Shown piece by piece: positions 1 to 64,000 of a stretch of 64,000 bases of DNA; the first letter of the stretch is position 1; the number at the start of each line of letters is the position of its first letter. A program made the translations under genes and the position numbers. The notes beneath the pieces are model-generated. The model did not search any database. It worked only from the letters and a program-made list of their open reading frames with translations, and was not told the DNA's origin. The DNA is from Fimbriimonadaceae bacterium (GTDB lineage Bacteria > Armatimonadota > Fimbriimonadia > Fimbriimonadales > Fimbriimonadaceae): the NCBI GenBank assembly GCA_019638775.1, contig JAHBTD010000001.1, forward strand, positions 1,240,001 through 1,304,000. The letters are read 5' to 3'.

Positions 1-1256
1 TCCGAGTGCTGTCGAATATCCAGCGTGGCCAGATGGAACCCATAAACCTCGACGCGTCGAAGCAACAGCGGCAACTCGCCAAACTCGGCGGCAAGCTCGC
101 CCTGGTTCTCGCGGAAGCTCTCCATCATCAGTCGAAGGTCGTCGGCAAAGGCTTCGGCGCTGCTGTATCCGATAAGGCTCTCGTGTGGGTGCCCCTTTCG
201 AAGCTCTTCAAGGTCGGTGTGCATCGACCGTAGTCGCGCCAACATCGTGTGGATTTTCAGCACATACCGCTCTTGTGCGTATCGCTCTTGAATCCAAGTC
301 GAAACTTTCGTTTCTTGAATGTCTGCGGCAAGAACTTGCTCAAATCGCTCACTCACCGGGACTAGCCGACTGCTGTTTGTGAGTTGCATCCGAAGTCGGT
401 CGAGGGCGTTGATGTGGTTTTCAAGGATCGCTTGACGGTGATCTAGCAAGGTCTGCCAAGTGACTTCTGGCGTGACCTTGGGGTTACCATCGCGGTCCCC
501 GCCGACCCACGACCGATAGGCAATCAGGTTCGGAATTGTCCAGTCTTTTTCGGGATAGTGCTTGCGGAGGGCGCGGGCAAGGTCGTCATACAGCCACGGC
601 ACAACTTCAAAAATCGTCCGCTCAAAGAAGTAAAGCGCGTTCCGAACCTCCTCACGAACCGTGAGCGAGGTGGTGCGCATCTCGTCGGTCTGCCATAGCT
701 GGGTGAGAGCCAGCCGAATCCTGTCGGTGTGTCTCCCCGTCGCGTCCAGCGGGTCTTTGAGGTTACAGCCCTCCCCCGCATCCTCCTCGGCAAGCTCCAG
801 CGCCACCCGCAAAATCTTGTCGAGAACGGCCCTGCGTCGAGCCTCGGTCGGGTGAGCGGTTAGAGTCGGGCAAATCCAAATCTCTTGCAAGAGCGTTTCG
901 ACTTCCTCGGCGGTTTTGCCCTGCTGCTTGAGCCACCCAATCGCCTCCGAGATCGACTCGTTGCGGCCCTCCGCGCGGCGAACCCGGTTGATGCGCACAA
1001 TCTCCTTCTGTTCGGCGACGTTGATGAGCTGAAAAACGACCGTGTAGGCCCGGGCCAAACGCAAAATCCGCTCCGGTGCTTCCGGGAGAGGTGCGCTTGG
1101 GTCAGCTACCAACTGCCTTGCCTGAGCCACAAACTCAGGCCCTTCCTGATCCTCCAAGACAGCGCCCAATGCCGCGTCGAGAATCTCAATATCCCGCGAC
1201 AAAGATTCCGACAGCCCATACTGCCGCGCATTCAAACCAAGAAAGGGTCCAGACAT
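1..1256 (-). CDS. ppc: Phosphoenolpyruvate carboxylase, N-terminal part (runs off the left edge)
   Basis: PEP carboxylase turns phosphoenolpyruvate and bicarbonate into oxaloacetate and phosphate, refilling the TCA cycle in the cytoplasm. About 418 residues are visible; the family is usually about 900, so the C-terminal half lies outside the window. Two family hallmarks are readable on the minus strand: LTAHPTEARRR near residue 133, which contains the catalytic histidine, and SWVGGDRDGNPKVT near residue 247, the glycine-rich active-site signature. The ATG at 1254-1256 begins MSGPFLGLNARQYGLSESL and is the only good start. It is transcribed divergently from the redoxin gene at 1313, with a gap of only about 56 bases. 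Identification is firm. Confidence 0.95.
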   Translation of the reverse strand, partial: MSGPFLGLNARQYGLSESLSRDIEILDAALGAVLEDQEGPEFVAQARQLVADPSAPLPEAPERILRLARAYTVVFQLINVAEQKEIVRINRVRRAEGRNESISEAIGWLKQQGKTAEEVETLLQEIWICPTLTAHPTEARRRAVLDKILRVALELAEEDAGEGCNLKDPLDATGRHTDRIRLALTQLWQTDEMRTTSLTVREEVRNALYFFERTIFEVVPWLYDDLARALRKHYPEKDWTIPNLIAYRSWVGGDRDGNPKVTPEVTWQTLLDHRQAILENHINALDRLRMQLTNSSRLVPVSERFEQVLAADIQETKVSTWIQERYAQERYVLKIHTMLARLRSMHTDLEELRKGHPHESLIGYSSAEAFADDLRLMMESFRENQGELAAEFGELPLLLRRVEVYGFHLATLDIRQHS

Positions 1257-1312
1257 ATATGGAGCTTACTATCTTGGTCGAAGCGTCGGCATGGCGGATT
1301 GATTCTCAGAAA

Positions 1313-2242
1313 ATGAGGTTGCTGTACAATGGTTCTATGCTTGCCGCCCTTTTCATGACCGTTCTCGCGCAGACCCCGGCGAAGATCGAGGTCGGGAAGC
1401 CGATCCCCGACGTTGCCATCCAGGACATGAACGGCAAGACCGTTCGCCTCTCCCAGTTCCGAGGGAAAAAGCTGATCCTCTTCAATTGGGCCTCGTGGTG
1501 AGGCTGCCGAGAGCAGCTGCCCGGGTGGCAGGCCTTCGTAGAATTGAACAAGAACCGCGACTTCGTTTTCGCTGCCGTGGCGATGGACGTTGGCGGAATC
1601 CCCGCAGCCAAACCCCATTACGACAAGGCAAAAGCAACCTATCTGACGCTGGTCGATTCGCAGAACGCCCTCGCGGATGCCTTCGGTTTCCAGCTCATCC
1701 CCAACGGGTTCCTCATCGATGAAGCCGGAGTTCTGCGCTATCAAAAGGTCGGTGGGTTTGAAGTGCGAAGCCCAGCCACTCAAAAAGAGATCGACGCTTT
1801 CTTGGCCCTTCCATCCGTAAAGAGCGATGGAACCGGTGTTGAGCCAGTTGATGATCGCGCGATTGAGAGTGATCTGCGCGACGCACTATCGCAAACTCCC
1901 AATGACGGTCACGCCAATCTTGAGCTTGGTCGATTCCTGCACCGGCAAGGCAAGTCCCGCGAAGCGCTGCTCTACCTCCGCAGAGCAGCTACCGAGATGC
2001 CCAAATCTAGCCCAGCCCAGTTCACCTACGGCTCGGCTTTGCTCGCGACGGGCGACAAGACCAACGCCACGATTCACTTCAAACAGGCCCTCCGATACGA
2101 TCGCGATAACTTCGTCATCCGCAAGCAGATTTGGATGGTGGAGCATCCTGAGAGATTCCACCCAGAGATCGACTGGAACTGGCAGCGTGAGCAGTTAAAG
2201 AAAGAAAAAGAGCAGGAGAAGCTGGATCCTCCTGCTCTTTAG
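1313..2242 (+). CDS. ResA/TlpA-like redoxin-TPR protein, probable selenoprotein (TGA at 1499-1501 read as Sec63)
   Basis: A 309-residue frame runs from ATG 1313 (or ATG 1337) to a TAA at 2242, broken once by TGA at codon 63. The N-terminus is hydrophobic (MLAALFMTVLAQ), a likely signal peptide. A redoxin domain follows (VGKPIPDVAIQDMNGKTVRL, then LFNWASW-TGA-GCREQLPGW). The TGA is exactly where this thioredoxin-fold family has its first redox cysteine, so the motif reads W-A-S-W-U-G-C-R. The frame continues without break through the rest of the redoxin fold and into two TPR-like repeats at about residues 190-275. A hairpin just after the TGA could be a SECIS element. The likely role is periplasmic thiol-disulfide or peroxide chemistry. 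I recall that ResA-like WAxxUGC selenoproteins are known, which would make this a member. The alternative is a nonsense mutation. Confidence 0.8.
1517..1531 (+). promoter_or_regulatory. Candidate bacterial SECIS hairpin for the redoxin UGA
   Basis: Perfect 5-bp stem CTGCC / GGCAG closing the 5-base loop CGGGT. The loop starts 20 bases after the TGA, within the usual spacing of bacterial SECIS elements, and has G at its second position. An outer pairing of GGCTGCC (1502-1508) with GGCAGGCC (1527-1534) and a competing hairpin GCTGC/GCAGC (1503-1517) are also possible. SelB binding is inferred. Confidence 0.5.
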
Positions 2243-2260
2243 GAATAGGCACCGTTGTGC

Positions 2261-2713
2261 CTATGCGGCGTCGAGCTCGATGCAGTCCGGGCCGTCGTCT
2301 CTGCCGAAGAGAATCTGCGGCACCGCTTCGTCGATCCCGTATATATACTCCGTTGTCAGGAACTTGATCCCTGGTACATCCGACTCGTTGAGCAGTACAG
2401 CCAGCGCATAGGTCCAGATGTCCTCTGCGTGGTAGCGCCGATTTGTCTCCCGCATCAGTGCGGTGTATACGACGAACGTCTCGTTGAAGCTCCGCGGCTG
2501 AATGACTTCCTGTCGCTGCAGATACTCCGTGATAGCCGTAGCCCCTTCCGATGGGTCACCGGGATAGTAGGTGAAACCCTGCAAATGTTTCTCCTGGATG
2601 TACAGCCGATATCCGCGATACATCCCCAGTAGAACATCAATGCAGAGCGGGCCAAATTCCGACATGGCATGTTGCCAAGCGGAGTAGCTTACGATGAGGT
2701 TCTTGTTTCGCAT
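2261..2713 (-). CDS. Hypothetical protein, 150 aa
   Basis: I do not recognise this protein. It has no signal peptide or membrane segment and is rich in Tyr and aromatic residues (for example MYRGYRLYIQEKHL and the LTTEYIYGIDEAVPQ stretch), suggesting a compact soluble fold. The start is well supported: an AAGGAG Shine-Dalgarno lies about 7 bases before the ATG at 2713. It is divergent from the gene at 2922 across an AT-rich 208-base promoter region, and convergent with the redoxin gene, whose stop lies 18 bases from its own. Function unknown. Confidence 0.7.
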   Translation of the reverse strand: MRNKNLIVSYSAWQHAMSEFGPLCIDVLLGMYRGYRLYIQEKHLQGFTYYPGDPSEGATAITEYLQRQEVIQPRSFNETFVVYTALMRETNRRYHAEDIWTYALAVLLNESDVPGIKFLTTEYIYGIDEAVPQILFGRDDGPDCIELDAA

Positions 2714-2817
2714 GGTCTTTCTCCTTCCCAGCTTCTTTGCTGAGTCGAGATAGTTGTCATTTCTAATCGTACGACAGGTGCCAAGAATTTATACGGGGAG
2801 ATTCACACAAAATCAGA

Positions 2818-2852
2818 ATAATCTTTGCTATCTTTTGTTAAACAAAGATAAT
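2818..2852. promoter_or_regulatory. Inverted repeat in the AT-rich divergent promoter region
   Basis: ATCTTTG (2821-2827) and CAAAGAT (2843-2849) are perfect 7-bp arms around an AT-rich 15-base centre; the match extends imperfectly to AATAATCTTTG / CAAAGATAATT. It lies between the divergent genes at 2713 and 2922, in a stretch clearly more AT-rich than the flanks. An operator is likely but unproven. Confidence 0.4.
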
Positions 2853-2921
2853 TCTTTAAATCGATAAAGAGTTTTCTTTGTTTCTGATCCCGTTTCACAG
2901 AAAATGCGTCTCCTATAAGTG

Positions 2922-4562
2922 ATGACAAAGGATTTCACCTTTGGAGACTTTCTGCTCCAGACAGTTTCCCGGCATTCGCTCTCAAAAACGGAGCTTTACA
3001 AGTGGATTCGGGGGCAAGCAAAGGGCGCTGTAAAGACCCCGGAATCGATCCGGGAAAGGCTCGCCTATGCCCGAAAACAAGGGGCCGAGGCTTGGGAGTT
3101 TCCTTTTTTTGCCGAGATTGTCAGCTTCTTCGAGCATCACAAAAAGCATGAGACGGCAAGCCGCATTCAGCATATCGTTTTCCAGCAGATGCACGACTTG
3201 GGGATGATCGACGACGTCTTGGCGACGGACAAAGATGGTTCGGAAATGTTGCGCTGGCTGATGTTTCCCCCTGTTGATCTGGAGGATTGTCGAGAGGACG
3301 TGAATCGATGGATTGAGCGTTGCACCCAGGGCGATCACGCGCGGTATCGACAGGCCATCGCGCTCTACGAACTGTTAGAGGGAAGCCCGACCCATAAGCC
3401 GATTCGCAAGTTCATCAGCGTCGATTTGGCACGGATCGCCTTGTACAACGGGGATTATTCCGAGTCGTTTCGGATTTGCCGCATCATCGAACAGTCTTGG
3501 CAGGAGAACATTCGCAAGAGCGCTCACCCCGCAAAGAGTGATGTGCATCGGTATCTGCGGGCGCTGCGCATTCTTGCAATGGCCGTAAGCAGCATGTTCT
3601 CCTACAGTTCGTTCGAAGCTTCGGACAACTATTTTCGCAAAGCTTCCATCGAGCTTGAGGACTGCCTCGCTAGGGGCTTCATCACCGAGCTCGAATACTG
3701 GGAGCACCTTTGTATCATTAACTATCGCCGACTGCGCATGTTTACACGCCTGATGACGAGTGGCAACGCTGCTCATGTTCAACAGCTTGAGGCCGCGATC
3801 ACCGAGCTTGAAAAGGCGCTAAGCTCCCGCGACAAAGTAGCCAGCGAGACAAGGACCAAAGCGAAACCTTCGACAAAGGACAGAGACCACGAAATCCTAC
3901 TGAAGGAATCGGCTCCGTACGACACACTGGAGCGAGCCTATGCTTTGATCGCTGCATACCGTTTCGAGCAGGCGCTTGAGGAGCCTGACGAAGATGCCCG
4001 GGAGGCCATCCAGTCCACAGCCTTCCAAAGACTCGAAATGAGTAAGCAACACGGCGATGCAGCGGTCAAGCACGGTGGACTGAAGCTGGATCAGACCAGC
4101 AGTCTTTACACCGATACAGACTCGATTCTCGGGTTTTTGCGGGCCAGCACGACACGCATTATCGTTTTGTGCGCGAAGCATATGGGCGACCAATCTCCTA
4201 GCTCAAACTCACAGGAGGAGATCAAGAACCGAATCCGGGATATCTTCGATGCGGTCGGCCCAACGATGCACCGGCACAGTCAGGAGAGCTTGACTTATGT
4301 GGCGCGGTATGTGGACCGAGTGTTTACGAGACGCCCGTTTTCAGGTCAGGGCGGCGCGACAGAAAGCCTGCGTTATTACATCGAGCTCATCTCTTCGCGA
4401 ACCCATTTGCCGAGACTAGAGCAAGAGTCGCGTGTTTCTCGGGAGCTGCTGTTTGAGGCTGATTCGAGTCCGGTAGAGGAGTCTGCGGAAAGTGCCGCTC
4501 CGGCTTGGGATGAGCAGAAGGCGGCCTTGATCTTGGCGAATCGGTTTTCCACTAAAAGTTAG
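2922..4562 (+). CDS. Hypothetical protein, about 546 aa, probably all-helical
   Basis: I do not recognise the family. The sequence is charged and helix-rich throughout. The N-terminal 50 residues (DFTFGDFLLQTVSRHSLSKT, then a Lys/Arg-rich stretch) could be a small helical binding domain. The middle (residues about 150-350) alternates amphipathic helices with aromatic residues, reminiscent of degenerate TPR-like solenoids, for example LARIALYNGDYSESFRICRI. A Ser/Glu-rich linker precedes a short Trp-containing C-terminus. There is no signal peptide or membrane helix. GTG 2919 and ATG 2922 are adjacent candidate starts; ATG is preferred. A role as a scaffold or regulator working with the divergent 2261-2713 gene is possible but only a guess from position. 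Confidence 0.7.
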   Translation: MTKDFTFGDFLLQTVSRHSLSKTELYKWIRGQAKGAVKTPESIRERLAYARKQGAEAWEFPFFAEIVSFFEHHKKHETASRIQHIVFQQMHDLGMIDDVLATDKDGSEMLRWLMFPPVDLEDCREDVNRWIERCTQGDHARYRQAIALYELLEGSPTHKPIRKFISVDLARIALYNGDYSESFRICRIIEQSWQENIRKSAHPAKSDVHRYLRALRILAMAVSSMFSYSSFEASDNYFRKASIELEDCLARGFITELEYWEHLCIINYRRLRMFTRLMTSGNAAHVQQLEAAITELEKALSSRDKVASETRTKAKPSTKDRDHEILLKESAPYDTLERAYALIAAYRFEQALEEPDEDAREAIQSTAFQRLEMSKQHGDAAVKHGGLKLDQTSSLYTDTDSILGFLRASTTRIIVLCAKHMGDQSPSSNSQEEIKNRIRDIFDAVGPTMHRHSQESLTYVARYVDRVFTRRPFSGQGGATESLRYYIELISSRTHLPRLEQESRVSRELLFEADSSPVEESAESAAPAWDEQKAALILANRFSTKS

Positions 4563-4648
4563 GGCCGTCACCTACGGAGAGTGAAGGCATGGAGTGAGTA
4601 GCGATAAGTGGAGATCGGTCTGCCGACGTACGATAGACTTGCGGGATC

Positions 4649-4990
4649 ATGGTGATCTTTGTCGACGTTGACGATACGCTGGTGAGGAGTGCAGGCTCTA
4701 AGCGGATGCCAATGCCGGGAGTTGTGCGGCATGTCCGGGAGTTGAAGGAGCAGGGCGCGGAGCTTTACTGTTGGAGCAGTGGGGGCGGAGAGTATGCCCG
4801 GCAAAGCGCGCAAGAGCTTGGGATTTCAGACTGTTTTGTTGCGTTCTTGCCTAAGCCTGAGGTGATGATAGACGATCAGGCGGTGGCTGATTGGCGGCGG
4901 TGTATTACGGTGCATCCATCAGAATGCGCAGGCAGGAGCGTCGAAGATTATCAGGATGCAGTGGCAGAGCGATCACGAAGTGGATTGTAA
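4649..4990 (+). CDS. HAD-like phosphatase-type protein, 113 aa
   Basis: A short haloacid-dehalogenase-fold protein. Motif I is clear at the N-terminus (FVDVDDTLV, with the nucleophile Asp and the second acid Asp two residues on). YCWSSGGGEYAR provides the motif II serine region, and FLPKPEVMIDDQ resembles the lysine plus the acidic motif IV. At 113 residues there is no room for a cap domain, so it would be a minimal HAD like those acting on small phosphorylated substrates or macromolecules. The first 35 residues start directly at the core strand, so ATG 4649 is convincing. It stands alone between the unknown gene and dus. Confidence 0.75.
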   Translation: MVIFVDVDDTLVRSAGSKRMPMPGVVRHVRELKEQGAELYCWSSGGGEYARQSAQELGISDCFVAFLPKPEVMIDDQAVADWRRCITVHPSECAGRSVEDYQDAVAERSRSGL

Positions 4991-5190
4991 GGGTTGGGCC
5001 ATAGACTGAGGTTCGAGGAGCACTGTCCTCAGCGACCCTAAATCAGGACATTGAGGACAATGTCTCTCCAGCTAACGCACGCGAAACGTGGGCTTAAGCC
5101 ACGGCTACAGTTGCAGGTTGAAAGGCAGTGTCAAATCCAGAGTCCCCCATGTCGAACGAGACTTGATCCAATAATAGAAGTAACACATCT

Positions 5191-6204
5191 ATGCTTAACC
5201 CCAAACTCCCGGCCCTGGTTCTCGCTCCGATGGACGGCATCACCGATGCCCCCATGCGGGCGTTCTTGGGTGCGTCGGGAGCGTTTTCGTATGCGGTTTC
5301 CGAGTTTGTCCGGGTGAGCGTTGAGCCTTTGCCTGCCAAGGTGTTCCGACGGGAGATCCCCGAGATTTGCACGGGCGGCAGAACGGAAACTAGAATGCCG
5401 GTACAGGTTCAAATCTTGGGCGGTGATCCCGAGCGGATGGCGATTTCGGCGGTGAATGCCTGCAAAGCAGGGGCCACATCCATCGATATCAACTTCGGGT
5501 GTCCCGCCCCAACGGTCAACCGCCATGATGGCGGCGCATCTTTGCTGAGGTATCCGTGCCGGGTGCGGGATGTCGTGTCGGCGGTCCGGGATGCGGTTCC
5601 GGCTGAGGTTTCGGTTTCGGCAAAGCTGAGGCTGGGCTGGGAGTCGATTGACGAAATTTATGAGAACGCGACGATGGCGGCTGAAGGAGGTGCGGCTTGG
5701 CTGACGATTCATGCCCGAACGAAGATGCAGGGGTATGCCCCACCCGTGTATTACGAACCGATTGGGAAGGTTCGGGAAAGCCTTGGCATTCCGGTTGTGG
5801 CGAACGGGGACATTTGGTCGCTTGACGACTTTAAGCGGTGTCAGGACATGACCGGCTGTCTGCACTTTATGATCGGGCGGAGCGCGCTGGCGAACCCGTC
5901 ACTGCCGCATCAGATTGCGGTTGAGCTTGGGATTGCGGGACCGAGGTCGGTGGTTTTTGCCGAGCAAGAGCCGGATTGGATCAGCCTGTTTGGGGTGTTT
6001 CTCGAGTTTACAGAGAAGTATTGTGGGGCGGCGCCCAAGCGGGAGCTTTCCCGGCTGAAACAGTGGCTAAAGCTGGCCAGCAGCTACGGCAGCTTCCGAC
6101 ATTTTGATACGGTGAAGTATTCGCAGACGCTGGAGGAATTGTTTGAGCAGTTGCGGGCAGTCGATTGCGCGTCCGAGTCGGAACCGTTGCTCGCGGTGGT
6201 GTAG
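5191..6204 (+). CDS. dus: tRNA-dihydrouridine synthase (DusC-like)
   Basis: FMN-dependent reductase that converts specific uridines of tRNA to dihydrouridine using NADPH. The TIM barrel begins with LVLAPMDGITDAPMRAFL (FMN-binding first strand). The catalytic cysteine is in INFGCPAPTVNRHDGGASLL at about residue 100. KLRLGW, LTIHARTKMQGY and VVANGDIWS are the later flavin and phosphate-binding strands, and the C-terminus is the helical tRNA-binding domain. Length (337 aa) is normal. The APTVNRHDGGA wording is closer to DusC than to DusA or DusB, but the exact uridine target cannot be told. The flanking gaps carry no partner gene. Confidence 0.93.
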   Translation: MLNPKLPALVLAPMDGITDAPMRAFLGASGAFSYAVSEFVRVSVEPLPAKVFRREIPEICTGGRTETRMPVQVQILGGDPERMAISAVNACKAGATSIDINFGCPAPTVNRHDGGASLLRYPCRVRDVVSAVRDAVPAEVSVSAKLRLGWESIDEIYENATMAAEGGAAWLTIHARTKMQGYAPPVYYEPIGKVRESLGIPVVANGDIWSLDDFKRCQDMTGCLHFMIGRSALANPSLPHQIAVELGIAGPRSVVFAEQEPDWISLFGVFLEFTEKYCGAAPKRELSRLKQWLKLASSYGSFRHFDTVKYSQTLEELFEQLRAVDCASESEPLLAVV

Positions 6205-6270
6205 TTCAAGCTTCTTTCTCCGGGTTGAGTCCTCTGTGAACTCTCCGCGTGTGCGTGAGCTCCTGTCTTG

Positions 6271-6341
6271 TTTCTCGCAAAGACGCCAAGGCGCAAAGCC
6301 TGTTCAAACGATTGTGGTGCAGGTATCCTTGCCTGCGCCTT
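6271..6341 (+). repeat. Dispersed repeat with REP-like palindrome (copy 1)
   Basis: TTTCTCGCAAAG...GCGCAAAGCC followed by TTGTGGTGCAGG-tatcctt-GCCTGC, a small palindrome (GCAGG/CCTGC). A second copy lies at 14568-14631 (with an 8-base internal difference) and the palindromic half recurs at 53200-53229. Nothing else coding is seen in the 304-base gap 6205-6508 apart from the heptamer tract at 6411-6460. Confidence 0.7.
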
Positions 6342-6410
6342 GCGGTGTCGTACGCAACGACGAAGCGTTACCCTCCCAGATGGACCCTCCACCGCAAGCG
6401 GGTGGAAGAT

Positions 6411-6460
6411 CAGCTATCAGCTAATCGGCTATCGGTGATCAGCGAGCAGCGATCGGAGGG
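6411..6460 (+). repeat. Degenerate heptanucleotide tandem repeat
   Basis: Successive units cagctat, cagctaat, cggctat, cggtgat, cagcgag, cagcgat, cggaggg: seven units of a 7-base pattern (one with an extra base), resembling cyanobacterial short tandemly repeated sequences in period. Confidence 0.6.
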
Positions 6461-6508
6461 CGGAAGCTGGTGTAAATCGTTGTTTTAAAGGGTGGGTAAA
6501 GCTGGGCG

Positions 6509-7399
6509 CTACCGCACGAGGGGGCGGGGTGAGACTCCCGTCTTTGTAAGTTTGACGGGGAGGATTCTGCCCTGCTCATCAAACTCCATCCAGTCCAGAC
6601 AAACCACACGATGGTCCCTTGCCGACTCGGTGAGCGGACGTCGATGGTAGCAAATCACCCATTCATCGGTTCCAGGGATTTGAAGAACCGAGTGGTGCCC
6701 GGCGCTGGTGGCAACTTCAGGGTCACTCTTCAGCACAACCCCCTCTCGCACGAACGGTCCGAATGGGGAATCTGACCGAGCATACGCCACGCTGTAAGAA
6801 GGATCGCCCCAACCCCCTTCTGACCACATAAAGTAGTACACGCCGTTGCGTTTGAGCATGAACGGCCCTTCGACATAGTTCTCGGGTGTGATCTCTCGGA
6901 ACTCCCCAACGGTCGACACCATGTCCTCACCCAGTTCAACCACGACTGCATGCTTCCAGCCACCGTAGTACAGATAGGCTTTGCCGTCGTCATCAATGAA
7001 GGCATGAGCGTCGATAGGCTGTGCGCCGTGGTGATACTCCTCGATGAGCGGCTTGCCGAGGACATCGAAGAACGGTCCGGCAGGATGCTCCGCTTGGGCG
7101 ACCCCTATGCCGGCTCCGTCACCGGCGGAAAAGTAAAGGAAATATGGGCCATTCTTGTATGTAACGGACGGAGCCCATGCTGCACGGTTGGTACTCCAAG
7201 GCACATTTGCAAAGTCAAGAATGCGGCCCTCATTACGCCAACCAGTGAGATCGCTGGACGACCAAACGTCGAAGAACGTTTGATCCTCGTAGGCCGCAGA
7301 AAAGGTTGGATAGATATAGTATCGACCGTCGAATACGTGGATTTCGGGGTCGGCCCACCAGCCAGGAAACAGGGGATTGCCGGAAGATTGGGGCGTCAT
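6509..7399 (-). CDS. Glycoside hydrolase family 43 protein
   Basis: Five-bladed beta-propeller glycosidase of the GH43 type, acting on arabinose- or xylose-containing plant polysaccharides. The three conserved acids are readable: Asp in WWADPEIHVFDGRYYIYPT (general base), Asp in QPIDAHAFIDDDGKAYLYYG (pKa modulator) and Glu in ENYVEGPFMLKRNGVYYFMW (general acid). TSAGHHSVLQ and VICYHRRP are the usual late-blade motifs, including the metal-site His. ATG 7399 is chosen because homology begins at the next residues; a TTG at 7435 would add 12 unmatched residues. At about 296 aa it is a single-domain member without an obvious signal peptide, so a cytoplasmic role on oligosaccharides is plausible. 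Confidence 0.9.
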   Translation of the reverse strand: MTPQSSGNPLFPGWWADPEIHVFDGRYYIYPTFSAAYEDQTFFDVWSSSDLTGWRNEGRILDFANVPWSTNRAAWAPSVTYKNGPYFLYFSAGDGAGIGVAQAEHPAGPFFDVLGKPLIEEYHHGAQPIDAHAFIDDDGKAYLYYGGWKHAVVVELGEDMVSTVGEFREITPENYVEGPFMLKRNGVYYFMWSEGGWGDPSYSVAYARSDSPFGPFVREGVVLKSDPEVATSAGHHSVLQIPGTDEWVICYHRRPLTESARDHRVVCLDWMEFDEQGRILPVKLTKTGVSPRPLVR

Positions 7400-7452
7400 G
7401 TTGGCGCGCAGAGAGTACCTGCCTAGCGCTTGCAAGGTCTTTTGCGTGAGCG

Positions 7453-8658
7453 CTATTTGGCGATGGGCTTTCGTGCTTTGAGATCGTAGAACGTACCGGC
7501 GGGATAGGCGTCGTAATCGGGTTCTCCCTCTTTTCGGGGTTTTCTGGTGTCGTAAAAATGCACTTTGCCCCTACCCATGACTTCGGCGGTGCTGCCCTGG
7601 ACGACAATCGCGGTGGCTTCATCGAGGCCGATGCCGAGGAATTGGGGGTAGGTTTTCATCAGTGCGGTCATGTCGCCGAAGCGGTTGCGGGCGGAGAAGT
7701 GCTGATCAATGGCGACGCCGGGCAGGAAGCCAAGACCTCGCTCGTAGCCTTCGCACATCATGATCTGCGGGCCTGCGGGCGCTCCGCGCACAAGGTAGTC
7801 GCCTTGGATGGTTGCCCCTGCCGAAGAGCCAGCGATGACACCGCCTCGGTTTAAGACGTCCTTGAAGAGTTGTGGCAGTTTGGTGCCTTCGTAGGCGTCG
7901 ATGAAGTTCCACTGCCGACCGCCTCCAAACCAGACGCCGGTTGCTTTTTTAAGCACCTCAATCGTCTTCGGGTCTTCGAGCTTATCCTTTTCGCGGTCGG
8001 GGATAACGGTCACGTTTTTTGCTCCCATTCGCGTTAGAAATGCGGCTTCACGCTCGACATTGATGGGGTCGGGCATGGAGATGGGGAGGACGACGAAGTG
8101 TCCATCTTCACCACCGCCAGCGTCGATAAAGCGCTTGGCGATGTCTTGGGGCATGCCTCCCCCGCCAACGATGACGAGGGTGCCTTTAGGAACGTTGGGC
8201 AGGTCTGGCTGCTTTGGGGGCCAAGGATCGCTGAGAGTTCTTTGCATGGCGGCGCGGCGCCACTCGTTGTAGTCCGCCCGCGTGCGGCCCGACAGCAGAA
8301 GACTTCGCGTTTCGCGTGTGCTGGACTTTGCAAGCCGAAGAAGGACGTTTCCTGTCCCTACGTTGGTGATCGCCCGCTTTTCGATCTTGAGGGCGGCTTC
8401 GGAAGGGATGTAGATGCCGATGAGGCCAGGCGATGGTGTGTCGTTAGCGGACTTGAGGAACTGAAAGCCATCGGGAGCGGTGTCGTTTTCGGCGATAAGA
8501 ACCGTCGCTTCCTCACTCTTTTCCACTCCTTCGGGCATCGTCTTTGCCACGATCACGACGGGTTTAGCAAGACCATAGGGCGACAGATGTTCAAGGTCAA
8601 CACTTTCGCTGGAGATAATGGCGGGGGCGAAAACAAAGAGGAGGGAGGCGATGAACAT
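7453..8658 (-). CDS. Cyanophycinase-like serine peptidase (family S51), secreted
   Basis: Residues 1-17 form a signal peptide (MFIASLLFVFAPAIISS). A roughly 135-residue N-terminal region of unknown fold precedes an S51 domain starting at GTLVIVGGGGMP (residue about 155). The nucleophile is in VIAGSSAGATIQGDYLVRG, and the oxyanion and His region in GVAIDQHFSARNRFGDM; GIGLDEATAIVV completes the family pattern. Members include cyanophycinase (hydrolysing multi-L-arginyl-poly-aspartate) and alpha-aspartyl dipeptidases. No cyanophycin synthetase is nearby, and export argues for scavenging of peptides, so the true substrate is unknown. It follows directly after the PEP-CTERM gene region and precedes GH43 by 53 bases, so the two may be co-transcribed. 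Confidence 0.88.
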   Translation of the reverse strand: MFIASLLFVFAPAIISSESVDLEHLSPYGLAKPVVIVAKTMPEGVEKSEEATVLIAENDTAPDGFQFLKSANDTPSPGLIGIYIPSEAALKIEKRAITNVGTGNVLLRLAKSSTRETRSLLLSGRTRADYNEWRRAAMQRTLSDPWPPKQPDLPNVPKGTLVIVGGGGMPQDIAKRFIDAGGGEDGHFVVLPISMPDPINVEREAAFLTRMGAKNVTVIPDREKDKLEDPKTIEVLKKATGVWFGGGRQWNFIDAYEGTKLPQLFKDVLNRGGVIAGSSAGATIQGDYLVRGAPAGPQIMMCEGYERGLGFLPGVAIDQHFSARNRFGDMTALMKTYPQFLGIGLDEATAIVVQGSTAEVMGRGKVHFYDTRKPRKEGEPDYDAYPAGTFYDLKARKPIAK

Positions 8659-8810
8659 GGGTGAGCCTTCACAGATGGACTGTGCTGATATCAGTATAAG
8701 CCTACGCTGTACGAATGGCGATTGTTAGCCTTGCGAATTCGGATGTCCAGTTGTGGGGGCGTGATCTTGTGAAGCCTGCGGAACGTGAGAAGACCCTGGG
8801 TCTAAACAAA

Positions 8811-8837
8811 GAAAAACCCCAATCCTTCGGTTGGGGC
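8811..8837 (-). terminator. Rho-independent terminator of the PEP-CTERM gene at 8869
   Basis: On the minus strand a stem GGGGCCCC-type hairpin, GCCCCAACC / GGATTGGGG, is followed by TTTTTC. It lies just downstream of the stop at 8869. Confidence 0.8.
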
Positions 8838-8868
8838 TTTTCCTTTCCACCTAATAGAGATGGGTTGG

Positions 8869-9675
8869 TTACGCTTTCTTTCGTCGGCGAATGAGGGCCA
8901 TTGCGCCGATGCCGAGAACAGCCATAGTTGCCGGTTCTGGAACCGGGTTAGCGCCGAACTGAGCATTGTCGACAAATGCCAGACCATTATGGGCGCTGCT
9001 GCTGCTCCAGTCGGAGACAACCTGCACGTGGGTCAGGTTGATAAGGCTGAGGTCAGCGCTTCTCGTGAACGACTCGGTGGCAGCGCCGCCGGTTGTGTCC
9101 AGACCTGAGAACGTGAAGGTCATGTTGTTGACAGCGCTGCTTCGATCTGCGGTCATCGAGACGCGAATCCAGCGACCGAGGAAGTCAGCGGTCGTTCGGC
9201 TTTGAAGCAATCCGCCGGCAAGGCTATTGAACGACGCATAGCTGCCACCGCCGCCGCGAAGACCGTTTCCGCCGAGGAAGATTCCGATTCGTCCGCCGGT
9301 TGCCAAAGCGCTCGCGCCAAAAGCGATACCAAAGTATCGATCGGCTCCGATGCTATCGACGCGTACCATTGCCGAAGCGGTGAGAAGCATCGTGCCAGCG
9401 GAGGGGAGCCCTGCGCCGAACAGATGTCCTGAAGAGTTGAAGGTCGAGCCTGTACCGGGGTTGCCAACGAGCATTACCGATTGAGGCGATGAGAACGAGA
9501 CGTTGTTCGTCACTGTCGGAAGGTTCGATGACCCCGACCCAGCAACCCAACCGTCTTGTCCATTAAGGAGACCCGGGGCATATGTTGCCGGGTCAAAATT
9601 TGTTCCATAGTTCACTTGAGCGTTAGCCGCCACAGCACCTACAACAGCGAACGCCACCAAAAATGTGCGCTTCAT
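8869..9675 (-). CDS. PEP-CTERM sorting-domain protein, 268 aa
   Basis: Secreted surface-type protein. Signal peptide MKRTFLVAFAVVGAVAANAQ, a beta-rich Gly/Ser/Thr-rich body resembling laminin-G or concanavalin-like folds (residues about 25-240), and the C-terminal tail VPEPATMAVLGIGAMALIRR plus basic residues. The tail is what an exosortase/archaeosortase-type transpeptidase recognises, cleaves and attaches in the cytoplasmic membrane before delivery to extracellular polymer. No exosortase gene is in the window. ATG 9675 is used; the TTG two codons earlier is less likely. A perfect 7-bp-arm palindrome lies 48 bases upstream (9723-9742). Confidence 0.9.
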   Translation of the reverse strand: MKRTFLVAFAVVGAVAANAQVNYGTNFDPATYAPGLLNGQDGWVAGSGSSNLPTVTNNVSFSSPQSVMLVGNPGTGSTFNSSGHLFGAGLPSAGTMLLTASAMVRVDSIGADRYFGIAFGASALATGGRIGIFLGGNGLRGGGGSYASFNSLAGGLLQSRTTADFLGRWIRVSMTADRSSAVNNMTFTFSGLDTTGGAATESFTRSADLSLINLTHVQVVSDWSSSSAHNGLAFVDNAQFGANPVPEPATMAVLGIGAMALIRRRKKA

Positions 9676-9722
9676 AATCAATCACCAATCCACTCAAACC
9701 CGCCGATGTGCATTTGCACCTT

Positions 9723-9742
9723 TATTCAGCGTGTACTGAATA
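9723..9742. promoter_or_regulatory. Palindrome TATTCAG-N6-CTGAATA upstream of PEP-CTERM gene
   Basis: Perfect 7-bp arms TATTCAG / CTGAATA, 48 bases upstream of ATG 9675 in an AT-rich promoter region. The same half-site occurs as ATTCAG-N4-CTGAAT at 16035-16050, upstream of another PEP-CTERM gene. Operator function is inferred. Confidence 0.55.
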
Positions 9743-9866
9743 TACAACGGATTGATATAAATTTGAATAATTTATACATTCTTCTAGCAAAATTATCAGC
9801 GGGGAAACTCGCTCTGATCCCACCATTGCGGCTGTGACCTTCACTCATCAGTCGGTTTGGCGCGGA

Positions 9867-10937
9867 TTACTTTGGAGCTTTGAAGGTGAACTCGCTGCTG
9901 GGAATGGTGGCGTTGGGGCGAGGTTTGTAGACGGTAACGGCGTTTCCGGTAGACATGACGAGCTTTCGGATAAGCAGGGTGGATTTTTCGATCCATAGCG
10001 TCCCGCCTGCCACTCCGTTTTGTTTGAGCACAAAACACAGCTTGCCGTCGACCTTGGTTTCAGGCTCCATTGTCGCTCCACCAAAGAGCCGAGAGAGTTC
10101 GCTACGCTGGAACTGTGATGGCATCAGGAGGCTTGGAATCAGGGTTGGGGCTGTGCGTGTGCCGACGGTGATGGTGGACAAGCCAGCGGCGATGCCTCGC
10201 TCTTCCGATCCTCCAGACATCTCCATGTAGATCCACGATTTTGATCCGTCCGACCATACCGCGTTCGTGTCGTACTTCTTTCCGTTCTCGATTGCGCTTG
10301 CAGTGAACCGGAAAAGTTTGGGCCGCTGGAATCGTGTCTCGAATAGGGCTTCCTTTGCCATGAACCCACTGCCCGAGGACTCGAACGTGCCTTCGTCGGC
10401 ATAACTGTTGAGCTTGCCGTACATTCCTTCGACGTCTTTGATGAGTTTCGCGGCCTCTGAATAGTCTCCAACTTCGGCGGACTCGGAAGATGCTTCGAGC
10501 GTCGGGCGTGACCCTTCCCGTTTGAAAACAACATTGCCGAGATCAGCGTTTTCGATGACGAGCTTTCCTTCGGCGATGGTCAAGCTCATTTCTGAGGGTT
10601 CGGTTTGAGCTGTCTTTTTGTAGCCGTCATCCATGGAGATTTGGGCGGTGCCTTTGAGAATGACTCTGTTTCCTTCTTGCCGAAACGTCCCTTTGACTTT
10701 ACGGTCCATGTTTGCCATGGTCTTGGTTGATGCGTGCTCTTCAAAAGTGCCGTCTTTGTGGAAGGTGATGGTCCACTGGGTGGAAGTATCGCCTTCCTTG
10801 ATGCCTGCGTTTTTGTCGGGCTCGGGGAACTGGGCAGTCCACTTACCAGTGAGTGACGACGCAGCCTTCGTTCCGCTACTGCATCCTGCGATGCAGAGCA
10901 GCAGGACAAAGCCAAATAGAGCCGCTTTCACTTTCAT
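9867..10937 (-). CDS. Lipoprotein with DUF2092/LolA-like C-terminal domain
   Basis: A 356-aa lipoprotein. The signal peptide ends in a lipobox (LLLCIAGC-SSG), with the lipidated Cys near residue 19. Residues about 30-140 form a lipocalin-like or META-like beta domain (LTGKWTAQFPEP, TITFHKDGTFEEHAS, VKGTFRQEGNRVILKG). Residues about 160-356 resemble the DUF2092/LolA-type half-barrel (MYGKLNSYADEGTF, FETRFQRPKLFRFTA), a fold that binds lipid or measures outer-membrane lipoproteins. It is probably anchored facing the periplasm. It has no clear operon partner: the next leftward gene upstream starts at 11941. Confidence 0.75.
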   Translation of the reverse strand: MKVKAALFGFVLLLCIAGCSSGTKAASSLTGKWTAQFPEPDKNAGIKEGDTSTQWTITFHKDGTFEEHASTKTMANMDRKVKGTFRQEGNRVILKGTAQISMDDGYKKTAQTEPSEMSLTIAEGKLVIENADLGNVVFKREGSRPTLEASSESAEVGDYSEAAKLIKDVEGMYGKLNSYADEGTFESSGSGFMAKEALFETRFQRPKLFRFTASAIENGKKYDTNAVWSDGSKSWIYMEMSGGSEERGIAAGLSTITVGTRTAPTLIPSLLMPSQFQRSELSRLFGGATMEPETKVDGKLCFVLKQNGVAGGTLWIEKSTLLIRKLVMSTGNAVTVYKPRPNATIPSSEFTFKAPK

Positions 10938-10966
10938 CTCTATGCATGATAGATGAAGTTTGCGGA

Positions 10967-11941
10967 TTATGCGACGATAGAGCCGATTTCTAGGGTGTGG
11001 GCTAGGGCCAGTGTCTTGTGGATGATGAGTCCGTTATCAAGGTCGGGCTTATGGACGGGCCAGCGAGTTGCGCTACGGATGGCTTCCGGGGTGTGAGCAT
11101 TGAAATATGCGAGTTCTTCTTCCACTGCTGGGCGAAATGTCCAGGGCATCGCGACGGCCTCGTCCACGCCAACGACTTTGAACTCCGATCTGAGCGTGTT
11201 CAAGAATCGGCGGACATTCTCAAGTGATTGTGTGTAGTTTTGCCTAGGCAGGGGGTCGGCAAGGGGCAGCGCTGGGGGTGTGCGTCCGCCCCAAAAAGCC
11301 TTGTCCCAGTAATCGGTGTGTCTGAACTTGGTGGGATGGCCGATGAATATGCCCACCCACGGTTGCTTGATTTCACTTAAGCTGCGCAGAAGTCGGTCGG
11401 ATTCGGCATTCGCGCGGGCGTCGTCGCTCCAGTCGGTCTCCGAGATGCTCAGCGCTTGGGTCATCGCGATCACTCCATTGAGTCTGTGGACGGCGTGGTC
11501 GGGGACTCGGGTGAGGGCATAGACATAGGCAGGGATGTTCAGGCGCTTGAGGGCGTCTGTGATCTCCGGCGACCAAGTGTTTCCGGCTCCACCCCATACG
11601 CAAGGCAGGCGGCCGAATGCTTTTTGGAAGGCGTCTACGCCTGGCTTTTCAGCGTCGTAGGCGGCTTGGCATCCCTCCTCGAAGCTGAGGTCGGATAGCA
11701 GCTCCATCGTCGTCGGGTGAAAGGAGTGGGTGTTGGTATGAAGTCCAACCGTGTGAGGCTTGATGGCTTCTATAACGTCGGTGCGACCCTCTTCAATAAG
11801 CGCGCGGCACTTCTCGCCGGTGATGCAAAAGGAGCCGAGGATAGCGGCTTCGGTGAAGAGCTTCCCAAAGTCGATGGCGGCGTCGTTAGCCAGCGGATTG
11901 ATCGGGTCCTCGACATCCATGAACACGGACACGGTCGTCAT
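10967..11941 (-). CDS. Polysaccharide-deacetylase-like (NodB-fold) protein
   Basis: A 324-aa CE4/NodB-fold protein. The N-terminal TTVSVFMDVEDPINP supplies the metal or catalytic Asp, and GLHTNTHSFHPTTM supplies the paired His metal ligands (H-T-x-T-H-S-x-H). WGGAGNTWSPEITDALKRL is the motif normally containing the R-x-P-x-G-x-x-x strand. The chain then continues into less usual sequence (FIGHPTKFRHTDYWDKAFW), typical of a subfamily seen in environmental genomes. No signal peptide is visible, so a cytoplasmic amidase or deacetylase on a small substrate is as likely as cell-wall modification. It lies 29 bases upstream of the lipoprotein gene, in the same direction. Confidence 0.8.
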   Translation of the reverse strand: MTTVSVFMDVEDPINPLANDAAIDFGKLFTEAAILGSFCITGEKCRALIEEGRTDVIEAIKPHTVGLHTNTHSFHPTTMELLSDLSFEEGCQAAYDAEKPGVDAFQKAFGRLPCVWGGAGNTWSPEITDALKRLNIPAYVYALTRVPDHAVHRLNGVIAMTQALSISETDWSDDARANAESDRLLRSLSEIKQPWVGIFIGHPTKFRHTDYWDKAFWGGRTPPALPLADPLPRQNYTQSLENVRRFLNTLRSEFKVVGVDEAVAMPWTFRPAVEEELAYFNAHTPEAIRSATRWPVHKPDLDNGLIIHKTLALAHTLEIGSIVA

Positions 11942-12306
11942 TGGAGATAGCTTATCAGAAGCGCGGGCTTTGGTGGCTTTGCACCCATTCGCAGCGGGAC
12001 GTTTGCAGACTTTTTGTTCGGATGATTATTAGATGTCCGAGACATCCGAGTCGTTTGTGATGAGACCGTAATTCGCCTTGATAGCATTCAAAGTACTGCT
12101 TGCAATTTGGGGAAAAGTTCGTGGCTTTGACTGAACGATGGCCCTCCGCTATTCGAAACCAAGTTCGGAAGATGGTGGCTCCAGCGTTAACGGATAGCCT
12201 CACTTGAGCAAAGTTAAGCGCCGGTCACTCATCGCTGAGGCCGGCGCTGGTTGCTTGTGGTTTGGTGAGGAAGGCGCTGCTGGTTATAGGTAGAGATCGG
12301 ATATCG

Positions 12307-12341
12307 CCAATCCAAAATCCAAAATCCAAAATCTAAAATCC
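12307..12341. repeat. Heptanucleotide tandem repeat (CCAAAAT)n
   Basis: ccaaaat, ccaaaat, ccaaaat, ctaaaat in a row, period 7. It is part of the 466-base non-coding gap 11942-12407, which otherwise holds only the palindrome described next. Confidence 0.75.
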
Positions 12342-12397
12342 TGGAACCTCCCCACCCTAGCCCTCCCCTCCATTTCCGGAAAAATGGAAGGGGAGGG
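12342..12397. repeat. Dispersed palindromic element (copy 1)
   Basis: CCTCCCCACCCTAGCC leads into a near-perfect hairpin CCCTCCCCTCCATTT-ccgg-AAAATGGAAGGGGAGGG. A copy differing at only a few bases sits at 40538-40593, and a decayed copy at about 43877-43927. Both good copies end within about 10 bases of the 3' end of a leftward gene, so they may serve as terminators. Confidence 0.75.
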
Positions 12398-12407
12398 AAA
12401 ACGATGA

Positions 12408-13112
12408 TCAGGCCTTTTTAGCGCGGCGCTTTCGGATCAGGGCGAGGGCGCCGATTCCGAGGACGGCCATGCTGGCGGGCTCGGGAACGGGGCTATTGAC
12501 CGTCACGTTGTCGATCATGCCGCGTGGGGCGGTGTACTCGCCGTTCCAGGTGGCGTACAACTGGAGCGTATCGAAGGACGCGCCGCTGACCGACATCGTC
12601 GTCCAGGTTGCGTTATCGCGTCCACCGAGGTCCGAGATCGTGAACGAATCGCTGCTCACAACATTGCCGCCGAGTAGCGCATCCAGGTGATAAACCATCC
12701 CTCCCCAAGGACCGTTTTCGTAGAATGCGATGTCCAGACTTGCCGAATCGGCAGGAAAGGCCACGTCGATGAAGACGGAAGCCAGCGCGCCGATGGACAG
12801 GTTGCCACCCGGAACGAACGCGCTACCGAACGTCAGCACGTTGTTTGGGCTGCCGTATCCGGGAAAGTCGTTAAAGAAGAGCGTTGCATCTTCGATAATC
12901 AACTGATCGCCGAGGTCGCCCGGACCAAATGTGTTGCCATCGGGAAAGCCACCAGAGACGTTGTTGACGTCGCGGTAGGTGATTCCATCGGATGACCATG
13001 TGGTGCCGAGGAAGCCCTCTGACAGGCTCTCGAAGTTATGTGTGACTGCTTGGGAACTGCTCGCGGCTACGGTTAGCGCGACGACTCCCATAAGGGATAG
13101 TGTTTTCTTCAT
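12408..13112 (-). CDS. PEP-CTERM sorting-domain protein, 234 aa
   Basis: Signal peptide MKKTLSLMGVVALTVAASSS, a beta-sandwich-like body, and the tail VPEPASMAVLGIGALALIRK with basic end RRAKKA. The body (NFESLSEGFLGTTWSSDGI, IEDATLFFNDFPG, SVFIDVAFPADSASLDIAFY) resembles secreted carbohydrate-binding jelly-roll domains. ATG 13112 is chosen because GGAGAG stands 5 bases upstream; a longer frame from 13124 would bury that ribosome site. It is a separate unit, without the ATTCAG palindrome seen at the other two PEP-CTERM genes. Confidence 0.9.
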   Translation of the reverse strand: MKKTLSLMGVVALTVAASSSQAVTHNFESLSEGFLGTTWSSDGITYRDVNNVSGGFPDGNTFGPGDLGDQLIIEDATLFFNDFPGYGSPNNVLTFGSAFVPGGNLSIGALASVFIDVAFPADSASLDIAFYENGPWGGMVYHLDALLGGNVVSSDSFTISDLGGRDNATWTTMSVSGASFDTLQLYATWNGEYTAPRGMIDNVTVNSPVPEPASMAVLGIGALALIRKRRAKKA

Positions 13113-13197
13113 GTATCTCTCCATCTAAGATTCCGAGGCTTGCTTTTCGCTTCTTGGGGAGATTCGCCTCGGGAGAAATCTTCCGTTTTGGTTTTGC

Positions 13198-14427
13198 TTA
13201 AGACTGGGGTGGTGGGGGCAGTTCATGCCTGACCATCACCGACGCGGGCATCGGCGGGTATCGCATCCGCACGCGGTAGATATCGAATTCGTTGGGGTCC
13301 ATTCCAATCTGGGCGAAGGCGTCGCAGAGGGCATCGGCGTAACTGGGGACGTCGGCGGTACGCACTCGTGAAAGCCCGCTTCCTAGGTGCTGCAGCTCTT
13401 CGGAGACGTCAAGCCGATCGCGCTCATCGCGGGTAGTGGACGAGATGAGCTCGCCATAGACTCGCAGTTCGCGTTTGGCATTGGGGAACAACGACTTGTG
13501 GACGATGTGGTCACTCACCAGGAGTTCGCAAGGGGTGCGGACGCCGGTTCCGAAGTGAGCAAACTCGCCGTCTGTTCGACCGTGGGCCGGGCCGATGTTG
13601 TGCAGGATCTCGCCGGTGAAAACGGTGTTTGCGCCTGTGAGTCCGACGAGGCCGGGGAGCAGCTCGTCGCAGATCATGTGTCCATCGCTGCGGCGCTCGA
13701 CTGGGGGAAGGGGCTTGGTGCAGTATTTGGGCATGAAGGGGACGGTAATGTTCGCGAACTCCGATTCTTTGGCAAGGGGTTCTCTGAGGGGAACGTCATC
13801 GCTGCCGTCGCTTTGCTGAACGACCAGAGTCGAGATGGGCCAGCGCACGCCGACGCGCGTTCGAACCAAGCTGATGAGCCCGTGCATACGGACAACGCTG
13901 AACCAGTTGGGCCGATCTGAAGGGTAAAAGATAGCGCTGGCGAGGACGCACTTCGCGCGTGCTCCAAAGACGAAGCTATTCCCCGTAAAGGCTTGCTTGC
14001 GCCATCGCACCTCGGCGTCGTCGCTGTCTAGCTCGGCCTGGGCGTCGACCAGCATCTCGAACATTTCGCGGTCTTCGGCATGGAGGTCGATCACGCCGCG
14101 GACTTTGGCGATGGCGTCTTCCAGGTCCTTGACCAGCTCTTGGGGTACTCCCTGCTTGATAGCCGACTCTCCCCAGAGGCGGATGCCGTGTTCGTTGGGA
14201 AGGAATCGAAAGCTCGTGAGGGGATCGGAGAACGCGACGTTCCAGAGTTGCCAACCAAGTTTGGCGTGGACACCGAACTGGTCAGAGACATCTTTTGCCC
14301 TTGCTCCTCCACCGCAAACGGCTTCGATGATGGCGGCGCAACGGTCCCGCACTTCGGCGAGGGTGGCCTTGATTTCGCCGGGAAAGTCGGGCGAATCGTA
14401 TCGAGATTCGATGGTCGGATCGGGCAT
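13198..14427 (-). CDS. Hypothetical protein, 409 aa, possible N-terminal helix-turn-helix
   Basis: I do not recognise a named family. Residues about 20-70 (LAEVRDRCAAIIEAVCGG, then ARAKDVSDQFGVHAKLGWQ) have the spacing of a helix-turn-helix: a helix, a turn with Gly, then a recognition-like helix. The remainder is a mixed alpha/beta domain with repeated hydrophobic strands (VRMHGLISLVRTRVGVRW, ISTLVVQQSDGSDDVP), rich in charged loops, ending in a Pro-rich tail. There is no signal peptide. A perfect 10-bp-arm palindrome (14462-14484) lies about 35 bases before the start, which would fit autoregulation if the N-terminus binds DNA; that link is inference. Confidence 0.7.
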   Translation of the reverse strand: MPDPTIESRYDSPDFPGEIKATLAEVRDRCAAIIEAVCGGGARAKDVSDQFGVHAKLGWQLWNVAFSDPLTSFRFLPNEHGIRLWGESAIKQGVPQELVKDLEDAIAKVRGVIDLHAEDREMFEMLVDAQAELDSDDAEVRWRKQAFTGNSFVFGARAKCVLASAIFYPSDRPNWFSVVRMHGLISLVRTRVGVRWPISTLVVQQSDGSDDVPLREPLAKESEFANITVPFMPKYCTKPLPPVERRSDGHMICDELLPGLVGLTGANTVFTGEILHNIGPAHGRTDGEFAHFGTGVRTPCELLVSDHIVHKSLFPNAKRELRVYGELISSTTRDERDRLDVSEELQHLGSGLSRVRTADVPSYADALCDAFAQIGMDPNEFDIYRVRMRYPPMPASVMVRHELPPPPQS

Positions 14428-14461
14428 GTAGGGTCACATTACCGAACCTTTTTTAGTTTTT

Positions 14462-14484
14462 GCAATAATTTCTGAAATTATTGC
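14462..14484. promoter_or_regulatory. Perfect palindrome GCAATAATTT-ctg-AAATTATTGC
   Basis: Ten-bp perfect arms with a 3-base centre, 35-57 bases upstream of the start at 14427 on the minus strand. There is no T-tract in the direction needed for a terminator, so an operator is more likely. Confidence 0.6.
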
Positions 14485-14567
14485 TGGATTGGTATGGGAA
14501 CTGGCAATGTTACTTGTGGGCAAGAAGATAGGAGCGGTGAGCTTGGCTATGTATGAACTCCCGTTCT

Positions 14568-14631
14568 CTTTCTCGCAAAGGCGCAAAGCCTGTTGAAACG
14601 GTTGTAGTGCAGACTTCCCTGCATGCGCTGT
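14568..14631 (+). repeat. Dispersed repeat with REP-like palindrome (copy 2)
   Basis: TTTCTCGCAAAG-GCGCAAAGCC then GTTGTAGTGCAGacttcCCTGCATGC. It matches 6271-6341 except for an 8-base difference and point changes. The rest of the 359-base gap 14428-14786 shows no gene. Confidence 0.65.
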
Positions 14632-14786
14632 AGTTGCGCGGCATCAACGGAGTGATGCCCTCCTGAATTGTATGAAGACATGCGTGCTTTTGTGAGGCAG
14701 GGCTGTTTTTTGATTCGCACACTCCCTCATGCCTGTCTCCCAAGGCTGTTCGAGAGATGTGGCGTAGGGAACAAGAAAGTGTTCCG

Positions 14787-15425
14787 TTACTTCTTTTTCT
14801 GCCCGTCTTCCTCTTCCGTGTCGTCCGGCCCCAGTTCTTGTTTCCACTTTCGTGTTTGGTCGATGGTTGGGCGCATAACGACAGCAATGTTGACGCGGAC
14901 TCCTTCGGGGTTGAGCGGGAGAGCGGCGATCTCTTGCACGATCTGATTGATGCGGTCTTTGTAGTGATCAGCCTGCTCGGGCGTGAGGAGAGCGACGGTT
15001 CGCCAGTAGTGCTCGAAATCCCATACGTCGGGCTTATTGGGGGCGAGTTCGTAGAGGAGTTCGGTCTGCCGAGTTAGTTCGCGCATGGTTGCGGCGAATG
15101 ACTTGACGCGGTAGCTGAGATATTCGGGACCGGCTGTTTGCACGCTATCGACGCAGGTGACACCGGCGCGCACGTACAGAGTCTCCATTCGGGCGTAGCG
15201 CTTGCGCTCCTCGACGGCGAGGATCAGGTTCAAATCCAGCAGGGTAGCGATATGATAATGCACGGCTGGCGCGCGCTTACCCAGGCTTGCAGCGATCTCG
15301 CGTACGGAGCGGGGTGTTCGGGCCGAAAACGCCCAAAAGATTTCGTTCGTCCCCGGGGAGGCCAGAGCCTTGACTTGGTCGAGGCTGAAGACCATGCGGT
15401 CGGCCTGCCCAGGGAAATATGCCAT
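14787..15425 (-). CDS. Winged-helix transcriptional regulator, 212 aa
   Basis: N-terminal winged helix-turn-helix of the ArsR/GntR-like type: LDQVKALASPGTNEIFWAFS begins the domain, then REIAASLGKRAPAVHYHIAT is a textbook turn plus recognition helix, followed by a wing at LILAVEERKRYARMETLYVR. The C-terminal part (residues about 100-212) is helical, ends in an acidic then lysine-rich tail and has no obvious ligand motif. It starts 10 bases after the stop of the PEP-CTERM gene at 15436, so the two are almost certainly co-transcribed. The shared palindrome upstream of that gene (16034-16051) and of the PEP-CTERM gene at 8869 makes this regulator a candidate for binding both. Confidence 0.85.
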   Translation of the reverse strand: MAYFPGQADRMVFSLDQVKALASPGTNEIFWAFSARTPRSVREIAASLGKRAPAVHYHIATLLDLNLILAVEERKRYARMETLYVRAGVTCVDSVQTAGPEYLSYRVKSFAATMRELTRQTELLYELAPNKPDVWDFEHYWRTVALLTPEQADHYKDRINQIVQEIAALPLNPEGVRVNIAVVMRPTIDQTRKWKQELGPDDTEEEDGQKKK

Positions 15426-15435
15426 TGCTTCTATT

Positions 15436-16002
15436 CTATTGAGCGCGGCGGCGGCGAATCAAGAGCAAGAGTCCACTGCCGAGGATCGCCATGCTGGCAG
15501 GTTCGGGCACGGGGGCTGCTGTCACATTGATATCGTCGAGACCGGCAACGGAGTTGCCATCGTATAGCATGAACTTTAACTGCGAGCCGTTTGTTGTGGC
15601 GAGCGCATTGATGCTGAATTCGGTCCAGCTCTCTAACTCTGCGCCGATCGGTGTGGATTCGAGGATAGTGTTTCCTTCCCAGACAACCTGGAGGCTGTCG
15701 TTCTCAATTCCGCCGTTGTAGACCCAGAAGTTGATCGTGTAGGTTTCCCCTTGCGTCGTATTGAGGGTTTGCCAGATGGAATCGTATTGAGCCTGATTGG
15801 CCCAGAACATTGCGCCGAACGTGCCGCTGCGGGCTAATCCATTGATCACGGCAAAATTCGATCCTGCGGCGGCGGCTTGTGTGCTCCAGCCGGAGAAGTC
15901 GCCGGTTTCAAAGCCGCTATTGTTGACGAGATTGGCTTGAGCGGGGAGCGCCGTCACGCTCGCAAGCAAAGCCATACCAAACCATTTATGTAGTCGATTC
16001 AT
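15436..16002 (-). CDS. PEP-CTERM sorting-domain protein, 188 aa
   Basis: Signal peptide MNRLHKWFGMALLASVTALP, cleavage near AQA-N. The body is a carbohydrate-binding-module-like beta-sandwich: NLVNNSGFETGDFSGWS is a common opening of such CBM_4_9-type jelly rolls, and AGLDDINVTAAPVPEPASM its usual end. Tail: VPEPASMAILGSGLLLLIRR plus basic residues. A longer open frame extends to 16371, but the signal peptide places the start at 16002. It is first in a two-gene unit with the winged-helix regulator and has a palindromic site 32 bases upstream. Confidence 0.9.
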   Translation of the reverse strand: MNRLHKWFGMALLASVTALPAQANLVNNSGFETGDFSGWSTQAAAAGSNFAVINGLARSGTFGAMFWANQAQYDSIWQTLNTTQGETYTINFWVYNGGIENDSLQVVWEGNTILESTPIGAELESWTEFSINALATTNGSQLKFMLYDGNSVAGLDDINVTAAPVPEPASMAILGSGLLLLIRRRRAQ

Positions 16003-16033
16003 TGAAGTCGAGTCTCCTTTTCGATAGTCATCA

Positions 16034-16051
16034 TATTCAGATATCTGAATG
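16034..16051. promoter_or_regulatory. Palindrome ATTCAGATATCTGAAT upstream of PEP-CTERM/regulator operon
   Basis: A 16-bp perfect palindrome at 16035-16050, 32 bases before ATG 16002. A weaker related site, TTCAGT-N10-ACTGA, lies at 16094-16115 around TTTTTGCAAAAA. Half-sites match those at 9723-9742. Autoregulation by the operon's second gene is inferred. Confidence 0.6.
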
Positions 16052-16185
16052 AAACTGATTATGATGCATGGCGAAAGCTTTGTCAATACATGTTCAGTAT
16101 TTTTGCAAAAACTGATCATAGAGCCTGTCGATTCACCCGTGTCATAGGCGGCAACGCTTAGCCTGAACGTGGTAAGCGTCTCGCC

Positions 16186-16301
16186 CGTGGCAGCAAGCGG
16201 AGAGGTAGCGCCCTGGCCATCCGCTAGCTGCCACGGAGGCAACGCCTCCCACACGTCCCACCCCCCCGCAAACGTCATCCTCCCCCTCAACGGGGGAGGA
16301 T
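16186..16301. repeat. Two long hairpins in the gap 16003-16399
   Basis: Hairpin 1: CGTGGCAGC (16186-16194) with GCTGCCACG (16227-16235), with inner AGCGGA/TCCGCT pairing. Hairpin 2: ATCCTCCCCC (16277-16286) with GGGGGAGGAT (16292-16301) around tcaac. Both are non-coding dispersed-repeat types; nothing else is seen in this 397-base gap apart from the operator region. Confidence 0.6.
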
Positions 16302-16399
16302 CGAGGAGGGGGTGGCACCCGGCTTCGATGCAAGCTTCGGAAATGCCCCAAGCGAACCTTGCAATGCCCAATCACTGTCCTCTCTGTGAGGGCAATCGC

Positions 16400-16783
16400 A
16401 TGAAGAAGCTGCTCGCCTCGCGCAAACTATGGTTCGGGATCGCTAAGGTTTCCGGCTTGCTTATCGTCGCAACGCTGCTCATCTTTCGCGGCGACTATCG
16501 CATCCTGACCGGGCTTGATATCTTCCTCAAAAAGCAGCCCGGGGTGACCGTCTATTTGGACTATTTTGCAGATGGGGATCAAGCGGGCGTCGTCGATACC
16601 GTTTGGACGGCAAAGACAAGCCGATTTCTCTATGCCGGGTGTATCGGTGACGGACCGATCCGCGAAAGCTGCATCGGTCCTACGATCATCCGACTCAAGA
16701 GCGGTCGGTTGATTGTTGCCGGAGGGGCTCAGGTTGAAATCGTCGAAGGCAAGAAGGAGCAGGTTCTGACGGCGTTGCCGTGA
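16400..16783 (+). CDS. Small single-pass membrane protein, 127 aa
   Basis: Unrecognised. A basic N-terminus (MKKLLASRKLWF) is followed by one hydrophobic helix (GLLIVATLLIF) and a soluble domain of about 95 residues with three Cys (YAGCIGDG, ESCIGPT), probably extracytoplasmic. The frame is open further upstream, but ATG 16400 follows a GTGAGGG ribosome-site-like sequence and starts a sensible signal-anchor. Its TGA is followed at once by the next gene (16785), suggesting coupling. Confidence 0.6.
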   Translation: MKKLLASRKLWFGIAKVSGLLIVATLLIFRGDYRILTGLDIFLKKQPGVTVYLDYFADGDQAGVVDTVWTAKTSRFLYAGCIGDGPIRESCIGPTIIRLKSGRLIVAGGAQVEIVEGKKEQVLTALP

Positions 16784-16784
16784 T

Positions 16785-17171
16785 ATGGTCTTTGTAGTGC
16801 AACGCAAACACGGGCGAGCTGTATCAATGATAGAGATGGAGTTGTTCGTTGTTGCCTCGATAGTCGTGCCATGCTTAGTTCTTTGGATCGCAGAGCGTCG
16901 CGGTGTTTCAGCTGAGCCAGGCCTTATCTTAGTTTTTGGCATTATCATCTCAACCTTAACGGTGGCTTGTGTAGCCGTGCATCATCACGTATGGAAAGAG
17001 ATTTCGCAGGATACTGGGATTGTCTCAACGTTCTTGCTGATTCTGCCCGTGGCTATGACGCGCTTCAGTCGAGCGCGGCTGGCTTCTGGAGTAAGGATTA
17101 CTTATGCTCTGAAGCCAGAAGTACAGGATTCGGACAACGGTGACGAACGCATCCCGCAAAAGCCACGATAG
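16785..17171 (+). CDS. Small integral membrane protein, up to 128 aa
   Basis: Unrecognised. Three hydrophobic stretches are visible: MELFVVASIVVPCLVLWIA, LILVFGIIISTLTVACVAV and IVSTFLLILPVAM, separated by short loops, with a charged C-terminal tail. Starts at 16785, 16827 or 16836 are possible; the later ones put the first helix at the N-terminus, which is more usual for this type. It is translationally adjacent to the preceding gene, so the two may form a small membrane complex. No function can be assigned. Confidence 0.5.
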   Translation: MVFVVQRKHGRAVSMIEMELFVVASIVVPCLVLWIAERRGVSAEPGLILVFGIIISTLTVACVAVHHHVWKEISQDTGIVSTFLLILPVAMTRFSRARLASGVRITYALKPEVQDSDNGDERIPQKPR

Positions 17172-17196
17172 ATTAACTTCGGGGTAAAACGCCCCT

Positions 17197-18561
17197 ATGG
17201 CAGCCACCGCCCCCTCCCCAACCGCCACCGGCCAAATCACCCTTCCCCAGATCGCCGACTTCCAAAAGGCCTTCGAAGCCGACCCCCGCAACCGCGCCGC
17301 CATGAACGCGGTCTGCACCACCACGGTCCCCAAGGTCGCGCTGAACCGCCGCAAGGTCACCCAGAACAACATGACCTTCAGCGTGCATCTGCCCGAGAAC
17401 AAGATCACCAGCCAGAACGGGAGCGGGCGGTGCTGGATGTTTGCCGCGCTGAACACCCTGCGTGTGGTCGCCATCAAGAACATGAACTTGGGCGACGACT
17501 TCGAGCTCTCCCAAAACCACACCATGTTCTGGGACAAGTTTGAAAAGGCCAACTACTTTCTGGAGGCGGTGCTGGACACCCTGGACGAACCCACCGACGG
17601 ACGCCTGATTGCCCACCTTTTCGCCGCTCCCATCCAAGATGGAGGCCAGTGGCACATGTTCATCAACTTGGTGAAGAAGCACGGCCTGGTGCCCAAAAGC
17701 GTGATGCCCGAGACCGAAAGCAGCTCCAGCACGGGGCAGATGAACTCTCAGATCACTCTGCGGCTAAAGGAGTACGGCTGCCGACTCCGCGAAGCCCACC
17801 GCGCCGGAAAGTCGATGGACGAGCTGAGAGCCATGAAGCCCGCCATGCTTGAGCAGGTCTACAAGATGCTCTGCATCCATCTGGGCGAGCCGCCCACTCA
17901 GTTCGAGTGGCAGTGGCGCGACAAGGACAAGGCGTTCCACCGCGACGGCATCCTCACCCCGCAAGAGTTCTATCGAAAGCACATCGACGTCGACCTGAGC
18001 GATATGATCTGCCTCATCCACTGCCCCCAGTCGAGCAAGCAGTTCGACGAGGTCTACACCATCAAGTATCTGGGCAACGTGGTGGGCGGAGAGGATATCA
18101 AGTACCTGAACGTCGATCTCGACGTGATGAAGGCAGCCGCCATTAAGCAGATGCAGAACGGTGAGCCGGTCTGGTTCGGTTGCGACGTGGGCAAGTACCT
18201 TGACCGCGAAGGCGGCTGGATGGACGTGGAGCAGTTCGACTATGACCTAGTCTACGGTTCGCACTCTACGCTGAATAAGGCCGAGCGGCTGGACTACGGC
18301 GAGTCGCTCATGACCCATGCGATGGTCTTTACCGGGGTCGATCTGGACGATGACGGCAGCCCCCGAAAGTGGCGCGTCGAAAACTCTTGGGGCGAAAAAG
18401 GCGGCGACAAAGGCTTTTACGCCATGACCGACAAATGGTTCGACGAGTTCAACTATGAGGTTGTGGTACACCAGAAGTACCTGCCCGAAGAGTACGTGAA
18501 GATGCTTGATCGGCCTGCGGTGGAACTGGAACCCTGGGATCCGATGGGGTCGTTGGCGTAG
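17197..18561 (+). CDS. pepC: Aminopeptidase C / bleomycin-hydrolase-type cysteine peptidase (C1B)
   Basis: A 454-aa papain-fold peptidase of family C1B, a cytosolic hexameric-cage aminopeptidase. The catalytic set is complete: Gln and Cys in QNGSGRCWMFAALN, His in SLMTHAMVFTGVDL and Asn in WRVENSWGEKG. The insertion and C-terminal tail typical of the subfamily are present (LYDPM-like end: LEPWDPMGSLA), which in homologues reaches into the active site to fix exopeptidase cleavage. The length fits. Codon use is strikingly GC-rich compared with the neighbours. It stands alone, with a 156-base AT-rich gap downstream. Confidence 0.93.
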   Translation: MAATAPSPTATGQITLPQIADFQKAFEADPRNRAAMNAVCTTTVPKVALNRRKVTQNNMTFSVHLPENKITSQNGSGRCWMFAALNTLRVVAIKNMNLGDDFELSQNHTMFWDKFEKANYFLEAVLDTLDEPTDGRLIAHLFAAPIQDGGQWHMFINLVKKHGLVPKSVMPETESSSSTGQMNSQITLRLKEYGCRLREAHRAGKSMDELRAMKPAMLEQVYKMLCIHLGEPPTQFEWQWRDKDKAFHRDGILTPQEFYRKHIDVDLSDMICLIHCPQSSKQFDEVYTIKYLGNVVGGEDIKYLNVDLDVMKAAAIKQMQNGEPVWFGCDVGKYLDREGGWMDVEQFDYDLVYGSHSTLNKAERLDYGESLMTHAMVFTGVDLDDDGSPRKWRVENSWGEKGGDKGFYAMTDKWFDEFNYEVVVHQKYLPEEYVKMLDRPAVELEPWDPMGSLA

Positions 18562-18717
18562 GGAGCTATAGTTAATCTATTTATTCCTCTCCTTTGGGTG
18601 GAGAGAGGGTGAACCGTACAATTGAACTTTAAACAGAGTGTAATGATTAAATAAGGTACACGAATCCCAATGCAGTAAATACTAATCTATTAGAAACAAA
18701 CGTAATACCTTGTATCA

Positions 18718-19479
18718 TTACCTGATCATGGGGCTTTCTGGTAGCTTTTTCCGTGAAGTCATCAAGTATTCACAGTGAGGAGCGATTACGTGATTATCAC
18801 GAGATCTTCCAACTCTAATATCATCAGAATTGACGCTAATTATATGAGAGTTGTCACTTATAGAAAACAGCTTTTCAATGAAGTTTTTTATGTTAGTCTT
18901 GTCAGCAATAGGGCTCCATACTTCAAAAAGTCGCACTTGTTGGTAGTTAGCTCCTGGCGGAATCATTGGGCCCTCAAAAATTGTTCTTACGTGTTTGAAT
19001 CTGATGTTGGTCGGGACCTGAATCGAAACTTCTGCCTCTTTCAATTCTTCTTTTAGTTCACGCCTTATGCAGTCATTGCCTTGCTCTCTGTCATTGTTCA
19101 GCGTATACCAGTGCAGAAGGCTACTACAGTGCTTTCGAGGAAGAAACCCACGCAGGTCATTATGAGCATCGCCAGCTGGTGCGAGCATATGAGGCCGGAA
19201 TTCTACACTGTTTAGAAACGAACTTGCGCTATCAAAGTATTTGATGACTCCACCAAAGGGAGCAAAAGTTTCAGGCCTGTGAAGATTACGGACTATTAAA
19301 AAGTGATTGTCTATTTCTAATGACAATATTGCAGAAAAGGCTACTCTTGCCTCCTCTGATGACTTCCATATTTTAAATGTGGTTAGCTTGCTACGAGTTC
19401 GAAGTGCGCCGATTGTGCGATCTGCGCCCTTCTGAATGATATGCTCAAACAAAGCATCTAATATTTTCGAAAGAGCCAT
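18718..19479 (-). CDS. NUDIX-like protein (possible SMODS-associated NUDIX type), low-GC
   Basis: A 253-aa protein whose middle contains a NUDIX-box-like helix: RREQGNDCIRRELKEELKEA around residues 135-155 includes R-E-L-x-E-E-L, the metal-binding core. The N-terminal about 100 residues (FKIWKSSEEARVAFSAILSL and on) resemble the leader seen in NUDIX proteins associated with nucleotide-signalling defence systems, but this is from memory and only moderately sure. NUDIX enzymes hydrolyse nucleoside diphosphates linked to other groups. The gene and its flanks are much richer in A+T than the surroundings, an isolated sign of horizontal transfer. No cyclase or effector gene is adjacent. Confidence 0.5.
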   Translation of the reverse strand: MALSKILDALFEHIIQKGADRTIGALRTRSKLTTFKIWKSSEEARVAFSAILSLEIDNHFLIVRNLHRPETFAPFGGVIKYFDSASSFLNSVEFRPHMLAPAGDAHNDLRGFLPRKHCSSLLHWYTLNNDREQGNDCIRRELKEELKEAEVSIQVPTNIRFKHVRTIFEGPMIPPGANYQQVRLFEVWSPIADKTNIKNFIEKLFSISDNSHIISVNSDDIRVGRSRDNHVIAPHCEYLMTSRKKLPESPMIR

Positions 19480-19590
19480 GCTCCCCTCTTAAGGCTCCAT
19501 TATATCCGACAATAAAGTCTCAGGTAGCGAAAATATAATCGTCACGCTCGTTTAGTTGAGAATCCCGAGAATCAAACACACCCATTCCCG

Positions 19591-20187
19591 TTACCCCCTA
19601 CACCAAAGGCCGGGGACAAACTTAAGCTCATTCTCAGCCATCTGCCAAGTCCGACGCACCGGCTTTCCGATATCCCGCACTCCCGCAGGCCATTCCCTGC
19701 GATCGACGTACTGCGAGAACGTGCGCTCCTCCACAATGCCCTTGTCGAGCCGACTCACGTCCCCGTTCAGGACGTCGAGCAGTTCGGTCGGGCGCATGGT
19801 CTGCGGGTTGAACCACCACACCGTCGTGTGGTCGTGCTGCCCGCGACTCCACTTTGTCGCCAGCATCCAAGTAGGAAAGAACTTATGGAACCTGCCTTGC
19901 TTGTCTTCAAAGTCCTCATGGCTCTTGTAAGCATGAACCGAAACAGCAATGATACGCGGATCTCCTTCAATCCGCGTCGACGTAATCAGTTCCTTTCCCC
20001 CAACCCCGTCAAGCTCGATGAGATCGATCATCGTCTTCTTGGAGCCTCCTGACCGAGTGCCGTACCAGCTGACATGGGCCACATAGTTCGGCGGGCCTGG
20101 ATCGACTCGGAACATCTTTGAATAGTGCGTGTGCCAACTGTCGGCTGGAGGAACTGCCAGAATAGCAAGTACAAGAAAGGCGGTCAC
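19591..20187 (-). CDS. Secreted hypothetical protein, 198 aa
   Basis: Unrecognised. A short signal peptide (MTAFLVLAILAVPPADS) is followed by a soluble domain rich in Trp and His (SWHTHYSKMFRVDPGPPNY, TWMLATKWSRGQHDHTTVWW, RRTWQMAENELKF), suggesting a compact beta domain. No lipobox. It is a single gene between the low-GC NUDIX-like gene and the rightward gene at 20311. GC content is back at the level of the bulk of the window. Confidence 0.65.
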   Translation of the reverse strand: MTAFLVLAILAVPPADSWHTHYSKMFRVDPGPPNYVAHVSWYGTRSGGSKKTMIDLIELDGVGGKELITSTRIEGDPRIIAVSVHAYKSHEDFEDKQGRFHKFFPTWMLATKWSRGQHDHTTVWWFNPQTMRPTELLDVLNGDVSRLDKGIVEERTFSQYVDRREWPAGVRDIGKPVRRTWQMAENELKFVPGLWCRG

Positions 20188-20310
20188 CTATCTATTGTAG
20201 TGCAGGCATAGACCGAGCGCTGCCTCAGAGTTTTGTATTTCATCCCAAACTAGCCGTGCTCCGTTAGGCGTCTTTATATTGAAGATGCAGATGTCCAGGG
20301 GATCTCACCC

Positions 20311-20658
20311 ATGAGTAAGAAAGACATCATTGTAGCTATAGTTCTTGTAGCTATCTTTGGCGTGGTCTGCTATGTCGGCCTGATATGGATATTCGACACC
20401 TCGCACGAAGAACAGCTTGCAAGGAGCTTGATCGGCAAGCCCTGGTCGGAGGTCGAGCCAGCAATGGGCAAGCCAAGGTGGAAGTACGACGCGAAGACGT
20501 TTAACGAGGTTGAGCGGGCGAATATTCTTCACTCTTTTTCTCCCAAAGATATCCCCACTGCCAACGGCGAAGTGATGCTGTTCAACCCTCCCGTGACGCT
20601 GATCATCCTTTACGAGAAGGATGGGAAGGTTGAGAAGGTCTACGTTGGACGGACTTAA
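20311..20658 (+). CDS. Small membrane-anchored protein, 115 aa
   Basis: One N-terminal transmembrane helix (IIVAIVLVAIFGVVCYVGLI) after a short basic leader, then a soluble domain of about 85 residues with LARSLIGKPWSEVEPAMGKP, a helix pattern like that of SmpA/BamE-type small lipoproteins (x-G-x-x-x-x-x-V-x-x-x-x-G-x-P), and VTLIILYEKDGKVEKVYVG, a final beta-hairpin also typical of them. It has no lipobox. The resemblance suggests an envelope-assembly or sensor-like small domain; this is inference from pattern only. Confidence 0.65.
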   Translation: MSKKDIIVAIVLVAIFGVVCYVGLIWIFDTSHEEQLARSLIGKPWSEVEPAMGKPRWKYDAKTFNEVERANILHSFSPKDIPTANGEVMLFNPPVTLIILYEKDGKVEKVYVGRT

Positions 20659-20761
20659 ATGCTTGGTATAGGACTTTACAGGCCGCTGAAACCCAAGCCT
20701 GCTATGCGATCGTCGCTGTAGTGGCTGAAAGAGAGTGAGCCTAATGAAAGGAGCTGGATCC

Positions 20762-21433
20762 ATGAGGCGAAAGCCAAGTGCATTTTCCTTGGTCGAACTT
20801 CTCATTGCCATCGCGATCGTCGCCGTTATCGCCGCCATCCTCTTGGTCGTGTTTATGCGCGTGAAGGAGAGCGGAAAGCGAACCCAGTGCCTGTCTAACC
20901 TGCACCAGCTGGGATTGTCCATTTCCATGTATCAGACCGACTGGGACGGGCAAAACCCCAAGGATCAACTGCTTACAAGAACGCCCCGCAAGCAGTATGT
21001 ATACGAAGCCCTGAAACCATACTTCAAGACCCGGGATATCTTGCACTGCCCAGATCAGCTCAAAGTCAAGGGTTTTGACCTTGGCTATGTCTATCGGAGC
21101 GGTCCACGCCAACTCGGCGACGAGTACAAAACTCGCCTTGGACTCGACCCCATGTCCGTCGTGTTCTATTGCCAAGATCACCTCCAGCGAAGCCTAAAGG
21201 AAGGCCGTGTGGAGTACGTCGATTTTGAAAAGGATGCCAACGGAAAGTACATCGGTATCTACCAGGTGGTGCGGAATGACACCTCGACAAAGGCATTCGA
21301 CGCCAAGCTGGTGGAGGAATGGGTTACCGATGGCAAAGACTGGTGGCTATGGTCGCAGGTTCCGGCGGGCGTGAACTACGGCTCGGTGATCGACCGATTT
21401 CCTGGCGAGCCTTGGCCCCCAGAGTTTGAGTGA
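20762..21433 (+). CDS. Type II/IV pseudopilin-like protein
   Basis: The N-terminus MRRKPSAFSLVELLIAIAIV is a prepilin cleavage and N-methylation site: short basic leader, cleavage before Phe, Glu at position 5, then a roughly 20-residue hydrophobic helix. The globular part (TQCLSNLHQLGLSISMYQTD, then tryptophan-rich C-terminus) is of the kind abundant in planctomycetes and armatimonads. ATG 20762 is fixed by AAGGAG ending 10 bases upstream, even though the frame is open to 20735. No pilus-assembly gene is adjacent, so it may be one of many stand-alone pseudopilins. Confidence 0.88.
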   Translation: MRRKPSAFSLVELLIAIAIVAVIAAILLVVFMRVKESGKRTQCLSNLHQLGLSISMYQTDWDGQNPKDQLLTRTPRKQYVYEALKPYFKTRDILHCPDQLKVKGFDLGYVYRSGPRQLGDEYKTRLGLDPMSVVFYCQDHLQRSLKEGRVEYVDFEKDANGKYIGIYQVVRNDTSTKAFDAKLVEEWVTDGKDWWLWSQVPAGVNYGSVIDRFPGEPWPPEFE

Positions 21434-21479
21434 TAGGCGGTTTATGCCGAGGTCTGCGAATAGCGTATAAACTGATTGA

Positions 21480-21992
21480 GTGGACTTTGAACGTCTGGCA
21501 TCGCGGCATAAGGACGCTGTTTACCGACAGCTTTTTCGCATGTGTGGGAATCACGAGGATGCGGAAGATGTGCTGGTGGAGTCGCTGGCGAGGGCTTACC
21601 GGTTTCAGGACCAGTTGCAGGATGAACGGGCCTTTCAGGGGTGGCTGGCGCAGATCGGCAGGCGGACATGCGGCCGGTTGAAAAAGCGGGAATCTTTGCG
21701 TCCGTTCTTTAGCATGGCGCTGCTTGAAGAGGAGGGGTTTCAGCCGGTTTCCGATGTTGCCACGCCGGAGGAGGTTGCGATGGAGGGCGAGATGAGGGAC
21801 TGCATTCATCGGGCCTTGGACGGCCTTCCCGACCTCTATCGCGAGGCGTACCAATTGCGGGATATTGAGGAGTTGACGGCAGAGGAGGCGTCTCGTCGGT
21901 TAGGGATCACAATTGCGGCGCTGAAGTCGCGACTGCACCGGGCGAGGGCGATGGTGCGCGAGCGCATCGATTGTGAGTTGGAGGTCGGATAG
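21480..21992 (+). CDS. ECF-type RNA polymerase sigma factor
   Basis: A 170-aa sigma-70 family protein. Region 2 is visible as AVYRQLFRMCGNHEDAEDVL (the D-A-E-D-x-x motif for core RNA polymerase and -10 binding), and region 4 as LPDLYREAYQLRDIEELTAE followed by the helix-turn-helix ASRRLGITIAALKSRLHRAR, which reads -35 elements. The start is GTG 21480. There is no anti-sigma gene immediately downstream: the next gene is the TauE/SafE permease 56 bases away, so co-regulation is possible but not shown. Target promoters cannot be predicted. Confidence 0.9.
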   Translation: MDFERLASRHKDAVYRQLFRMCGNHEDAEDVLVESLARAYRFQDQLQDERAFQGWLAQIGRRTCGRLKKRESLRPFFSMALLEEEGFQPVSDVATPEEVAMEGEMRDCIHRALDGLPDLYREAYQLRDIEELTAEEASRRLGITIAALKSRLHRARAMVRERIDCELEVG

Positions 21993-22048
21993 GTTTTTGG
22001 GTGTTTGACCCATCCGAAGAATCCATCGGGTGATGTTGCCCTTCTGTC

Positions 22049-22891
22049 ATGGTAGAGCTGACGGCGACCATGATTATTCTTGGCTATATTGCTTCTCTTT
22101 TGATCGGCCTAAGTCTTGGCCTGATGGGGGCTGGTGGGTCCATTCTGACTGTGCCGGTGCTGGTCTATCTCTTTGGGCTTTCGCCCACTCAGGCGACGGG
22201 TGATTCTCTGTTTATCGTTGGGTTGACGGCGGCGCTCGGATCGATCATGTACTTTCGGACTGGCGAGATCGATTTTCGTGTGGCGTTAGTTTTTGGCGGG
22301 CCGTCGCTGGTGAGTGTTTACTTGACCCGCGCTCTTGTTGTTCCGGCGCTTCCTGTACAGATGGGCTCTATTTCGAGGGACTCCTTCTTGATGGGTTTCT
22401 TTGCGCTGCTCATGTTGGGGTCGGCCTATGCTTTTTTACGGCCTCGAGGTTTTGCGGAGCGTTCGGAGCCGACGAATATGAATCCGATCGCGATGGGCTT
22501 GCGAGGTATGGCAGTTGGGCTGATCACAGGGCTTGTTGGGGCGGGGGGCGGCTTTCTAATCATCCCGGCATTGGTCTTGATGGCGGGCCTGCCGATGAAG
22601 CGAGCGGTGGGGACAAGCTTGCTGATTATCGCGGTGAACTCGGCGGTCGGGTTGGCTGGGCAAGCTACCGCGGGCCAGTCGCTGGACTGGTCGGTTCTTC
22701 TGCCGGTAGCGGCGATTGCCTTTGTGGGGATGTGGATTGGCTCAACGGTTGCAAAGCGGGTGGATGGGCGAGCGCTGCGGCCTGTTTTTGGTGTAATGGT
22801 GCTGTTGTTGGGGGTGTTTACGTTGGGCAAGGAGATTTTCTTTGCGAGCCCTCCGTTGCCAGCTAAGACCGTGCGGACCACTCCGCAGTGA
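22049..22891 (+). CDS. TauE/SafE-family membrane permease
   Basis: A 280-aa protein with about eight hydrophobic segments and the internal duplication of the TauE/SafE (DUF81) family: [20 protein letters not shown] in the first half and [20 protein letters not shown] in the second. These G-A-G-G repeats mark the transport core. Members export sulfite, sulfoacetate or other organic or sulfur anions, but the substrate here is unknown. Its 3' end overlaps the convergent mqnA gene by 29 bases. Confidence 0.9.
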
Positions 22892-23669
22892 TGACTTCGG
22901 GCAACTGCGAAGCTTTAAGAATTTTGTGCTTCATGAGGAGTTGGCGGAAGGCTTCGAGGCCGGAAAGATGGTCGTCGCCGAGTTCAAAGTCCATCACGTT
23001 TGTGAGGTAGTGCTCTGCGATCTCGAGTGGGAAACTGGTTTCTTCGGCGGCTTCGGGGACGATCTCCGACATGCGCACAAGCCCCTCTTGCATAGCGGCA
23101 AAAAGGTGCCCGCTGAGGGCGCCAGTCATTCCTCCGCGCCCCAGCCACACCGCCCAAACGAACGGCAGGCCGGTGAGGGCGCGCCACTCTGCACCGAGGT
23201 CGATGATGTGGTATTCGCCGGTGGGCTGGCGCATGCCGTTGTCGCCGATGAGAAGACCCGCGTCGTGCTTTTTCAGCATTTCGGGGAGGCTGGGGGGCAT
23301 CGGCTCGACTTCTGGGTGGACGTCGTAATTCTCGGCGAGCACGATCTGGGCGAGGGCATTGCTGGTCATGGAGCTTTGGTCGAGAGCAAGGCTTTTGATC
23401 TCTTGGGGCTCGACTTTGCTAAAGATGCGAACCGACATGACGTCTGCATAGCTGCTGATGGAAACGCCGTCGGTGATGCGGGCTCCTGGCATGCGCAGAG
23501 CTTCGATGGAAGAAACGAGGATGGCGGATGCGGTGCCGTCGTCGAGCATCTTGGGGAGCTTTGAGGGGACGTCAAAGAGGACTTTGACGGGTGAGCTTTC
23601 GCCTGCGTGTTTGAACGCCCAAACCAGGGGTTTGGCGTTGAGATAAGGCACACATCCGACGGTGTACAT
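22863..23669 (-). CDS. mqnA: Chorismate dehydratase MqnA (futalosine pathway)
   Basis: MqnA removes water from chorismate to give 3-enolpyruvylbenzoate, the first step of the futalosine route to menaquinone. The 268-aa protein starts [19 protein letters not shown], the family's opening signature, and has the periplasmic-binding-protein-like two-lobe fold with [13 protein letters not shown] (SS-x-TS substrate loop) and [21 protein letters not shown] is another family block. The neighbouring mqn genes are not in the window, so the pathway genes are scattered. It implies menaquinone-based respiration. Confidence 0.93.
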
Positions 23670-23689
23670 GGTTTCAGTTTGACATGGTG

Positions 23690-24110
23690 GAGAGTCTGCT
23701 CACAGCAGATTGACCCCCATCCCTCAGTTCGCTGCGCTCACCCTGACACGTCGGGGCAGGCACATCCCTTCCCTAAATGCAGGGGGAAGGGATTCATTCA
23801 AATACTTGTAAGTGCGTCATGCCGAATTCAAGTCAACAGCCCCTCCCCCTGCGAAGCGAGGGGGAGGGGATAAAGGGGTGGGGGTTCTGAAGTTTCCTAA
23901 CTGTGCAAACTTGTGCATTGTAACCGGCAGGGATGGGCGAACTCGACCCCCATCCCCAGTTCGCTGCGCTCACTGATCCCTTCCCCCTCGCTCCGTAGGG
24001 GGAAGGGAGTTTCGGTGCCGTTCCAAGGTTGCTTACCCCTCTTCCCATTCTCGCTTTGCTCATACAGGGACGGGGCTGGGCGAGTTTCACCCATGTGTTG
24101 TAGGCTAGAG
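23690..24110. repeat. Cluster of GC-rich dispersed palindromes
   Basis: The 457-base gap 23670-24126 has no credible gene. It holds two diverged copies of a unit of the type ACCCCCATCCC-CAGTTCGCTGCGCTCA...TTCCC-GGGGGAAGGGA, plus a hairpin CCCTCCCCCTGCG / CGAGGGGGAGGGG around 23840-23869. Similar purine/pyrimidine hairpins recur at about 29850, 31370 and 59215. Confidence 0.55.
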
Positions 24111-24126
24111 ACAGATACGCCAAGGC

Positions 24127-24861
24127 TTATTTGTCTTTGCGGGCAACGGCGATCAGGCTGGACCCCCAGGGCAGTCGGACTCGCTCTATCAGCCATCCTT
24201 CAAAGCGTTGAAGGCCAATAAGCAGGCTGTTGAACCATTTCGGGACGGTGATGAGGGATGCCTTGGCCTCGCCCTTTCTGCGCTTCTCGAAGATACGCAG
24301 GACCACCACCACCGGAAACAGAAAGAACACCGAATAGCTGATCCTCATCTGCTTGAATCCGCCAGCCTCAAGCGCGGTACGGAGGTCACGCCTGCGGTAT
24401 CGCCGGAAGTGCATGAGGGCAATGTCGTGCGGCCCCCAAAGGCTCATAAATGCGGGCACACTCATTACGAGAACACCACCCGGTTTGAGCACTCGATAGG
24501 CTTCTTTATAAGCGGCGATGTGGTCATCGATGTGCTCAAAGATGTCTAGCGCGATGATGGCATCGAAGGAGTTGGACTGGAGGGGGAGCCACTCGCCGCG
24601 AGCCTGGGCGAGGGGAGTCAGCCCGCGCCTTCGGCAGAACTGCAGGGCGAGGTTGCTCATATCAAGGCCCACCGGCTCGGTCCACTGCGTCAGTTCGCCC
24701 ATGATTACGCCTGTGCCGCAGCCGAGATCGAGCACTTTGGGCTTGATCGAGGGGTTGGGGAAGGCGCGCCGGAGAAGTCCGAAGGCTAGATTGCGCCGTC
24801 CGACGAACCACCAATAGTGGTCCTCCAACTCGTACATGCGACCGTATTCTTCAGGATTCAC
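24127..24861 (-). CDS. Class I SAM-dependent methyltransferase
   Basis: A 244-aa Rossmann-fold methyltransferase. Motif I is VLDLGCGTGVIMGEL (S-adenosylmethionine binding), followed by VGLDMSN (acidic residue binding ribose), FDAIIALDIFEHIDDH and VLKPGGVLVMSVPAF. The C-terminal 80 residues include a hydrophobic stretch, VFFLFPVVVVLRIFEKRRK, suggesting membrane association, as in methyltransferases of lipid-linked glycans. It overlaps the GT2 gene by 11 bases, so the two are translated together and probably act on the same lipid-linked sugar pathway. Confidence 0.87.
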   Translation of the reverse strand: MNPEEYGRMYELEDHYWWFVGRRNLAFGLLRRAFPNPSIKPKVLDLGCGTGVIMGELTQWTEPVGLDMSNLALQFCRRRGLTPLAQARGEWLPLQSNSFDAIIALDIFEHIDDHIAAYKEAYRVLKPGGVLVMSVPAFMSLWGPHDIALMHFRRYRRRDLRTALEAGGFKQMRISYSVFFLFPVVVVLRIFEKRRKGEAKASLITVPKWFNSLLIGLQRFEGWLIERVRLPWGSSLIAVARKDK

Positions 24862-25591
24862 GCTCTCGTAACCGCCCCTTCTTGCCCTTAAGGCGGAGTT
24901 TTACCAAATCTCGGAGCATTCGCATGCCGTCACGTAGCGGATTGACCTTCGACCCGTCTTGGTGTCGCCACCGGATCGGGATCTCAGCGATGGTGTATCC
25001 GAGTTCACGGGCGATCAAAAGCGCCTCGAAGTCGTAGCTGAATCCGTCGAATTTACATCGCTTGAAAACGTCAACGGCGGCGGGCTTTTTGAACACCTTA
25101 AAGCCGCACTGAGTGTCTTCGATTCCTCGCACCGCGAGAAGCTGAACGGCTCGATTGAACAGCCGCCCGAGCTGTTCGCGATGCCAGGGTTGCCGAATCT
25201 CCAGGTTGCTCTCTTTGAGCGGGCGGCTGCCAATGGCGATATCTTTGCCTTCGTTGATGGCGGGAAGGAGCTTCTCAATCTCTTCGATTGGTGTGGCGAG
25301 GTCGGCGTCGTTGATCAGCAGAAGCTCGCCGTCGACTTCGAGCATGCCATGACGGACGGCGTGCCCTTTGCCCTTATTGGGCTTGTAGGCGAGGAGATGG
25401 AAGTTGGGATGCGTCGACGCGAAGGCTTGGACGATCTCTTCGGTCTTGTCCTTGCTTCCATCGCTGACAACGGTGACGCTCCACGAGTAGTCCTGTTCAA
25501 GGAAGTACTCATGGAGGCGTTCGAGCGTTCGATGAATCCGCTCTTCTTCGTCATACGCCGGTATCACCACGGCCAGGTAAGGCGTGCTCAA
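24851..25591 (-). CDS. Family 2 glycosyltransferase, polyprenyl-phosphate type
   Basis: A 246-aa GT-A enzyme like dolichyl/polyprenyl-phosphate beta-glucosyltransferases: YLAVVIPAYDEEERIHRTL at the N-terminus, VVSDGSKDKTEEIV, then the metal-binding LLINDADLATPIEEIE. GIEDTQCGFKVFKKPAAVDV and PIRWRHQDGSKVN are characteristic of this branch. It transfers a sugar from a nucleotide donor to a membrane polyprenyl phosphate. No membrane helices are fused. It is first in an overlapping pair with the methyltransferase. Confidence 0.9.
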   Translation of the reverse strand: MSTPYLAVVIPAYDEEERIHRTLERLHEYFLEQDYSWSVTVVSDGSKDKTEEIVQAFASTHPNFHLLAYKPNKGKGHAVRHGMLEVDGELLLINDADLATPIEEIEKLLPAINEGKDIAIGSRPLKESNLEIRQPWHREQLGRLFNRAVQLLAVRGIEDTQCGFKVFKKPAAVDVFKRCKFDGFSYDFEALLIARELGYTIAEIPIRWRHQDGSKVNPLRDGMRMLRDLVKLRLKGKKGRLRERES

Positions 25592-25618
25592 GGGTTGCTA
25601 GTGTACCGTTTGGCCCGG

Positions 25619-25984
25619 CTACTTCTTCTTGCTTTCGGGCTGATACCACTGCGACGAGACGTTGGTGTCGTTCGGCTTGGGCTTTGAGCCAACAACTTCG
25701 TCGACGAAGATGGAGGGTCGGTGAGGCTTGCGTGGGCGTGTTCGATCGACCGAAGCAGGGTCCATGCTTGTCTCAACGGACTCACTGGATTTCTTTGTCG
25801 CCATTTGCATCTGCTCTTTGGAGGTGGCCTCACGAGGCGCACCAGTGAGCTTCATCTCGGCCATCTGCTCTTCCATGGCGAGCTGCTCTTGGGTGGTTTT
25901 GCCCTGCCAAGTGATGGCAAAGATGATGCCGAGTAAAACGACGATGACGGATGCTAGGATAACGGGAGGCTTTTGTTTTTTCAT
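25619..25984 (-). CDS. Small membrane-anchored protein, 121 aa
   Basis: Unrecognised. MKKQKPPVILASVIVVLLGI is an N-terminal signal-anchor. The rest is hydrophilic, Lys/Glu/Ser/Pro-rich and probably disordered (MEEQMAEMKLTGAPREATSK and RPRKPHRPSIFVDEVVGSKP). It ends 27 bases before the GT2 start on the same strand, so may be in the same transcript. Low-complexity periplasmic tails like this often act as tethers; no function can be claimed. Confidence 0.6.
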   Translation of the reverse strand: MKKQKPPVILASVIVVLLGIIFAITWQGKTTQEQLAMEEQMAEMKLTGAPREATSKEQMQMATKKSSESVETSMDPASVDRTRPRKPHRPSIFVDEVVGSKPKPNDTNVSSQWYQPESKKK

Positions 25985-26066
25985 CGAATTGGGTCCAAGC
26001 GAAACAGTTTTGCGAAACGGCGTGTCTCAATAGTAGCAGGATTCGCGCCAGAACTCAGGATCACTT

Positions 26067-27155
26067 ATGAACTCATCCCTTTTCGCTATCGACGCTCGGC
26101 TGATCGGTGGCGATATGACCGGCGACTCGACTTATTGGAACGGGTTGCTGCATGGGTTTTCCCAGCTTGAGGACGACGTTCGCTTTCTACTTATCTCTAA
26201 CAACGAACGGCCCGCAGGAATTCCCGACGACCCAAGATTCGAGTGGCTGACCGTGAACTCCCGTCGAACTCGGTGGTGGAGTTTGTTCCGTTTCCCGCTC
26301 AAAGCGCGGCGACTTGGGGCGAACGTGATCCACACACAGTACAACGTGAGCCCGCTCGCAGGGACCCATGCGGTGACAACGGTTCACGACGTGTCGTTTT
26401 TGATCTGTCCGGAGTGGTTTCAGCCTCGCGATAGGCTCATCTTGCAGCGTTTTGTGCCACCTTCGATGCGTCGAAGCTCGCGTGTGATCACGGTTTCGGA
26501 GACATCGAAGCGGGAGATCTCCCAGTATTACCCGGATGTGAAAGAGCAGATTCGGGTGACGCCGCTTGCCGCCGGCCCGGCGATTGAATCGTTTGATAAA
26601 GATATGGCGCAGCGCACCGTGCATGACGATCTCGGCATTGAGAGTCCGTACATCTTGACGGTAGGGACGCGATGGCCGAGGAAGAATACGAATCTCGCTG
26701 TTCAGGCTGTATCGATGCTCCCCACGAGCATTCCGCACAAGTTGGTAGTGACAGGAAAGTCGGGATGGGGTGACGAGGAGACTTCGGATCGGGTGATCAG
26801 CACGGGCTATGTTTCGGATGCCCACCTTTCGGCGCTGTATTCGGGGGCTGATCTCTATCTCGCACCAAGTCTGCATGAGGGTTTTGGGATTCCCCTGTTG
26901 GAGAGCTTTAAGTGTGGGTGTCCTGTGATCTGCGGCAATGGGGGCGCTCTGCCGGAAACGGCGGGGAATGCGGCTAAGGTGATGTCTTCTTATGAACCTG
27001 GCGCTTGGGCTCAAGCGATAGAGGATATCTTGCACGATTCCGGTAAGCTACTCGTGATGCGGCAGCTCGGTTTGAGCCGGGTAAAGGCGTTTTCTTGGCG
27101 TGAGACCGCCGAGAAAACGCTTGCCGTTTATCACGAAGTGACGCATGAACCCTAA
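26067..27155 (+). CDS. Family 4 glycosyltransferase
   Basis: A 362-aa GT-B enzyme of the GT4 type. The donor-binding half shows ILTVGTRWPRKNTNLAVQA, HKLVVTGKSGWGDEE, VSDAHLSALYSGADLYLAPS and LHEGFGIPLLESFKCGCPVI, the E-x-G-F-G-x-x-x-x-E motif that contacts the nucleotide sugar. The N-terminal acceptor half contains VIHTQYNVSPL and TTVHDVSF. It likely adds a sugar to a cell-surface glycan at the inner face of the membrane. Divergent from the GT2 group and first in a rightward run ending at the ABC ATPase, overlapping the next gene by 11 bases. Confidence 0.9.
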   Translation: MNSSLFAIDARLIGGDMTGDSTYWNGLLHGFSQLEDDVRFLLISNNERPAGIPDDPRFEWLTVNSRRTRWWSLFRFPLKARRLGANVIHTQYNVSPLAGTHAVTTVHDVSFLICPEWFQPRDRLILQRFVPPSMRRSSRVITVSETSKREISQYYPDVKEQIRVTPLAAGPAIESFDKDMAQRTVHDDLGIESPYILTVGTRWPRKNTNLAVQAVSMLPTSIPHKLVVTGKSGWGDEETSDRVISTGYVSDAHLSALYSGADLYLAPSLHEGFGIPLLESFKCGCPVICGNGGALPETAGNAAKVMSSYEPGAWAQAIEDILHDSGKLLVMRQLGLSRVKAFSWRETAEKTLAVYHEVTHEP

Positions 27156-27366
27156 CGCGCCCGAACAGGCGGTCCTCAACCCCGATTTTGTGGCTATTTT
27201 GGCCTGCCCGCTCGAAGAAGGCAGACCCCCTTTGGTGCTGGAGAGTGGAATGTTGGTTTGCAAGAGCTGCAACAAAGGCTTTCCTATCCTCGACGGCATC
27301 CCACAACTTCTGCCCGAGTGTGCCATCGACCTGAGCGCGACAACCCCGGAAGAAACGCATGGCTGA
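27145..27366 (+). CDS. Trm112-like zinc-ribbon protein (UPF0434 type), 73 aa
   Basis: Small protein of the Trm112/YcaR family: DFVAILACPLEEGRPPLVLE with the first Cys, LVCKSCNKGFPILDGIPQLL with the C-x-x-C pair and the signature P-I-x-D-G-I-P. Bacterial members are poorly understood, but eukaryotic Trm112 activates methyltransferases. Only three Cys are present, so zinc binding may be partial. It overlaps the GT4 gene upstream and aroQ downstream, in a tightly packed operon. Confidence 0.85.
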   Translation: MNPNAPEQAVLNPDFVAILACPLEEGRPPLVLESGMLVCKSCNKGFPILDGIPQLLPECAIDLSATTPEETHG

Positions 27367-27814
27367 AAAAGAACTGCGCGTATTGATTTTGCACGGTCCG
27401 AACTTGAATCTGACCGGCTTTCGTGAACCCGATGTTTATGGCAAAAAGCCGCTGGAGGAGATCGATGCCGATATCCAGATAGCAGCCAAGGACCTGACGA
27501 TAGAAGTGCGTATTTTGCAATCGAACTCGGAGGGCACCCTGATCGACACGATTCAGGAGCATCGCAAGTGGGCGGATGGGATCATCATCAACCCCGGCGG
27601 GCTTACGCATTATTCCATCGCTTTGCGTGATGCGCTTGTCTCGGTTCGGCTCCCGATCGTGGAAGTTCACCTTTCAAACGTTCATGCGCGTGAGGAGTTC
27701 CGGCGGCATTCGGTGATTGCTCCGATCACGGTTGGGCAGATCGTTGGCTTTGGCGGATATGGGTATGTGCTGGCGCTGCAGGCGCTAAGAAACCTTGAGA
27801 GAGAGTCTGTTTAA
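27359..27814 (+). CDS. aroQ: Type II 3-dehydroquinate dehydratase
   Basis: Dodecameric enzyme of the shikimate pathway that dehydrates 3-dehydroquinate to 3-dehydroshikimate. The 151-aa sequence has RVLILHGPNLNLTGFREPDV (active-site Asn and loop), ILQSNSEGTLIDTIQEHR, IINPGGLTHYSIALRDAL and VEVHLSNVHAREEFRRHSV with the catalytic His; the flexible loop Tyr is in DVYGKKPL. Length matches the family. It overlaps the Trm112-like gene by 8 bases and abuts the M24 peptidase gene by a 1-base overlap. Confidence 0.95.
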   Translation: MAEKELRVLILHGPNLNLTGFREPDVYGKKPLEEIDADIQIAAKDLTIEVRILQSNSEGTLIDTIQEHRKWADGIIINPGGLTHYSIALRDALVSVRLPIVEVHLSNVHAREEFRRHSVIAPITVGQIVGFGGYGYVLALQALRNLERESV

Positions 27815-28896
27815 TGAAGAACCTTGAGCGCTTGCGAAGCGCGATGGCCGAGCACCAGATTGAGGCTTTGCTGATCGCGGATGCGGATGGATACACCTGG
27901 GCAACTGGATTTACCGGCAGCGCAGGTTGGGTGATTTTGACTGCGGATACGGGCATTTTTCTAACGGACAGCCGCTATACGTTGCAGGCTCAAGAAGAGG
28001 TGCAGGGCCTGCCCGTAGACTCGTTTGCCACTCCGGTAACGGCGATTGAGTTTATCGGCGCTCATTTGAGTAAGTTGGGCGTTCGGAGGTTGGGCATTGA
28101 CGCGGCAAAGGTAAGCCACCGGACGTTTTTGGACTGGTCGAAGGCGTGGGAGGGGGTACAGCTTGAACTGGCCCCCGATTTAGTCTCGAAGCTGCGGATG
28201 GTGAAGTCGAGCGATGAGATCGAAAAAGTTCGGCAGGCTTGCAAGCTTGCCGATGCGTGCCTTGAGCATATCAAGCGATTGGTCCAGCCGGGTGTTTCGG
28301 AGTGGGACATCGGCATGGAGATCGAGTTCTTCTTCCGTCGGCAAGGGGCAACGTCGTCATTTGATCCGGTTGTAGTGAGCGGTCTGCGCAGCGCCCGACC
28401 GCACGGTCGCGCTTCGGAGAAGAAGCTTGAATCCGGTGACTTCTTGACGCTTGATTTGGGGGCGCGATTGAATGGATATTGCAGCGACATCACGCGAACA
28501 TTTGTGGTCGACGAGGCGAGCCCACGGCATCGCGAAATCTATAACCAGGTCTTGAAGGCGCAGGTTGCGAGCATTGAAGCGATCAAGCCGGGGGTTCGCT
28601 GTGTCGATATCGATAAGATGTCACGTGAAATCTTGGATGAAATAGGTCTGGCGAAGTACTTTGGACACGGGTTGGGGCACGGGCTTGGTCGGCTCGTTCA
28701 CGATTCGGGAAGGCTGGGGACGAGCTCGACGGACATCGTGGAAGAGGGCCAGATCTGGACAGTGGAGCCTGGCGTTTACATTGAGGGATTTGGCGGGGTT
28801 CGCATCGAAGACGATGTTGTCGTTAAGAAGGATGGTGTGGAGGTGCTGACTCACTTCCCGAAAGAGTTGACCGTGTTGCCCGAAGGAACGCCATGA
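27814..28896 (+). CDS. Xaa-Pro aminopeptidase-like M24 metallopeptidase
   Basis: A 360-aa pita-bread peptidase with an N-terminal creatinase-like domain (residues 1-125) and a catalytic domain. Metal ligands are visible: Asp in LTLDLGARLNGY, Asp in CSDITRTFVV, His in YFGHGLGHGLG, Glu in TVEPGVYIEGFGG and Glu in RIEDDVVVKKDG. It cleaves N-terminal residues next to proline. Gene order aroQ then M24 peptidase is common in Gram-positive and related genomes (often followed by efp). Here an ABC-ATPase-like gene follows instead, overlapping by 4 bases. Confidence 0.9.
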   Translation: MKNLERLRSAMAEHQIEALLIADADGYTWATGFTGSAGWVILTADTGIFLTDSRYTLQAQEEVQGLPVDSFATPVTAIEFIGAHLSKLGVRRLGIDAAKVSHRTFLDWSKAWEGVQLELAPDLVSKLRMVKSSDEIEKVRQACKLADACLEHIKRLVQPGVSEWDIGMEIEFFFRRQGATSSFDPVVVSGLRSARPHGRASEKKLESGDFLTLDLGARLNGYCSDITRTFVVDEASPRHREIYNQVLKAQVASIEAIKPGVRCVDIDKMSREILDEIGLAKYFGHGLGHGLGRLVHDSGRLGTSSTDIVEEGQIWTVEPGVYIEGFGGVRIEDDVVVKKDGVEVLTHFPKELTVLPEGTP

Positions 28897-29723
28897 GCCG
28901 CCGGCTCGAAATTGACCGCTTTCGACTGACTTCGCGTGGACCGACGCTCTCGGTGACGCTTCTTTCGGGGCAGTCGCTCGGGGTGTTTGGTCCAGCGGCG
29001 AGCGGGAAATCGTGGGCGCTTCGTGTGTTTGCGGGGATCGACAAGAGCCCGGAAGGAACGGCAACACAGCGCGGAACCGTGGCGACGATGGGGCTCTCGG
29101 CAAAGGACCGGCGCAGCAGTCCACAGGTCGTTGCCAAGCGCATTTCGGGGCGAGAGGGCGCCCTAAGGGCGGGAGAGGCCATTGATGCACTGCGGCTATG
29201 GGATCATCGGCAGTTGACAATTTCGGAGCTTTCGCCGACGCAGCAAGCAGGGTGCGATTTGCTGCCGGTTCTTGCTTCTCACGCAAACCTTTTGGTTGTC
29301 GACAGCACGATTGAGATGCTTGATCCGTGGGTGAGGGAGCGCGTGTGGAAGCTGCTTGAGCTTCGGCTAACGGAAGGGGCGGCGCTCGTGCATGCCTCAA
29401 ACGATCCTGCGTTGATTCCCAAGATGAACTCCTTGCTGGTGCTTCGCGACAAGGAGATCGTGTTTGCGGGGCGGTATCAAGACCTTTTGCGAAACGGTGT
29501 TGAAACGGAGCTTTTGGTGGAGACGCAAGATCAGCCAGGTGTTCGTGCGCTCGTGGCGCCTTTTGAGGTGAGTATTTCCGAGACGCCAAAGGGATTGTTG
29601 GTGCGTGGACGTGAGGGGCAGGCGATTGCGGCGAAGCTGCTGGTTGAGGGGTATGGGGACGTGAAAAGCGTGCTTGTGAAGAGTCCGAGTCCCGAGGACT
29701 TGTTGAAGGGTCTGTTGGGGTAG
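28893..29723 (+). CDS. Degenerate ABC-type ATPase domain protein
   Basis: A 276-aa protein with the ABC nucleotide-binding fold but weakened motifs. Walker A is intact (GVFGPAASGKSWAL). The signature is ISELSPTQQAG instead of LSGGQ. Walker B reads LLVVDSTIEML, with Ser where the catalytic Glu should follow Asp. The H-loop region is ALVHASNDPAL. It may bind ATP but hydrolyse it poorly. The C-terminal about 80 residues (LLVETQDQPGVRALVAPFEV and on) form a small alpha/beta domain as in other exporter ATPases. No permease gene is adjacent. It overlaps the M24 peptidase gene by 4 bases and ends the operon. Confidence 0.8.
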   Translation: MSRRLEIDRFRLTSRGPTLSVTLLSGQSLGVFGPAASGKSWALRVFAGIDKSPEGTATQRGTVATMGLSAKDRRSSPQVVAKRISGREGALRAGEAIDALRLWDHRQLTISELSPTQQAGCDLLPVLASHANLLVVDSTIEMLDPWVRERVWKLLELRLTEGAALVHASNDPALIPKMNSLLVLRDKEIVFAGRYQDLLRNGVETELLVETQDQPGVRALVAPFEVSISETPKGLLVRGREGQAIAAKLLVEGYGDVKSVLVKSPSPEDLLKGLLG

Positions 29724-29779
29724 CTGGTAGCTGGTAGCTGGTAGCTGGTAGCTGAAAGCGGGGAGCTGGGAGCTGGGAG
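29719..29779. repeat. Heptanucleotide tandem repeats (GGTAGCT)5 then (GGGAGCT)2
   Basis: Five perfect copies of ggtagct starting at the stop codon of the preceding gene, then a short gap and two copies of gggagct. Period 7 in both. Confidence 0.85.
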
Positions 29780-29925
29780 TACGGTCATTATCCGGCAACA
29801 ACAGAGCGTTGCTCTCCCGAGTTAGCCTCATTCCAAGGTTCCTACCCCACCCCCTTCCCCCTCCCCATTCTCGCTACGCTCGAACAAGGAGGGGGTTTTT
29901 AGGGAAAAAGGGGCAGAATAGCCGT

Positions 29926-31257
29926 ATGTCTCGCGGGGAACGTGTTTGCCTGAACCTGATTGTGCTGTGGGCGTTTGGCTTTAGCCTTGTCTTTGCCTTG
30001 ACTAATCCGATTTTTGAGGCCCCTGACGAGCCCGCTCACCTGGATTATGTGAACTACGTTTCTCAGCACTGGACTATGCCGTACCAGTTGAGCGACGGTC
30101 CGAGGATCGGGCAAGGGCATCATCACCCGCTTTACTATTTCCTCACGGCTCCATTTCTTGCGGCTGTCGAGAGCGGACAGCCGATTGATTATCAGATCGT
30201 GCCCCACCGACTGTCGGAGGATCGCGATGACGTGCCCCGGTTTAGCCAGCGATTTACGTACCTGATGCAAAGCTCGGACAAGACAGCATTCTATCTGCTG
30301 CGGGTGCTGAACGCCATTTTTGTCGCGCTAGCCGCGCTTTATGCGGCCTTGGCAGCGAGGCTTGTGATTGGGAAGCCGTACGCGCTTTTTGCAGGGCTCT
30401 TCGTTGCTTCACTCCCTCAGTTTCAGTTCATAGGGGGGTCGATCTCGAACGACGCGCTAACGGCTTGCCTTGGCTGCGTGTCGCTTTATGCGCTGTTGCG
30501 GGCGGGACTCTTCGAACAGAACTTGAAGGGCTGGGCATGGGCTGGATTCTGGGTTGGGATGGCAGTGCTTGCAAAGAAATCAAACTTGGTGATCGTCCCG
30601 GCGGCGTTGCTTTGGGTAATGCTTGCGCCTGTGCAGGATGCGGCTTCAGTGCGCTCTCTGCGATTGAGGTTTGCGGGAGTGTTTGCAGGTGTGCTCTTGC
30701 TCACGTGCGGCTGGCTATTTGTACGCAACATCGTCACGTACAACGACGTTCTGGGAACGCGGATGGAAGCAAGGACGATGCCGGAGCTTGTGCAGCCCAA
30801 AACCCTTGCCGACCCCTATTTTAGGGGGTACTTCGAGCGGATTACGGCGCGGACGTTCTTTGGCCACTTTGGGTGGATGAACGTAACGGTTTCTTTGGCC
30901 TACATCATCCCCCTTGCGTTATTGCTGTTTGGTGGCCTATTAGCTTCGTGGAAGGGATTGAAAGAGTTGGGACAAAAGAGCGTGTGGTGGTTTGCGACGG
31001 CTTGGGTGGTGCTGACGATTGGCGGGCTGTTCTACTACAATCTGACGTTTACCCAGCCGCAGGGGCGACTTCTCTTCCCCGCTCTTGCGCCCTTGAGTCT
31101 GCTGTTTGGGGCGGGGATGGCAAAGATTTTGGAGCGAATCGGGAGTCGGAATGCGCAGATCGCGATTTGGGCCGTGGCGATCTTGCTGCTTGTGATTAAT
31201 GTGTTGTGCCTGTTGGTAAACGTGCGGTTTTATGGGAGGCCGGGGATTGAGAGCTGA
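29926..31257 (+). CDS. Polytopic membrane protein of the DUF2142 / glycosyltransferase-like type
   Basis: A 443-aa protein with about ten hydrophobic helices. The first extracytoplasmic loop reads TNPIFEAPDEPAHLDYVNYV, the acidic E-A-P-D-E-P-x-H motif of DUF2142 and GT-C-like membrane transferases, and GHHHPLYYFLTAPFL follows. GT-C enzymes use polyprenyl-linked sugars, which fits the polyprenyl GT2 gene 5 kb away. ATG 29926 is chosen because the signal-anchor starts there; the frame is open to 29809 through repeat sequence. Catalysis is inferred from fold, not proven. Confidence 0.8.
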   Translation: MSRGERVCLNLIVLWAFGFSLVFALTNPIFEAPDEPAHLDYVNYVSQHWTMPYQLSDGPRIGQGHHHPLYYFLTAPFLAAVESGQPIDYQIVPHRLSEDRDDVPRFSQRFTYLMQSSDKTAFYLLRVLNAIFVALAALYAALAARLVIGKPYALFAGLFVASLPQFQFIGGSISNDALTACLGCVSLYALLRAGLFEQNLKGWAWAGFWVGMAVLAKKSNLVIVPAALLWVMLAPVQDAASVRSLRLRFAGVFAGVLLLTCGWLFVRNIVTYNDVLGTRMEARTMPELVQPKTLADPYFRGYFERITARTFFGHFGWMNVTVSLAYIIPLALLLFGGLLASWKGLKELGQKSVWWFATAWVVLTIGGLFYYNLTFTQPQGRLLFPALAPLSLLFGAGMAKILERIGSRNAQIAIWAVAILLLVINVLCLLVNVRFYGRPGIES

Positions 31258-31436
31258 GGGTGAGTAGGGGCCACCTCTGCCGTGAGTGGGCTGAGTTGCA
31301 AACGCTCGGTCGGCCAACTATAAACTGGGTTCACCCACAGAAATAGTCCGTGGTTGTAATCACCCTCACCCCTCTCCCATCAAGGGAGGGGGAATCACTT
31401 CGACCTTGTGCAGGGGAGCCTGCTTCGTCGTCTTCA

Positions 31437-32921
31437 CTATCCTTCGATAGCCATCTCTTCGTGATCCGGCTCGCACGGCTCCACCTTTAGCTGGACGATA
31501 CGTCGACCGTCGGTTTCGGCGATTGCAAAGCGCATTCCGTTGGCAACGATGCTTTCGTCTTGCTTGGGCTGACGCCCAAAGAGGCCAAACACGTAGCCTC
31601 CGATCGTGTCGAACTCTTCAGTTTCCAGCTCCACACTGATGGCGTGGGACACGTCGTCGATATTTGCTTTGCCAGCGACAAGCCAGCCTCCTTCGTACTC
31701 CTGAACGTCAGGGACATCAACGTCGTATTCGTCAACAATGTCTCCGACAAGCTCTTCGACGATGTCCTCAATCGTGACGATTCCGGCAGTTCCGCCAAAC
31801 TCGTCTTGTACGATAGCGAGTTGGCTTCGAGCCAGGCGCATCTCTTTGAGGAGTTCGTACAGCTTCTTGTTTTCGGGGACGAAAAGCGCGGGCCGTGTCA
31901 GGGTCCGGAGGGTCGGATTCCCACCGTTGGTCATGGAGAGGAAGAGGTCCTTGGCGTGGATGATTCCAACGATCTGGTCGTCGCTCTCCTCATAAAGGGG
32001 GATGCGCGAGTGACCAGTGTCGTGGATCATCTTGACGACCTCGGACGGGTCACTGGTGACGGGCATGGCATCCAGATCGACGCGGGGCGTCATGATCTCT
32101 CGGGCAACGGTGTCTGTAAATTCGAAGACAGAGTGGAGCAATTCGCGCTCGTCGGAGTTGATCTCACCGGTCTCTTGAGCGGACTCCACGATGGTCTTGA
32201 TCTCCTCTTCAGCGGCGTTCGGCACGTTAAAGCTGGCCTTTCCGCCAAAGCGTTTTGTGATGAGCTGGGCCGCGCCGGTCATAAACGCGGCGGGTAGCGC
32301 AAAGAACGCGGCGGGCAGCTTGATGAACCGGTATAGCAACGGCAGCACAAGCATCGGGCGCGTCTCAGCGAAACTCTTGGGGATGAGTTCGGCGATGATG
32401 ACGTGCACGAGCCCGACGGGCAGCATGATAAGTGCAGCGCTCCACAGGAGATTCGGATAGTTCTCGGCCCAGCCAAAGCGATTTTGCATGAGCGAGAGCA
32501 CTCCAGGGGCAAGGATGAGTGCGGCAAAAACAATGACCAGCCGGACGACCTGATTGCCGAGAGAGCAGCGGGCAAGATAGGCTTCCTGGTCCTCGATGAG
32601 GTCTTGCAGGCGGGCAGCTTTTTGCTCGCTAACATCCTTCATCAATCGGATGTGGACGGGGCGTAAAACGTCGAGCGCAGATTCCGCTGCGACGAAGAGC
32701 GCGTTCACGATCATGAGCACGACAAGAAGCCCAATCGTGGGTCCTGCCACTCCCTCCATGCCGACGAGCATCGTGGCCTGTTGGCCTTCCGCCCTGGCTC
32801 CGCATCCGCCCACTGCCCACAGGACAGCGAGTCCGATGACTGGCGCAATGGCCAGCCCTTTGTCGAATCGGCCTTGGCGGCTTCGCCTTGGCCGGCTTCG
32901 TTCCCTAGGTTTATCGTTCAT
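31437..32921 (-). CDS. CorC/HlyC-family CNNM-CBS membrane protein
   Basis: A 494-aa protein: basic N-terminus, a CNNM transmembrane domain (VVLMIVNALFVAAESALDVL and two or three more helices, with HVIIAELIPKSFAE), two CBS domains around residues 270-400 (EIMTPRVDLDAMPV, HSRIPLYEESDDQIVGIIH, DEFGGTAGIVTIEDIVEEL) and a C-terminal CorC_HlyC domain (YEGGWLVAGKANIDDV, TIGGYVFGLFGRQP). Members move magnesium or other cations. ATG 32921 is preferred; a further frame to 32963 adds residues unlike the family. It is last of the leftward rpsU-ybeY-dgkA-corC group. Confidence 0.9.
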   Translation of the reverse strand: MNDKPRERSRPRRSRQGRFDKGLAIAPVIGLAVLWAVGGCGARAEGQQATMLVGMEGVAGPTIGLLVVLMIVNALFVAAESALDVLRPVHIRLMKDVSEQKAARLQDLIEDQEAYLARCSLGNQVVRLVIVFAALILAPGVLSLMQNRFGWAENYPNLLWSAALIMLPVGLVHVIIAELIPKSFAETRPMLVLPLLYRFIKLPAAFFALPAAFMTGAAQLITKRFGGKASFNVPNAAEEEIKTIVESAQETGEINSDERELLHSVFEFTDTVAREIMTPRVDLDAMPVTSDPSEVVKMIHDTGHSRIPLYEESDDQIVGIIHAKDLFLSMTNGGNPTLRTLTRPALFVPENKKLYELLKEMRLARSQLAIVQDEFGGTAGIVTIEDIVEELVGDIVDEYDVDVPDVQEYEGGWLVAGKANIDDVSHAISVELETEEFDTIGGYVFGLFGRQPKQDESIVANGMRFAIAETDGRRIVQLKVEPCEPDHEEMAIEG

Positions 32922-32999
32922 GGGTTGTAAAGTTTTTTCCTCCGCAGTTGCGGAGAAGAACAACCGTCTTCACAGGGTTCTTTTGCCGATTCCCTCCTA

Positions 33000-33719
33000 T
33001 CATTTCGGCACCAAACCAAAGAAGATTAGCCCTACGACCACCCCAACGGTGGCTCCGAGCGTGAGTTCGAACACTGAATGGATCTTCGCTTCGTACCTGC
33101 TTTGAGCAATAATCGCCGCCAAAACGATGGCGAGACCGGACGCGACAAAGCTGTCCGTACTGAACATGATCGCGATAGCGAAGAAGAAACCGAATGCGGC
33201 ATGACCGCTGACCATCCCACCCTTTAAGACCTGGCCTTTTTGTCCAAGACCCTTGCCGACAACCACGATCATGAATACGACGACGCTGCCAAGAATGATC
33301 CTAAGTGGAGCAGGCAGGCCGAGCGAATCGGCGGAAAGGTTGATCTTGATGGATTCCCAGCGGTTCTCGCCGAGAAGAATGAGCGAGCCGATAACGAGAG
33401 CAATGATGGTGGTGATCATCACCGCACCTGCCGCGATATCTTTTGCAAACCTGGCGAGCGGGTGGTAGCTGGGCTGGACAAGGTCAACGGTGGCTTCGAT
33501 GGCGCTGTTGAACATCTCAGCGACGAGGACGAGGCTGATGGTGAACAGCAGAACCATCATTTCGCGGAGTCGGAAACCGAAGAACGCACCCATGATGATC
33601 ACCGCAATGACCATGTAAACGTGAAAGCGCATGTGCCGCTGGGTGCGGAATGTGTAGACGAGACCGCGTAGGGCCACCTGGAACGGACCAAAAAGGTCGC
33701 GGCGCTGAGTTTTGCTCAT
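33000..33719 (-). CDS. Fused diacylglycerol/undecaprenol kinase and PAP2-like phosphatase
   Basis: The first half (residues 1-120) is a DgkA-type integral kinase: RTQRHMRFHVYMVIAVIIMG, then VAEMFNSAIEATVDLVQP and LARFAKDIAAGAVMIT, the catalytic Glu/Asn region. The second half has three or four more helices and a GGMVSGHAAFGFFFAIA block like the S-G-H-A motif of PAP2 phosphatases, followed by SRYEAKIHSVFELTLGATVG. Together it could phosphorylate and dephosphorylate undecaprenol or diacylglycerol in the membrane. ATG 33719 overlaps the ybeY stop as ATGA, which fixes the start. Confidence 0.85.
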   Translation of the reverse strand: MSKTQRRDLFGPFQVALRGLVYTFRTQRHMRFHVYMVIAVIIMGAFFGFRLREMMVLLFTISLVLVAEMFNSAIEATVDLVQPSYHPLARFAKDIAAGAVMITTIIALVIGSLILLGENRWESIKINLSADSLGLPAPLRIILGSVVVFMIVVVGKGLGQKGQVLKGGMVSGHAAFGFFFAIAIMFSTDSFVASGLAIVLAAIIAQSRYEAKIHSVFELTLGATVGVVVGLIFFGLVPK

Positions 33720-34219
33720 CGCGACCCCCCGGCTACGGTTGGCTCTTGGTGGAGCACTGAGGTCCATTCTTCCTCGGGCGGGAGTCCGGCGAGGAGCCCG
33801 ATGCGGTGCATTTCACGCATCATCGCTTGTCGATCACGCTCGTTCTCGTCGTCGAAGCCCACCAGGTGTAGCGCCCCATGTATTCCAAGATACGCGATTT
33901 CGACGGCGAGCGATACCCCTCGGAGAGAAGCTTGCTGTTCGGCGTATTCGCGGGAGATGGCAATATCGCCAAGCAATCCGCTTTCTCCTGGGGTCTCAGT
34001 GGGGGGAAAAGTGAGAACGTCGGTGGGTTCGTCCACTTGGCGGTAAGTCTTGTTAAGAGCTTGGATGTGGGCGTTGTCGCAGATAAGGATGCTGAGCTCG
34101 CCCGCCGGGGCCTTGTGGGCTCTGAGGGCCTCTTGGACGCCGTGGCGCAACGGCTTGAGGATGGCCCGCTTGCCGGAGCTATTGGTAATCTGGATTCGGT
34201 AACGACTGGGGGGTTCCAT
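33716..34219 (-). CDS. ybeY: Endoribonuclease YbeY (zinc ligand His replaced by Asp)
   Basis: Metal-dependent RNase acting in 16S rRNA 3'-end maturation and ribosome quality control. The 167-aa protein contains VDEPTDVLTFPP (family block) and the metal site HGALHLVGFDDENERDRQAM. The family normally shows H-G-x-L-H-L-x-G-x-D-H, so here the third His ligand is Asp. That may change metal preference or weaken activity. It lies between rpsU and dgkA in the same orientation, as in many bacteria, which supports the name despite the substitution. Confidence 0.9.
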   Translation of the reverse strand: MEPPSRYRIQITNSSGKRAILKPLRHGVQEALRAHKAPAGELSILICDNAHIQALNKTYRQVDEPTDVLTFPPTETPGESGLLGDIAISREYAEQQASLRGVSLAVEIAYLGIHGALHLVGFDDENERDRQAMMREMHRIGLLAGLPPEEEWTSVLHQEPTVAGGSR

Positions 34220-34288
34220 AGTGGAAGCTGATGCGCCTACATCTGGTACGAATCAGTGAGGGCAAAAATAGCGTGTGCGAACACACGA

Positions 34289-34323
34289 ACATCTCGGACG
34301 GGTCGATTCCCTGTCCGAGATGT
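34289..34323. promoter_or_regulatory. Long perfect hairpin between rpsU and ybeY
   Basis: ACATCTCGGAC (34289-34299) pairs perfectly with GTCCGAGATGT (34313-34323) around a 13-base loop. On the minus strand it lies between the rpsU stop and the ybeY start, where an intercistronic attenuator or RNA-processing site would sit. There is no T-tract, so a simple terminator is less likely. Confidence 0.5.
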
Positions 34324-34388
34324 CATCAAATCGCTACCGAGAGAGTTTTGTATCTGCATTGGACTTACGTCCAATTGTAACAAAGATT

Positions 34389-34586
34389 TTAGCTGCGTGA
34401 GGCTCTTCGGCGTCGCTGTCGACGTCGTCGCTCACTGGGCTTCTCGTAGTGCGCGTGCTCTTTGAGTTCGCGCAGTAGACCGCTCTGCTGAAGCTTCTGG
34501 TTAAAGCGCTTCAAAGCTGAGTCGATCGATTCGTTGTTGTTAACCGAAACGTAGATCAAATCTTTGTTGTCCTCCGACGAAGGCAT
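34389..34586 (-). CDS. rpsU: Ribosomal protein bS21
   Basis: Small-subunit protein bS21, 65 aa. The family pattern is complete: NNNESIDSALKRFNQKLQQS, then LLRELKEHAHYEKPSERRRR and a strongly basic RRQRRRRASRS tail. It binds near the 16S rRNA 3' end and the Shine-Dalgarno helix and helps initiation. It is first in the leftward rpsU-ybeY-dgkA/PAP2-corC group. A slightly longer start context (MPSSEDNKDLIYVSVN) is normal for non-proteobacterial bS21. Confidence 0.95.
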   Translation of the reverse strand: MPSSEDNKDLIYVSVNNNESIDSALKRFNQKLQQSGLLRELKEHAHYEKPSERRRRQRRRRASRS

Positions 34587-34651
34587 ATTATGGCAGATTT
34601 TTGCTGGATTCTCAAGTCGGGGGACTTTGGGTAGGAATGAGTAGCGGGTAG

Positions 34652-34936
34652 CTATGAGTGAGTTGCTGGGGGTTGGGGTGCTTTGTTCCAGAACTCCTGG
34701 GATGTAACGACGCGCACTATTTCAAAATCGACCAGATCATCCCAGCGGGCGGTCCACTGCCTTAGAAGCTCAATCGAAGGGGCTTGCATCACTTGAAAGC
34801 AGCGCATTTCCACCGGATCTATCCAGCTTGAAACGTATTCGACGCCTTCAGGGAACATCCGCCCTTGCCTTTGGAAGCGCTCGCCAACAGGTTCACTTTG
34901 ACCGTTTTTGAACCGTTCGATCACCATGAAAAGCAT
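34652..34936 (-). CDS. DUF3303-type small protein, 94 aa
   Basis: The sequence matches the DUF3303 pattern: start MLFMVIERFKNGQSEPVGER, middle PEGVEYVSSWIDPVEMRCFQVMQ (split over two strands) and end RWDDLVDFEIVRVVTS. It is probably a ferredoxin-like alpha-beta fold of the dimeric barrel kind. Function is unknown. It lies just upstream of rpsU, in the same direction and 65 bases away, and its C-terminal codons overlap a heptamer-like repeat tract (about 34630-34660), so the tail may have changed by repeat insertion. Confidence 0.8.
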   Translation of the reverse strand: MLFMVIERFKNGQSEPVGERFQRQGRMFPEGVEYVSSWIDPVEMRCFQVMQAPSIELLRQWTARWDDLVDFEIVRVVTSQEFWNKAPQPPATHS

Positions 34937-35056
34937 GCCTAAATCTTACGCTTTTCGGACCCCTCTCTTGTGGATGTTTTAACACTAAAGCAAAACAGTT
35001 CTTTTCTTGGAAATAGAGTCGCCTCTTGCAACGTAAGTCACAAGTGAGGTGGAGAT

Positions 35057-35662
35057 ATGCGAAAGGTACTTTTGTTATTGCCTTTGCTTGCGCTGTGGGG
35101 CTTTCATTCGGTTGTTTCGGAAGCCAATTACAGCGGAGACAAGGTTCATTCGTCAATCAGCTTTGGCGTGGGCTATGCCGGTGGTCTGACTACCGTGAAG
35201 GGGATGTTTACCGACTTTACGGTGAAGATGTATTACGACGACGCTGACATCACAAAGTCGACGGTGACCGCAGAGATTCAGGTGAAGAGTGTGAACTCAG
35301 GCAATGCTGGTCGGGACAAGCACCTGCAAGGTGAGGATTTTTTTGAGACGGACAAGTTTCCGACGATCACGTTTGTGAGCAAGAAGGTTGAGAAAAAGGG
35401 TGAAGCGTACGTGCTTACCGGGGACTTCACGATGCACGGCGTGACGAAGGAGATCTCCTTTCCTTTCACGATCACTGGGAAAGGTCTGGACACGCGAACG
35501 CGGGGGACGATGGTCGGGTTTGCCGCCAAGCCGAAGATCAAGCGCAGCGAGTTTGGGATGAGCTATGGGATAGCGCCGACAGCGATGTCAGATGAGGTTG
35601 AGGTTGAACTGCACCTATTGATGAAGCCGGATCAGGCAGTGGGGACGTTTGTGGCTCAGTAG
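35057..35662 (+). CDS. YceI-family periplasmic lipid-binding protein
   Basis: A 201-aa lipocalin-like protein with a signal peptide (MRKVLLLLPLLALWGFHSVV). YceI features: DKVHSSISFGVGYAGGLTTV, GMFTDFTVKMYYDDADITKS, RDKHLQGEDFFETDKFPTIT and LTGDFTMHGVTKEISFPFTI. The fold binds polyisoprenoid or quinone-like lipids in the periplasm; members respond to base, osmotic or oxidative stress. GTGGAGA precedes the ATG by 7 bases. It stands alone. Confidence 0.92.
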   Translation: MRKVLLLLPLLALWGFHSVVSEANYSGDKVHSSISFGVGYAGGLTTVKGMFTDFTVKMYYDDADITKSTVTAEIQVKSVNSGNAGRDKHLQGEDFFETDKFPTITFVSKKVEKKGEAYVLTGDFTMHGVTKEISFPFTITGKGLDTRTRGTMVGFAAKPKIKRSEFGMSYGIAPTAMSDEVEVELHLLMKPDQAVGTFVAQ

Positions 35663-35713
35663 CTGGCTAGCTCGGGGTGAGTAGCTGTGAGTGAGGATGT
35701 GAGACGCTATGGG

Positions 35714-36595
35714 TTACTTGGCCTTTGGGTGGGCTTTTTCAACCGCTTCGCGAAGTCTTTCGATGCTCACGTGGGTATAGATTTGGGTTGTTTCCAGGCT
35801 CTCGTGACCTAGCAGTTGCTGCACCGTTTTAAGGTCGGCGCCGCCGTCCAAAAGGTGGGTCGCGAAGCTGTGCCTGAGCTTATGAGGGGAGACCTCCGGT
35901 GGTAATCCAATTTGCTTTGCCCACCGCCTGACGACGTTGTAAACCGTGCGCGTGATGATACGACCGCCCAAACGGTTGGTGAATAGAGCTTGGCCCTTCT
36001 TCGGCTCGACTCTTTCCCCCTGGATGTACCGTTCGAGGGCTTCAAGGCAGGGTTTGCCGAACAGCGCGACGCGGTCTTTGTTGCCCTTTCCACGAACCCG
36101 AACCGAGCCCTCCTTGAAGTCGATGTCTGGCAGGTTCATCCCGACGACTTCGCTGACACGCAGGCCAGCCCCGTACATGATTTCGAGAAGGGCACGGTCG
36201 CGGAGGGGGCTCTTCCCCACGTCATCCTGTTCCAAGAGGTCTTCGGTTTGGGCTTGGGAGAGCGCCTTTGGGAGCCGCTTTCGGCGGATCGGGGCTTCGA
36301 GCATTTCGGTGGGGTCTTCAGCGAGGTAGCCCATCTGCTTGCAGAATTTGACGAAGGTTCGGAGCGCGGAAAGCTTGCGTGCGCGGGTGGTGGGGTTGGG
36401 AGCTTTGTGGCGGAGGAAGGTCTGGATACGGAGGGGGGTGAGGGCGCTAAGCCCGACCTCCTGGCTATCCCCGGCAAGAAACTCAGCCAATTGGGAGAGG
36501 TCGGCACCGTAGCTCTTCACCGTGTTTGGCGAACGCTTGGCGCGCTGACTGTCGAGGAACTCCTGGATGGCGGCGTCGAGGTTCGGGGATTTCAC
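35714..36595 (-). CDS. xer: Tyrosine recombinase XerC/XerD type
   Basis: A 293-aa site-specific recombinase, the length of chromosomal Xer proteins. The N-terminal SAM-like DNA-binding domain (residues 1-100) is followed by the catalytic domain: Arg in GLRVSEVVGMNL, Lys in VRVRGKGNKDRVALFG, His-x-x-Arg in SPHKLRHSFATHLL, His in LLGHESLETTQ and the nucleophile Tyr in IYTHVSIERL. It probably resolves chromosome dimers at dif. It is next to ruvAB, a common location. Its upstream region carries five unusual hairpins (36607-36788). Confidence 0.92.
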   Translation of the reverse strand: MKSPNLDAAIQEFLDSQRAKRSPNTVKSYGADLSQLAEFLAGDSQEVGLSALTPLRIQTFLRHKAPNPTTRARKLSALRTFVKFCKQMGYLAEDPTEMLEAPIRRKRLPKALSQAQTEDLLEQDDVGKSPLRDRALLEIMYGAGLRVSEVVGMNLPDIDFKEGSVRVRGKGNKDRVALFGKPCLEALERYIQGERVEPKKGQALFTNRLGGRIITRTVYNVVRRWAKQIGLPPEVSPHKLRHSFATHLLDGGADLKTVQQLLGHESLETTQIYTHVSIERLREAVEKAHPKAK

Positions 36596-36606
36596 TCTCT
36601 TATGCT

Positions 36607-36788
36607 GCCTCCAGACGCGCCGTCTGGGGGCTATGCCAACTACGGCGAAGTCGAATTAGCCTCCAGATTACGAATCTGGAGGCAAGCGCTAAGCCTCCTC
36701 GCTTTAGTCCGAGGAAGATCCCTCCAGAACTGCAGTTCTGGAGGGTCAAAAGATCGGAAGTACCCTCCATATCAGCAGATATGGAGGG
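36607..36788. repeat. Array of five hairpins with constant outer and variable inner stems
   Basis: Unit 1, 36607-36631: GCCTCCAGACG-cgc-CGTCTGGGGGC. Unit 2, 36659-36683: GCCTCCAGATT-acg-AATCTGGAGGC. Unit 3, 36696-36715: TCCTCG / CGAGGA. Unit 4, 36720-36745: CCCTCCAGAACTG / CAGTTCTGGAGGG, a perfect 26-bp palindrome. Unit 5, 36763-36788: CCCTCCATATC-agca-GATATGGAGGG. The outer CCTCC/GGAGG is shared while the inner pairs differ but stay complementary. The array fills the gap between xer and ruvB and leaves no room for a gene. Confidence 0.85.
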
Positions 36789-36811
36789 ATCAGGTGCTGC
36801 AGCGTTACGAA

Positions 36812-37879
36812 CTATAGAAGCTCCTCCTGACCATTGTTCACCCTTTCCACTGGCTTCTCGGGTCGTTTGGGCTGCTCGAATCCGAGGTGCTCGTAGGCGG
36901 CTGGCGTGGCAATGCGGCCTCGGTTAGTGCGTTGGATGAGCGCTTGCTGGATGAGGAACGGTTCGTAGACGTCTTCGATGGTGCCGGAATCTTCGCCGGT
37001 GGTGGCAGAAAGCGTGTCGATCCCGACAGGGCCACCGGCGTATTTTTCGATGATGACGCGCAGAAGCGTTCGGTCCACCCGATCTAAGCCGAGATGATCG
37101 ACTTCGAGCGCATCTAAGGCCTTGTCGGCGATCTTGGAGCTGATGGATTCATGTCCATCAACTTGGGCGAAGTCCCGCACACGACGGAGCAAGCGGTTTG
37201 CAATGCGTGGCGTTCCGCGCGAACGCCGAGCCACAGCTTCTGCTCCTGAGCGGTCTATCCCATAACCGAGTATCCCGGCCGAGCGGGTGATGATCTCAAA
37301 GAGCGCCTGAGCCCCATAAAACTGGAAGTGCATCACGATGCCAAAGCGGTCGCGTAGGGGTCCAGTGAGAAGCCCTTGGCGGGTGGTCGCGCCGATCACG
37401 GTGAACTTGGGGACATCAAGGCGGATCGACCGGGCGGCGGGGCCTTTGCCGATCATGATGTCCACTTTGCAATCCTCCATTGCCGGGTAAAGGATCTCTT
37501 CGACGGGGCGAGCGAGGCGGTGGATCTCGTCGATGAACAGGACCGCGCCCTCTTCGAGGTTGGTGAGGATGCCAACGAGGTCGCCCTGTCGTTCGATGGC
37601 GGGGCCACTCGTGACGTGGACGGGCGCGTCCATCTCGTTGGCGACGATGTGGGCGATGGTGGTTTTCCCGAGGCCGGGGGGACCGTATAGTAAGAGGTGG
37701 TCGAGCGGTTCGCTACGCTGTTGGGCGGCCTTGAGAAAGACAGCAAGGTTCTCTTTGAGCTTCTCCTGGCCGATGAATTCGCTTAACCTTCTTGGGCGCA
37801 AGGAGAGCTCAATGGGGTTCTCCATCGGCTTGCGAATGGGATCTAGGTTTGTGTTGTCGCGTTCGGTCACTTCGCTCAT
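36812..37879 (-). CDS. ruvB: Holliday junction branch-migration ATPase RuvB
   Basis: A 355-aa AAA+ ring helicase subunit that drives branch migration with RuvA. Walker [19 protein letters not shown]; Walker [19 protein letters not shown]; sensor 1: [20 protein letters not shown]; arginine/sensor 2: [15 protein letters not shown]. The C-terminal winged helix ends with [14 protein letters not shown]. It overlaps ruvA by 4 bases, the usual ruvAB coupling. Confidence 0.97.
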
Positions 37880-38478
37880 CTGGCCAGACTCCTTAGCGCG
37901 ACTTTAAGCTGGTCTTGGATGCTGCCTCCGCTTTCTTCGGCGTCACGGGCAGCGGCTTCAGCTTCGGTTCGACGGTACCCAAGAGCGAGAAGGGCGTCGA
38001 CTAGTTCGCTATCGACGTGGACACTGACAACGGCTTTTCCACGGGTTGCCCCTTCTACCTTCAGGGCGAGGCTTTCCTCGGCCATCTTGCCTTTGAGCTC
38101 GACGATGATGCGCTCGGCGAGTTTGGGGCCGACGCCGTTGGCCCGGGTGAGAGCTTTGGCGTCTTGGGTGACGATGCCGTGGAGGACGGCTTGTCCGCCT
38201 AGCTGACCAATGAGGGCTATTCCGATTCGGGGGCCGCAGCCATTGACTCCGATGAGAAGGTCGAACATGCGACGGTCGAACGATTCTATAAACCCGTAAA
38301 GGGTCACGCTGTCCTCACGGAAGATTTGGCGGGTGTAAAGGTTCACTTGCTCGCCGACGGGCGGCATTTGAAGCAGAACAGAGTCGGGCAAAATGACCTC
38401 ATAGCCGACGCCTCCGGCATCGACCACCACCATCCCTCCGCTCACTTCGAGCAGTTCTCCGCGCAACCGGCCTATCAT
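37876..38478 (-). CDS. ruvA: Holliday junction DNA-binding protein RuvA
   Basis: A 200-aa tetrameric protein that clamps four-way junctions and recruits RuvB. Domain I is the OB fold ([20 protein letters not shown]), domain II contains the helix-hairpin-helix pairs ([19 protein letters not shown] and [20 protein letters not shown]), and domain III the RuvB-binding C-terminus ([20 protein letters not shown]). ATG 38478 starts exactly at the conserved MIGRL. Confidence 0.97.
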
Positions 38479-38622
38479 TTGGAAAGGTTACCTTGTGTCT
38501 ACATAAGGACGTGGGGATTGAGGGATTGGATGCAGGGAGGTAAGGATTGTAAGGGTTGTAAAGAGGAAGGGGTAAGGATCGGAAAGGGGCATAGTGATTC
38601 TGGATTGGGGATCAATGCGTGG

Positions 38623-38647
38623 TATAATATCGGTGATTCCCGATATT
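38623..38647 (+). promoter_or_regulatory. ArsR-type operator overlapping a consensus -10 box
   Basis: TATAAT at 38623-38628 is a perfect -10 hexamer. Overlapping it, AATATCGG (38626-38633) and CCGATATT (38640-38647) form a perfect inverted repeat with a 6-base centre. ATG of the regulator follows at 38655, so the leader is very short. This is how ArsR/SmtB proteins repress their own operons; a clear -35 is not seen. Confidence 0.75.
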
Positions 38648-38654
38648 TGATCTT

Positions 38655-39041
38655 ATGGACACCCTTGTAGCCTTTGGAAAAGCCCTTGCCGACCCCACGC
38701 GGGTTCGGATCCTGCATGCGCTTCGGCGTGAGCCGCTTTGCGTTTGCGAGATGATGGAGGCGCTGGAGATCGGTCAAAGCACGCTTAGCACACACCTTCA
38801 GACTTTGCGCAGCGCGGGTGTCGTTGAAACCGAACGTCGAGGCACGTGGATTATTTACAGCATTTCGCCGGAGGTTCGCGGCTCTTTGGAGACGATTTTT
38901 GTTCAGCTCCTGTCTGCCGACGAGCGCTTGCAGCTTGACACCGCGAGGCTGGAGAGTCGAATTCGCCTTAGGATTGAGGGTTGTTGCCCGGCCGATGCGA
39001 ATGGGGCACGCGTTTCTCGGGAGGGCGCGGCTCTTCGTTAG
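38655..39041 (+). CDS. arsR: ArsR/SmtB-family metalloregulator
   Basis: A 128-aa winged-helix repressor. LVAFGKALADPTRVRILHAL begins the domain, and PLCVCEMMEALEIGQSTLST combines the C-x-C motif of the arsenic/antimony sensor helix with the turn and recognition helix HLQTLRSAGVVETERRGTWI. The C-terminal tail adds a further pair, EGCCPADANG, which could complete a soft-metal site. It would leave DNA when As(III), Sb(III) or a similar ion binds. It is the first gene of a three-gene unit with a perfect operator over its own promoter. The metal cannot be fixed from sequence alone. Confidence 0.88.
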   Translation: MDTLVAFGKALADPTRVRILHALRREPLCVCEMMEALEIGQSTLSTHLQTLRSAGVVETERRGTWIIYSISPEVRGSLETIFVQLLSADERLQLDTARLESRIRLRIEGCCPADANGARVSREGAALR

Positions 39042-39054
39042 AAGGCACATTATC

Positions 39055-39696
39055 ATGAACTGGAAATCCTTACTCTGCACAGGGTTGCTGGCTATTTCTG
39101 CGGCAGCGGTTTCTCAGACGCCGCCGAAGCCGACGATTCAGGTGCCCACGTGAACTGGATGACCCGGTGAGGGTGGCTTCCTCGGTTCGGGGGAGATTAG
39201 CAAGACATGGACATTCAGCGGACGGTTTGTCGATATCGACTTGGAGCGCCCACGTTGGCGATTCACCGGCACGTATCGGTTCACTCCACGTTTCCAAGCT
39301 GGGATCGAGTGGAATCCATTGGCGCACGAGGCCGGGCTCATCGGCAACTGGATTTTGAACCCAGAGTCAGAGAAATATCCGATGGTGAACTTGGGCACGA
39401 GCAGTGATCGGATTGGCACACCCGCCGGGCCACATGCCTACTTCGTTACGTTTGCGAAGAGCTTCCCGGAGTGCAAATTGGGGCCCTATGTTTCAATCAA
39501 CTATTCGGAGTTTGACAAAGCGATTAACTTTCCGTTCGGGGTGAATTACGGGCTCGCCGAAAATTGGACAACGATGTTTATGAACGACGGTCGCAAGAGC
39601 CATCTGCTCTTGACGCACTCACGCGACAATTGGAGCGTATCTCTGATGTGGATTTGGTTTAAGCATCCGGGGATCAGCTTCAGTATTGGATTTTAA
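39055..39696 (+). CDS. Candidate di-selenocysteine secreted protein, U-x-x-U motif (TGA 39151-39153 and 39160-39162)
   Basis: The frame starts at ATG 39055, 13 bases after arsR, with a signal peptide (MNWKSLLCTGLLAISAAAVS), and runs in one phase to TAA 39696 except for two TGA codons, 33 and 36. Read as selenocysteine the junction is IQVPT-U-T-G-U-PGEGGFLG, a redox or metal-type U-x-x-U just behind the signal peptide. The remaining about 175 residues are rich in alternating aromatic strands (RWRFTGTYRFTPRFQAGIEW, YFVTFAKSFPECKLGPYVSI, NWSVSLMWIWFKHP), ending in Phe, as in outer-membrane beta-barrels. No family is recognised. Both interruptions are TGA, four codons apart, with intact reading on both sides, unlike random decay. 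Confidence 0.75.
39163..39191 (+). promoter_or_regulatory. Candidate SECIS hairpin after the double UGA
   Basis: GAGG (39169-39172) pairs with CCTC (39180-39183) around a 7-base loop that begins GT, with an outer helix CCCG (39163-39166) / CGGG (39188-39191). The loop is 19 bases after the first TGA, which fits bacterial SECIS spacing, and 10 bases after the second, which is short. The start of the loop with GU matches known SECIS loops. Confidence 0.45.
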
Positions 39697-39699
39697 GCT

Positions 39700-40353
39700 A
39701 TGAATACAATCATCTCACTCATTGCTATCTCGCTTGGACTGTTTGCTCAAGACACCCCTCAGACCATCGCTAAGAAAGACCTGCCAGCCAAGGCAGAGTG
39801 TGTGGTTTGTAACGCAGGCGGGGAGACGCACGGCGAAGAGAAGCCGGTCGCAGGCGTGATGTACAAGGGCAAGGCGTACTATTTCTGTAACGCGAAAGAG
39901 GTCGAAACCTTTAAAAAGAACCCCGATTTCTACATGCCCTTGAATCTGCCAATGCCTTTGCCAGACCTCAAGCTCACCGACACTTCCGGCAAGAAATGGG
40001 ATGCGGCTGCGTTCAAAGGAAAAGTCGTTCTTCTGGATTATTGGGCGACATGGTGCAAGCCCTGCCTCGTGCTGAAGCCGAAGATCGACAAGATTTGGGA
40101 GGCCAACAAGGGCCAAGGGTTTGAGATGCTGTCGGTGAGTATCGACGAGAAGCCCGCCGACTTTGAGAACTTCTTCAAGAAGACGAAGTGGGAGAATCCG
40201 GTAGCGCTGGACTCCAGTCAAAGCTGGGCGCATTTTCGAATCTTGACGATCCCGACCCTGGTCTTGGTGAAGGATGGAAAGGTCATACAAATCTTCAAGG
40301 GGAATATTGATCCCAAGAAGGTAGAGACTGCCGTCAAGTCTGCTCTGAAGTAG
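39700..40353 (+). CDS. Periplasmic YHS-domain plus TlpA-like thioredoxin
   Basis: A 217-aa fusion. After a signal peptide (MNTIISLIAISLGLFAQ), residues about 27-85 form a YHS/TRASH-like metal-binding domain: CVVCNAGGE, then VMYKGKAYYFCNAKEVETFK with the usual Y-F-C-N/S. A TlpA/ResA thioredoxin domain follows, with active site DYWATWCKPCLVLKPKIDKI and cis-Pro RILTIPTLVLVKDG. It begins 3 bases after the double-TGA gene, so it is the third gene of the ArsR operon. It could reduce, or deliver electrons to, the U-x-x-U protein, and the YHS domain could handle the same metal. The partnership is inferred. Confidence 0.88.
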   Translation: MNTIISLIAISLGLFAQDTPQTIAKKDLPAKAECVVCNAGGETHGEEKPVAGVMYKGKAYYFCNAKEVETFKKNPDFYMPLNLPMPLPDLKLTDTSGKKWDAAAFKGKVVLLDYWATWCKPCLVLKPKIDKIWEANKGQGFEMLSVSIDEKPADFENFFKKTKWENPVALDSSQSWAHFRILTIPTLVLVKDGKVIQIFKGNIDPKKVETAVKSALK

Positions 40354-40379
40354 GAGCCGCTCGCCACCTCATCAGTCTC

Positions 40380-40460
40380 TCAAACTCTTCGCCCACCGAA
40401 AGCGGCGAAGATCACGACTGAGATCACCAGTTGAATGAAGAGGCTGGCAAAAGAGAACAT
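40380..40460 (-). CDS. Possible 26-aa membrane peptide
   Basis: A tiny frame, too short for standard gene finders: MFSFASLFIQLVISVVIFAA then a short basic end, GGRRV. It would be a single transmembrane helix. A GGAG ribosome site stands 8 bases before the ATG at 40460. Being convergent with the ArsR operon and 140 bases downstream of the Prx gene, it could also be chance. No similarity is recognised. Confidence 0.35.
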   Translation of the reverse strand: MFSFASLFIQLVISVVIFAAFGGRRV

Positions 40461-40537
40461 GGAATAGCTCCGGGTCTATGGGATGTATTCCATGTTTGGT
40501 GCGGCGAAGGGTGGAGGCTGAAACTCGACGAGTAAGG

Positions 40538-40593
40538 GGGACCTCCCCACCCTAACCCTCCCCTCCATTTCCGGAAAAATGGAAGGGGAGGGA
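40538..40593. repeat. Dispersed palindromic element (copy 2)
   Basis: Nearly identical to 12342-12397: CCTCCCCACCCTAACC then CCCTCCCCTCCATTT-ccgg-AAAATGGAAGGGGAGGG. It ends 8 bases before the 3' end of the leftward peroxiredoxin gene, the same arrangement as copy 1. Confidence 0.8.
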
Positions 40594-40600
40594 TTTGGCT

Positions 40601-41272
40601 TTACATCCCCATTTTCTGGGCGGCTTCGAGGATGTCAGCGCCTTTCATTCGGACCTTATAGTCCGGGTTTGTGGAGACGAACTGGATCGTGCCTTTGGCG
40701 TCGATCAGGAACACAGCTGGCACGGGAAGGATGTGGTGGGTCTGCCCGCCAGACGACTTCTCAAGGTCGATCTTGTACTGATCGCGATACATCGTGAAAG
40801 TCTTATCGTCAACGCGGAAGGCGATTCCAAACTTCTTGATGAGTTCGGCTTTGGAGTCGGAGACGAGCGTGTAGTTCAGCTTGTCCTTCTCCATCGTTTT
40901 GCTAAGCTCATCGGGGGTATCGGGGGTCACGGCGATGACTTGGAAACCAAGTTTGCGCAGGTCGGCCTCGACCGTCATCAAGTCGGAAAGGTGGCGGTTG
41001 CAGAAAGGGCACCATCCGCCACGGTAGAAGATGACGACGGCGGGTTTGCCGTTGAGGACCTTCTTGAATGTGGTTTCTTTTTTGTCGAGCGTTAAGACGC
41101 TGCTGTCGGGGACAGCAGTGCCAACCTTAATCGGCTTGACTTCGCTTGCGCTGGCTGCGACCATTTCATCACCGGTGCGCATAGCAAACACGGCGACGGG
41201 AATGGCAATTGCGGCGAGAACGCCCAGGGATAGAAGCGCTTTGGATGGGGTGGGGCTTTTCATGTGAAGCAT
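40601..41272 (-). CDS. Membrane-anchored AhpC/TSA-type peroxiredoxin
   Basis: A 223-aa protein with an N-terminal signal-anchor (LLSLGVLAAIAIPVAVFAM) and a redoxin domain. Active site VVIFYRGGWCPFCNRHLSDL: a W-C-P-F-C motif where ordinary peroxiredoxins have T-x-x-C, as in the PRX-like AhpC/TSA family. AVTPDTPDELSKTMEKDKL and YTLVSDSKAELIKKFGIAF complete the fold, with the late block VPAVFLIDAKGTI. The domain is probably on the periplasmic side, reducing peroxides or disulfides. ATG 41272 or 41263 could start it. Convergent with the ArsR operon. Confidence 0.85.
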   Translation of the reverse strand: MLHMKSPTPSKALLSLGVLAAIAIPVAVFAMRTGDEMVAASASEVKPIKVGTAVPDSSVLTLDKKETTFKKVLNGKPAVVIFYRGGWCPFCNRHLSDLMTVEADLRKLGFQVIAVTPDTPDELSKTMEKDKLNYTLVSDSKAELIKKFGIAFRVDDKTFTMYRDQYKIDLEKSSGGQTHHILPVPAVFLIDAKGTIQFVSTNPDYKVRMKGADILEAAQKMGM

Positions 41273-41396
41273 AAGTCGCTCTGTAGCTTCGAGGTTCCCA
41301 AGATGTTTTGAGCTTGAGTTTGAGCCGAGTTGAAACTGAGCCCTTTGTATCCTTTCACCACAATAGCGTGTGAAGAGTCAGTCTCCGAAAACGAAA

Positions 41397-41422
41397 GCGC
41401 CCCTACCGTATGGCAAGGGCGC
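41397..41422 (-). terminator. Terminator of hsp20
   Basis: On the minus strand GCGCCCTT pairs with AGGGGCGC (one G-U) around a 10-base loop and is followed by TTTCGTTTTC. It lies 20 bases after the hsp20 stop at 41442. Confidence 0.7.
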
Positions 41423-41441
41423 CTTGAAAGTTGAGCAGGTC

Positions 41442-41921
41442 TTAGCTCTTCGGAGAAGAGTTCGAACCTGAGTCGATCGCCTTCACTTCGATTTTTCGCG
41501 GCTCTGGTTTGCGCACTTCGCTGCTTGGAATGCGGATGGTCACAAACCCGTTTTCAAACTGGGCTTGAATGTCGTCCAGATCGAGAGCTTCCGGCAGTGC
41601 GATTGAGCGAGAGAACCTTCCGTATCGCGTTTCGCGACGGTAGATTTTGGTCCCTTCACCAGACTCGATGTCCTGGCTTGTTTCACCGCTGATCGTCAAC
41701 ACGTTATCGTCGATCGACACGTCGATCTCCGCGGGTTTAAGTCCGGGTACTGCGGCGCGTACAAAGAACGCCCCTTCTCGCTCGTAGATGTCGATGGGAA
41801 TCGGGTTCCCTGGCGTCATGGGGCCCATGCTCGGCTGTCCCCAGATCGAATTGAATAGTCTGTCCATTTGGTCGAACACGTTTGCAGTGTCCGACGGCCT
41901 TCTTTTCATCAACACACTCAT
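41442..41921 (-). CDS. hsp20: Hsp20 family small heat-shock protein
   Basis: A 159-aa alpha-crystallin-type chaperone that holds unfolding proteins in the cytoplasm. The crystallin domain spans residues about 40-145: IPIDIYEREGAFFVRAAVPG, LKPAEIDVSIDDNVLTISGE, TRYGRFSRSIALPEALDLDD and IQAQFENGFVTIRIPSSEVR, the last holding the G-x-L/V-x-I-x-I region. A short Ser-rich tail follows. GGAG lies 10 bases before ATG 41921, and a TTGACA-like box at 41975-41980 (minus) could be its -35. Confidence 0.93.
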   Translation of the reverse strand: MSVLMKRRPSDTANVFDQMDRLFNSIWGQPSMGPMTPGNPIPIDIYEREGAFFVRAAVPGLKPAEIDVSIDDNVLTISGETSQDIESGEGTKIYRRETRYGRFSRSIALPEALDLDDIQAQFENGFVTIRIPSSEVRKPEPRKIEVKAIDSGSNSSPKS

Positions 41922-42099
41922 TCTCTTTTCTCCAATGTTAGCTGTATGAGCATGACTTGATCTAAGTCTAATGCTGTCAAGTCAATATTTCCAACGCTTT
42001 GATAAATGCCAAAGTTCCAACGGATGGGACCAAGATTTGAGGATTTTTTGGCGTCTCATGCAAAGAGCTCTTACAGCGTCATTGGTGCTACGATAGGAA

Positions 42100-42300
42100 C
42101 TCAAAATGTAGGGTGCTGCCGCGTTGAGTGAGGATCCCGGTCCTGAGGAAAGTTGAGAAAATTAAAGGGCCCGGCGACGAACTTGTGCACGGACCCTCGG
42201 TAAAGGTTGGCGACAGAGCCGCCACTACAAGGACGGGAAGATTCTCTGAGATGTTCGGCCTGTCGTCACCAGGTTTGAGGAATTGATGTGCTCTGGTCCA
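42100..42300 (+). other. Unassigned 396-base intergenic region, possible structured RNA
   Basis: Between hsp20 and tag no frame is credible, yet the sequence from about 42110 to 42275 is not AT-rich filler. It has several short complementary segments (GGCG-acagagc-CGCC at 42209-42223; GGTCC/GGACC; GGCGACGA against TCGTCACC with one mismatch), purine-rich single-stranded-looking stretches (GAGGAAAGTTGAGAAAA) and a plausible start at 42110. It matches no RNA I can name: RNase P, SRP, 6S and cobalamin motifs were looked for and not satisfied. It could also be a decayed gene. Confidence 0.3.
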
Positions 42301-42317
42301 AGTAATCTTGAGAAGAC

Positions 42318-42878
42318 ATGGCCTTCAGCTACTGCGAATACACCCGCTCGGAGAAAGCGCATCCCCTTCACGTCACGTACCACGACACGGAGTATGGGTT
42401 TCCGTCGGCGGATGAGCCGGTTCTTTTTGAGCGCTTGATCTTAGAAATCAATCAAGCAGGGCTGAGCTGGGAAACGATTCTGAAGAAGCGCGACGGCTTC
42501 CGGCAGGCGTATGTCGATTTCGATGTGGACAAGATTGCAGCCTTTGGAGATAGCGATATCGAGCGACTTCTCGGTGACGCGGGGATCATCCGCAACCGTC
42601 TGAAGGTGCTTGCCGCAATCGACAATGCGCGGACCGTGCAGCGGCTTCGTGAAAGCCACGGGTCGTTTGCAGGCTGGTTGGACGCCCATCATCCTCTCAC
42701 AAAGGAGGAGTGGGTGAAGGTGTTTAAGAAGGCCTTCCGCTTTACGGGCGGGGAGATCGTGAACGAGTTTTTGATGAGTCTTGGCTATCTGCCGGGGGCG
42801 CACGACGAGGATTGTGCGGTGATGGAGCAGATTCGGAAGTTGCGACCGCCGTGGATGATTGTAGCGGGGAGTAAGTAG
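42318..42878 (+). CDS. tag: DNA-3-methyladenine glycosylase I
   Basis: A 186-aa base-excision repair glycosylase removing 3-methyladenine from alkylated DNA. Family motifs: VTYHDTEYGFPSADEPVLFE (usually Y-H-D-x-E-W-G), LILEINQAGLSWETILKKRD with the Q-A-G-L-S-W block, and NRLKVLAAIDNART. FKKAFRFTGGEIVNEFLMSL is the late helix region. The zinc-snap His/Cys set of E. coli Tag is only partly present (an early Cys in YCEYTRSEK and a late Cys in HDEDCAVM). It stands alone, followed by a heptamer-like repeat. Confidence 0.92.
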   Translation: MAFSYCEYTRSEKAHPLHVTYHDTEYGFPSADEPVLFERLILEINQAGLSWETILKKRDGFRQAYVDFDVDKIAAFGDSDIERLLGDAGIIRNRLKVLAAIDNARTVQRLRESHGSFAGWLDAHHPLTKEEWVKVFKKAFRFTGGEIVNEFLMSLGYLPGAHDEDCAVMEQIRKLRPPWMIVAGSK

Positions 42879-42935
42879 CTGGGAGTGAGTAGCTTTGGGT
42901 AAGTGGCTAGGTGGGAGTAGCTGGGAGGGAGTCGG
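42877..42935. repeat. Degenerate AGCTGGG/GAGTAGC-type 7-base repeat
   Basis: Directly after the tag stop: gtagctgggagtgagtagc and further variants up to about 42930. The same kind of tract follows the stops at 29721, 35660 and lies at 34630-34660. Confidence 0.55.
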
Positions 42936-43007
42936 ATGTGCCTTCAGTTTACGCGAGCCTTCGCTTTGCAGCTCGAGCCCCTTACCATCCTTACTGCTTT
43001 ACAGAGA

Positions 43008-43811
43008 TCAGCGTGTTTGTTCGGCCCTTTCTTGGCGGGCAGTCTTCCAAGTGTGTTGCCAAGGGAAGTTATAGGGGACTTCGCGCTTGACAGTGGGGAG
43101 GCCGCCCATGATGATCCACGCCCTTCGATCTTGATCGGAGGTGTTTCCGGGAGCGTAGTGAAGAGTTCGTTGGTGGTGGATTACGCATCCCCCGGCAGGG
43201 AGAGGTACTCCGACAGCTGCCGTCAGATCGACGCCTGCATCGGGTGCGATCTCCAGTCCGTGTACTTTCGGGTTGTTGCCGATCTGCTGATGCTTGAGAA
43301 CTTCGCCGAGGTGGGAGCCGGGGATGTAGTGCATGCACCCCATTTCGATGTCGACATCTTGCAAGGGAATCCAGCAGCTTAGGTTGCTGTGGTCGCTGGT
43401 CTCATCCCAATACGCTTCGTCTTGATGCCAAGGTGTGGGAGCGCCCTGCCCGGCGGGCTTGAGGATCGCGTGATCGCCCTGCCAGCTTAGAGGCGCTCCG
43501 AGGAGTTGTTCCATTACGGCTCTTGCATTTGCCCAAGCAAGGGTTTCTTTCATCTCAGGTGCAAAGCCACTAGGATCAAGGATTTGGGGGAGTTTAGCTT
43601 CGCTTCCCTCTTCGTCGTCTCCGGCGAGGTCAAATTGGTTGCCGGTTTCGCGACCAGCGCGGGCTTGAAAAAGGCGGTCGTAGATTCGACGGATAGCTTC
43701 TATTTCGTCAGGAGCGCTGACTTGGGGAAGAACGAGGTACCCCTCTTCTTGGAAGAAACGGACTTGGTCATCGGTGAGGGCGACTGTGGGCTGAGGAGGC
43801 GCGGCGCTCAT
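43008..43811 (-). CDS. Phytanoyl-CoA dioxygenase (PhyH)-family protein
   Basis: A 267-aa Fe(II)/2-oxoglutarate-dependent oxygenase on the double-stranded beta-helix fold. Metal ligands: His and Asp in TPWHQDEAYWDE and His in QRTLHYAPGNTS, with the 2-oxoglutarate-binding Arg in DQDRRAWIIMGG. It opens with LTDDQVRFFQEEGYLVLPQV, the typical family start. Bacterial members hydroxylate diverse small molecules, so the substrate is unknown. ATG 43811 is favoured over the frame start at 43862 by this alignment. Divergent from the CCA-adding-enzyme gene. Confidence 0.88.
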   Translation of the reverse strand: MSAAPPQPTVALTDDQVRFFQEEGYLVLPQVSAPDEIEAIRRIYDRLFQARAGRETGNQFDLAGDDEEGSEAKLPQILDPSGFAPEMKETLAWANARAVMEQLLGAPLSWQGDHAILKPAGQGAPTPWHQDEAYWDETSDHSNLSCWIPLQDVDIEMGCMHYIPGSHLGEVLKHQQIGNNPKVHGLEIAPDAGVDLTAAVGVPLPAGGCVIHHQRTLHYAPGNTSDQDRRAWIIMGGLPTVKREVPYNFPWQHTWKTARQERAEQTR

Positions 43812-44050
43812 GTTAATGCTTATTTCGGTGTGGGGTGGGGGATGACCTGCCTGCTCTTTCAAATTTTGTTTCTTGGGGACCTCCCACCCCTTCCCCTCCG
43901 TCCATTCCGGAAAAGTGAAAGGAGAGCTTATTGTCTCGTCTGACCTTAGCCTCCACCCTTAGGGAGGGTAGAGGCATGGGGAAATGCGCAAACACATATG
44001 TTGAGCTCGTTCGGCGGGGACCTCCCGGCACCAGTACAATAGCAACCTTA

Positions 44051-45424
44051 ATGAACTCATCGGTTGAATCCATCCTTCAAGCTATCCAGGGCACCCACTA
44101 CGCGGGGCAGCTTTGGCTTGTTGGCGGGTGCGTGCGCGATGAGCTCTTGGGGTTGCCGGAGCCAACGGATATCGATATCGTCACCGAGCTTGAGGTGGAA
44201 CCTTTGGTGGAGATGCTGGATAAGGCGGGCATAGCAGAATCGCTGCCTGTGACTTACCCTCGGTTTGGCACAGCGATGGTGAAGATTGAGAGTATTCCGG
44301 TTGAGTTTGTGCGGGCGAGGAAGGAGTCCTACGACGCCGACTCACGCAAGCCGAATGTTGAGCCAGCGACCTTGTTGGACGATGCCAGACGTCGAGACTT
44401 CACCTGCAATTCCCTGCTAAAGAACGTAACGACCGGAGAGCTCTTTGACCCGCTTGGAAATGGGCTTGACGATCTCAAGAGCAAGGTCTTGCGAACACCG
44501 CTTGATCCGGCGCTGACCTTTCGTGACGATCCTTTGCGGATGTTGCGGGCGGTGCGGTTTCGGTGGAAGCTTCGTTTTGAGCCTGCACCCGGGCTGTACG
44601 AGGCGATCAGAGCAGAGTCAGACCGGCTCAAGATCATCAGTGACGAACGGATTCGCGACGAGCTGACGAAGATGCTGGAGCTCCCCGATGCGGATGAGTG
44701 CTTGAAAGATTTGATGGATTTGAACCTGCTTCATCAGTTCGCTCCCGAGTTTGAAGAGGGGGTTGGCATGGAGCAGGGCGATTATCACCATCTGGACGTG
44801 TGGGATCATTCGCGACTTGTGGTGAAGAATGCAGGCCCCGAAGACAGAATTGTGGCCCTTGCCGCACTTTTTCATGATATTGCGAAGCCCCGCTGTAAGT
44901 CGATAGATGAGGCTGGGCGCATACGTTTCTTTGGCCACGAGACAGTCGGCGCGGAAATGGCTAAGTCCATTCTAAAAAGACTTAAATTTTCACATGAAGA
45001 GGCGGATCAGGTAGCCAAGTTAGTCCGCCATCATATGCGGCTTGGCTCATCGCCTGAGTTCACCGCAACAGCGGCGCGACGTCTGATCCGAGACTTGGGC
45101 CAAGATTTGGGGGCATTGTTAAGGCTGATTGAGGCGGATCGAGACGCGCATCGCCCGGGGATGCCGACCTTGGATTTGGGTCCGATACGCGAACGGTTAG
45201 AGCAAGTCAACGCGTCTACTCCTGTAGAGACGCTGGACAGCCCGCTTTCTGGTGACGAGATCATGGCGGTCCTAGGGGTTGAGCCCGGGGAGCAGGTTGG
45301 CAGGTGGAAAGCGTTTCTTTGTGAAAGGGTATTGGAGGGCGACCTTATCGCTGGGGATAAGGCCGGTGCAGAGCGTCTGTTGCTCGAAGCATTTCATAAG
45401 AACGTCGATAGGGGTCCATTGTAA
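44051..45424 (+). CDS. cca: CCA tRNA nucleotidyltransferase / poly(A) polymerase family with HD domain
   Basis: A 457-aa class II nucleotidyltransferase. The head reads LWLVGGCVRDELLGLPEPTD, then IDIVTELEVE with the catalytic Asp pair (G-G-x-V-R-D and D-I-D). DARRRDFTCNSLLKN and RFRDDPLRMLRAVRF-type blocks give nucleotide selection and the neck. An HD phosphohydrolase domain follows (HHLDVWDHSRLVVKN, FHDIAKPRCKSI). It adds or repairs the 3' CCA of tRNA, or adds poly(A). ATG 44051 is chosen as the start of homology; the frame is open back to 43931. Confidence 0.9.
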   Translation: MNSSVESILQAIQGTHYAGQLWLVGGCVRDELLGLPEPTDIDIVTELEVEPLVEMLDKAGIAESLPVTYPRFGTAMVKIESIPVEFVRARKESYDADSRKPNVEPATLLDDARRRDFTCNSLLKNVTTGELFDPLGNGLDDLKSKVLRTPLDPALTFRDDPLRMLRAVRFRWKLRFEPAPGLYEAIRAESDRLKIISDERIRDELTKMLELPDADECLKDLMDLNLLHQFAPEFEEGVGMEQGDYHHLDVWDHSRLVVKNAGPEDRIVALAALFHDIAKPRCKSIDEAGRIRFFGHETVGAEMAKSILKRLKFSHEEADQVAKLVRHHMRLGSSPEFTATAARRLIRDLGQDLGALLRLIEADRDAHRPGMPTLDLGPIRERLEQVNASTPVETLDSPLSGDEIMAVLGVEPGEQVGRWKAFLCERVLEGDLIAGDKAGAERLLLEAFHKNVDRGPL

Positions 45425-45550
45425 ACCGGAGCGCCGGTGCTTTACAATGGAGTCTTAGGCGGTCTATTGAGGGCGCCCACTTTGCCATTGATTGATCTGT
45501 GTGTTAGGAATAATCAAATTGAATCCAAGTAAACGGGAGACCGCATTCGG

Positions 45551-46675
45551 GTGGACTTAGGCCCTCCTCTACAGTTCACTGGCAGACTGAGGGTTTATCA
45601 CGAAGGCAGAAAGCTGCTGTTCTTCGGTGGGAATGACTATCACCGTCTCACCCAAAACCCCGACGTGCATCGCACGCTGATGGTCACCCTTGACGATCAG
45701 GGGCTGAGCCTTGCCGGGTCACGGGTGACGACGGCGAACCATATTATCTATGGCGAGCTTGAAGAATCGCTCGCTCGTTTTTTTGCCACCGAAGCTTCCC
45801 TCTTGACGCCGACCGGATATGCCGCGAACACGATTTTGTTTCAGGGCATTGCCGACGAGTTTGACAAAGTTTTCCTCGACGAGCGCGCGCATGGAAGCCT
45901 GGTGGATGCGGCGCTTTGTGCTCGGCTGGAGATGATCACCTACAAGACGAGCGACCCTGAGGACCTTCAAGCCAAGCTCAAGGAGCACCTACAGCCAAAG
46001 GAGAGGCCGCTCATCGCCACCGATTCGATCTTTGCGAGCGTTGGGGACTCCCCGCCACTGACTGATCTTGTAAAGATCGCCGAGGATCACGACGGGATGC
46101 TGGTGCTGGACGACGCCCATGCCGTCGGTGTTGTGGGTGATAACGGCAAGGGCTCTTGGTCGGAGTGGCATTTGAATCGTGAGTCGATCATTCAGGTGGG
46201 CACACTCAGCAAGGCCTTTGGCACGTACGGTGGGTTTGTTCTGGGTTCGCATGGACTGATTTCGAAAGTACGCTCGACCAGTCGTGCGTTTATCGGCAGC
46301 ACGCCGATTCCGATTCCGATGGCAGCGGCAGCAAAGAAAGCAGTGGAGGTTCTAGACCGAGACTTGGATAGGGTCTTGCGACTTCGCGACTATGCGCTTA
46401 GCGCGAAAAAGCTGCTGCGATCCTTTGGGTTGCCGCAGTTCGAATCGGCTTCTCCGATCTTGTCGGTGACGCTTATGGATGCGGAGCGCAATAAGCGTTT
46501 TGGCGACCACCTAAAGGATTGGGGCATCTTCCCATCCTTTATCGACTATCCTGGTTCTCCTCCCGGTGGGCACTTCCGATTTACGCTGTCAAGCGCTCAT
46601 TCGTCGATGGATGTTGAAGCCTTGATGGAGAGTATCCGGCTGGGGGTCGTCGCGCACGGGGTTGAAGCGAAATGA
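45551..46675 (+). CDS. Alpha-oxoamine synthase family PLP enzyme (BioF/Kbl-like)
   Basis: A 374-aa fold-type I aminotransferase-like enzyme. GNDYHRLTQNPDVHRTLMVT near the N-terminus is the family's Y-L-G-L-x region. GSRVTTANHIIYGELEESLA has the G-S-R-x-x-x-G-x-x-x-x-H pattern, LVLDDAHAVGVVGDNGKGSW the PLP Asp-x-x-His, and QVGTLSKAFGTYGGFVLGSH the Schiff-base lysine. Members make 8-amino-7-oxononanoate (biotin), 2-amino-3-ketobutyrate or sphingoid bases; no biotin or tdh genes are adjacent, so the product is open. The start is GTG 45551. It overlaps the next gene by 4 bases. Confidence 0.88.
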   Translation: MDLGPPLQFTGRLRVYHEGRKLLFFGGNDYHRLTQNPDVHRTLMVTLDDQGLSLAGSRVTTANHIIYGELEESLARFFATEASLLTPTGYAANTILFQGIADEFDKVFLDERAHGSLVDAALCARLEMITYKTSDPEDLQAKLKEHLQPKERPLIATDSIFASVGDSPPLTDLVKIAEDHDGMLVLDDAHAVGVVGDNGKGSWSEWHLNRESIIQVGTLSKAFGTYGGFVLGSHGLISKVRSTSRAFIGSTPIPIPMAAAAKKAVEVLDRDLDRVLRLRDYALSAKKLLRSFGLPQFESASPILSVTLMDAERNKRFGDHLKDWGIFPSFIDYPGSPPGGHFRFTLSSAHSSMDVEALMESIRLGVVAHGVEAK

Positions 46676-47106
46676 GCACGACCAAAGAAGGGCTACCCGG
46701 GATCATACTGAAAGACGCCGAGGAGTTCAAGCGCCTCCGTGAGAGCCAGGTCTCAGAAGAATTTCTCAGAGCAGCCCATGGCACCGCTTCTGAGGAGGTT
46801 TGGCTGGATGTGATTCATCGCTATCCAGAATTGAGGGAGTGGGTAGCACACAACAAGACAGTTCCCATTTCAATTCTAAAGATATTGGCAAAGGACAGCG
46901 AACCCCGAGTTCGATTTTCCGTAGCTGTTAAGAGAAAACTCACTCCTGATCTCTTTTGCGAACTCGCTGCCGATGAAGACGAAGGGGTCCGTCAAGGCAT
47001 TGTCTACAATCCGAAGGTTCCCAAGGCCATTTTAGAGCAGCTGACTAATGATTCGGTCAGCCTCATTCGAGAAGTCGCTAAGTCGCGCCTCGCAGAGATG
47101 CAGTGA
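46672..47106 (+). CDS. Leucine-rich-variant/HEAT-like repeat protein, 144 aa
   Basis: The C-terminal 100 residues hold three or four 24-residue LRV-type repeats: ELREWVAHNKTVPISILKIL, EPRVRFSVAVKRKLTPDLFC, EGVRQGIVYNPKVPKAILEQ and the start of a fourth. Each has V-R-x-x-V-A-x-N-P-x-x-P-x-x-x-L-x-x-L. This makes a small helical solenoid, probably for binding protein. It is coupled to the PLP enzyme gene by a 4-base ATGA overlap, so they may act together, but no activity is known. Confidence 0.8.
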   Translation: MSTTKEGLPGIILKDAEEFKRLRESQVSEEFLRAAHGTASEEVWLDVIHRYPELREWVAHNKTVPISILKILAKDSEPRVRFSVAVKRKLTPDLFCELAADEDEGVRQGIVYNPKVPKAILEQLTNDSVSLIREVAKSRLAEMQ

Positions 47107-47151
47107 GTTGGTAGGGTTTGTACGAGATATTTAAGTTTGGTCATAGATGCA

Positions 47152-47174
47152 GGCAAAATCACCTGAATTTTGCC
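47152..47174. promoter_or_regulatory. Hairpin GGCAAAAT-cacctga-ATTTTGCC
   Basis: A perfect 8-bp stem in the gap 47107-47263 between the LRV gene and the big secreted protein. There is no T-tract of note; it may be a weak terminator or an operator. Confidence 0.4.
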
Positions 47175-47263
47175 CCAAAGTTAGACGATTCGGTCGAAGT
47201 TGAGCCATCTTAGAGGCGTGTGGTCCAATTCGACCCCTGGTCAAAAGTGAGAGGTGCAAAAAG

Positions 47264-49696
47264 TTGAAGCAACGTTGCTCGTGGTTAGCGGCAGGATTAG
47301 TCCTGCTGTCAGTGTTTACAACATCGTCATTTGCGCAGTCGGGTGGTCAGAAGACTTCTGGCTACTGGAAAGGTGCGCCGGGTATTACAGTCAAGGTGTC
47401 CGACATCATGGCTCAGGAGCGTCCGCGTCGTCCTGAGGATTTGATCGGATACGAACAGATTTCTCCGGACATCTGGGGTCGTGAGGAGGGTGAATATCCC
47501 GATCGCAGCAAACTTAGGCAGAACCCCCGATCTCCACAAGTGGCTCAGTGGCCCGTTCCGTCGAAAGGGCGATTGCTTGCCTATCGACCGACGCCCTTGC
47601 TGGAGCTCCTTTCGCCTTCTTATTCGCCTCAGCCGACTGGCGTGAGTTTTAACGCGATCAACGTTTCCGCTTCGGGCGCGATCCCGCCGGATACTCAGGG
47701 CTGTGTTGGCCCCACACAGATCGTGGTTTGTGCAAACGGCCGAATCCGCGTTTTCGATAAGAATGGAGTTATGGGCGGGCTGAACGTGACAACGAACACG
47801 TTCTTTAACAGTGTGCGCAACGGTTCGGGAACTTCCGACCCTCGCGTTCGCTTTGATCCGTTGACTCAGCGATGGTTTATCCTGATCATTAACGTATCTT
47901 CACCAAACCGAATTCTGATCGCGGTGAGCAGTGGCCCGACAATCACCGACTCGTCCAGCTTTACGTTCTATCAGTTCCAGCAGGACCTGGTGGCTCCGGC
48001 TGGAAACACTGGCCAGCTCTGCGATTATCCGACTCTGGGTATTGACAATCAGGCTCTTTATATCGGTGGCAACATGTTCGGCGCTAGCTTCCAGGGCACG
48101 TCGGCATGGGTTGTGAAGAAGAGCTCCGTTCTGAGCGGTGGCCCGATTGAGGCGGTCGCTTTCCGAGGGCTGGCTCCGGCGGGCGGCGCGGGTCCTTATA
48201 CTCCTCAGGGTGTCGATAACTACGACCCAACAGCGACCGAAGGATATTTCATCGGCGTTGACAACGTTTCTTTTGGTGTGCTCGTTCTTCGACGCGTCAC
48301 CAACCTTTCGACAACCCCGACGATTTCGGGCAACATCAACCTTACCGTTCCGTCGACGACCTCGCCTTCGGCGCGAACAGTTCTCGGCAGCACACGTCCG
48401 TTGGATGCGATCGACGACCGGCTGTACTGTGCACAAATCTTTAAGGACACCGTTAACGGTCTGACAACTCTTTGGACAGCCCATCACTTCCGAGTGACCT
48501 CCGCAGGCGTTGCTAGCAGTACGGGCACCCGTCTTGGCACACGCTGGTACGAGATTCAGAACTTTACGGGAACTCCGTCGTTGCGACAATCGGGCACCGT
48601 TTTTGATCCGGCAGCTTCGAATGCTTCGAGCTATTGGTTCGGTGCGGCGGCGATGTCGGGTCAGGGCCACATGGCGATCTCATTTAGCAATGCAGGACCT
48701 GCTCAACGGGCAGAGATCGCAGCGGCAGGACGCTTTGCTTCCGACCCGTTGGGAACTACCCAATCACCGACCGTCATTCAGACAAGCTCTTCGGACTATA
48801 ACATTCAAACGACGGGTACCCAGCGATGGGGAGACTACTCCTACGTTGCGGTTGATCCGACCGATCGAATGACGATGTGGTCGTTCCAAGAGTATTGCGA
48901 CGCAAACAACTCTTGGGGTGTGCGTGTCGTGGAGCTTCTTGCTCCGCCTCCTGCCCAATCGCCGACATGTGCGCCGACAGGTGTAGCGGGCGGTACGACA
49001 ACTAATGTGGTGGTCACGGGCAGTACGGCTGGTGGCGCTGGATTCTACGATCCTCCTCAGACGTGGTCGACCAACCGGCTTGCTGCAAGCATCACCGGTT
49101 CGGGAGTTACCATCAACTCGGTGACCTTCAACAGCCCGTCGCAGATGACGATGAATGTGACAGTTACCCCGGGCGCAGCGCTTGGTGCGCGCACTGTGAC
49201 GATCACGAACCCGGACGGACAAACGGTGACCACGAGCTTGACGATTAACCCAGGCACGTATAACCTGAACCCGCTGACGTTCTCGCACACCGGCGGTCTG
49301 TTTGTGTTCGGTAACGCTGCAAGCCTTGCTGCCAGCGATAACTCCTATGTGGAGTACAACAAGGGCGTCTCGCTCTTGATGGACCTTGAGTCCACTTCGC
49401 CGATCGCCAATGCACAGAGCATTACGTTCCGTGCGGAGACGAACATGCAGACACCAGAAGGAAGCCTTCGGGTTTCGCTATTCGACTTCGTTGCCAATGC
49501 TTGGGAGCAGGTCGATGCCTTTGCAACACAGACTAACGATAACATCGTTGTTACCGTGGCTCCAGCTTCTGTGAATCGGTTTATCCAAACAGGTACGCGA
49601 AAGATTAGGGCAAGGCTTGGATTCAAGGGTGACCAGGATCCAAACGCGTCCTATTCGCAGCACATTGACTGGGTTCAGTGGACGATTGTAGGCTAA
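47264..49696 (+). CDS. Large secreted protein with C-terminal IPT/Ig-like region, 810 aa
   Basis: The start is TTG 47264, with GAGAGGTG 9 bases before it and a signal peptide CSWLAAGLVLLSVFTTSSFA. Residues about 100-560 look like a beta-propeller-type domain (GCVGPTQIVVCANGRIRVFD, SDPRVRFDPLTQRWFILIIN, QRWGDYSYVAVDPTDRMTMW). Residues about 570-660 resemble an IPT/TIG or Ig-like domain (GVTINSVTFNSPSQMTMNVT, ARTVTITNPDGQTVTTSLTI). The last 140 residues are a beta-sandwich. It has no PEP-CTERM or lipobox, so release or non-covalent surface binding is likely. A strong terminator follows at 49720. Function unknown. Confidence 0.8.
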   Translation: MKQRCSWLAAGLVLLSVFTTSSFAQSGGQKTSGYWKGAPGITVKVSDIMAQERPRRPEDLIGYEQISPDIWGREEGEYPDRSKLRQNPRSPQVAQWPVPSKGRLLAYRPTPLLELLSPSYSPQPTGVSFNAINVSASGAIPPDTQGCVGPTQIVVCANGRIRVFDKNGVMGGLNVTTNTFFNSVRNGSGTSDPRVRFDPLTQRWFILIINVSSPNRILIAVSSGPTITDSSSFTFYQFQQDLVAPAGNTGQLCDYPTLGIDNQALYIGGNMFGASFQGTSAWVVKKSSVLSGGPIEAVAFRGLAPAGGAGPYTPQGVDNYDPTATEGYFIGVDNVSFGVLVLRRVTNLSTTPTISGNINLTVPSTTSPSARTVLGSTRPLDAIDDRLYCAQIFKDTVNGLTTLWTAHHFRVTSAGVASSTGTRLGTRWYEIQNFTGTPSLRQSGTVFDPAASNASSYWFGAAAMSGQGHMAISFSNAGPAQRAEIAAAGRFASDPLGTTQSPTVIQTSSSDYNIQTTGTQRWGDYSYVAVDPTDRMTMWSFQEYCDANNSWGVRVVELLAPPPAQSPTCAPTGVAGGTTTNVVVTGSTAGGAGFYDPPQTWSTNRLAASITGSGVTINSVTFNSPSQMTMNVTVTPGAALGARTVTITNPDGQTVTTSLTINPGTYNLNPLTFSHTGGLFVFGNAASLAASDNSYVEYNKGVSLLMDLESTSPIANAQSITFRAETNMQTPEGSLRVSLFDFVANAWEQVDAFATQTNDNIVVTVAPASVNRFIQTGTRKIRARLGFKGDQDPNASYSQHIDWVQWTIVG

Positions 49697-49719
49697 GCCT
49701 GCGATCCTAAGATAACGAA

Positions 49720-49749
49720 CTGCCCCGAGCTTACTCGGGGCAGTTTTTT
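49720..49749 (+). terminator. Rho-independent terminator
   Basis: CTGCCCCGAG (49720-49729), loop ctta, CTCGGGGCAG (49734-49743), TTTTTT: a textbook terminator for the gene ending at 49696. It also separates it from the convergent gene ending at 49755. Confidence 0.95.
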
Positions 49750-49754
49750 GTGAT

Positions 49755-51569
49755 CTAACCAGGGCTGCCGAGGAGTTTGGCCCCGCGCGTTCGGATGTCC
49801 TCGGGCAGGGCTGGGTTGAGGTTGCGCAGATAGAGCGCTCCGCTTGTGGGGCGGCAGGCTTCGTACACGTCGAGCGCGGCTTTGGCTTCGGCTGCGTCGG
49901 CGCTAAATAGCCAACCAAGGATGCCCTTGAGTCCGTCGGCTTCGGCAACCTTTCCTTGCAGGCTTTGCGGCAGGACAGTTAGGATGAACCTGGCGGCAGA
50001 CGCGCGGACCGCAGGATTACTTGAGGCTGCCAGTGAGTTTGTGAGCGCTGCGAAAAAGGCGATTTCTGCCTTACCCGCTTTTGCAAACGCGTCGGCAAAG
50101 TCTTTGCCGCTGCCTTCGACCCACTTTGCCAGCTTGTTAGGGTCGCGTTGATCGACCTCCTTCACGAGCCAAGGGACTGTGTTCAGTGGCGCGTCGGTGC
50201 CACCAAGGATCATTGGGTCGAAACATCCTTTGTATTCTTCGCCGCTCAAGTCGATCTCGCAGTCGGCTTTTAGCTGATACAACGCACGGGCGTACTGACC
50301 CTTGGAAGGAGCTGGGAAGAGCTTCGTTGTGATGTCCTCATAGGTTGCCTTGTCGCTATACACCCAGAGTCGCGCCTGGTCGTAGGGGTCCTCTGTGCGG
50401 AGCTTAGCCTGAAGTCCGGCGATCTTGGCCCAACCTCGATCTGAGGGCAGCCCGACTTCGTACTTGACCGAGGGTTCGGGTTGTTTCTTGTGCATGTTCA
50501 TGCAGGCGATGCGCGCACGTGCGGTGACCTTTGCGGGAGGGACGATCCATTCCGGTAGCGCAGATGCGTACAGTGGCTTTGGTGGAAGCACCATCTTGAT
50601 CAGGGCGATGATGAGCATGTCTTGGAAGTTCGGATCATCGCTTCTTAGTACTGTGCCTGGATACAGCTCCAGCGCGATAGGTTTGGTGGTTGGGTTTTCA
50701 GCGGTGATAAGCGCGAGCCCCATGTTTTGGCAAGAGACGTTGAAGCTCATCTCGGCGAGGGCGTTTGTGCTGCACTGGACGGTCCCCTGCGGAGTGACCA
50801 TACACACGCCGACCTCTTCGGTGGATGGTGGAGGAATATATCCGTGCTCCTTCGGCTCCTCGGAGATAACGCTGCACCGGCAGGACGTATAGGCAGGCGA
50901 GGCATCGTACTGGTCGAGGAAAACCTTGAACTCGAACATATCCATCGAGCCCGTCGGCCCAGTGGTTTTGATAATCTTTCCGTCCGGGCCGGGCACTTCG
51001 CGGTACATCTCATAGTGCAGCTTGCCGGAATACCGATGGGCCTTGAGTCGGCGTTTCTGTCCGCCGCAAGCCCCGTTGAACCAATGCCTCCAATCAAGCT
51101 TCACCGTCCACTTCGCAGCGTCTTTGTCGATAGCCTTTTGCATTGCTTCGCGCAGATTCCATTCGACATCGCCTCCCTTGAATGTCGCTCCAAACTTCTG
51201 AAAGTCCTTCGTGATGTCCTCGATCTTGTTCGGATAGCCCAGATCATGCAGCGACGTCAGCTCGGGAGGAAGCGTTACCCGATGAACTTCTTCGCAGGCC
51301 CGGTCGCAAGAATCGTCGCACTGAGAATGCAGAAGGTGCTTCTTGCCCCGGCACATCTTGTCGCAGTAGTAGTCGCGCAGCCCGGTAATGCCCTCGTCCT
51401 TCCACACCACCCAAATCCTGATGCGTCCGTTTCCGGCGTCTATCGACCAGACCTGATCGGGCGCGGTGGGAGGCGGAAGATCGTTCTTAGGTTGGTCTTG
51501 GGCGTTTGTGCCGCTGGCAAAAGGCAGAAAACTGAGCGCGGCGAGCGCACCGAGCAGAATCGCTTTCAT
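49755..51569 (-). CDS. Secreted Cys-rich hypothetical protein, 604 aa
   Basis: Signal peptide MKAILLGALAALSFLPFASG. Residues about 60-95 are cysteine-rich (DYYCDKMCRGKKHLLHSQCD, DSCDRACEE), probably disulfide-bonded; further Cys lie in GACGGQKRR, SCRCSV and CEIDLSGEEYKGCFD. The C-terminal 150 residues are helical and repetitive, similar to HEAT/ARM-type helices (KLAKWVEGSGKDFADAFAKA, NSLAASSNPAVRASAARFIL). No family is recognised. It is convergent with the large secreted protein. Confidence 0.75.
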   Translation of the reverse strand: MKAILLGALAALSFLPFASGTNAQDQPKNDLPPPTAPDQVWSIDAGNGRIRIWVVWKDEGITGLRDYYCDKMCRGKKHLLHSQCDDSCDRACEEVHRVTLPPELTSLHDLGYPNKIEDITKDFQKFGATFKGGDVEWNLREAMQKAIDKDAAKWTVKLDWRHWFNGACGGQKRRLKAHRYSGKLHYEMYREVPGPDGKIIKTTGPTGSMDMFEFKVFLDQYDASPAYTSCRCSVISEEPKEHGYIPPPSTEEVGVCMVTPQGTVQCSTNALAEMSFNVSCQNMGLALITAENPTTKPIALELYPGTVLRSDDPNFQDMLIIALIKMVLPPKPLYASALPEWIVPPAKVTARARIACMNMHKKQPEPSVKYEVGLPSDRGWAKIAGLQAKLRTEDPYDQARLWVYSDKATYEDITTKLFPAPSKGQYARALYQLKADCEIDLSGEEYKGCFDPMILGGTDAPLNTVPWLVKEVDQRDPNKLAKWVEGSGKDFADAFAKAGKAEIAFFAALTNSLAASSNPAVRASAARFILTVLPQSLQGKVAEADGLKGILGWLFSADAAEAKAALDVYEACRPTSGALYLRNLNPALPEDIRTRGAKLLGSPG

Positions 51570-51718
51570 GATTCAGTCTATAACGGATGGGCAAGCTGTG
51601 GGAAGGGCCGATGTTTCAGTCCCTTTGGGCCTGAGTTCAAATCAAGTAAAATTGAACGTAGAAAGATTTGCTTTGGCGTGATGCCGGTGCTGCCGGGTGG
51701 ACGTCAGGCGAGGACAAT

Positions 51719-53197
<1,479 letters not shown>

Positions 53198-53199
53198 AG

Positions 53200-53229
53200 A
53201 TTGTGGTGCAGACATCCCCTGCTTGCACC
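53200..53229. repeat. REP-like palindrome (copy 3)
   Basis: GTGCA-gacatccCCTGCT-TGCAC, 3 bases after the sufB stop. It matches the palindromic half of the repeats at 6311-6341 and 14600-14631. Confidence 0.6.
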
Positions 53230-53252
53230 CATTATTGAGGCACAATAGAAAC

Positions 53253-53468
53253 ATGATCCAGCGTCAAGGGGAATGGTGGTATCAGGGGTCTTCGATCAGC
53301 GAAGGCACTGAGGATTTCGATTTGGCGTTCTGGCAGGCCCAGCCGGCTGAAGCGATTTTTGCGGCAGCTTGGGAACTGGTCGAAACGGCCTGTGTGATCA
53401 AGGGTGGAGATCCAGCTGAACTCAGACTTCAAAGAACTGTTGGCGCTTTTGGACCGATTCCAAGTTAA
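53253..53468 (+). CDS. Small protein paired with nucleotidyltransferase, 71 aa
   Basis: MIQRQGEWWYQGSSISEGTE and QAQPAEAIFAAAWELVETAC: a short, acidic, Trp-rich protein that ends LRLQRTVGAFGPIPS. The pattern is familiar from small genes placed immediately before DUF6036-type nucleotidyltransferases, which I take as toxin-antitoxin-like pairs. It overlaps that gene by 65 bases in another frame, strong evidence for coupled expression. Which partner is toxin is not known from sequence. Confidence 0.65.
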   Translation: MIQRQGEWWYQGSSISEGTEDFDLAFWQAQPAEAIFAAAWELVETACVIKGGDPAELRLQRTVGAFGPIPS

Positions 53469-53862
53469 GTATCTGGTCGTTGGAGGCTACGCGGTCATGA
53501 AGTACACCGAGCCGCGCTACACGAAGGACTTGGATATCGCGGTCGGCATTGCACCTTCTAACATCGAAGGTGTACGTCAAGCACTGAAGGAGTTTGGTTT
53601 TCCCATGTCTGATGAGGCTGCGGACCAGTTGAAACTCCCAAACAGTATGATCTCAATCGGCCGAGCCCCCTCACGAATCGACATTCTCAATGAAGTGAAG
53701 GGCATTGACTTCAATCAAGCCTGGGATCGACGTAACCTCGTCGATATCGGAGGGCAAGAAGTTGCCTTCATTTCACTGGCTGACCTGATTGCGGCAAAGG
53801 AAGCGGCCGGAAGGAAGCAGGACTTGGTTGACTTGACGTCCTTGCGTAAGGGTCTTGCTTAA
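53404..53862 (+). CDS. Nucleotidyltransferase-fold protein (DUF6036/AbiEii-like)
   Basis: A 152-aa protein of the MNT-type nucleotidyltransferase fold: VKYLVVGGYAVMKYTEPRYT gives the G-G-x-A/S turn, and KDLDIAVGIAPSNIE the D-x-D metal pair. RIDILNEVKGIDFNQAWDRR and SLADLIAAKEAAGRKQDLVD complete it. Relatives act in toxin-antitoxin systems by adding nucleotides to tRNA or to partner proteins. The start is GTG 53404 inside the preceding gene. The REP cluster lies directly downstream. Confidence 0.75.
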   Translation: MEIQLNSDFKELLALLDRFQVKYLVVGGYAVMKYTEPRYTKDLDIAVGIAPSNIEGVRQALKEFGFPMSDEAADQLKLPNSMISIGRAPSRIDILNEVKGIDFNQAWDRRNLVDIGGQEVAFISLADLIAAKEAAGRKQDLVDLTSLRKGLA

Positions 53863-53905
53863 GAATGAAGACTCGACCTATGGTGGCTAAGTTCAACTGT
53901 GGTGA

Positions 53906-54136
53906 TAGCTCCCTTGTTGGTGGGGTAACCGTGGCACGGGCGTCTCGCCCGTGTGTCCCATGATCGTCTCGGTCATGGCGTGCCGAGCTTGCTATGATCT
54001 CCCTTGTTGGTGGATCAACCGTGGCACGGGCGTCTCGCCCGTGTGCCCCATGATCGTCTCGGTCATGGCTTTTGAGGTTTGTCAGATTCACGGGCGGGAC
54101 GCCCGTGAGACACATGGGCGAGACGCCCATGCTACG
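53906..54136. repeat. Cluster of CACGGGCG-type palindromes, two direct and inverted copies
   Basis: Two direct copies of about 73 bases (53906-53978 and 53995-54068), each with CACGGGCG-tct-CGCCCGTG and GGCATGACC-like ends, then inverted hairpins CACGGGCG-gga-CGCCCGTG and CATGGGCG-aga-CGCCCATG (54090-54131). This fills the 335-base gap 53863-54197. A leftward open frame through it encodes only repeated HGRDARATV-type peptide and is rejected as a gene. Confidence 0.8.
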
Positions 54137-54197
54137 GTCTGTCTGCTGAAACCCTTTTCTACTCTGACTTCAAGTAAGCGTAGGCTAAACTGTTCTT

Positions 54198-54398
54198 ATG
54201 AATTGGCGAGTCGTGCTAGAACAAGACGCGAAGTCTGGAGAGTGGGCGGTTTGGTGTCCGGAACTGCCGGGTTGCGTGTCTGCGGGTGTGACGCAGGAAG
54301 AGGCTCTCACAAGTATCAAGGAAGCTATTGAGCTTTACCTTGAACCGGCCCCAATTAAGCTTGAACCCGGTGCCGTCGAGAAGAAGATAGCGGTCTGA
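54198..54398 (+). CDS. hicB: HicB-family antitoxin-like protein
   Basis: A 66-aa partial RNase-H-like fold of the HicB family: MNWRVVLEQDAKSGEWAVWC, PELPGCVSAGVTQEEALTSI, KEAIELYLEP. HicB binds and blocks the HicA mRNA interferase. The C-terminal DNA-binding domain of longer HicB proteins is absent, as in the short type. The stop overlaps the start of a hicA remnant as TGATG, the normal hicBA coupling. Confidence 0.88.
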   Translation: MNWRVVLEQDAKSGEWAVWCPELPGCVSAGVTQEEALTSIKEAIELYLEPAPIKLEPGAVEKKIAV

Positions 54399-54511
54399 TG
54401 GGCGAGCGACTTCCGCGCTTAAACGCCAAGCAGGTTGAGGCTGTTTTGATCTTCAAGGCGCGGGGTTGCTCAGCGCTACTATACGTGCCAAAGGGATTGG
54501 CATTTTCGTGA
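54398..54511 (+). pseudogene. hicA: hicA remnant (truncated)
   Basis: ATG 54398 begins MGERLPRLNAKQVEAVLIFK, the recognisable HicA N-terminus, and continues ARGC, but then diverges and stops after 37 residues. The double-stranded-RNA-binding core with the catalytic His (usually G-S-H) is missing, so no active toxin is made. What follows is the promoter region of the GmrSD-like gene, perhaps inserted here. Confidence 0.7.
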
Positions 54512-54614
54512 TTGCTCCGTTGTAATCAACCCGTCTGTACAACGTGCAGCCTGCTCTTGGTCTATGATAGATAGAAGGTGCTGAAGGCATCCGCATTATC
54601 GCTGGGGCGAGACG

Positions 54615-56315
54615 ATGAAGATTACTAGCGTCGATCGGGAAATTAGGGATATTCTGCAAACGAATTTCTACTTCGTTCCAAGGTTCCAAAGACCTTACTC
54701 TTGGGAGGTTGAGCTGGTTGAAGAGTTTTGGGACGACGTTACTCGCGATACAGAGGCGGACTACTTCATAGGATCCATGGTCCTTTACGGTAAGAGTCCT
54801 GAGCTTGGAATCGTCGATGGTCAACAGCGACTGACAACAATTACGATGCTTATCGCTGCCATCAGAGATACTATGTTGGAATTCGGGTTAGCGCCGCTCG
54901 CCACTTCAGTGCAAAATCTGATTGAGAGAGACGACTTGAATGCCAACAAGCGCTTCGTGATAGAGACAGAAACATCATACCCTTACTTTCACGACCATAT
55001 TCAACGAATGGAGAGTGCTAAAACACCGGCCGCTGTTTCACCGGAAGAGCTCGCACTTAAAAATGCTTACCAACTTCTTCTCTATAAGGTGAACGAGAGA
55101 CTCAAACGCGTAAGTGTGGGATTAAACGGAGATGACGCGAAAAATGCCATAGAAACAGAACTCAAGCGATTGAGAGACAAAGTTTTAAAACTTAAAGTAA
55201 TATTTACTGATATCGCCAATGAACAAGATGCTTACGAAGTGTTTGAAACATTAAACACGCGTGGTAAGGATCTCGCAGTCGCCGATCTAGTTAAGACTCA
55301 TTTGCTGCGATCTCTCCAGCCAGAAGACCAGCGCCTAGATACGTCGAAGGAAAAGTGGGAGGTAATAAGACAAAGAATTGAACATATGAAAGCCAGTCGT
55401 GTAGACATGGATACTTTTTTGCATCACCAATGGCTTTCTACAAGAGAGTATTTGCCAAGTCGATTACTTTACAAATCTGTGCGTAGAAGTATTAGCTCTG
55501 AAAAGGCACTGGAGTTCCTCGATGAGCTGTCTAACGACTCCCTCATTTACAATGCTATTTATGATGCTGATATTTTAACTTGGAATAGGGAACATTTAGC
55601 ACTGAAAGATTCGATAGAATCCATTGATCAGTTTGGTTTGCGTCAGGCAATTCCGTTTGTGTTATCCGTCCTACGTGAGTGGCTCGCTGGAAGGTTGAAA
55701 TATGCACATGCCAAGGAGGCGATCTTACTAGTAGAAAACTTTCATTTTCAATACACAGCCATTACGAGTTTGCGAGGTTCAGGCGGCATTGCTGCCATGT
55801 ATAGTAAGCATGGTCGTGACCTTTTTGAAGCTACAGACAATGACGAGCGTATTGGAGCTATTCGAAGTCTCAAGCCTAAGATGCAGAATCGGCTACCAGC
55901 AGCTGCTGAGTTTGCGGCAAATTATTCTCAGCGTGTATTTTTTGCAAAGTCCAGATCCAAGAATAGGCCGCTGACCGAATATGTGCTTTGGAAGTTTCAT
56001 CAACACCTAAATCCGGCGTTGGGGTCCGACAGGCAGTCGATGTCAATAGAGCACATTTTGTCGGAGTCGGAATTGAAGAATGGCGTGGACATTGCAACGA
56101 TCTCCTCAGCTGGAAATCTGGTGTTAGTGCCGGCTAAGTTAAATAATGAGGTGTTACGTGATTTGCCATTTCATGAGAAAAAGCAGATCCTTATTAGGAA
56201 TGGAATAAAACTAGATCCTGTTGTTGCTAATGCCGCTGTATGGGGTGCTTGGGAAATTGAAGAGCGTACGAAATGGATGGCTAACTTGGCACAATTAGCA
56301 GTGTGGAAGTTGTAG
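54615..56315 (+). CDS. GmrSD-type restriction protein (DUF262-DUF1524 in one chain)
   Basis: A 566-aa protein with a ParB-like DUF262 domain first: NFYFVPRFQRPYSWEVELVE, DYFIGSMVL and GIVDGQQRLTTITMLIAAIR, the D-G-Q-Q-R motif. The C-terminal part has a DUF1524 HNH-like nuclease end: SDRQSMSIEHILSESELKNG and SSAGNLVLVPAKLNNEVL, where the His and Asn form the metal motif. GmrSD is a type IV enzyme cleaving glucosylated 5-hydroxymethylcytosine DNA of phages; fused single-chain forms are common. The gene is much richer in A+T than neighbours, marking it as acquired. It directly follows the hicA remnant. Confidence 0.85.
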   Translation: MKITSVDREIRDILQTNFYFVPRFQRPYSWEVELVEEFWDDVTRDTEADYFIGSMVLYGKSPELGIVDGQQRLTTITMLIAAIRDTMLEFGLAPLATSVQNLIERDDLNANKRFVIETETSYPYFHDHIQRMESAKTPAAVSPEELALKNAYQLLLYKVNERLKRVSVGLNGDDAKNAIETELKRLRDKVLKLKVIFTDIANEQDAYEVFETLNTRGKDLAVADLVKTHLLRSLQPEDQRLDTSKEKWEVIRQRIEHMKASRVDMDTFLHHQWLSTREYLPSRLLYKSVRRSISSEKALEFLDELSNDSLIYNAIYDADILTWNREHLALKDSIESIDQFGLRQAIPFVLSVLREWLAGRLKYAHAKEAILLVENFHFQYTAITSLRGSGGIAAMYSKHGRDLFEATDNDERIGAIRSLKPKMQNRLPAAAEFAANYSQRVFFAKSRSKNRPLTEYVLWKFHQHLNPALGSDRQSMSIEHILSESELKNGVDIATISSAGNLVLVPAKLNNEVLRDLPFHEKKQILIRNGIKLDPVVANAAVWGAWEIEERTKWMANLAQLAVWKL

Positions 56316-56437
56316 ATGTATTAAGATACCAGACTCAATAGTATCTGTGAAGCTTTACAAAGTGGATGTTCAAGGAATAATTACGAACCTGTAGGAGTGA
56401 CCGGACCCGCGATAAATCACCACCTGTGGAAGCGCGA

Positions 56438-57040
56438 ATGAATTCGCGCACTCCCAAAGTCAGCCCCGCACTCCAAATTGGTATCCTCCACCTCATGCAC
56501 ATCCGCCAAGCGTTGAAGGAGCAGTATCACGCCGGGCTGGCCATGCTTGCCGACTGCATCCGCAAGTGCCCGGACGATCTGTGGACCACCCCGAACCCCG
56601 CCATCGACGATGACGACCGGATCATCTATCGCGCGTTCTGGCGGATCGCCTTCCACGCCGTCTTCTTCACCCACCTTTACCTTGGGCAAACCCTGGCGGA
56701 TTTCAAGCCCTGGCCCGGCCGCAAGCCGGGCTACTTTGACGACATGTGGTCGCCGCCGTGGAGCACCGAGCCTTACGAATTCCCCGAAGACGCCGAGCCG
56801 ATGGCCAAGCAAGAGATGCTGGACTATCTAGGCTATCTGGATTCGATTCTCGATCCGACGATCGACGCGCTGGACCTGGACACCGACGACTGCGGGATCG
56901 ACTGGTACCGCAAGCGTGGCATCAGCAAGATGTCACACGAGCTGCTGAATCTGCGGCATTTGCAGGGGCATGTGGGGCAGCTGTCGGAGCTTCTGCTGGC
57001 GCGTGGGCTAGACCCGGACTGGGTCACCCTGGCGAAGTAG
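56438..57040 (+). CDS. DinB-family four-helix protein, 200 aa
   Basis: DinB/YfiT-type four-helix bundle: LMHIRQALKEQYHAGLAMLA on helix 1, DDRIIYRAFWRIAFHAVFFT with the first metal His on helix 2, and ELLNLRHLQGHVGQLSELLL with the paired His on helix 4. The three-His metal site fits the family, some members of which are thiol-S-transferases using bacillithiol or mycothiol. The start is taken at ATG 56438; GTG 56426 or ATG 56495 is possible. GC-rich, unlike the preceding gene. Confidence 0.8.
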   Translation: MNSRTPKVSPALQIGILHLMHIRQALKEQYHAGLAMLADCIRKCPDDLWTTPNPAIDDDDRIIYRAFWRIAFHAVFFTHLYLGQTLADFKPWPGRKPGYFDDMWSPPWSTEPYEFPEDAEPMAKQEMLDYLGYLDSILDPTIDALDLDTDDCGIDWYRKRGISKMSHELLNLRHLQGHVGQLSELLLARGLDPDWVTLAK

Positions 57041-57138
57041 CTTGGGGTGAGACGGTGCTATGGTGTTGCAAGCGGTAAACCTTCCGTTTTAAGAGAAACG
57101 GGAACTCTCCAATCCTCATAAGTGGTACAGTCCCAATT

Positions 57139-58242
57139 ATGATCGTCTCTGCAGCGCTTGCCCTCCTCAGCATCTCCCTGGGTCAGACCGGTTCCGTCCG
57201 CGAGCCTTACGCCGTCCTTCCCTTGCCCCCTGCCGCCGAACTCTCCAAGCAGCTCGCCGACGTGGGCAAGCTCTCGGTCACGGGGGAGGAGATGACCTTT
57301 GTGTATCAAGGGAAAGTCGAAGGCGTTCAGCTCATGGGCGGGATTCAGAAGCCTTTGCAGAAGGTGCCGGATACCGAAGACCTTTGGGCGCTGCGCATCC
57401 GCGTGCCGAACGCCGACCAAGCCGTGGTGACCTGGGGCTTCCTCTTGACCGGTCCGGTGAGGCCGACCAGCTTTAAGGCGGATGGGGTCTATCGCGGGCC
57501 GAAGGCTGAGCCTGCGCTGACGGTCGCTGACCCCCTCCAAGGCAAGATCGAGCCGTTCGAGATCGACAGCAAGGCCCTCGGCGAAAAGCGCAAAGGCTCG
57601 CTCTATCTGCCCCCGTCCTCCCTGCTCAAGCCGGGGCAGAAGATCTTCGCGCTTTATGCGGCAGACGGCGCATCAAAGATGTTTGCCGAAGTGATGGAGC
57701 CGCTGATGTTGGCGGGGGAGCTTCCGCCGATCGCCATCGTCGGGCTGGAGTCCGGCGGCTACCGGGGCGAGCAGGGCAAGTCCTACGACCCCGAACAGGA
57801 TATGCGGGCCAAAGAGTACATACGCGAGATCGGCAAAGAAAGGTTCGACGGACACCTGAAGTTCTTCTCGGAAGAGGCGGTGGCCTGGGCAGAGAAGAAG
57901 TACGGCATCGGCGGTCGGCGCGAGAATCGCGGGGTGATCGGCTTCTCAAACGGCGGGGTGTTCGCCGCAGAAGTGGGCCTCCGAAAGGGCGACGTCTTCG
58001 GCCTGTCGGTGCCGCTTTCGGTCGGCATCGTGCCCGAGCTGACCAAGCCCAAAGTGATGCCGCAGTTCTACCTTTGTGCAGGCACGCTGGAGCCGGGCTT
58101 TCTGCGCGCAACGACCATCTTCGCGCGGCAGATCATGGACTGGAAAGGGATTCTGAAGTTCAATGAGCGCGTGTGCGGGCACGATCAGGAGATGTGGAAG
58201 AGCGAAGGCGTGAAGGCGATGCGGTGGTATTTTGGGCGGTAG
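57139..58242 (+). CDS. Secreted alpha/beta-hydrolase (esterase D/enterochelin-esterase-like)
   Basis: A 367-aa protein with a signal peptide (MIVSAALALLSISLGQ). Residues about 30-115 form an Ig-like or carbohydrate-binding-like N-terminal domain, and residues about 135-367 an alpha/beta-hydrolase of the esterase D type. The nucleophile elbow is GVIGFSNGGVFAAEVG, with Ser near residue 275. GSLYLPPSSLLKPGQKIFAL begins the fold, and the late His is in VCGHDQEMWKS. Such enzymes cut acyl, feruloyl or siderophore esters; the N-terminal domain is as in Fes-like enzymes. The substrate is unknown. Confidence 0.85.
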   Translation: MIVSAALALLSISLGQTGSVREPYAVLPLPPAAELSKQLADVGKLSVTGEEMTFVYQGKVEGVQLMGGIQKPLQKVPDTEDLWALRIRVPNADQAVVTWGFLLTGPVRPTSFKADGVYRGPKAEPALTVADPLQGKIEPFEIDSKALGEKRKGSLYLPPSSLLKPGQKIFALYAADGASKMFAEVMEPLMLAGELPPIAIVGLESGGYRGEQGKSYDPEQDMRAKEYIREIGKERFDGHLKFFSEEAVAWAEKKYGIGGRRENRGVIGFSNGGVFAAEVGLRKGDVFGLSVPLSVGIVPELTKPKVMPQFYLCAGTLEPGFLRATTIFARQIMDWKGILKFNERVCGHDQEMWKSEGVKAMRWYFGR

Positions 58243-58260
58243 AGGGTCGGAGCCTTTGGG

Positions 58261-58277
58261 ATTGTAGATTGTAGATT
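58261..58277. repeat. Short heptanucleotide repeat (ATTGTAG)2
   Basis: attgtag attgtag att, 18 bases after the esterase stop. Two full copies and a partial one, period 7. Confidence 0.45.
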
Positions 58278-58429
58278 GAGGGTGTCATCCCTTAGGGTTG
58301 GAATCGTGACGGACTCTCAATTTGTCCCCCAAAGATTGCTGAGAAAATATTCAGTCTCAGCAGTCCTTGCCTTCTGATAACATTGTAAAGACACCCGCCT
58401 AGTTCGCGGGTTTATCAAGGAGGGTCTCA

Positions 58430-59071
58430 ATGACTTTCAAGCATACTGGCTTACTATTGGCTACAGGTTTATTGTTGGCCGCCGGCTCTACAACGGGCTC
58501 ACCCGTACCCGGCAAAGCTTCATTCTCATTTAAGGGCATGTATGTCGAGGGTTGCAGTTGCTCTGCCCCTTGCCCGTGTGAACTCACCGGGGTTGAGATG
58601 GGATGCGAAGGCGTAGGGTTCTTTTCTTTCACGAGCGGAACCTACAACGGCAAGAACTTCGACGGCACTCGCGGCGCTTATGCCGTCAAACCGGGTGACT
58701 ATTTGGTCCTCTACATCGATGCCCCGAACGATGCAAAACGGAAAGCGTGCACCGAGTTTATGACGGCTGCCTTTAAAGATTGGGGCAAACTCGATGGTGT
58801 ACATAGCTCGAAGATAACCATCTCCGGCAAAGGTGGCAACTACTCATGCAGCGTCGGTGACGGCAAGGCTATGAGTTTGAGTACGAAAGTGGTTCTTGGA
58901 GGCGATAAAAAGACGCCGATCACCTACAGCAACATCAATAGTGTGATGCATTCAACCGTGATGCAGGCAACCGCAACCAAGTGCACCTTTAAAGAAGGCA
59001 AGCGCTCGTTTTCGCTGAGCGGGAGCAACGCCTACTTTAACCCTTCTCTAAGCTCAAAAGGGTCGCTTTAG
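58430..59071 (+). CDS. DUF1326-domain secreted protein
   Basis: A 213-aa protein: signal peptide MTFKHTGLLLATGLLLAAGS, then the DUF1326 pattern SFKGMYVEGCSCSAPCPCEL with six-residue-spaced cysteines (C-x-C-x-x-x-C-x-C), GVGFFSFTSGTYNGKNFDGT and LVLYIDAPNDAKRKACTEFM. DUF1326 proteins are thought to bind metal or copper through the Cys cluster and are often next to thioredoxin-like or cupredoxin genes; that role is not established. A strong AAGGAGG ribosome site lies 6 bases before the ATG, with a small hairpin ACCCGC/GCGGGT just ahead. A terminator follows. Confidence 0.88.
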   Translation: MTFKHTGLLLATGLLLAAGSTTGSPVPGKASFSFKGMYVEGCSCSAPCPCELTGVEMGCEGVGFFSFTSGTYNGKNFDGTRGAYAVKPGDYLVLYIDAPNDAKRKACTEFMTAAFKDWGKLDGVHSSKITISGKGGNYSCSVGDGKAMSLSTKVVLGGDKKTPITYSNINSVMHSTVMQATATKCTFKEGKRSFSLSGSNAYFNPSLSSKGSL

Positions 59072-59104
59072 CGGTCCTTTCGGCTTTCTGGGTGGGGTTT
59101 GTGG

Positions 59105-59141
59105 AACCGGGTTAGTCCTGTAGAAGGGCTACCCGGTTTTG
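59105..59141 (+). terminator. Probable terminator of the DUF1326 gene
   Basis: AACCGGGT (59105-59112) pairs with ACCCGGTT (59131-59138), followed by TTTT and GTTGTTG. The loop is long (18 bases), partly paired inside. Confidence 0.65.
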
Positions 59142-59288
59142 TTGTTGGGGGAGGGCGGAGTTCTGATTTTGGATTGTAGATTCGCTTGAATTGAGTCCCC
59201 GATCTCCGACCTTTACACCTCCTCTCCCTTGAGGGAGAGGCTGTAAGCGTCGCGCACAGGATTAGGGTGAAGAGTTTTGAAATGGGCT

Positions 59289-59309
59289 TTCCGACTTCCG
59301 ATTTCCGAT
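59289..59309. repeat. Heptanucleotide tandem repeat (TTCCGAT)3
   Basis: ttccgac, ttccgat, ttccgat: three units, period 7, in the 275-base gap 59072-59346 that otherwise holds only the terminator and a GC-rich palindrome of the dispersed type (59218-59243). Confidence 0.6.
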
Positions 59310-59346
59310 CTCTCCCAAATCAGCGCTGCGACGGTAGAATCCGGCT

Positions 59347-59808
59347 ATGCTCAGCCCCTACATTTTCATCGGTTTGGAGAAGAATATGAGCCTGTACGCC
59401 CGGCTTGCGGGGGCTGTTCCGGCGGATCGGTTGGACGTTCCCACCGGGGTGGGTCGGTTCACGGCTCGGCAGGCTTTGGCGCACTGGGCGGATTGGGAGG
59501 CGATCCATCTTTCGCGGATTGAGGCGGCTTTGGGGCAGGATGGCGCGGAGGTTCCGGATTATGACGAGGGCGCGCGGTGTGTGGAGCAGAATTACGACGC
59601 TTGGGATGTGGCGTCGATGATGCAGAAGTTTGCGACGGAGCGGGCGCAACTGACTGTCCGGCTGAAGGGTTTGAGCGAGGAGCAGCTTGAGCAGCGCTTT
59701 GCGCACAGCCATTTTGGAAAGCTGTCGGTAGCGGACTATGCCGGGCATATTCTGGGGCATGATGCTTACCACGTGGAGCAGTTGGTCGGGGTGTGTAGCC
59801 CGTCATGA
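59347..59808 (+). CDS. DinB-superfamily four-helix protein, 153 aa
   Basis: DinB-type bundle: RLAGAVPADRLDVPTGVGRF, then ARQALAHWADWEAIHLSRIE (first metal His), and at the C-terminus DYAGHILGHDAYHVEQLVGV, where the H-x-x-x-H arrangement gives the other two His. Length matches the family. It ends 6 bases inside the end of the convergent vsr gene, so both 3' ends overlap. The function of this second DinB protein, like that at 56438, is unknown; thiol transfer or detoxification is likely from the family. Confidence 0.82.
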   Translation: MLSPYIFIGLEKNMSLYARLAGAVPADRLDVPTGVGRFTARQALAHWADWEAIHLSRIEAALGQDGAEVPDYDEGARCVEQNYDAWDVASMMQKFATERAQLTVRLKGLSEEQLEQRFAHSHFGKLSVADYAGHILGHDAYHVEQLVGVCSPS

Positions 59809-60267
59809 GGCGTATGGCTTGCGCTTCTCTGCCACCATCCTAATTGGCTCGCTTAAGGGTGGATTAAGACTTTCCAGCACCTTGCGGATACAGCCTTCCA
59901 AATCCTTCTGAATCTGTTTGCCCCAGAACCGCATGACAGTCCAGCCTGCACTTTCAAGAGCGGCATTCACCTCTCGATCTCGCATAATATTGCGCTCGAT
60001 TTTTGCGATCCAAAACTCTTTGTTTGTGTCCAGATTCACTTTCTGGCGTTCCCAGTTGTACCCGTGCCAGAATTCCGAATCGACAAAGATGGCGATACGC
60101 GCTCGAAAAATCACGATATCTGGCGTGCCCGGGAGCTTTCGCACGTGTTTTCGATACCGAATACCTCGACTCCAAAGGGCTCGTCGAAGGGCGACCTCAA
60201 TGAGGCTGTCCTTGGATCGCACACGTTTCATCAGCCGCGTCCGCCGTTCGGGTGAAAGCCGATCCAT
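59803..60267 (-). CDS. vsr: Very short patch repair endonuclease Vsr
   Basis: A 154-aa Vsr endonuclease that nicks 5' of T in T:G mismatches left when 5-methylcytosine deaminates. RTRLMKRVRSKDSLIEVALR opens the fold, LPGTPDIVIFRARIAIFVDS holds the catalytic Asp, and EFWHGYNWERQKVNLDTNKE the F-W-H-G motif and metal/His residues. LESAGWTVMRFWGKQIQKDL closes it. In the family the G before F-W-H-G-type motif is usually C, here DSEFWHG. Divergent from dcm, with starts only about 75 bases apart, the expected genetic context. Confidence 0.93.
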   Translation of the reverse strand: MDRLSPERRTRLMKRVRSKDSLIEVALRRALWSRGIRYRKHVRKLPGTPDIVIFRARIAIFVDSEFWHGYNWERQKVNLDTNKEFWIAKIERNIMRDREVNAALESAGWTVMRFWGKQIQKDLEGCIRKVLESLNPPLSEPIRMVAEKRKPYAS

Positions 60268-60340
60268 GGCTCATTCTATCGTGATTTAGGTTCAGGAGCG
60301 ACAACTATGCTATTCTTCGATCGTCTCTTGGTATGAATTC

Positions 60341-61414
60341 ATGGGGAAGCACTTGATCGGAATTGATCTCTGTTGCGGCGTCGGCGGCATGAGTGCGGGA
60401 TTTCGCGATGCCGGATTCGATGTCCGCGCAGCAGTCGATAACGATCCCATCAATGTCGACTATCACCATCGAAACTTTCCTGAATGCGAGGCGATTCGAG
60501 AGGACCTTGAATGCCTTTCGGCGGTCGAGCTAAGATCTTTGGCGAAGCTTGGCCGTAAGGAGATTCACGTCGTTTTTGGCGGTCCGCCATGTCAAGGCTT
60601 CTCCTTGATGGGAAAACGTAGCCTTGATGACCCTCGGAGTTCGATTCTCCTTGAGTTTGGACGTCTTGCGACGGAACTCAATCCAAACTACATCGTTGCA
60701 GAGAACGTGACTGGGTTACTCGTCGGTGCAACCCGATCATTTTATGACGCATTAAGAAAACTGCTTGAAGCTGAAAATTATGAAGTGCTTGACCCTTGGG
60801 TGATAGATGCTGTAGATTACGGTGTACCGCAATCGAGGCGGAGGGTTATTATCGTGGCTAAGAGGGGAGGCATGCCTGTACCGGAGAAACCGAAGCCCAT
60901 AGGCGCAACCGAGTGTATCACGGTTCGTGACGCGATAGGGGACCTTGAACTGATCGATGCAGATTCGATTGTTGGGGATCGTTATGCTGGAGAGCTGGGT
61001 TTCCCCAGTGAATACGCCAAACAGCTCCGAGAAGGCCGTGATTCAAGCAGCGACCCGCTAACCTGCTGTGCCTTTCCAACTCACTCAGACGCTGTCATCA
61101 AGCGGTTCGAGGCAACAAAAGCTGGCGAGTTTGAGGCCATCTCACGATTCAAACGGCTAGCGTGGGACAGCGTTTCCAACACGTTGAGGGCAGGAACCGG
61201 GCGCGATAAAGGCTCCTTCATGGCCGCTCGCCCAATTCACCCTTCTCAGCCGCGATGCATTACAGTACGGGAGGCTGCAAGATTGCACAGCTTCGAAGAT
61301 GCTCACGAATTTCATCCGACGCATTGGCATGGATTTCGCCAAGTAGGAAATGCTGTACCCCCTATTCTTGCTAAAGTGGTCGCCGTAGCACTGGAGGATA
61401 TCACTAGTAAATGA
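60341..61414 (+). CDS. dcm: DNA cytosine-5 methyltransferase
   Basis: A 357-aa C5-cytosine methyltransferase of type II modification. Motif I: GIDLCCGVGGMSAGFRDAGF; motif IV: VVFGGPPCQGFSLMGKRSLD with the catalytic Cys in P-C-Q; motif VI: NYIVAENVTGLLVG (E-N-V); motif VIII: VPQSRRRVIIVAKRGG; motifs IX-X: CITVREAARLHSFED and FRQVGNAVPPILAKVVAVAL. The target recognition domain (about 175-260) is small, so the site is probably short. The stop overlaps the GHKL gene start as ATGA. Lower GC than housekeeping genes. Confidence 0.95.
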   Translation: MGKHLIGIDLCCGVGGMSAGFRDAGFDVRAAVDNDPINVDYHHRNFPECEAIREDLECLSAVELRSLAKLGRKEIHVVFGGPPCQGFSLMGKRSLDDPRSSILLEFGRLATELNPNYIVAENVTGLLVGATRSFYDALRKLLEAENYEVLDPWVIDAVDYGVPQSRRRVIIVAKRGGMPVPEKPKPIGATECITVRDAIGDLELIDADSIVGDRYAGELGFPSEYAKQLREGRDSSSDPLTCCAFPTHSDAVIKRFEATKAGEFEAISRFKRLAWDSVSNTLRAGTGRDKGSFMAARPIHPSQPRCITVREAARLHSFEDAHEFHPTHWHGFRQVGNAVPPILAKVVAVALEDITSK

Positions 61415-62748
61415 GCAATGATCAATCCATCATAGTAGAAGCTGATCCACAGAAAGAATTCTTTATTTCGATGATCGTTCGTGACATTGATCTTCTAAGT
61501 GCAGTGGTAGACCTAGTCGATAATTCCGTAGACGCAGCGCGTCGCAGCAGTAATGTGTCTCTCGACGGATTTAGAGTTGAACTATTTTTGAATAAGCAGA
61601 CATTTACGATTAAGGACAATTGCGGAGGTATGGATGCAAAGGTGGCCCGTGAACGTGCATTTAAATTTGGAAGACCTGATGAGTTTTTACATGATACAAA
61701 GTCAGTTGGGCGATTTGGAATCGGAATGAAACGTGCCATTTTTAAAATGGGTCGACATTTCAATGTGTCATCAACGGCTGAACAATCTAGTTTTGAAATT
61801 GATGTAGATGTTGAACAATGGAAAAAAGAAGAAGGGCCATGGCAATTCAGATTCACCAAACTTGATGAGTCTCCGCAAGTCGCTCCTAGTTATGGGTACG
61901 GTACCACAGTTGAAGTTTCAGAGCTATTTGACACTGTTTCAGAACAATTTCATAACTCACAAACCATTTCGCGACTAATGCGTATGTTATCATATAGACA
62001 TCTTTGGAATATGATGGACGGCTTAACCATAAAAGTAAACGGAACTGACGTCAAAAGTGTTCATCTTGGCGTCGCTAGTTCCGATGAGATAAGACCAGAG
62101 GTCAGAATTAGGAACGTACCAATTGGTGAGGAAGCACCAATTCGGCTTTGGGTTATTGCAGGACTATCCAAAGGAGTTCCTGAAGAAGCGGGATGGTATG
62201 TATTCTGCAACCACCGTATGTTACTGCAAGCTGACAAAAGCGAGACTACAGCGTGGAACAAGAAGGGTAGAACACCACGCTATCACAATCAGTATAGCAG
62301 ATTTCGCGGATTTCTTATGTTTGAAAGTGTAAATATTGACGCATTACCTTGGAATACTACAAAGACAGATTTGGATACAGATTCTTTTGTGTACACTATC
62401 GCATTAAAGGAAATGATTGAGAGCATGTATCCCGTACTGCGTTGGCTAGATGAATTGAAAGCATACAAAAAGCATAGAGGGAAGGAAGACGAGGAACGTG
62501 TCGAAATTGAAAAGACGCTTGACGATACTGGCCGATATGAACTATTTACTCTGGCGAAGGAGAGTAAGTTTTCTGCACGTGAGTTAGAAGTAATGGATGA
62601 AGATCAGGAGGGGCTTGCTAAAGTTGCTTTTCAGTACGATAAGGAGATAGTCGAAAAGATTAAAGAGTGCCTGCAGGTAAGAACAAACCGCGAGGTTGGC
62701 GAGAAAACCCTAGAGTATTATTATAAGTACGAATGTGAAGATGAATAA
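61411..62748 (+). CDS. GHKL-type ATPase (Hsp90/MutL/MORC-like), defence-associated
   Basis: A 445-aa protein beginning with a GHKL ATP-binding domain: VVDLVDNSVDAARRSSN supplies the N-box Asn and acid; FTIKDNCGGMDAKV the D-x-G-x-G loop; SVGRFGIGMKRAIFKMG the G2 box. The C-terminal 200 residues contain a transducer-like region and a charged helical end (KAYKKHRGKEDEERVEIEKT), possibly coiled coil. GHKL ATPases with cytosine methyltransferases and Vsr genes are known in restriction-modification contexts, where they resemble MutL or MORC. The gene overlaps dcm by 4 bases. The sequence is A+T-rich, foreign in composition. Confidence 0.88.
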   Translation: MSNDQSIIVEADPQKEFFISMIVRDIDLLSAVVDLVDNSVDAARRSSNVSLDGFRVELFLNKQTFTIKDNCGGMDAKVARERAFKFGRPDEFLHDTKSVGRFGIGMKRAIFKMGRHFNVSSTAEQSSFEIDVDVEQWKKEEGPWQFRFTKLDESPQVAPSYGYGTTVEVSELFDTVSEQFHNSQTISRLMRMLSYRHLWNMMDGLTIKVNGTDVKSVHLGVASSDEIRPEVRIRNVPIGEEAPIRLWVIAGLSKGVPEEAGWYVFCNHRMLLQADKSETTAWNKKGRTPRYHNQYSRFRGFLMFESVNIDALPWNTTKTDLDTDSFVYTIALKEMIESMYPVLRWLDELKAYKKHRGKEDEERVEIEKTLDDTGRYELFTLAKESKFSARELEVMDEDQEGLAKVAFQYDKEIVEKIKECLQVRTNREVGEKTLEYYYKYECEDE

Positions 62749-63694
62749 ACAAGCTATAATACGACCAAAAGTTGATTACCGCCTGCGTCCTTCTAAGTCG
62801 ATTGAAAGGCGCATGATGGTTGAAGCCTTTCAAAGGCTTAGTAATTTCGGAGCGCTGGACAGTTACCGCTATATTGGTTTCGGCAGTATCTATTTTGTAG
62901 ATTTTCTTCTATTCCACAAAGCATTGGCAATTAACGACTTTATTTCGATAGAGCATAAGCAAGGGTTGAGAGAGAGAATTGAGTTCAACCTACCACTTAA
63001 ATGTATAAAATTGGAGTTTAAGAAGAGCACGGATGTCCTTCAATCGATCGGATATGAGGCACGCACCATACTATGGCTTGATTACGAAGACTACTTGAAC
63101 GAGGGCCACCTCATTGACCTTTCAATATATTGCAAAAGTGCACAGAGCGGAAGTATCATAATGCTGACATTTAAAGCGTTGGCATGCAAAGCGCAAGAAA
63201 GACGCTGGGAAACTTTGCGGGAAAGAGTGACTGATGAGCGTTTCCCGCAAGATATTGTCGTGAGTGATACTTATGGAGAAGGAATATATTCGGTTAATTC
63301 TAAAATAATTCAGGCAGAATTAGATAACGCACTTTTAGAGCGTAACAGCGGGCAGGCACAAGGAACTCGCTTTGAAGCTAAGCAAATATTTAATTATAGC
63401 TACTGTGATAGTGTGCATATGCATACAGTAGGTTATGTATTGTATCAAGGAGGTGATCGGTCGAAGCTTGATTCTTGTAGATTTGCGGATATAGAACATA
63501 TCAATGCAACGTCTGTGCCATATCAGATTGACCCTCCGAAGCTGACTGCTATAGAACTAGCTTGTCTAATTCGTGAAATGCCTTTTGATCGTAGTGCGAA
63601 GTCGCCACTTACTTGTGTGCCAATCGAGGATGTAGAATCTCTTGGTCGATTGTACAGGTACCTTCCTGTCTTCGTAGAGTCAGAAGGGATATAG
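62741..63694 (+). CDS. Methyltransferase-like protein of the defence cassette, 317 aa
   Basis: The N-terminal half looks like a Rossmann methyltransferase: YRYIGFGSIYFVDFLLFHKA is a motif-I-like G-F-G turn, INDFISIEHKQGLRERIEFN provides an acidic residue for S-adenosylmethionine ribose, and ARTILWLDYEDYLNEGHLID a strand ending D-Y. I know such proteins as O-methylase-like genes near GHKL ATPases, but do not know a proven activity. The C-terminal half (FNYSYCDSVHMHTVGYVLYQ and on) is unassigned. ATG 62741 (GTG 62735 also possible) overlaps the GHKL gene by 8 bases, so it is the last gene of the unit. A+T-rich. Confidence 0.65.
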   Translation: MNKQAIIRPKVDYRLRPSKSIERRMMVEAFQRLSNFGALDSYRYIGFGSIYFVDFLLFHKALAINDFISIEHKQGLRERIEFNLPLKCIKLEFKKSTDVLQSIGYEARTILWLDYEDYLNEGHLIDLSIYCKSAQSGSIIMLTFKALACKAQERRWETLRERVTDERFPQDIVVSDTYGEGIYSVNSKIIQAELDNALLERNSGQAQGTRFEAKQIFNYSYCDSVHMHTVGYVLYQGGDRSKLDSCRFADIEHINATSVPYQIDPPKLTAIELACLIREMPFDRSAKSPLTCVPIEDVESLGRLYRYLPVFVESEGI

Positions 63695-63818
63695 GACACG
63701 TTATTGTTTTCGCATGTAGATATGCGATGATATAGTCGCGGTTGGATATCAGTGACGTTTGCAGCACGGTGTCGAACTTGAGCCGAGTAGGGGCGTCATT
63801 GCTGACGTGGGAGTTTTG

Positions 63819-64000
63819 ATGTGGCGGGCGGGCGATCTTCGCCGATTGCTGGTTGTGGCGTTGGCGGTGATTGCCGGGGCAGTTGGCGCGTTGGCGGTTG
63901 GGCAGGATGGGGGCGGCTTCCCAGACACCTTCGTCATTGCGACAGCGGAACCGATCCCCAAGGACCGTTTTGAGACGCTTTCCAAAGCAACAGTGGAGGA
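63819..64000 (+). CDS. N-terminus of a secreted protein (runs off the right edge)
   Basis: ATG 63819 opens a frame that stays open to the window end: MWRAGDLRRLLVVALAVIAG then AVGALAVGQ and a soluble part, FPDTFVIATAEPIPKDRFE. The start is a basic leader and a hydrophobic helix, a signal peptide or anchor. Only 60 codons are visible, so no family can be given. GC content is high again, which puts the right edge of the A+T-rich defence cassette between 63694 and about 63760. Confidence 0.6.
   Translation, partial: MWRAGDLRRLLVVALAVIAGAVGALAVGQDGGGFPDTFVIATAEPIPKDRFETLSKATVE

Follow-up and report, generated by a model that had tools for sequence, protein, structure and literature searches.

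Most known REP/RAYT systems come from Proteobacteria, Cyanobacteria, and Bacteroidetes. Those of Pseudomonas fluorescens and E. coli consist of short, mostly extragenic palindromes arranged as inverted doublets (REPINs or BIMEs) and of a Y1 transposase gene that is present in few copies and has the same REPs on its flanks, with each RAYT having its own REP family (PMC3116915, PMC2817692). REPs usually number >100 per genome (PMC2817692), and E. coli BIMEs join unequal, Y- and Z-type halves within one doublet (PMC6006769). The array described here shares this architecture, including Y/Z-like unequal halves. It differs in its Armatimonadota host, in a far smaller number of copies, in a foot of the form TA[G/C]-CCTC..GAGG-[C/G]-AT in place of GT[AG]G, and in stems that are perfect rather than bulged.

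The REPtron of Stenotrophomonas maltophilia (subclass 2.5; PMC8266576) likewise combines a perfect, small-looped palindrome with a tetranucleotide 5′ foot. In that system, GTAC in place of GTAG abolishes cleavage (PMC8266576), whereas the foot most often found in family A, one of the two REP families of the array, is GTAC. Thus, recognition here must differ in detail. The RAYT here also lies outside subclass 2.5 by motif (NHIH, YIHTNP).

By motif, the RAYTs here are nearest to TnpAY1 subclass 2.6, or RAYT group 5, of Bacteroidetes (PMC6006769). The two share the NH[LIV]H, W-Q, and YIH-NP motifs, the absence of GTAG-reading residues, and REP-like structures without GT[AG]G. However, the hairpins are strong here and weak there, and the HuH-Y spacing is ~10 residues shorter, ~71 (H71 to Y142) compared with ~83 in Bacteroidota loci. 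In addition, the tree separates the Armatimonadota RAYTs as a clade from three Bacteroidota sequences (support 100/100). Hence, neither the HuH-Y spacing of ~82 residues nor the placement with Bacteroidota that marks subclass 2.6 is found. An unpaired GT[AG]G at one foot, which defines the GTAG superfamily (PMC3733652), is also absent. Given the shorter spacing and the separate clade, the array is filed as broad-sense REP doublets, outside both the GTAG superfamily and subclass 2.6.

The array very probably represents two adjacent REPIN/BIME-like doublets, one of family B and one of family A. These would be non-autonomous palindromes inserted between ruvB and xer and copied by a RAYT/TnpAREP enzyme of the HUH-Y1 fold. 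This assignment, made by sequence comparison, draws on dispersed and mostly intergenic copies, doublet copying that includes the spacer, covariation, a RAYT gene (RAYT1) with family A flanks in inverted orientation, and the same architecture in many genera.

The array and its two REP families

The window is the whole stretch of 64,000 nucleotides that was analysed (G000:C1:1240001-1304000), part of a 4.3 Mb draft genome (G000). The array occupies positions 36607-36788 and lies between xer and ruvB, upstream of the tyrosine recombinase gene; the two flanking genes are those named in the first-pass annotation. The features, in window coordinates, are as follows.

35714-36595, − strand: xer-type tyrosine recombinase gene, a neighbour outside the element
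36607-36631, − strand: REP of family B, inner stem GACG, left half of doublet 1; − strand reads GCATAG-CCCCCAGACGGCGCGTCTGGAGG-CAGCAT; model R2 match C1:1276602-1276636 (−)
36659-36683, + strand: REP of family B, inner stem GATT, right half of doublet 1; AATTAG-CCTCCAGATTACGAATCTGGAGG-CAAGCG; model R2 match C1:1276654-1276688 (+)
36696-36715, no strand: weak 6-bp stem (TCCTCG..CGAGGA, loop 8), no recognisable REP, without CCTCC..GGAGG; the third unit of the first-pass annotation
36720-36745, − strand: REP of family A, inner stem GAAC, left half of doublet 2; − strand reads TTTGAC-CCTCCAGAACTGCAGTTCTGGAGG-GATCTT; model R1 match C1:1276715-1276750 (−)
36763-36788, + strand: REP of family A, inner stem TATC, right half of doublet 2; AAGTAC-CCTCCATATCAGCAGATATGGAGG-GATCAG; model R1 match C1:1276758-1276793 (+)
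36717-36793, + strand: doublet 2 as a single REPIN/BIME-like unit, by similarity to doublets at two other C1 loci
36812-37879, − strand: ruvB, a neighbour outside the element

Direct reading and folding identify the four REPs listed above as strong hairpins. The first has arms GCCTCCAGACG and CGTCTGGGGGC with one T.G pair. The second has an 11-bp stem and a loop of 3, the third a loopless 13-bp stem, and the fourth an 11-bp stem and a loop of 4. The segment 36600-36800 folds with z = -8.4 as DNA and -7.6 as RNA, values that none of 200 shuffles equals. Five hairpins, all ending in CCTCC..GGAGG or a close variant, had been described at this site. Four units are perfect or near-perfect and carry these ends, while the third is a 6-bp stem only and lacks them. 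The inner stems quoted at the time are correct on direct reading. The earlier observation is partly confirmed, and its interpretation is partly supported by the results that follow.

Family B is of the form TAGCCTCCAGA..TCTGGAGGCAT and family A of the form GTACCCTCCA..TGGAGGGATC. Sorting of the copies gives the layout GTAC-CCTCCAnAACnGCAGTTnTGGAGG-GATC for family A and TAG-CCTCCAGAnn...nnTCTGGAGG-CAT for family B. Both fit a common register, TA-S-CCTCCA...TGGAGG-S-AT, in which the basal pair is C-G in A and G-C in B. The foot is mostly GTAC in family A and NTAG or NAAG in family B, and its final base is paired within the stem. Neither family has the canonical GT[AG]G foot, which counts against the REP/RAYT reading.

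The array as a DNA query has 25 matches in its own genome. A genome-wide search for CCTCC..GGAGG palindromes, proposed earlier as a check, finds dispersed copies: CCTCCA-N6-26-TGGAGG occurs 65 times, compared with 7 for the reversed control, part of the 65 being other palindrome families. Covariance models find ~26 family A sites and ~13 family B sites in this genome at E <= 0.01, counts that are partly by construction because training copies came from the same genome. Model R1 (family A) was built from own-genome copies only, and model R2 (family B) from eight own copies and three from a relative, G019. The elements are thus dispersed palindromes of 20-40 nt in multiple copies, as are REPs and REPINs, but the copy number is low compared with that usual for REPs and is a point against the assignment. 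Their location is also extragenic in the manner of REPs. By an ORF-based gene context, 25 of 34 sites lie outside ORFs of at least 120 aa, whereas 86% of random positions of the same loci lie inside. Four of the nine sites within such ORFs belong to the window array; the ORF there is 134 aa long and lies on the other strand from xer and ruvB. The gene context of the copies is co-directional in 13 cases, convergent in 11, and divergent in one. Doublet 2 has no match in phage records.

The first-pass annotation had read the changing inner stems as compensatory variation, a sign of a fold kept under selection or made by a copying mechanism. The reading of a kept fold holds. Inner stems covary over the genomic copies of both families. 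In family A (16 copies), 97.2% of cells are paired, compared with 88.9% after shuffling, and the covariation score is 0.199, compared with 0.059 for shuffled copies and at most 0.049 for slid-partner controls. In family B, 96.7% of cells are paired, with a covariation score of 0.169 against 0.065. The outer CCTCC/GGAGG pairs are nearly invariant, and two-sided changes occur at pairs 8, 10, and 11 of A and at the two innermost pairs of B. The pattern is thus neither unique to this spot nor devoid of covariation, the combination that would have spoken against a maintained fold. Part of the inner-stem variation is systematic: the two REPs of each doublet belong to different subtypes.

Other palindromes are also present. 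The window contains further G+C-rich palindromes at 23764-24008, 16277-16301, and 59221-59240 (e.g. CCCCTCCCCCTGCGAAGCGAGGGGGAGGGG). Similar CCCCTC..GAGGGG arms occur at other loci of the own genome and constitute a repeat family distinct from A and B. The palindrome CTCCACCCTTTGGGAGGGTGGAG is present in several copies at G000:C1:591984-592257 and C1:708969-711865 (L031, L034-L036), some of them ~185 bp or 1.2 kb apart.

Inverted doublets

The REPs of the window are oriented B(−)B(+) and then A(−)A(+), forming two inverted doublets of two families. Doublet 1 (B) spans 36607-36683 and doublet 2 (A) spans 36720-36788. Over ~76 bp, doublet 2 is 82-84% identical to C1:902801-903032, a triple tandem, and to C1:1317820-1317897. 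The similarity includes the spacer, so the doublet appears to have been copied as a unit. Inverted pairs copied as a unit, a property of REPINs, are represented by the kin of doublet 2 and by the doublets of G019.

Of 17 inverted doublets inspected, 15 pair unlike subtypes. In the own genome these are three B doublets plus five of family A, counted as doublets or arrays; the other seven are in G019. The two exceptions are a degenerate pair at C1:1150k and one doublet of G061. GAAC or TAAC is paired with TATC or CATC, and GACG with GATT or GACT. All seven inspected doublets of G019 consist of one GACT or GGCT half with a G-C basal pair and one GACG half with a C-G basal pair. The inner stems within the window differ because the halves of a doublet differ by subtype. 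As the halves are usually of different subtypes, the doublet, not the single hairpin, is probably the moving unit.

A bolder proposal, which we consider quite unlikely, is that the REP doublet of this Armatimonadota clade would be a true two-ended single-stranded transposon with systematically unlike ends, distinguished by the innermost pairs and, in G019, by the basal pair. One RAYT would read both ends via the constant CCTC clamp, and the basal and inner pairs would make up a code for end identity, coevolving with the enzyme.

RAYT genes and their flanking REPs

A Y1_Tnp profile search of the own genome identifies two genes above the cut-off, RAYT1 and RAYT2. RAYT1 (G000:C4:147542-148108, 188 aa) scores 40.2 bits against Pfam Y1_Tnp (cut-off 23) and 100.6 bits against NCBIfam NF047646, REP-associated tyrosine transposase (cut-off 80). 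It contains an HxH motif (SNHIH) and the motif YIHTNPV. RAYT1 thus combines the features of a RAYT/TnpAREP, namely a Y1 HUH domain that reaches the NCBIfam equivalog cut-off and the motifs HxH and Y..NP, and is a gene of the RAYT/IS200-like kind that the first-pass annotation had suggested looking for. The clade profile matches PDB 4ER8 (E. coli TnpAREP) at 5e-10; the RAYT1 sequence alone has no match in the PDB.

RAYT1 is surrounded by family A REPs. One copy is located upstream at C4:147497 (−). Downstream, a truncated + copy directly 3′ of the gene is followed by copies at 148163 (−) and 148243 (+). A gene flanked by its own REPs, − upstream and + downstream, is typical of RAYT/TnpAREP and is seen in the own genome and in most homologs with orientable REPs, the upstream side of L095 being an exception. 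A family B-specific RAYT was not found in the own genome, which weighs against the REP/RAYT reading.

RAYT2 (C2:835326) scores 91.2 bits and is surrounded by another palindrome, GGCAGCG..CGCTGCC, as expected if each RAYT has one REP family. This palindrome, GGCAGCGACGAAGCGCTGCCCTCCC, is located at positions 1276-1300, 1810-1833, and 1851-1875 of L025 (G000:C2:835k), and no copies of it were found in the window. A third RAYT-like gene, L113 (G000:C2:925203-925601), has GCGCGAATTTATTCGCGC-type repeats on its flanks (GGGAGTGCGCGAAT..ATTCGCGCACTCCC).

This RAYT clade does not conserve the residues that read GTAG in E. coli (E100, H101, and R104), a further point against the REP/RAYT reading. A loss of these residues by RAYT1 alone, owing to its GTAC foot, was considered and rejected, as the whole clade lacks them, including enzymes with TAG-foot REPs.

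RAYT1-like genes are present in 61 of 113 genomes of the order, and the closest named records belong to Armatimonadetes and Fimbriimonadaceae MAGs. The own genome is the sole one of its genus among the comparison genomes. The hairpin models were scanned over 101 genomes (own and 100 relatives), and RAYT positions were taken from a separate protein search. In five genomes other than the own, the blind models land beside RAYT homologs. Model R1 has such matches at G037:C28:20197/20442/21096, G004:C6:166075/166681/166829, and G061:C142:5825/6457, and model R2 at G016:C1:1052/1287/1928/2038 and G018:C33:19938/20040/20648/20855. These matches, together with the family A flanks of RAYT1, support the option, raised earlier, of REP elements moved by a RAYT encoded elsewhere.

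CCTC..GAGG hairpins number 73 in 66.7 kb of 22 RAYT loci, compared with 7 in 108.8 kb of 29 xer loci from the same group. Copies upstream of the RAYT gene are mostly − and downstream copies mostly +. The recurrent foot at the RAYT loci of the order is NTA[G/C]CCTC..GAGG[C/G]AT, and the inner stem is lineage-specific and fully paired (GGCACG, CACAGT, AACTGC/AACAGC, AACCCT, AACCCG, AGGACG, AGTAGC, and others, each with its complement). The foot deviates in L096 and L101 (CCCGCC) and in L093 (CCCCC), which also counts against the assignment. With near-identical proteins excluded, sister RAYTs have a common inner stem in 4 of 5 pairs on the RAYT tree (permuted mean 0.19; 1 of 200,000 as high), although tree support is moderate for two pairings (L098/L121, 83/79; L086/L090, in an open fork).

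The RAYT-flanking hairpins of L115, L116, L118, and L087 (G016, G004, G067, and G013) have the same foot and loops of 30-55 nt. A 10-bp stem of G016, CCTCCAGACT, is common to the own family B, which has a 3-nt loop; it looks as if family B arose by loop deletion. The basal pair (G-C or C-G) is not supported as a mark of one RAYT clade: it would have to change twice on the tree, and G019 has doublets in which both types are present. Some residue columns separate the three C-G proteins from the G-C group, but the sequences are too few for interpretation.

Mechanism, alternatives, and significance

Judging from work on TnpAREP of E. coli and Stenotrophomonas (PMC8266576, PMC6006769), the RAYT would act on a REP that has folded while single-stranded, probably where the replication fork passes. 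The enzyme would read the foot and stem-loop, cut beside the REP, and rejoin or transfer it. If the enzyme needs a folded REP, self-complementarity has to be kept in the copies, but the sequence of the inner stem is free to drift along with its enzyme.

The elements could instead be dead relics, dispersed long ago by RAYT-type enzymes and now immobile, whose fold survives only through recent copying. This possibility, which is compatible with their identity as REP doublets, seems doubtful to us. Copy numbers are low, several copies are damaged (L047, L040, and unit 1 of the array), and family B has no RAYT of its own in this genome, while the family B-rich G019 has a RAYT fragment near a contig end. 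However, RAYT1 is intact with its catalytic motifs, and the family A copies differ little from one another; those of the triple tandem at C1:902844-903031 are nearly identical.

It is very improbable that the hairpins are RNA elements of a ruvB-xer transcript (a terminator, attenuator, or mRNA stabiliser) and that an RNA role, not mobility, keeps the fold. The co-directional order of ruvB, array, and xer and the folding of the − strand RNA noted above would suit such a role, and PMC3733652 reports REPs elsewhere that are transcribed and function as RNA elements. The same sequences, however, occur in many unrelated contexts, both co-directional and convergent, and relatives lack them at xer. 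An Rfam search with the array returned no family. The terminator reading was rejected: none of the hairpins is a G+C stem followed directly by a T run, no U-tract lies 3′ of any of them, and the sole terminator-like match is weak and at chance level. The array may still have a secondary effect on the ruvB-xer transcript.

That the hairpins are dif- or integron-like recombination sites of the adjacent Xer-type recombinase, as had also been suggested, is scarcely credible: the array is directly upstream of xer and its 11-4-11 palindromes superficially resemble dif arms, but dozens of copies lie at many loci away from this gene, copies cluster at RAYT genes of other genomes, and the linkage to xer kept in relatives that marks Xer/dif sites is missing, with ruvB plus hairpins upstream at 1 of 30 xer loci (the own) and neither in 29 relatives whose xer is 57-68% identical. 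There is thus a strong case against any tie between the array and Xer. The xer/ruvB surroundings are incidental. The arrangement of ruvB followed directly by xer (window 35714-37879) is itself found only in the own genome among the 30 xer loci.

REPIN/RAYT, to which the array is assigned here, is an already known kind of system. The present one is set apart by its Armatimonadota clade, its non-GT[AG]G foot, and its heterotypic doublets. No paper on REP/RAYT in Armatimonadota was found in the open-access literature, where the lineage, end tag, and paired design look undescribed. Homologous RAYTs of many genera stand beside REPs that have one clamp and lineage-specific swaps of the inner stem, and thus constitute a natural mutagenesis series. 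The series bears on how RAYTs recognise hairpins without a GTAG motif, and swaps of stem, foot, and basal pair between sister systems are testable at the bench.

Follow-up and report, generated by a model that had tools for sequence, protein, structure and literature searches.

A putative di-selenocysteine outer-membrane barrel protein and its probable YHS-TlpA partner in an ArsR-type operon of a Fimbriimonadaceae bacterium

Can a reading frame that is interrupted by two TGA codons directly behind a signal peptide encode a selenoprotein with two selenocysteines, and what would such a protein do in an operon that starts with an ArsR-type repressor gene? This question arises from a 64,000-nucleotide stretch of a Fimbriimonadaceae genome (contig JAHBTD010000001.1 of assembly GCA_019638775.1, positions 1,240,001 to 1,304,000), which is referred to below as the window.

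The operon has a TATAAT -10-like box (38623-38628, + strand), whose promoter function is inferred, and a perfect 8-6-8 palindrome, AATATCGG-TGATTC-CCGATATT (38626-38647, +), which overlaps this box and is a putative ArsR operator. At the matching position of a second locus (L084) the sequence is AATATCAATGATTCTCGATATT, which is identical at 19 of 22 positions, and other loci with arsR have weaker ATATC...GATAT-like sites at about equal distance. The first gene, arsR (38655-39041, +), codes for an ArsR/SmtB repressor with an LCVCE motif and a C-terminal CC. The second frame (39055-39696, +) opens with an ATG at 39055, 13 bases past arsR, and codes for a signal peptide, a U-T-G-U (UxxU) motif and a predicted 12-stranded outer-membrane beta-barrel. 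Its sole interruptions before the terminal TAA (39694-39696) are the TGA codons at 39151-39153 and 39160-39162 (+), which are read here as Sec33 and Sec36. Three bases beyond the barrel gene begins the third gene (39700-40353, +), which encodes an exported YHS-TlpA thioredoxin-like protein with a WCKPC motif, the probable redox partner. A first-pass annotation, made from the sequence alone, had described the operator on the TATAAT box, the gene spacings of 13 and 3 bases and the two in-frame TGAs with U-x-x-U spacing in an otherwise open frame, and all of these were found to be correct. Facing the operon, an AhpC/TSA-type redox gene (40601-41272, -) was observed that is distantly SelL-related-like and scores below the NCBIfam cut-off.

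Decoding of the two TGA codons

Gene calling with the standard code would end the barrel frame at 39153, as expected if both TGAs were real stops in a pseudogene or artefacts of sequencing. This possibility was weighed against the distribution of the two codons in homologous genes. When the read-through frame was searched against 61 relatives, 27 genomes yielded homologues, the strong matches having 39-58% identity and mostly exactly two internal TGAs. A phylum-wide search of 291 genomes gave matches in 72, and 80 named loci came from 84,980 species genomes scanned with search patterns that did not fix the Sec codons. The motif was found in 93 of 95 homologous loci (89 UU, 1 CU, 1 UC, and 2 CC), a set that is partly redundant in that some loci entered it twice, once by genome handle and once by GenBank name. 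Additional members comprise more UC and CU forms and five further CxxC YHS fusions. The first-pass annotation had named unrelated residues at the two codons as a finding that would refute it, and no motif-holding homologue has anything other than Sec or Cys there.

Both TGAs are kept in homologues across genera, families (39-58% identity), and about nine phyla, and the pair is therefore more than a chance occurrence. The locus titles name Armatimonadota/Fimbriimonadaceae, Gemmatimonadota, Latescibacterota, Acidobacteriota (Pyrinomonadaceae, Thermoanaerobaculia), Eisenbacteria, Krumholzibacteriota, Calditrichota/KSB1, Poribacteria, and a Deltaproteobacterium; the phylum counts are approximate, being drawn from titles of public MAGs, which may mislead (L107, L101). 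The title of L107 says Methanoregulaceae archaeon, yet the locus matches the Fimbriimonadaceae genome G011. For two loci in genomes assigned to different genera (L097 and L099, in G007 and G014, respectively), the barrel gene and its neighbours look identical, which reflects either a recent transfer or a mis-binned contig. Downstream of the TGAs, substitutions relative to L083 numbered 39, 25, and 104 at the first, second, and third codon positions, respectively, the third being dominant. The conservation of both TGAs in dozens of genomes, the purifying selection on either side of them, the Cys replacements at these codons and the covarying hairpin described below leave the pseudogene or sequencing-error explanation with practically no probability, and it was regarded as refuted by the comparative data.

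The first-pass annotation had proposed a search for selA, selB, selC, and selD, the absence of which would have refuted it, and all four are present in the host genome. The scores were 490.9 bits for selA (cut-off 267.9), 377 bits for selB (cut-off 242), 358 bits for selD, and 70.8 bits for selC, a tRNA-SeC(TCA) gene located on the window's own contig. The selD gene carries its own in-frame TGA (CAGUASK); SelD (L168, G000:C3:202514-203419, - strand; CAGUASKL) is itself a selenoprotein, which is an independent sign of a working Sec system in the host. Of the 61 genomes, 21 have the TGA form of the barrel gene, and a strong tRNA-Sec was detected in 20 of these versus 15 of the 40 others (Fisher P = 7e-6); the single TGA-form genome without one is 73% complete and has a SelB fragment. 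In two genomes with the CxxC form (G003 and G032), neither a strong tRNA-Sec nor a SelB above the cut-off was detected. These data also bear on the idea that UGA is decoded as a different amino acid (e.g., by a change of the code to Trp or Gly) or is simply read through. Such decoding would account for in-frame TGAs at two places, but many of the homologous genes themselves terminate in TGA, Cys codons are the only alternatives at the two positions, and tRNA-Sec is present together with SelABD. The code-change explanation was rejected on these comparative grounds and deserves hardly any credence.

A hairpin with a stem of 8 bp and a 3-nt loop (GUU) is located at 39177-39195 (+), 31 nt past the first and 22 nt past the second UGA. 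According to the published rule, a bSECIS has a loop of 3-9 nt with a G in the first two positions, lies 16-37 nt from the UGA and has an MFE of -7.5 or lower (PMC13188914). The hairpin with a GU-starting loop, which the first-pass annotation had noted and for which it had suggested a bSECIS check, meets this rule (loop GUU, 31/22 nt, -8.8 kcal/mol). At 62 of 78 loci the rule is met for each UGA, as opposed to 5% of windows elsewhere in those genes, and at 70 loci of this set the best hairpin is identical for both UGAs. The strict rule is missed by 16 of the 78 loci, including the Pyrinomonadaceae group, whose hairpin is placed differently. A weaker, differently placed hairpin 3' of the TGAs was observed in members with a UPLU motif (L148, L151-L158, L160, L162; mostly Pyrinomonadaceae) and is possibly a second bSECIS type.

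Of the 568 stem pairs that are possible in a set of 71 distinct sequences, 532 are formed, compared to 377.5±10 in a synonymous-recoding control (z = 15.4) and only 257-339 when the stem was slid along the sequence, and the first base of the loop is G in all 71. The stem-loop reads GTTCCTCG-GTT-CGGGGAAC in the Armatimonadota and GCCGCTCC-GGG-GGAGCGGC in the other phyla, where the encoded amino acids differ but the helix is equal. Folded alone, the 47 nt of the window performed no better than dinucleotide shuffles (z = -0.64); the case for a putative bSECIS is thus one of comparison, not of a single-sequence fold. As inferred from the spacings, one bSECIS apparently serves both UGAs. The presence of the machinery, the exchange with Cys only, and a hairpin obeying the bSECIS rule all support the selenocysteine reading of the first-pass annotation and, as far as a comparison of genomes can, demonstrate Sec decoding of both UGAs; biochemical evidence of Sec is not available.

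Predicted fold of the barrel protein and its conserved partner

Structure prediction by AlphaFold on the family alignment (pLDDT 93.2, pTM 0.87) resulted in a model with 12 main strands, which start about 16 residues past the second Sec and leave the UxxU motif in an N-terminal position. Structural comparison of the model retrieved FapF (Z 16.8; 170 residues, 2.6 A rmsd), KdgM (Z 15.6), and NanC (Z 13.8) as well as autotransporter domains, and PcoB (7pge) was among the Foldseek matches (E 0.051). The alignments with FapF and the autotransporters begin at residue 15 or earlier, which is the UxxU segment, and therefore suggest a plug-like position of this segment in the model; this is not proven, and the segment could reside in the lumen or, alternatively, at the periplasmic mouth. 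In 70 of 78 members the chain ends in Phe, which is the common signal for insertion into the outer membrane, and the N-termini of the barrel proteins are hydrophobic and, judged by eye, signal-peptide-like. The prediction of an outer-membrane barrel with 12 strands is thus a strong one. The assignment of the protein to the cell envelope in the first-pass annotation stood and could be refined, the barrel having gone unnoticed there. The selenoprotein and barrel parts of the reading are strong, although neither has been subjected to a biochemical test.

Scans of 70 members against Pfam and NCBIfam identified no fitting family apart from a weak match to the Pfam family YjbH in one of the 70 (E 8e-4), which was taken as generic barrel similarity, and none of the 70 matched CopB in Pfam at E 0.01. 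A sequence search of the PDB with the family alignment returned only a chance match (4fx7, E 0.09), and a plasmid search gave no match. A 2026 table listing 119 selenoprotein families (PMC13188914) does not contain the UxxU barrel either, and no report of the family was found in the literature, among open-licence papers only. The first-pass annotation had linked the layout to no named family, and indeed no NCBIfam or Pfam model fits; the family was filed as a new, previously unlisted selenoprotein family. It has no Pfam or NCBIfam entry despite its presence in about nine phyla, which may be explained by standard gene calling cutting the protein at the first UGA.

In 55 of 95 loci, from different phyla, the next gene in the same orientation is of the TlpA type (usually YHS-TlpA with WCxPC), in agreement with the YHS-TlpA gene described in the first-pass annotation. 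The TlpA protein of the window (WATWCKPC) matches Redoxin (56.6 bits) and Thioredoxin_8 (55 bits) in Pfam and has a signal peptide as judged by eye; its YHS part reaches 21 bits versus the Pfam YHS cut-off of 30.3. In the Pyrinomonadaceae the partner is a weaker profile match. CxxC members are fused behind YHS-like repeats in seven genomes, triple YHS/TRASH domains preceding CAGC-barrels in the fusions, and the one CxxC fusion tested had three YHS matches (66.3 bits). The conserved unit is a UxxU barrel followed by YHS-TlpA, and a functional link between the two is well supported by the gene context and by the attachment of YHS domains to Cys-form members. An AlphaFold model of a natural barrel-TlpA read-through fusion had a pTM of 0.67, so that a complex of the two proteins is neither shown nor excluded.

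Regulators, second clade, and possible function

The ArsR of the window scored 67.7 bits against HTH_5 (Pfam) and 95.7 bits against HTH_metalloreg (NCBIfam; cut-off 55). The typical As(III) site of ArsR proteins is an ELCVCDL-type motif (PMC4562236). In the LCVCE motif of the window protein, two of the three R773 cysteines are present, and the protein has both the ArsR winged helix and the Cys site. An upstream arsR was found in only 13 of 95 loci, all of the Fimbriimonadaceae type, and is a local addition; no conserved metal regulator adjoins the barrel gene in loci of other phyla. Of the ArsR-type operon claimed by the first-pass annotation, the sensor with its LCVCE motif was confirmed, but not as a part of the conserved unit. 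None of arsB, acr3, arsC, and arsM is found in the window operon.

A second clade of the family has the motifs CPLU (CxxU), UPIU (UxxU), and, in G003 and G032, CPLC, and is neighboured by a MerR with a Cys-rich tail plus a thioredoxin-like partner, by Cys-rich small proteins, or by YHS proteins. At L075 and L082, whose barrels carry UPIU, a MerR with EPC and ECLC cysteines is encoded upstream of the barrel gene, and at L075 the MerR frame runs on into a Thioredoxin_3 domain. Short exported proteins rich in CC/CxC, which are metallothionein-like in look, are encoded upstream of second-clade genes at L071, L074, L077, and L079. The host itself has a second-clade paralogue (L166, G000:C1:603000-611000; gene 606536-607135, - strand), which encodes a barrel (EARCPL-U-VAGGYGAGS) and has a single TGA followed by a hairpin. 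This gene lies about 2 kb from a gene for an ArsC-like protein of the LMW-phosphatase fold, and Cys-rich envelope proteins are encoded nearby.

The YHS/TRASH fusions, the LCVCE ArsR, and the second-clade context with MerR, Cys-rich, and ArsC-like proteins support a role in handling heavy metals. We therefore favour, at a probability of roughly 60%, an outer-membrane di-selenol protein that is reduced by YHS-TlpA and binds or gates soft metals or metalloids, a function that is inferred and lacks a biochemical test. SelB and tRNA-Sec would decode both UGAs as selenocysteine, apparently by means of one shared bSECIS, and removal of the signal peptide would leave a short N-terminal U-T-G-U di-selenol segment and a 12-stranded barrel in the outer membrane. 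The exported YHS-TlpA would most likely keep the di-selenol/diselenide pair reduced, or cycle it. In this lineage, soft metals of the As(III)/Sb(III) type or of other kinds that enter the cell would bind to the thiolate metalloid site of ArsR and derepress the operon; this metalloid-dependent release of the operator is inferred without binding data. At the mouth of the barrel, the di-selenol may then bind the soft metal or metalloid for export, sequestration, or gating, by analogy with PcoB, in which a segment of metal ligands at the N-terminus is joined to a 12-stranded barrel. Metal(loid) binding and gating remain inferences from the analyses above, as no metal-binding data exist; either of them accounts for the regulators and for the YHS/TRASH domains, and also for why two selenols are used. 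More tentatively, and with less than even confidence, the family may represent a new class of outer-membrane gates in which a diselenide/di-selenol pair at the mouth of the barrel, switched by YHS-TlpA as a dedicated thioredoxin that binds metal, captures soft metal(loid)s or lets them through the pore, with both UGAs decoded by a single bSECIS.

The strongest competitor of the metal reading is a pure redox role, in which metals are not involved and TlpA recycles the UxxU motif. It accounts for the TlpA partner just as well, and we consider it the less likely of the two. The protein could be an enzyme whose UxxU reduces peroxides or disulfides, or a pore gated by the periplasmic redox state. 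The best-conserved neighbour is indeed thioredoxin-like with WCxPC, many loci outside the Armatimonadota have no nearby metal regulator, and a gated barrel that carries a plug is known from FapF, the closest structural match. However, YHS/TRASH domains, the LCVCE ArsR, the Cys-tailed MerR, and Cys-rich peptides are repeatedly encoded next to members of the family, and Sec occupies both positions nearly everywhere, unlike in typical redox selenoproteins, which pair one Sec with one Cys. In favour of the redox role, redox enzymes make up the majority of the selenoproteins whose function is known (PMC13188914).

A quite different role, as an uptake porin for selenium compounds (selenite or organoselenium) that feed Sec synthesis, would fit the tie of the family to Sec-using genomes and has a precedent in the porin-like ExtI of Geobacter, whose gene cluster also encodes a predicted selenoprotein and which affects selenite and tellurite reduction (PMC5877670). 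This is very improbable: 15 of 35 Sec-using relatives lack the TGA form, G003 and G032 retain the CxxC form without strong Sec machinery, no selenium genes adjoin the barrel gene, and the ArsR/MerR/YHS context indicates toxic soft metals. The system would present a di-selenol on an outer-membrane barrel paired with a metal-type thioredoxin, and it is a clear example of two UGA codons, 9 nt from each other, for which a single bSECIS apparently suffices. The family makes it possible to test why two Sec are kept where Cys also occurs, and to test soft-metal or redox chemistry at the outer membrane.

Comparison with known systems

Known selenoproteins with UxxU include a Prx-like oxidoreductase (PF00578), the mercuric-reductase-like metal-binding NF041115, and an FmdB-family regulator (PMC13188914, Table 1). 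They share the U-x-x-U spacing with the barrel family but have other domains, the 70 barrel members matching 0 NCBIfam families. Selenoproteins of the outer membrane are also known, namely GSU2204/MtrB-PioB (NF041027) and the TonB-receptor FCYXU type (NF049945), with a single Sec each (PMC13188914). Like the barrel family they are outer-membrane proteins containing Sec, but neither model matches the barrel family, in which two Sec precede a small 12-stranded barrel. The predicted barrel architecture of the window protein is that of FapF and KdgM/NanC, at an identity of only 11-15%. To our knowledge, FapF and KdgM/NanC have no Sec or CxxC and no YHS-TlpA partner. With ArsR-controlled metalloid operons the window shares the LCVC-type ArsR and the putative operator on the promoter, but its operon is without arsB, acr3, arsC, and arsM and controls a di-Sec barrel and YHS-TlpA instead. 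In PcoB/CopB, an outer-membrane barrel with N-terminal soft-metal ligands has an operon-encoded periplasmic partner (PMC9210255, PMC12509749). The ligands of PcoB are His/Met where the window protein has a di-selenol, the sequences do not match, and regulator and partner differ, but the combination of a barrel, N-terminal ligands, and a partner encoded in the operon resembles the window system.
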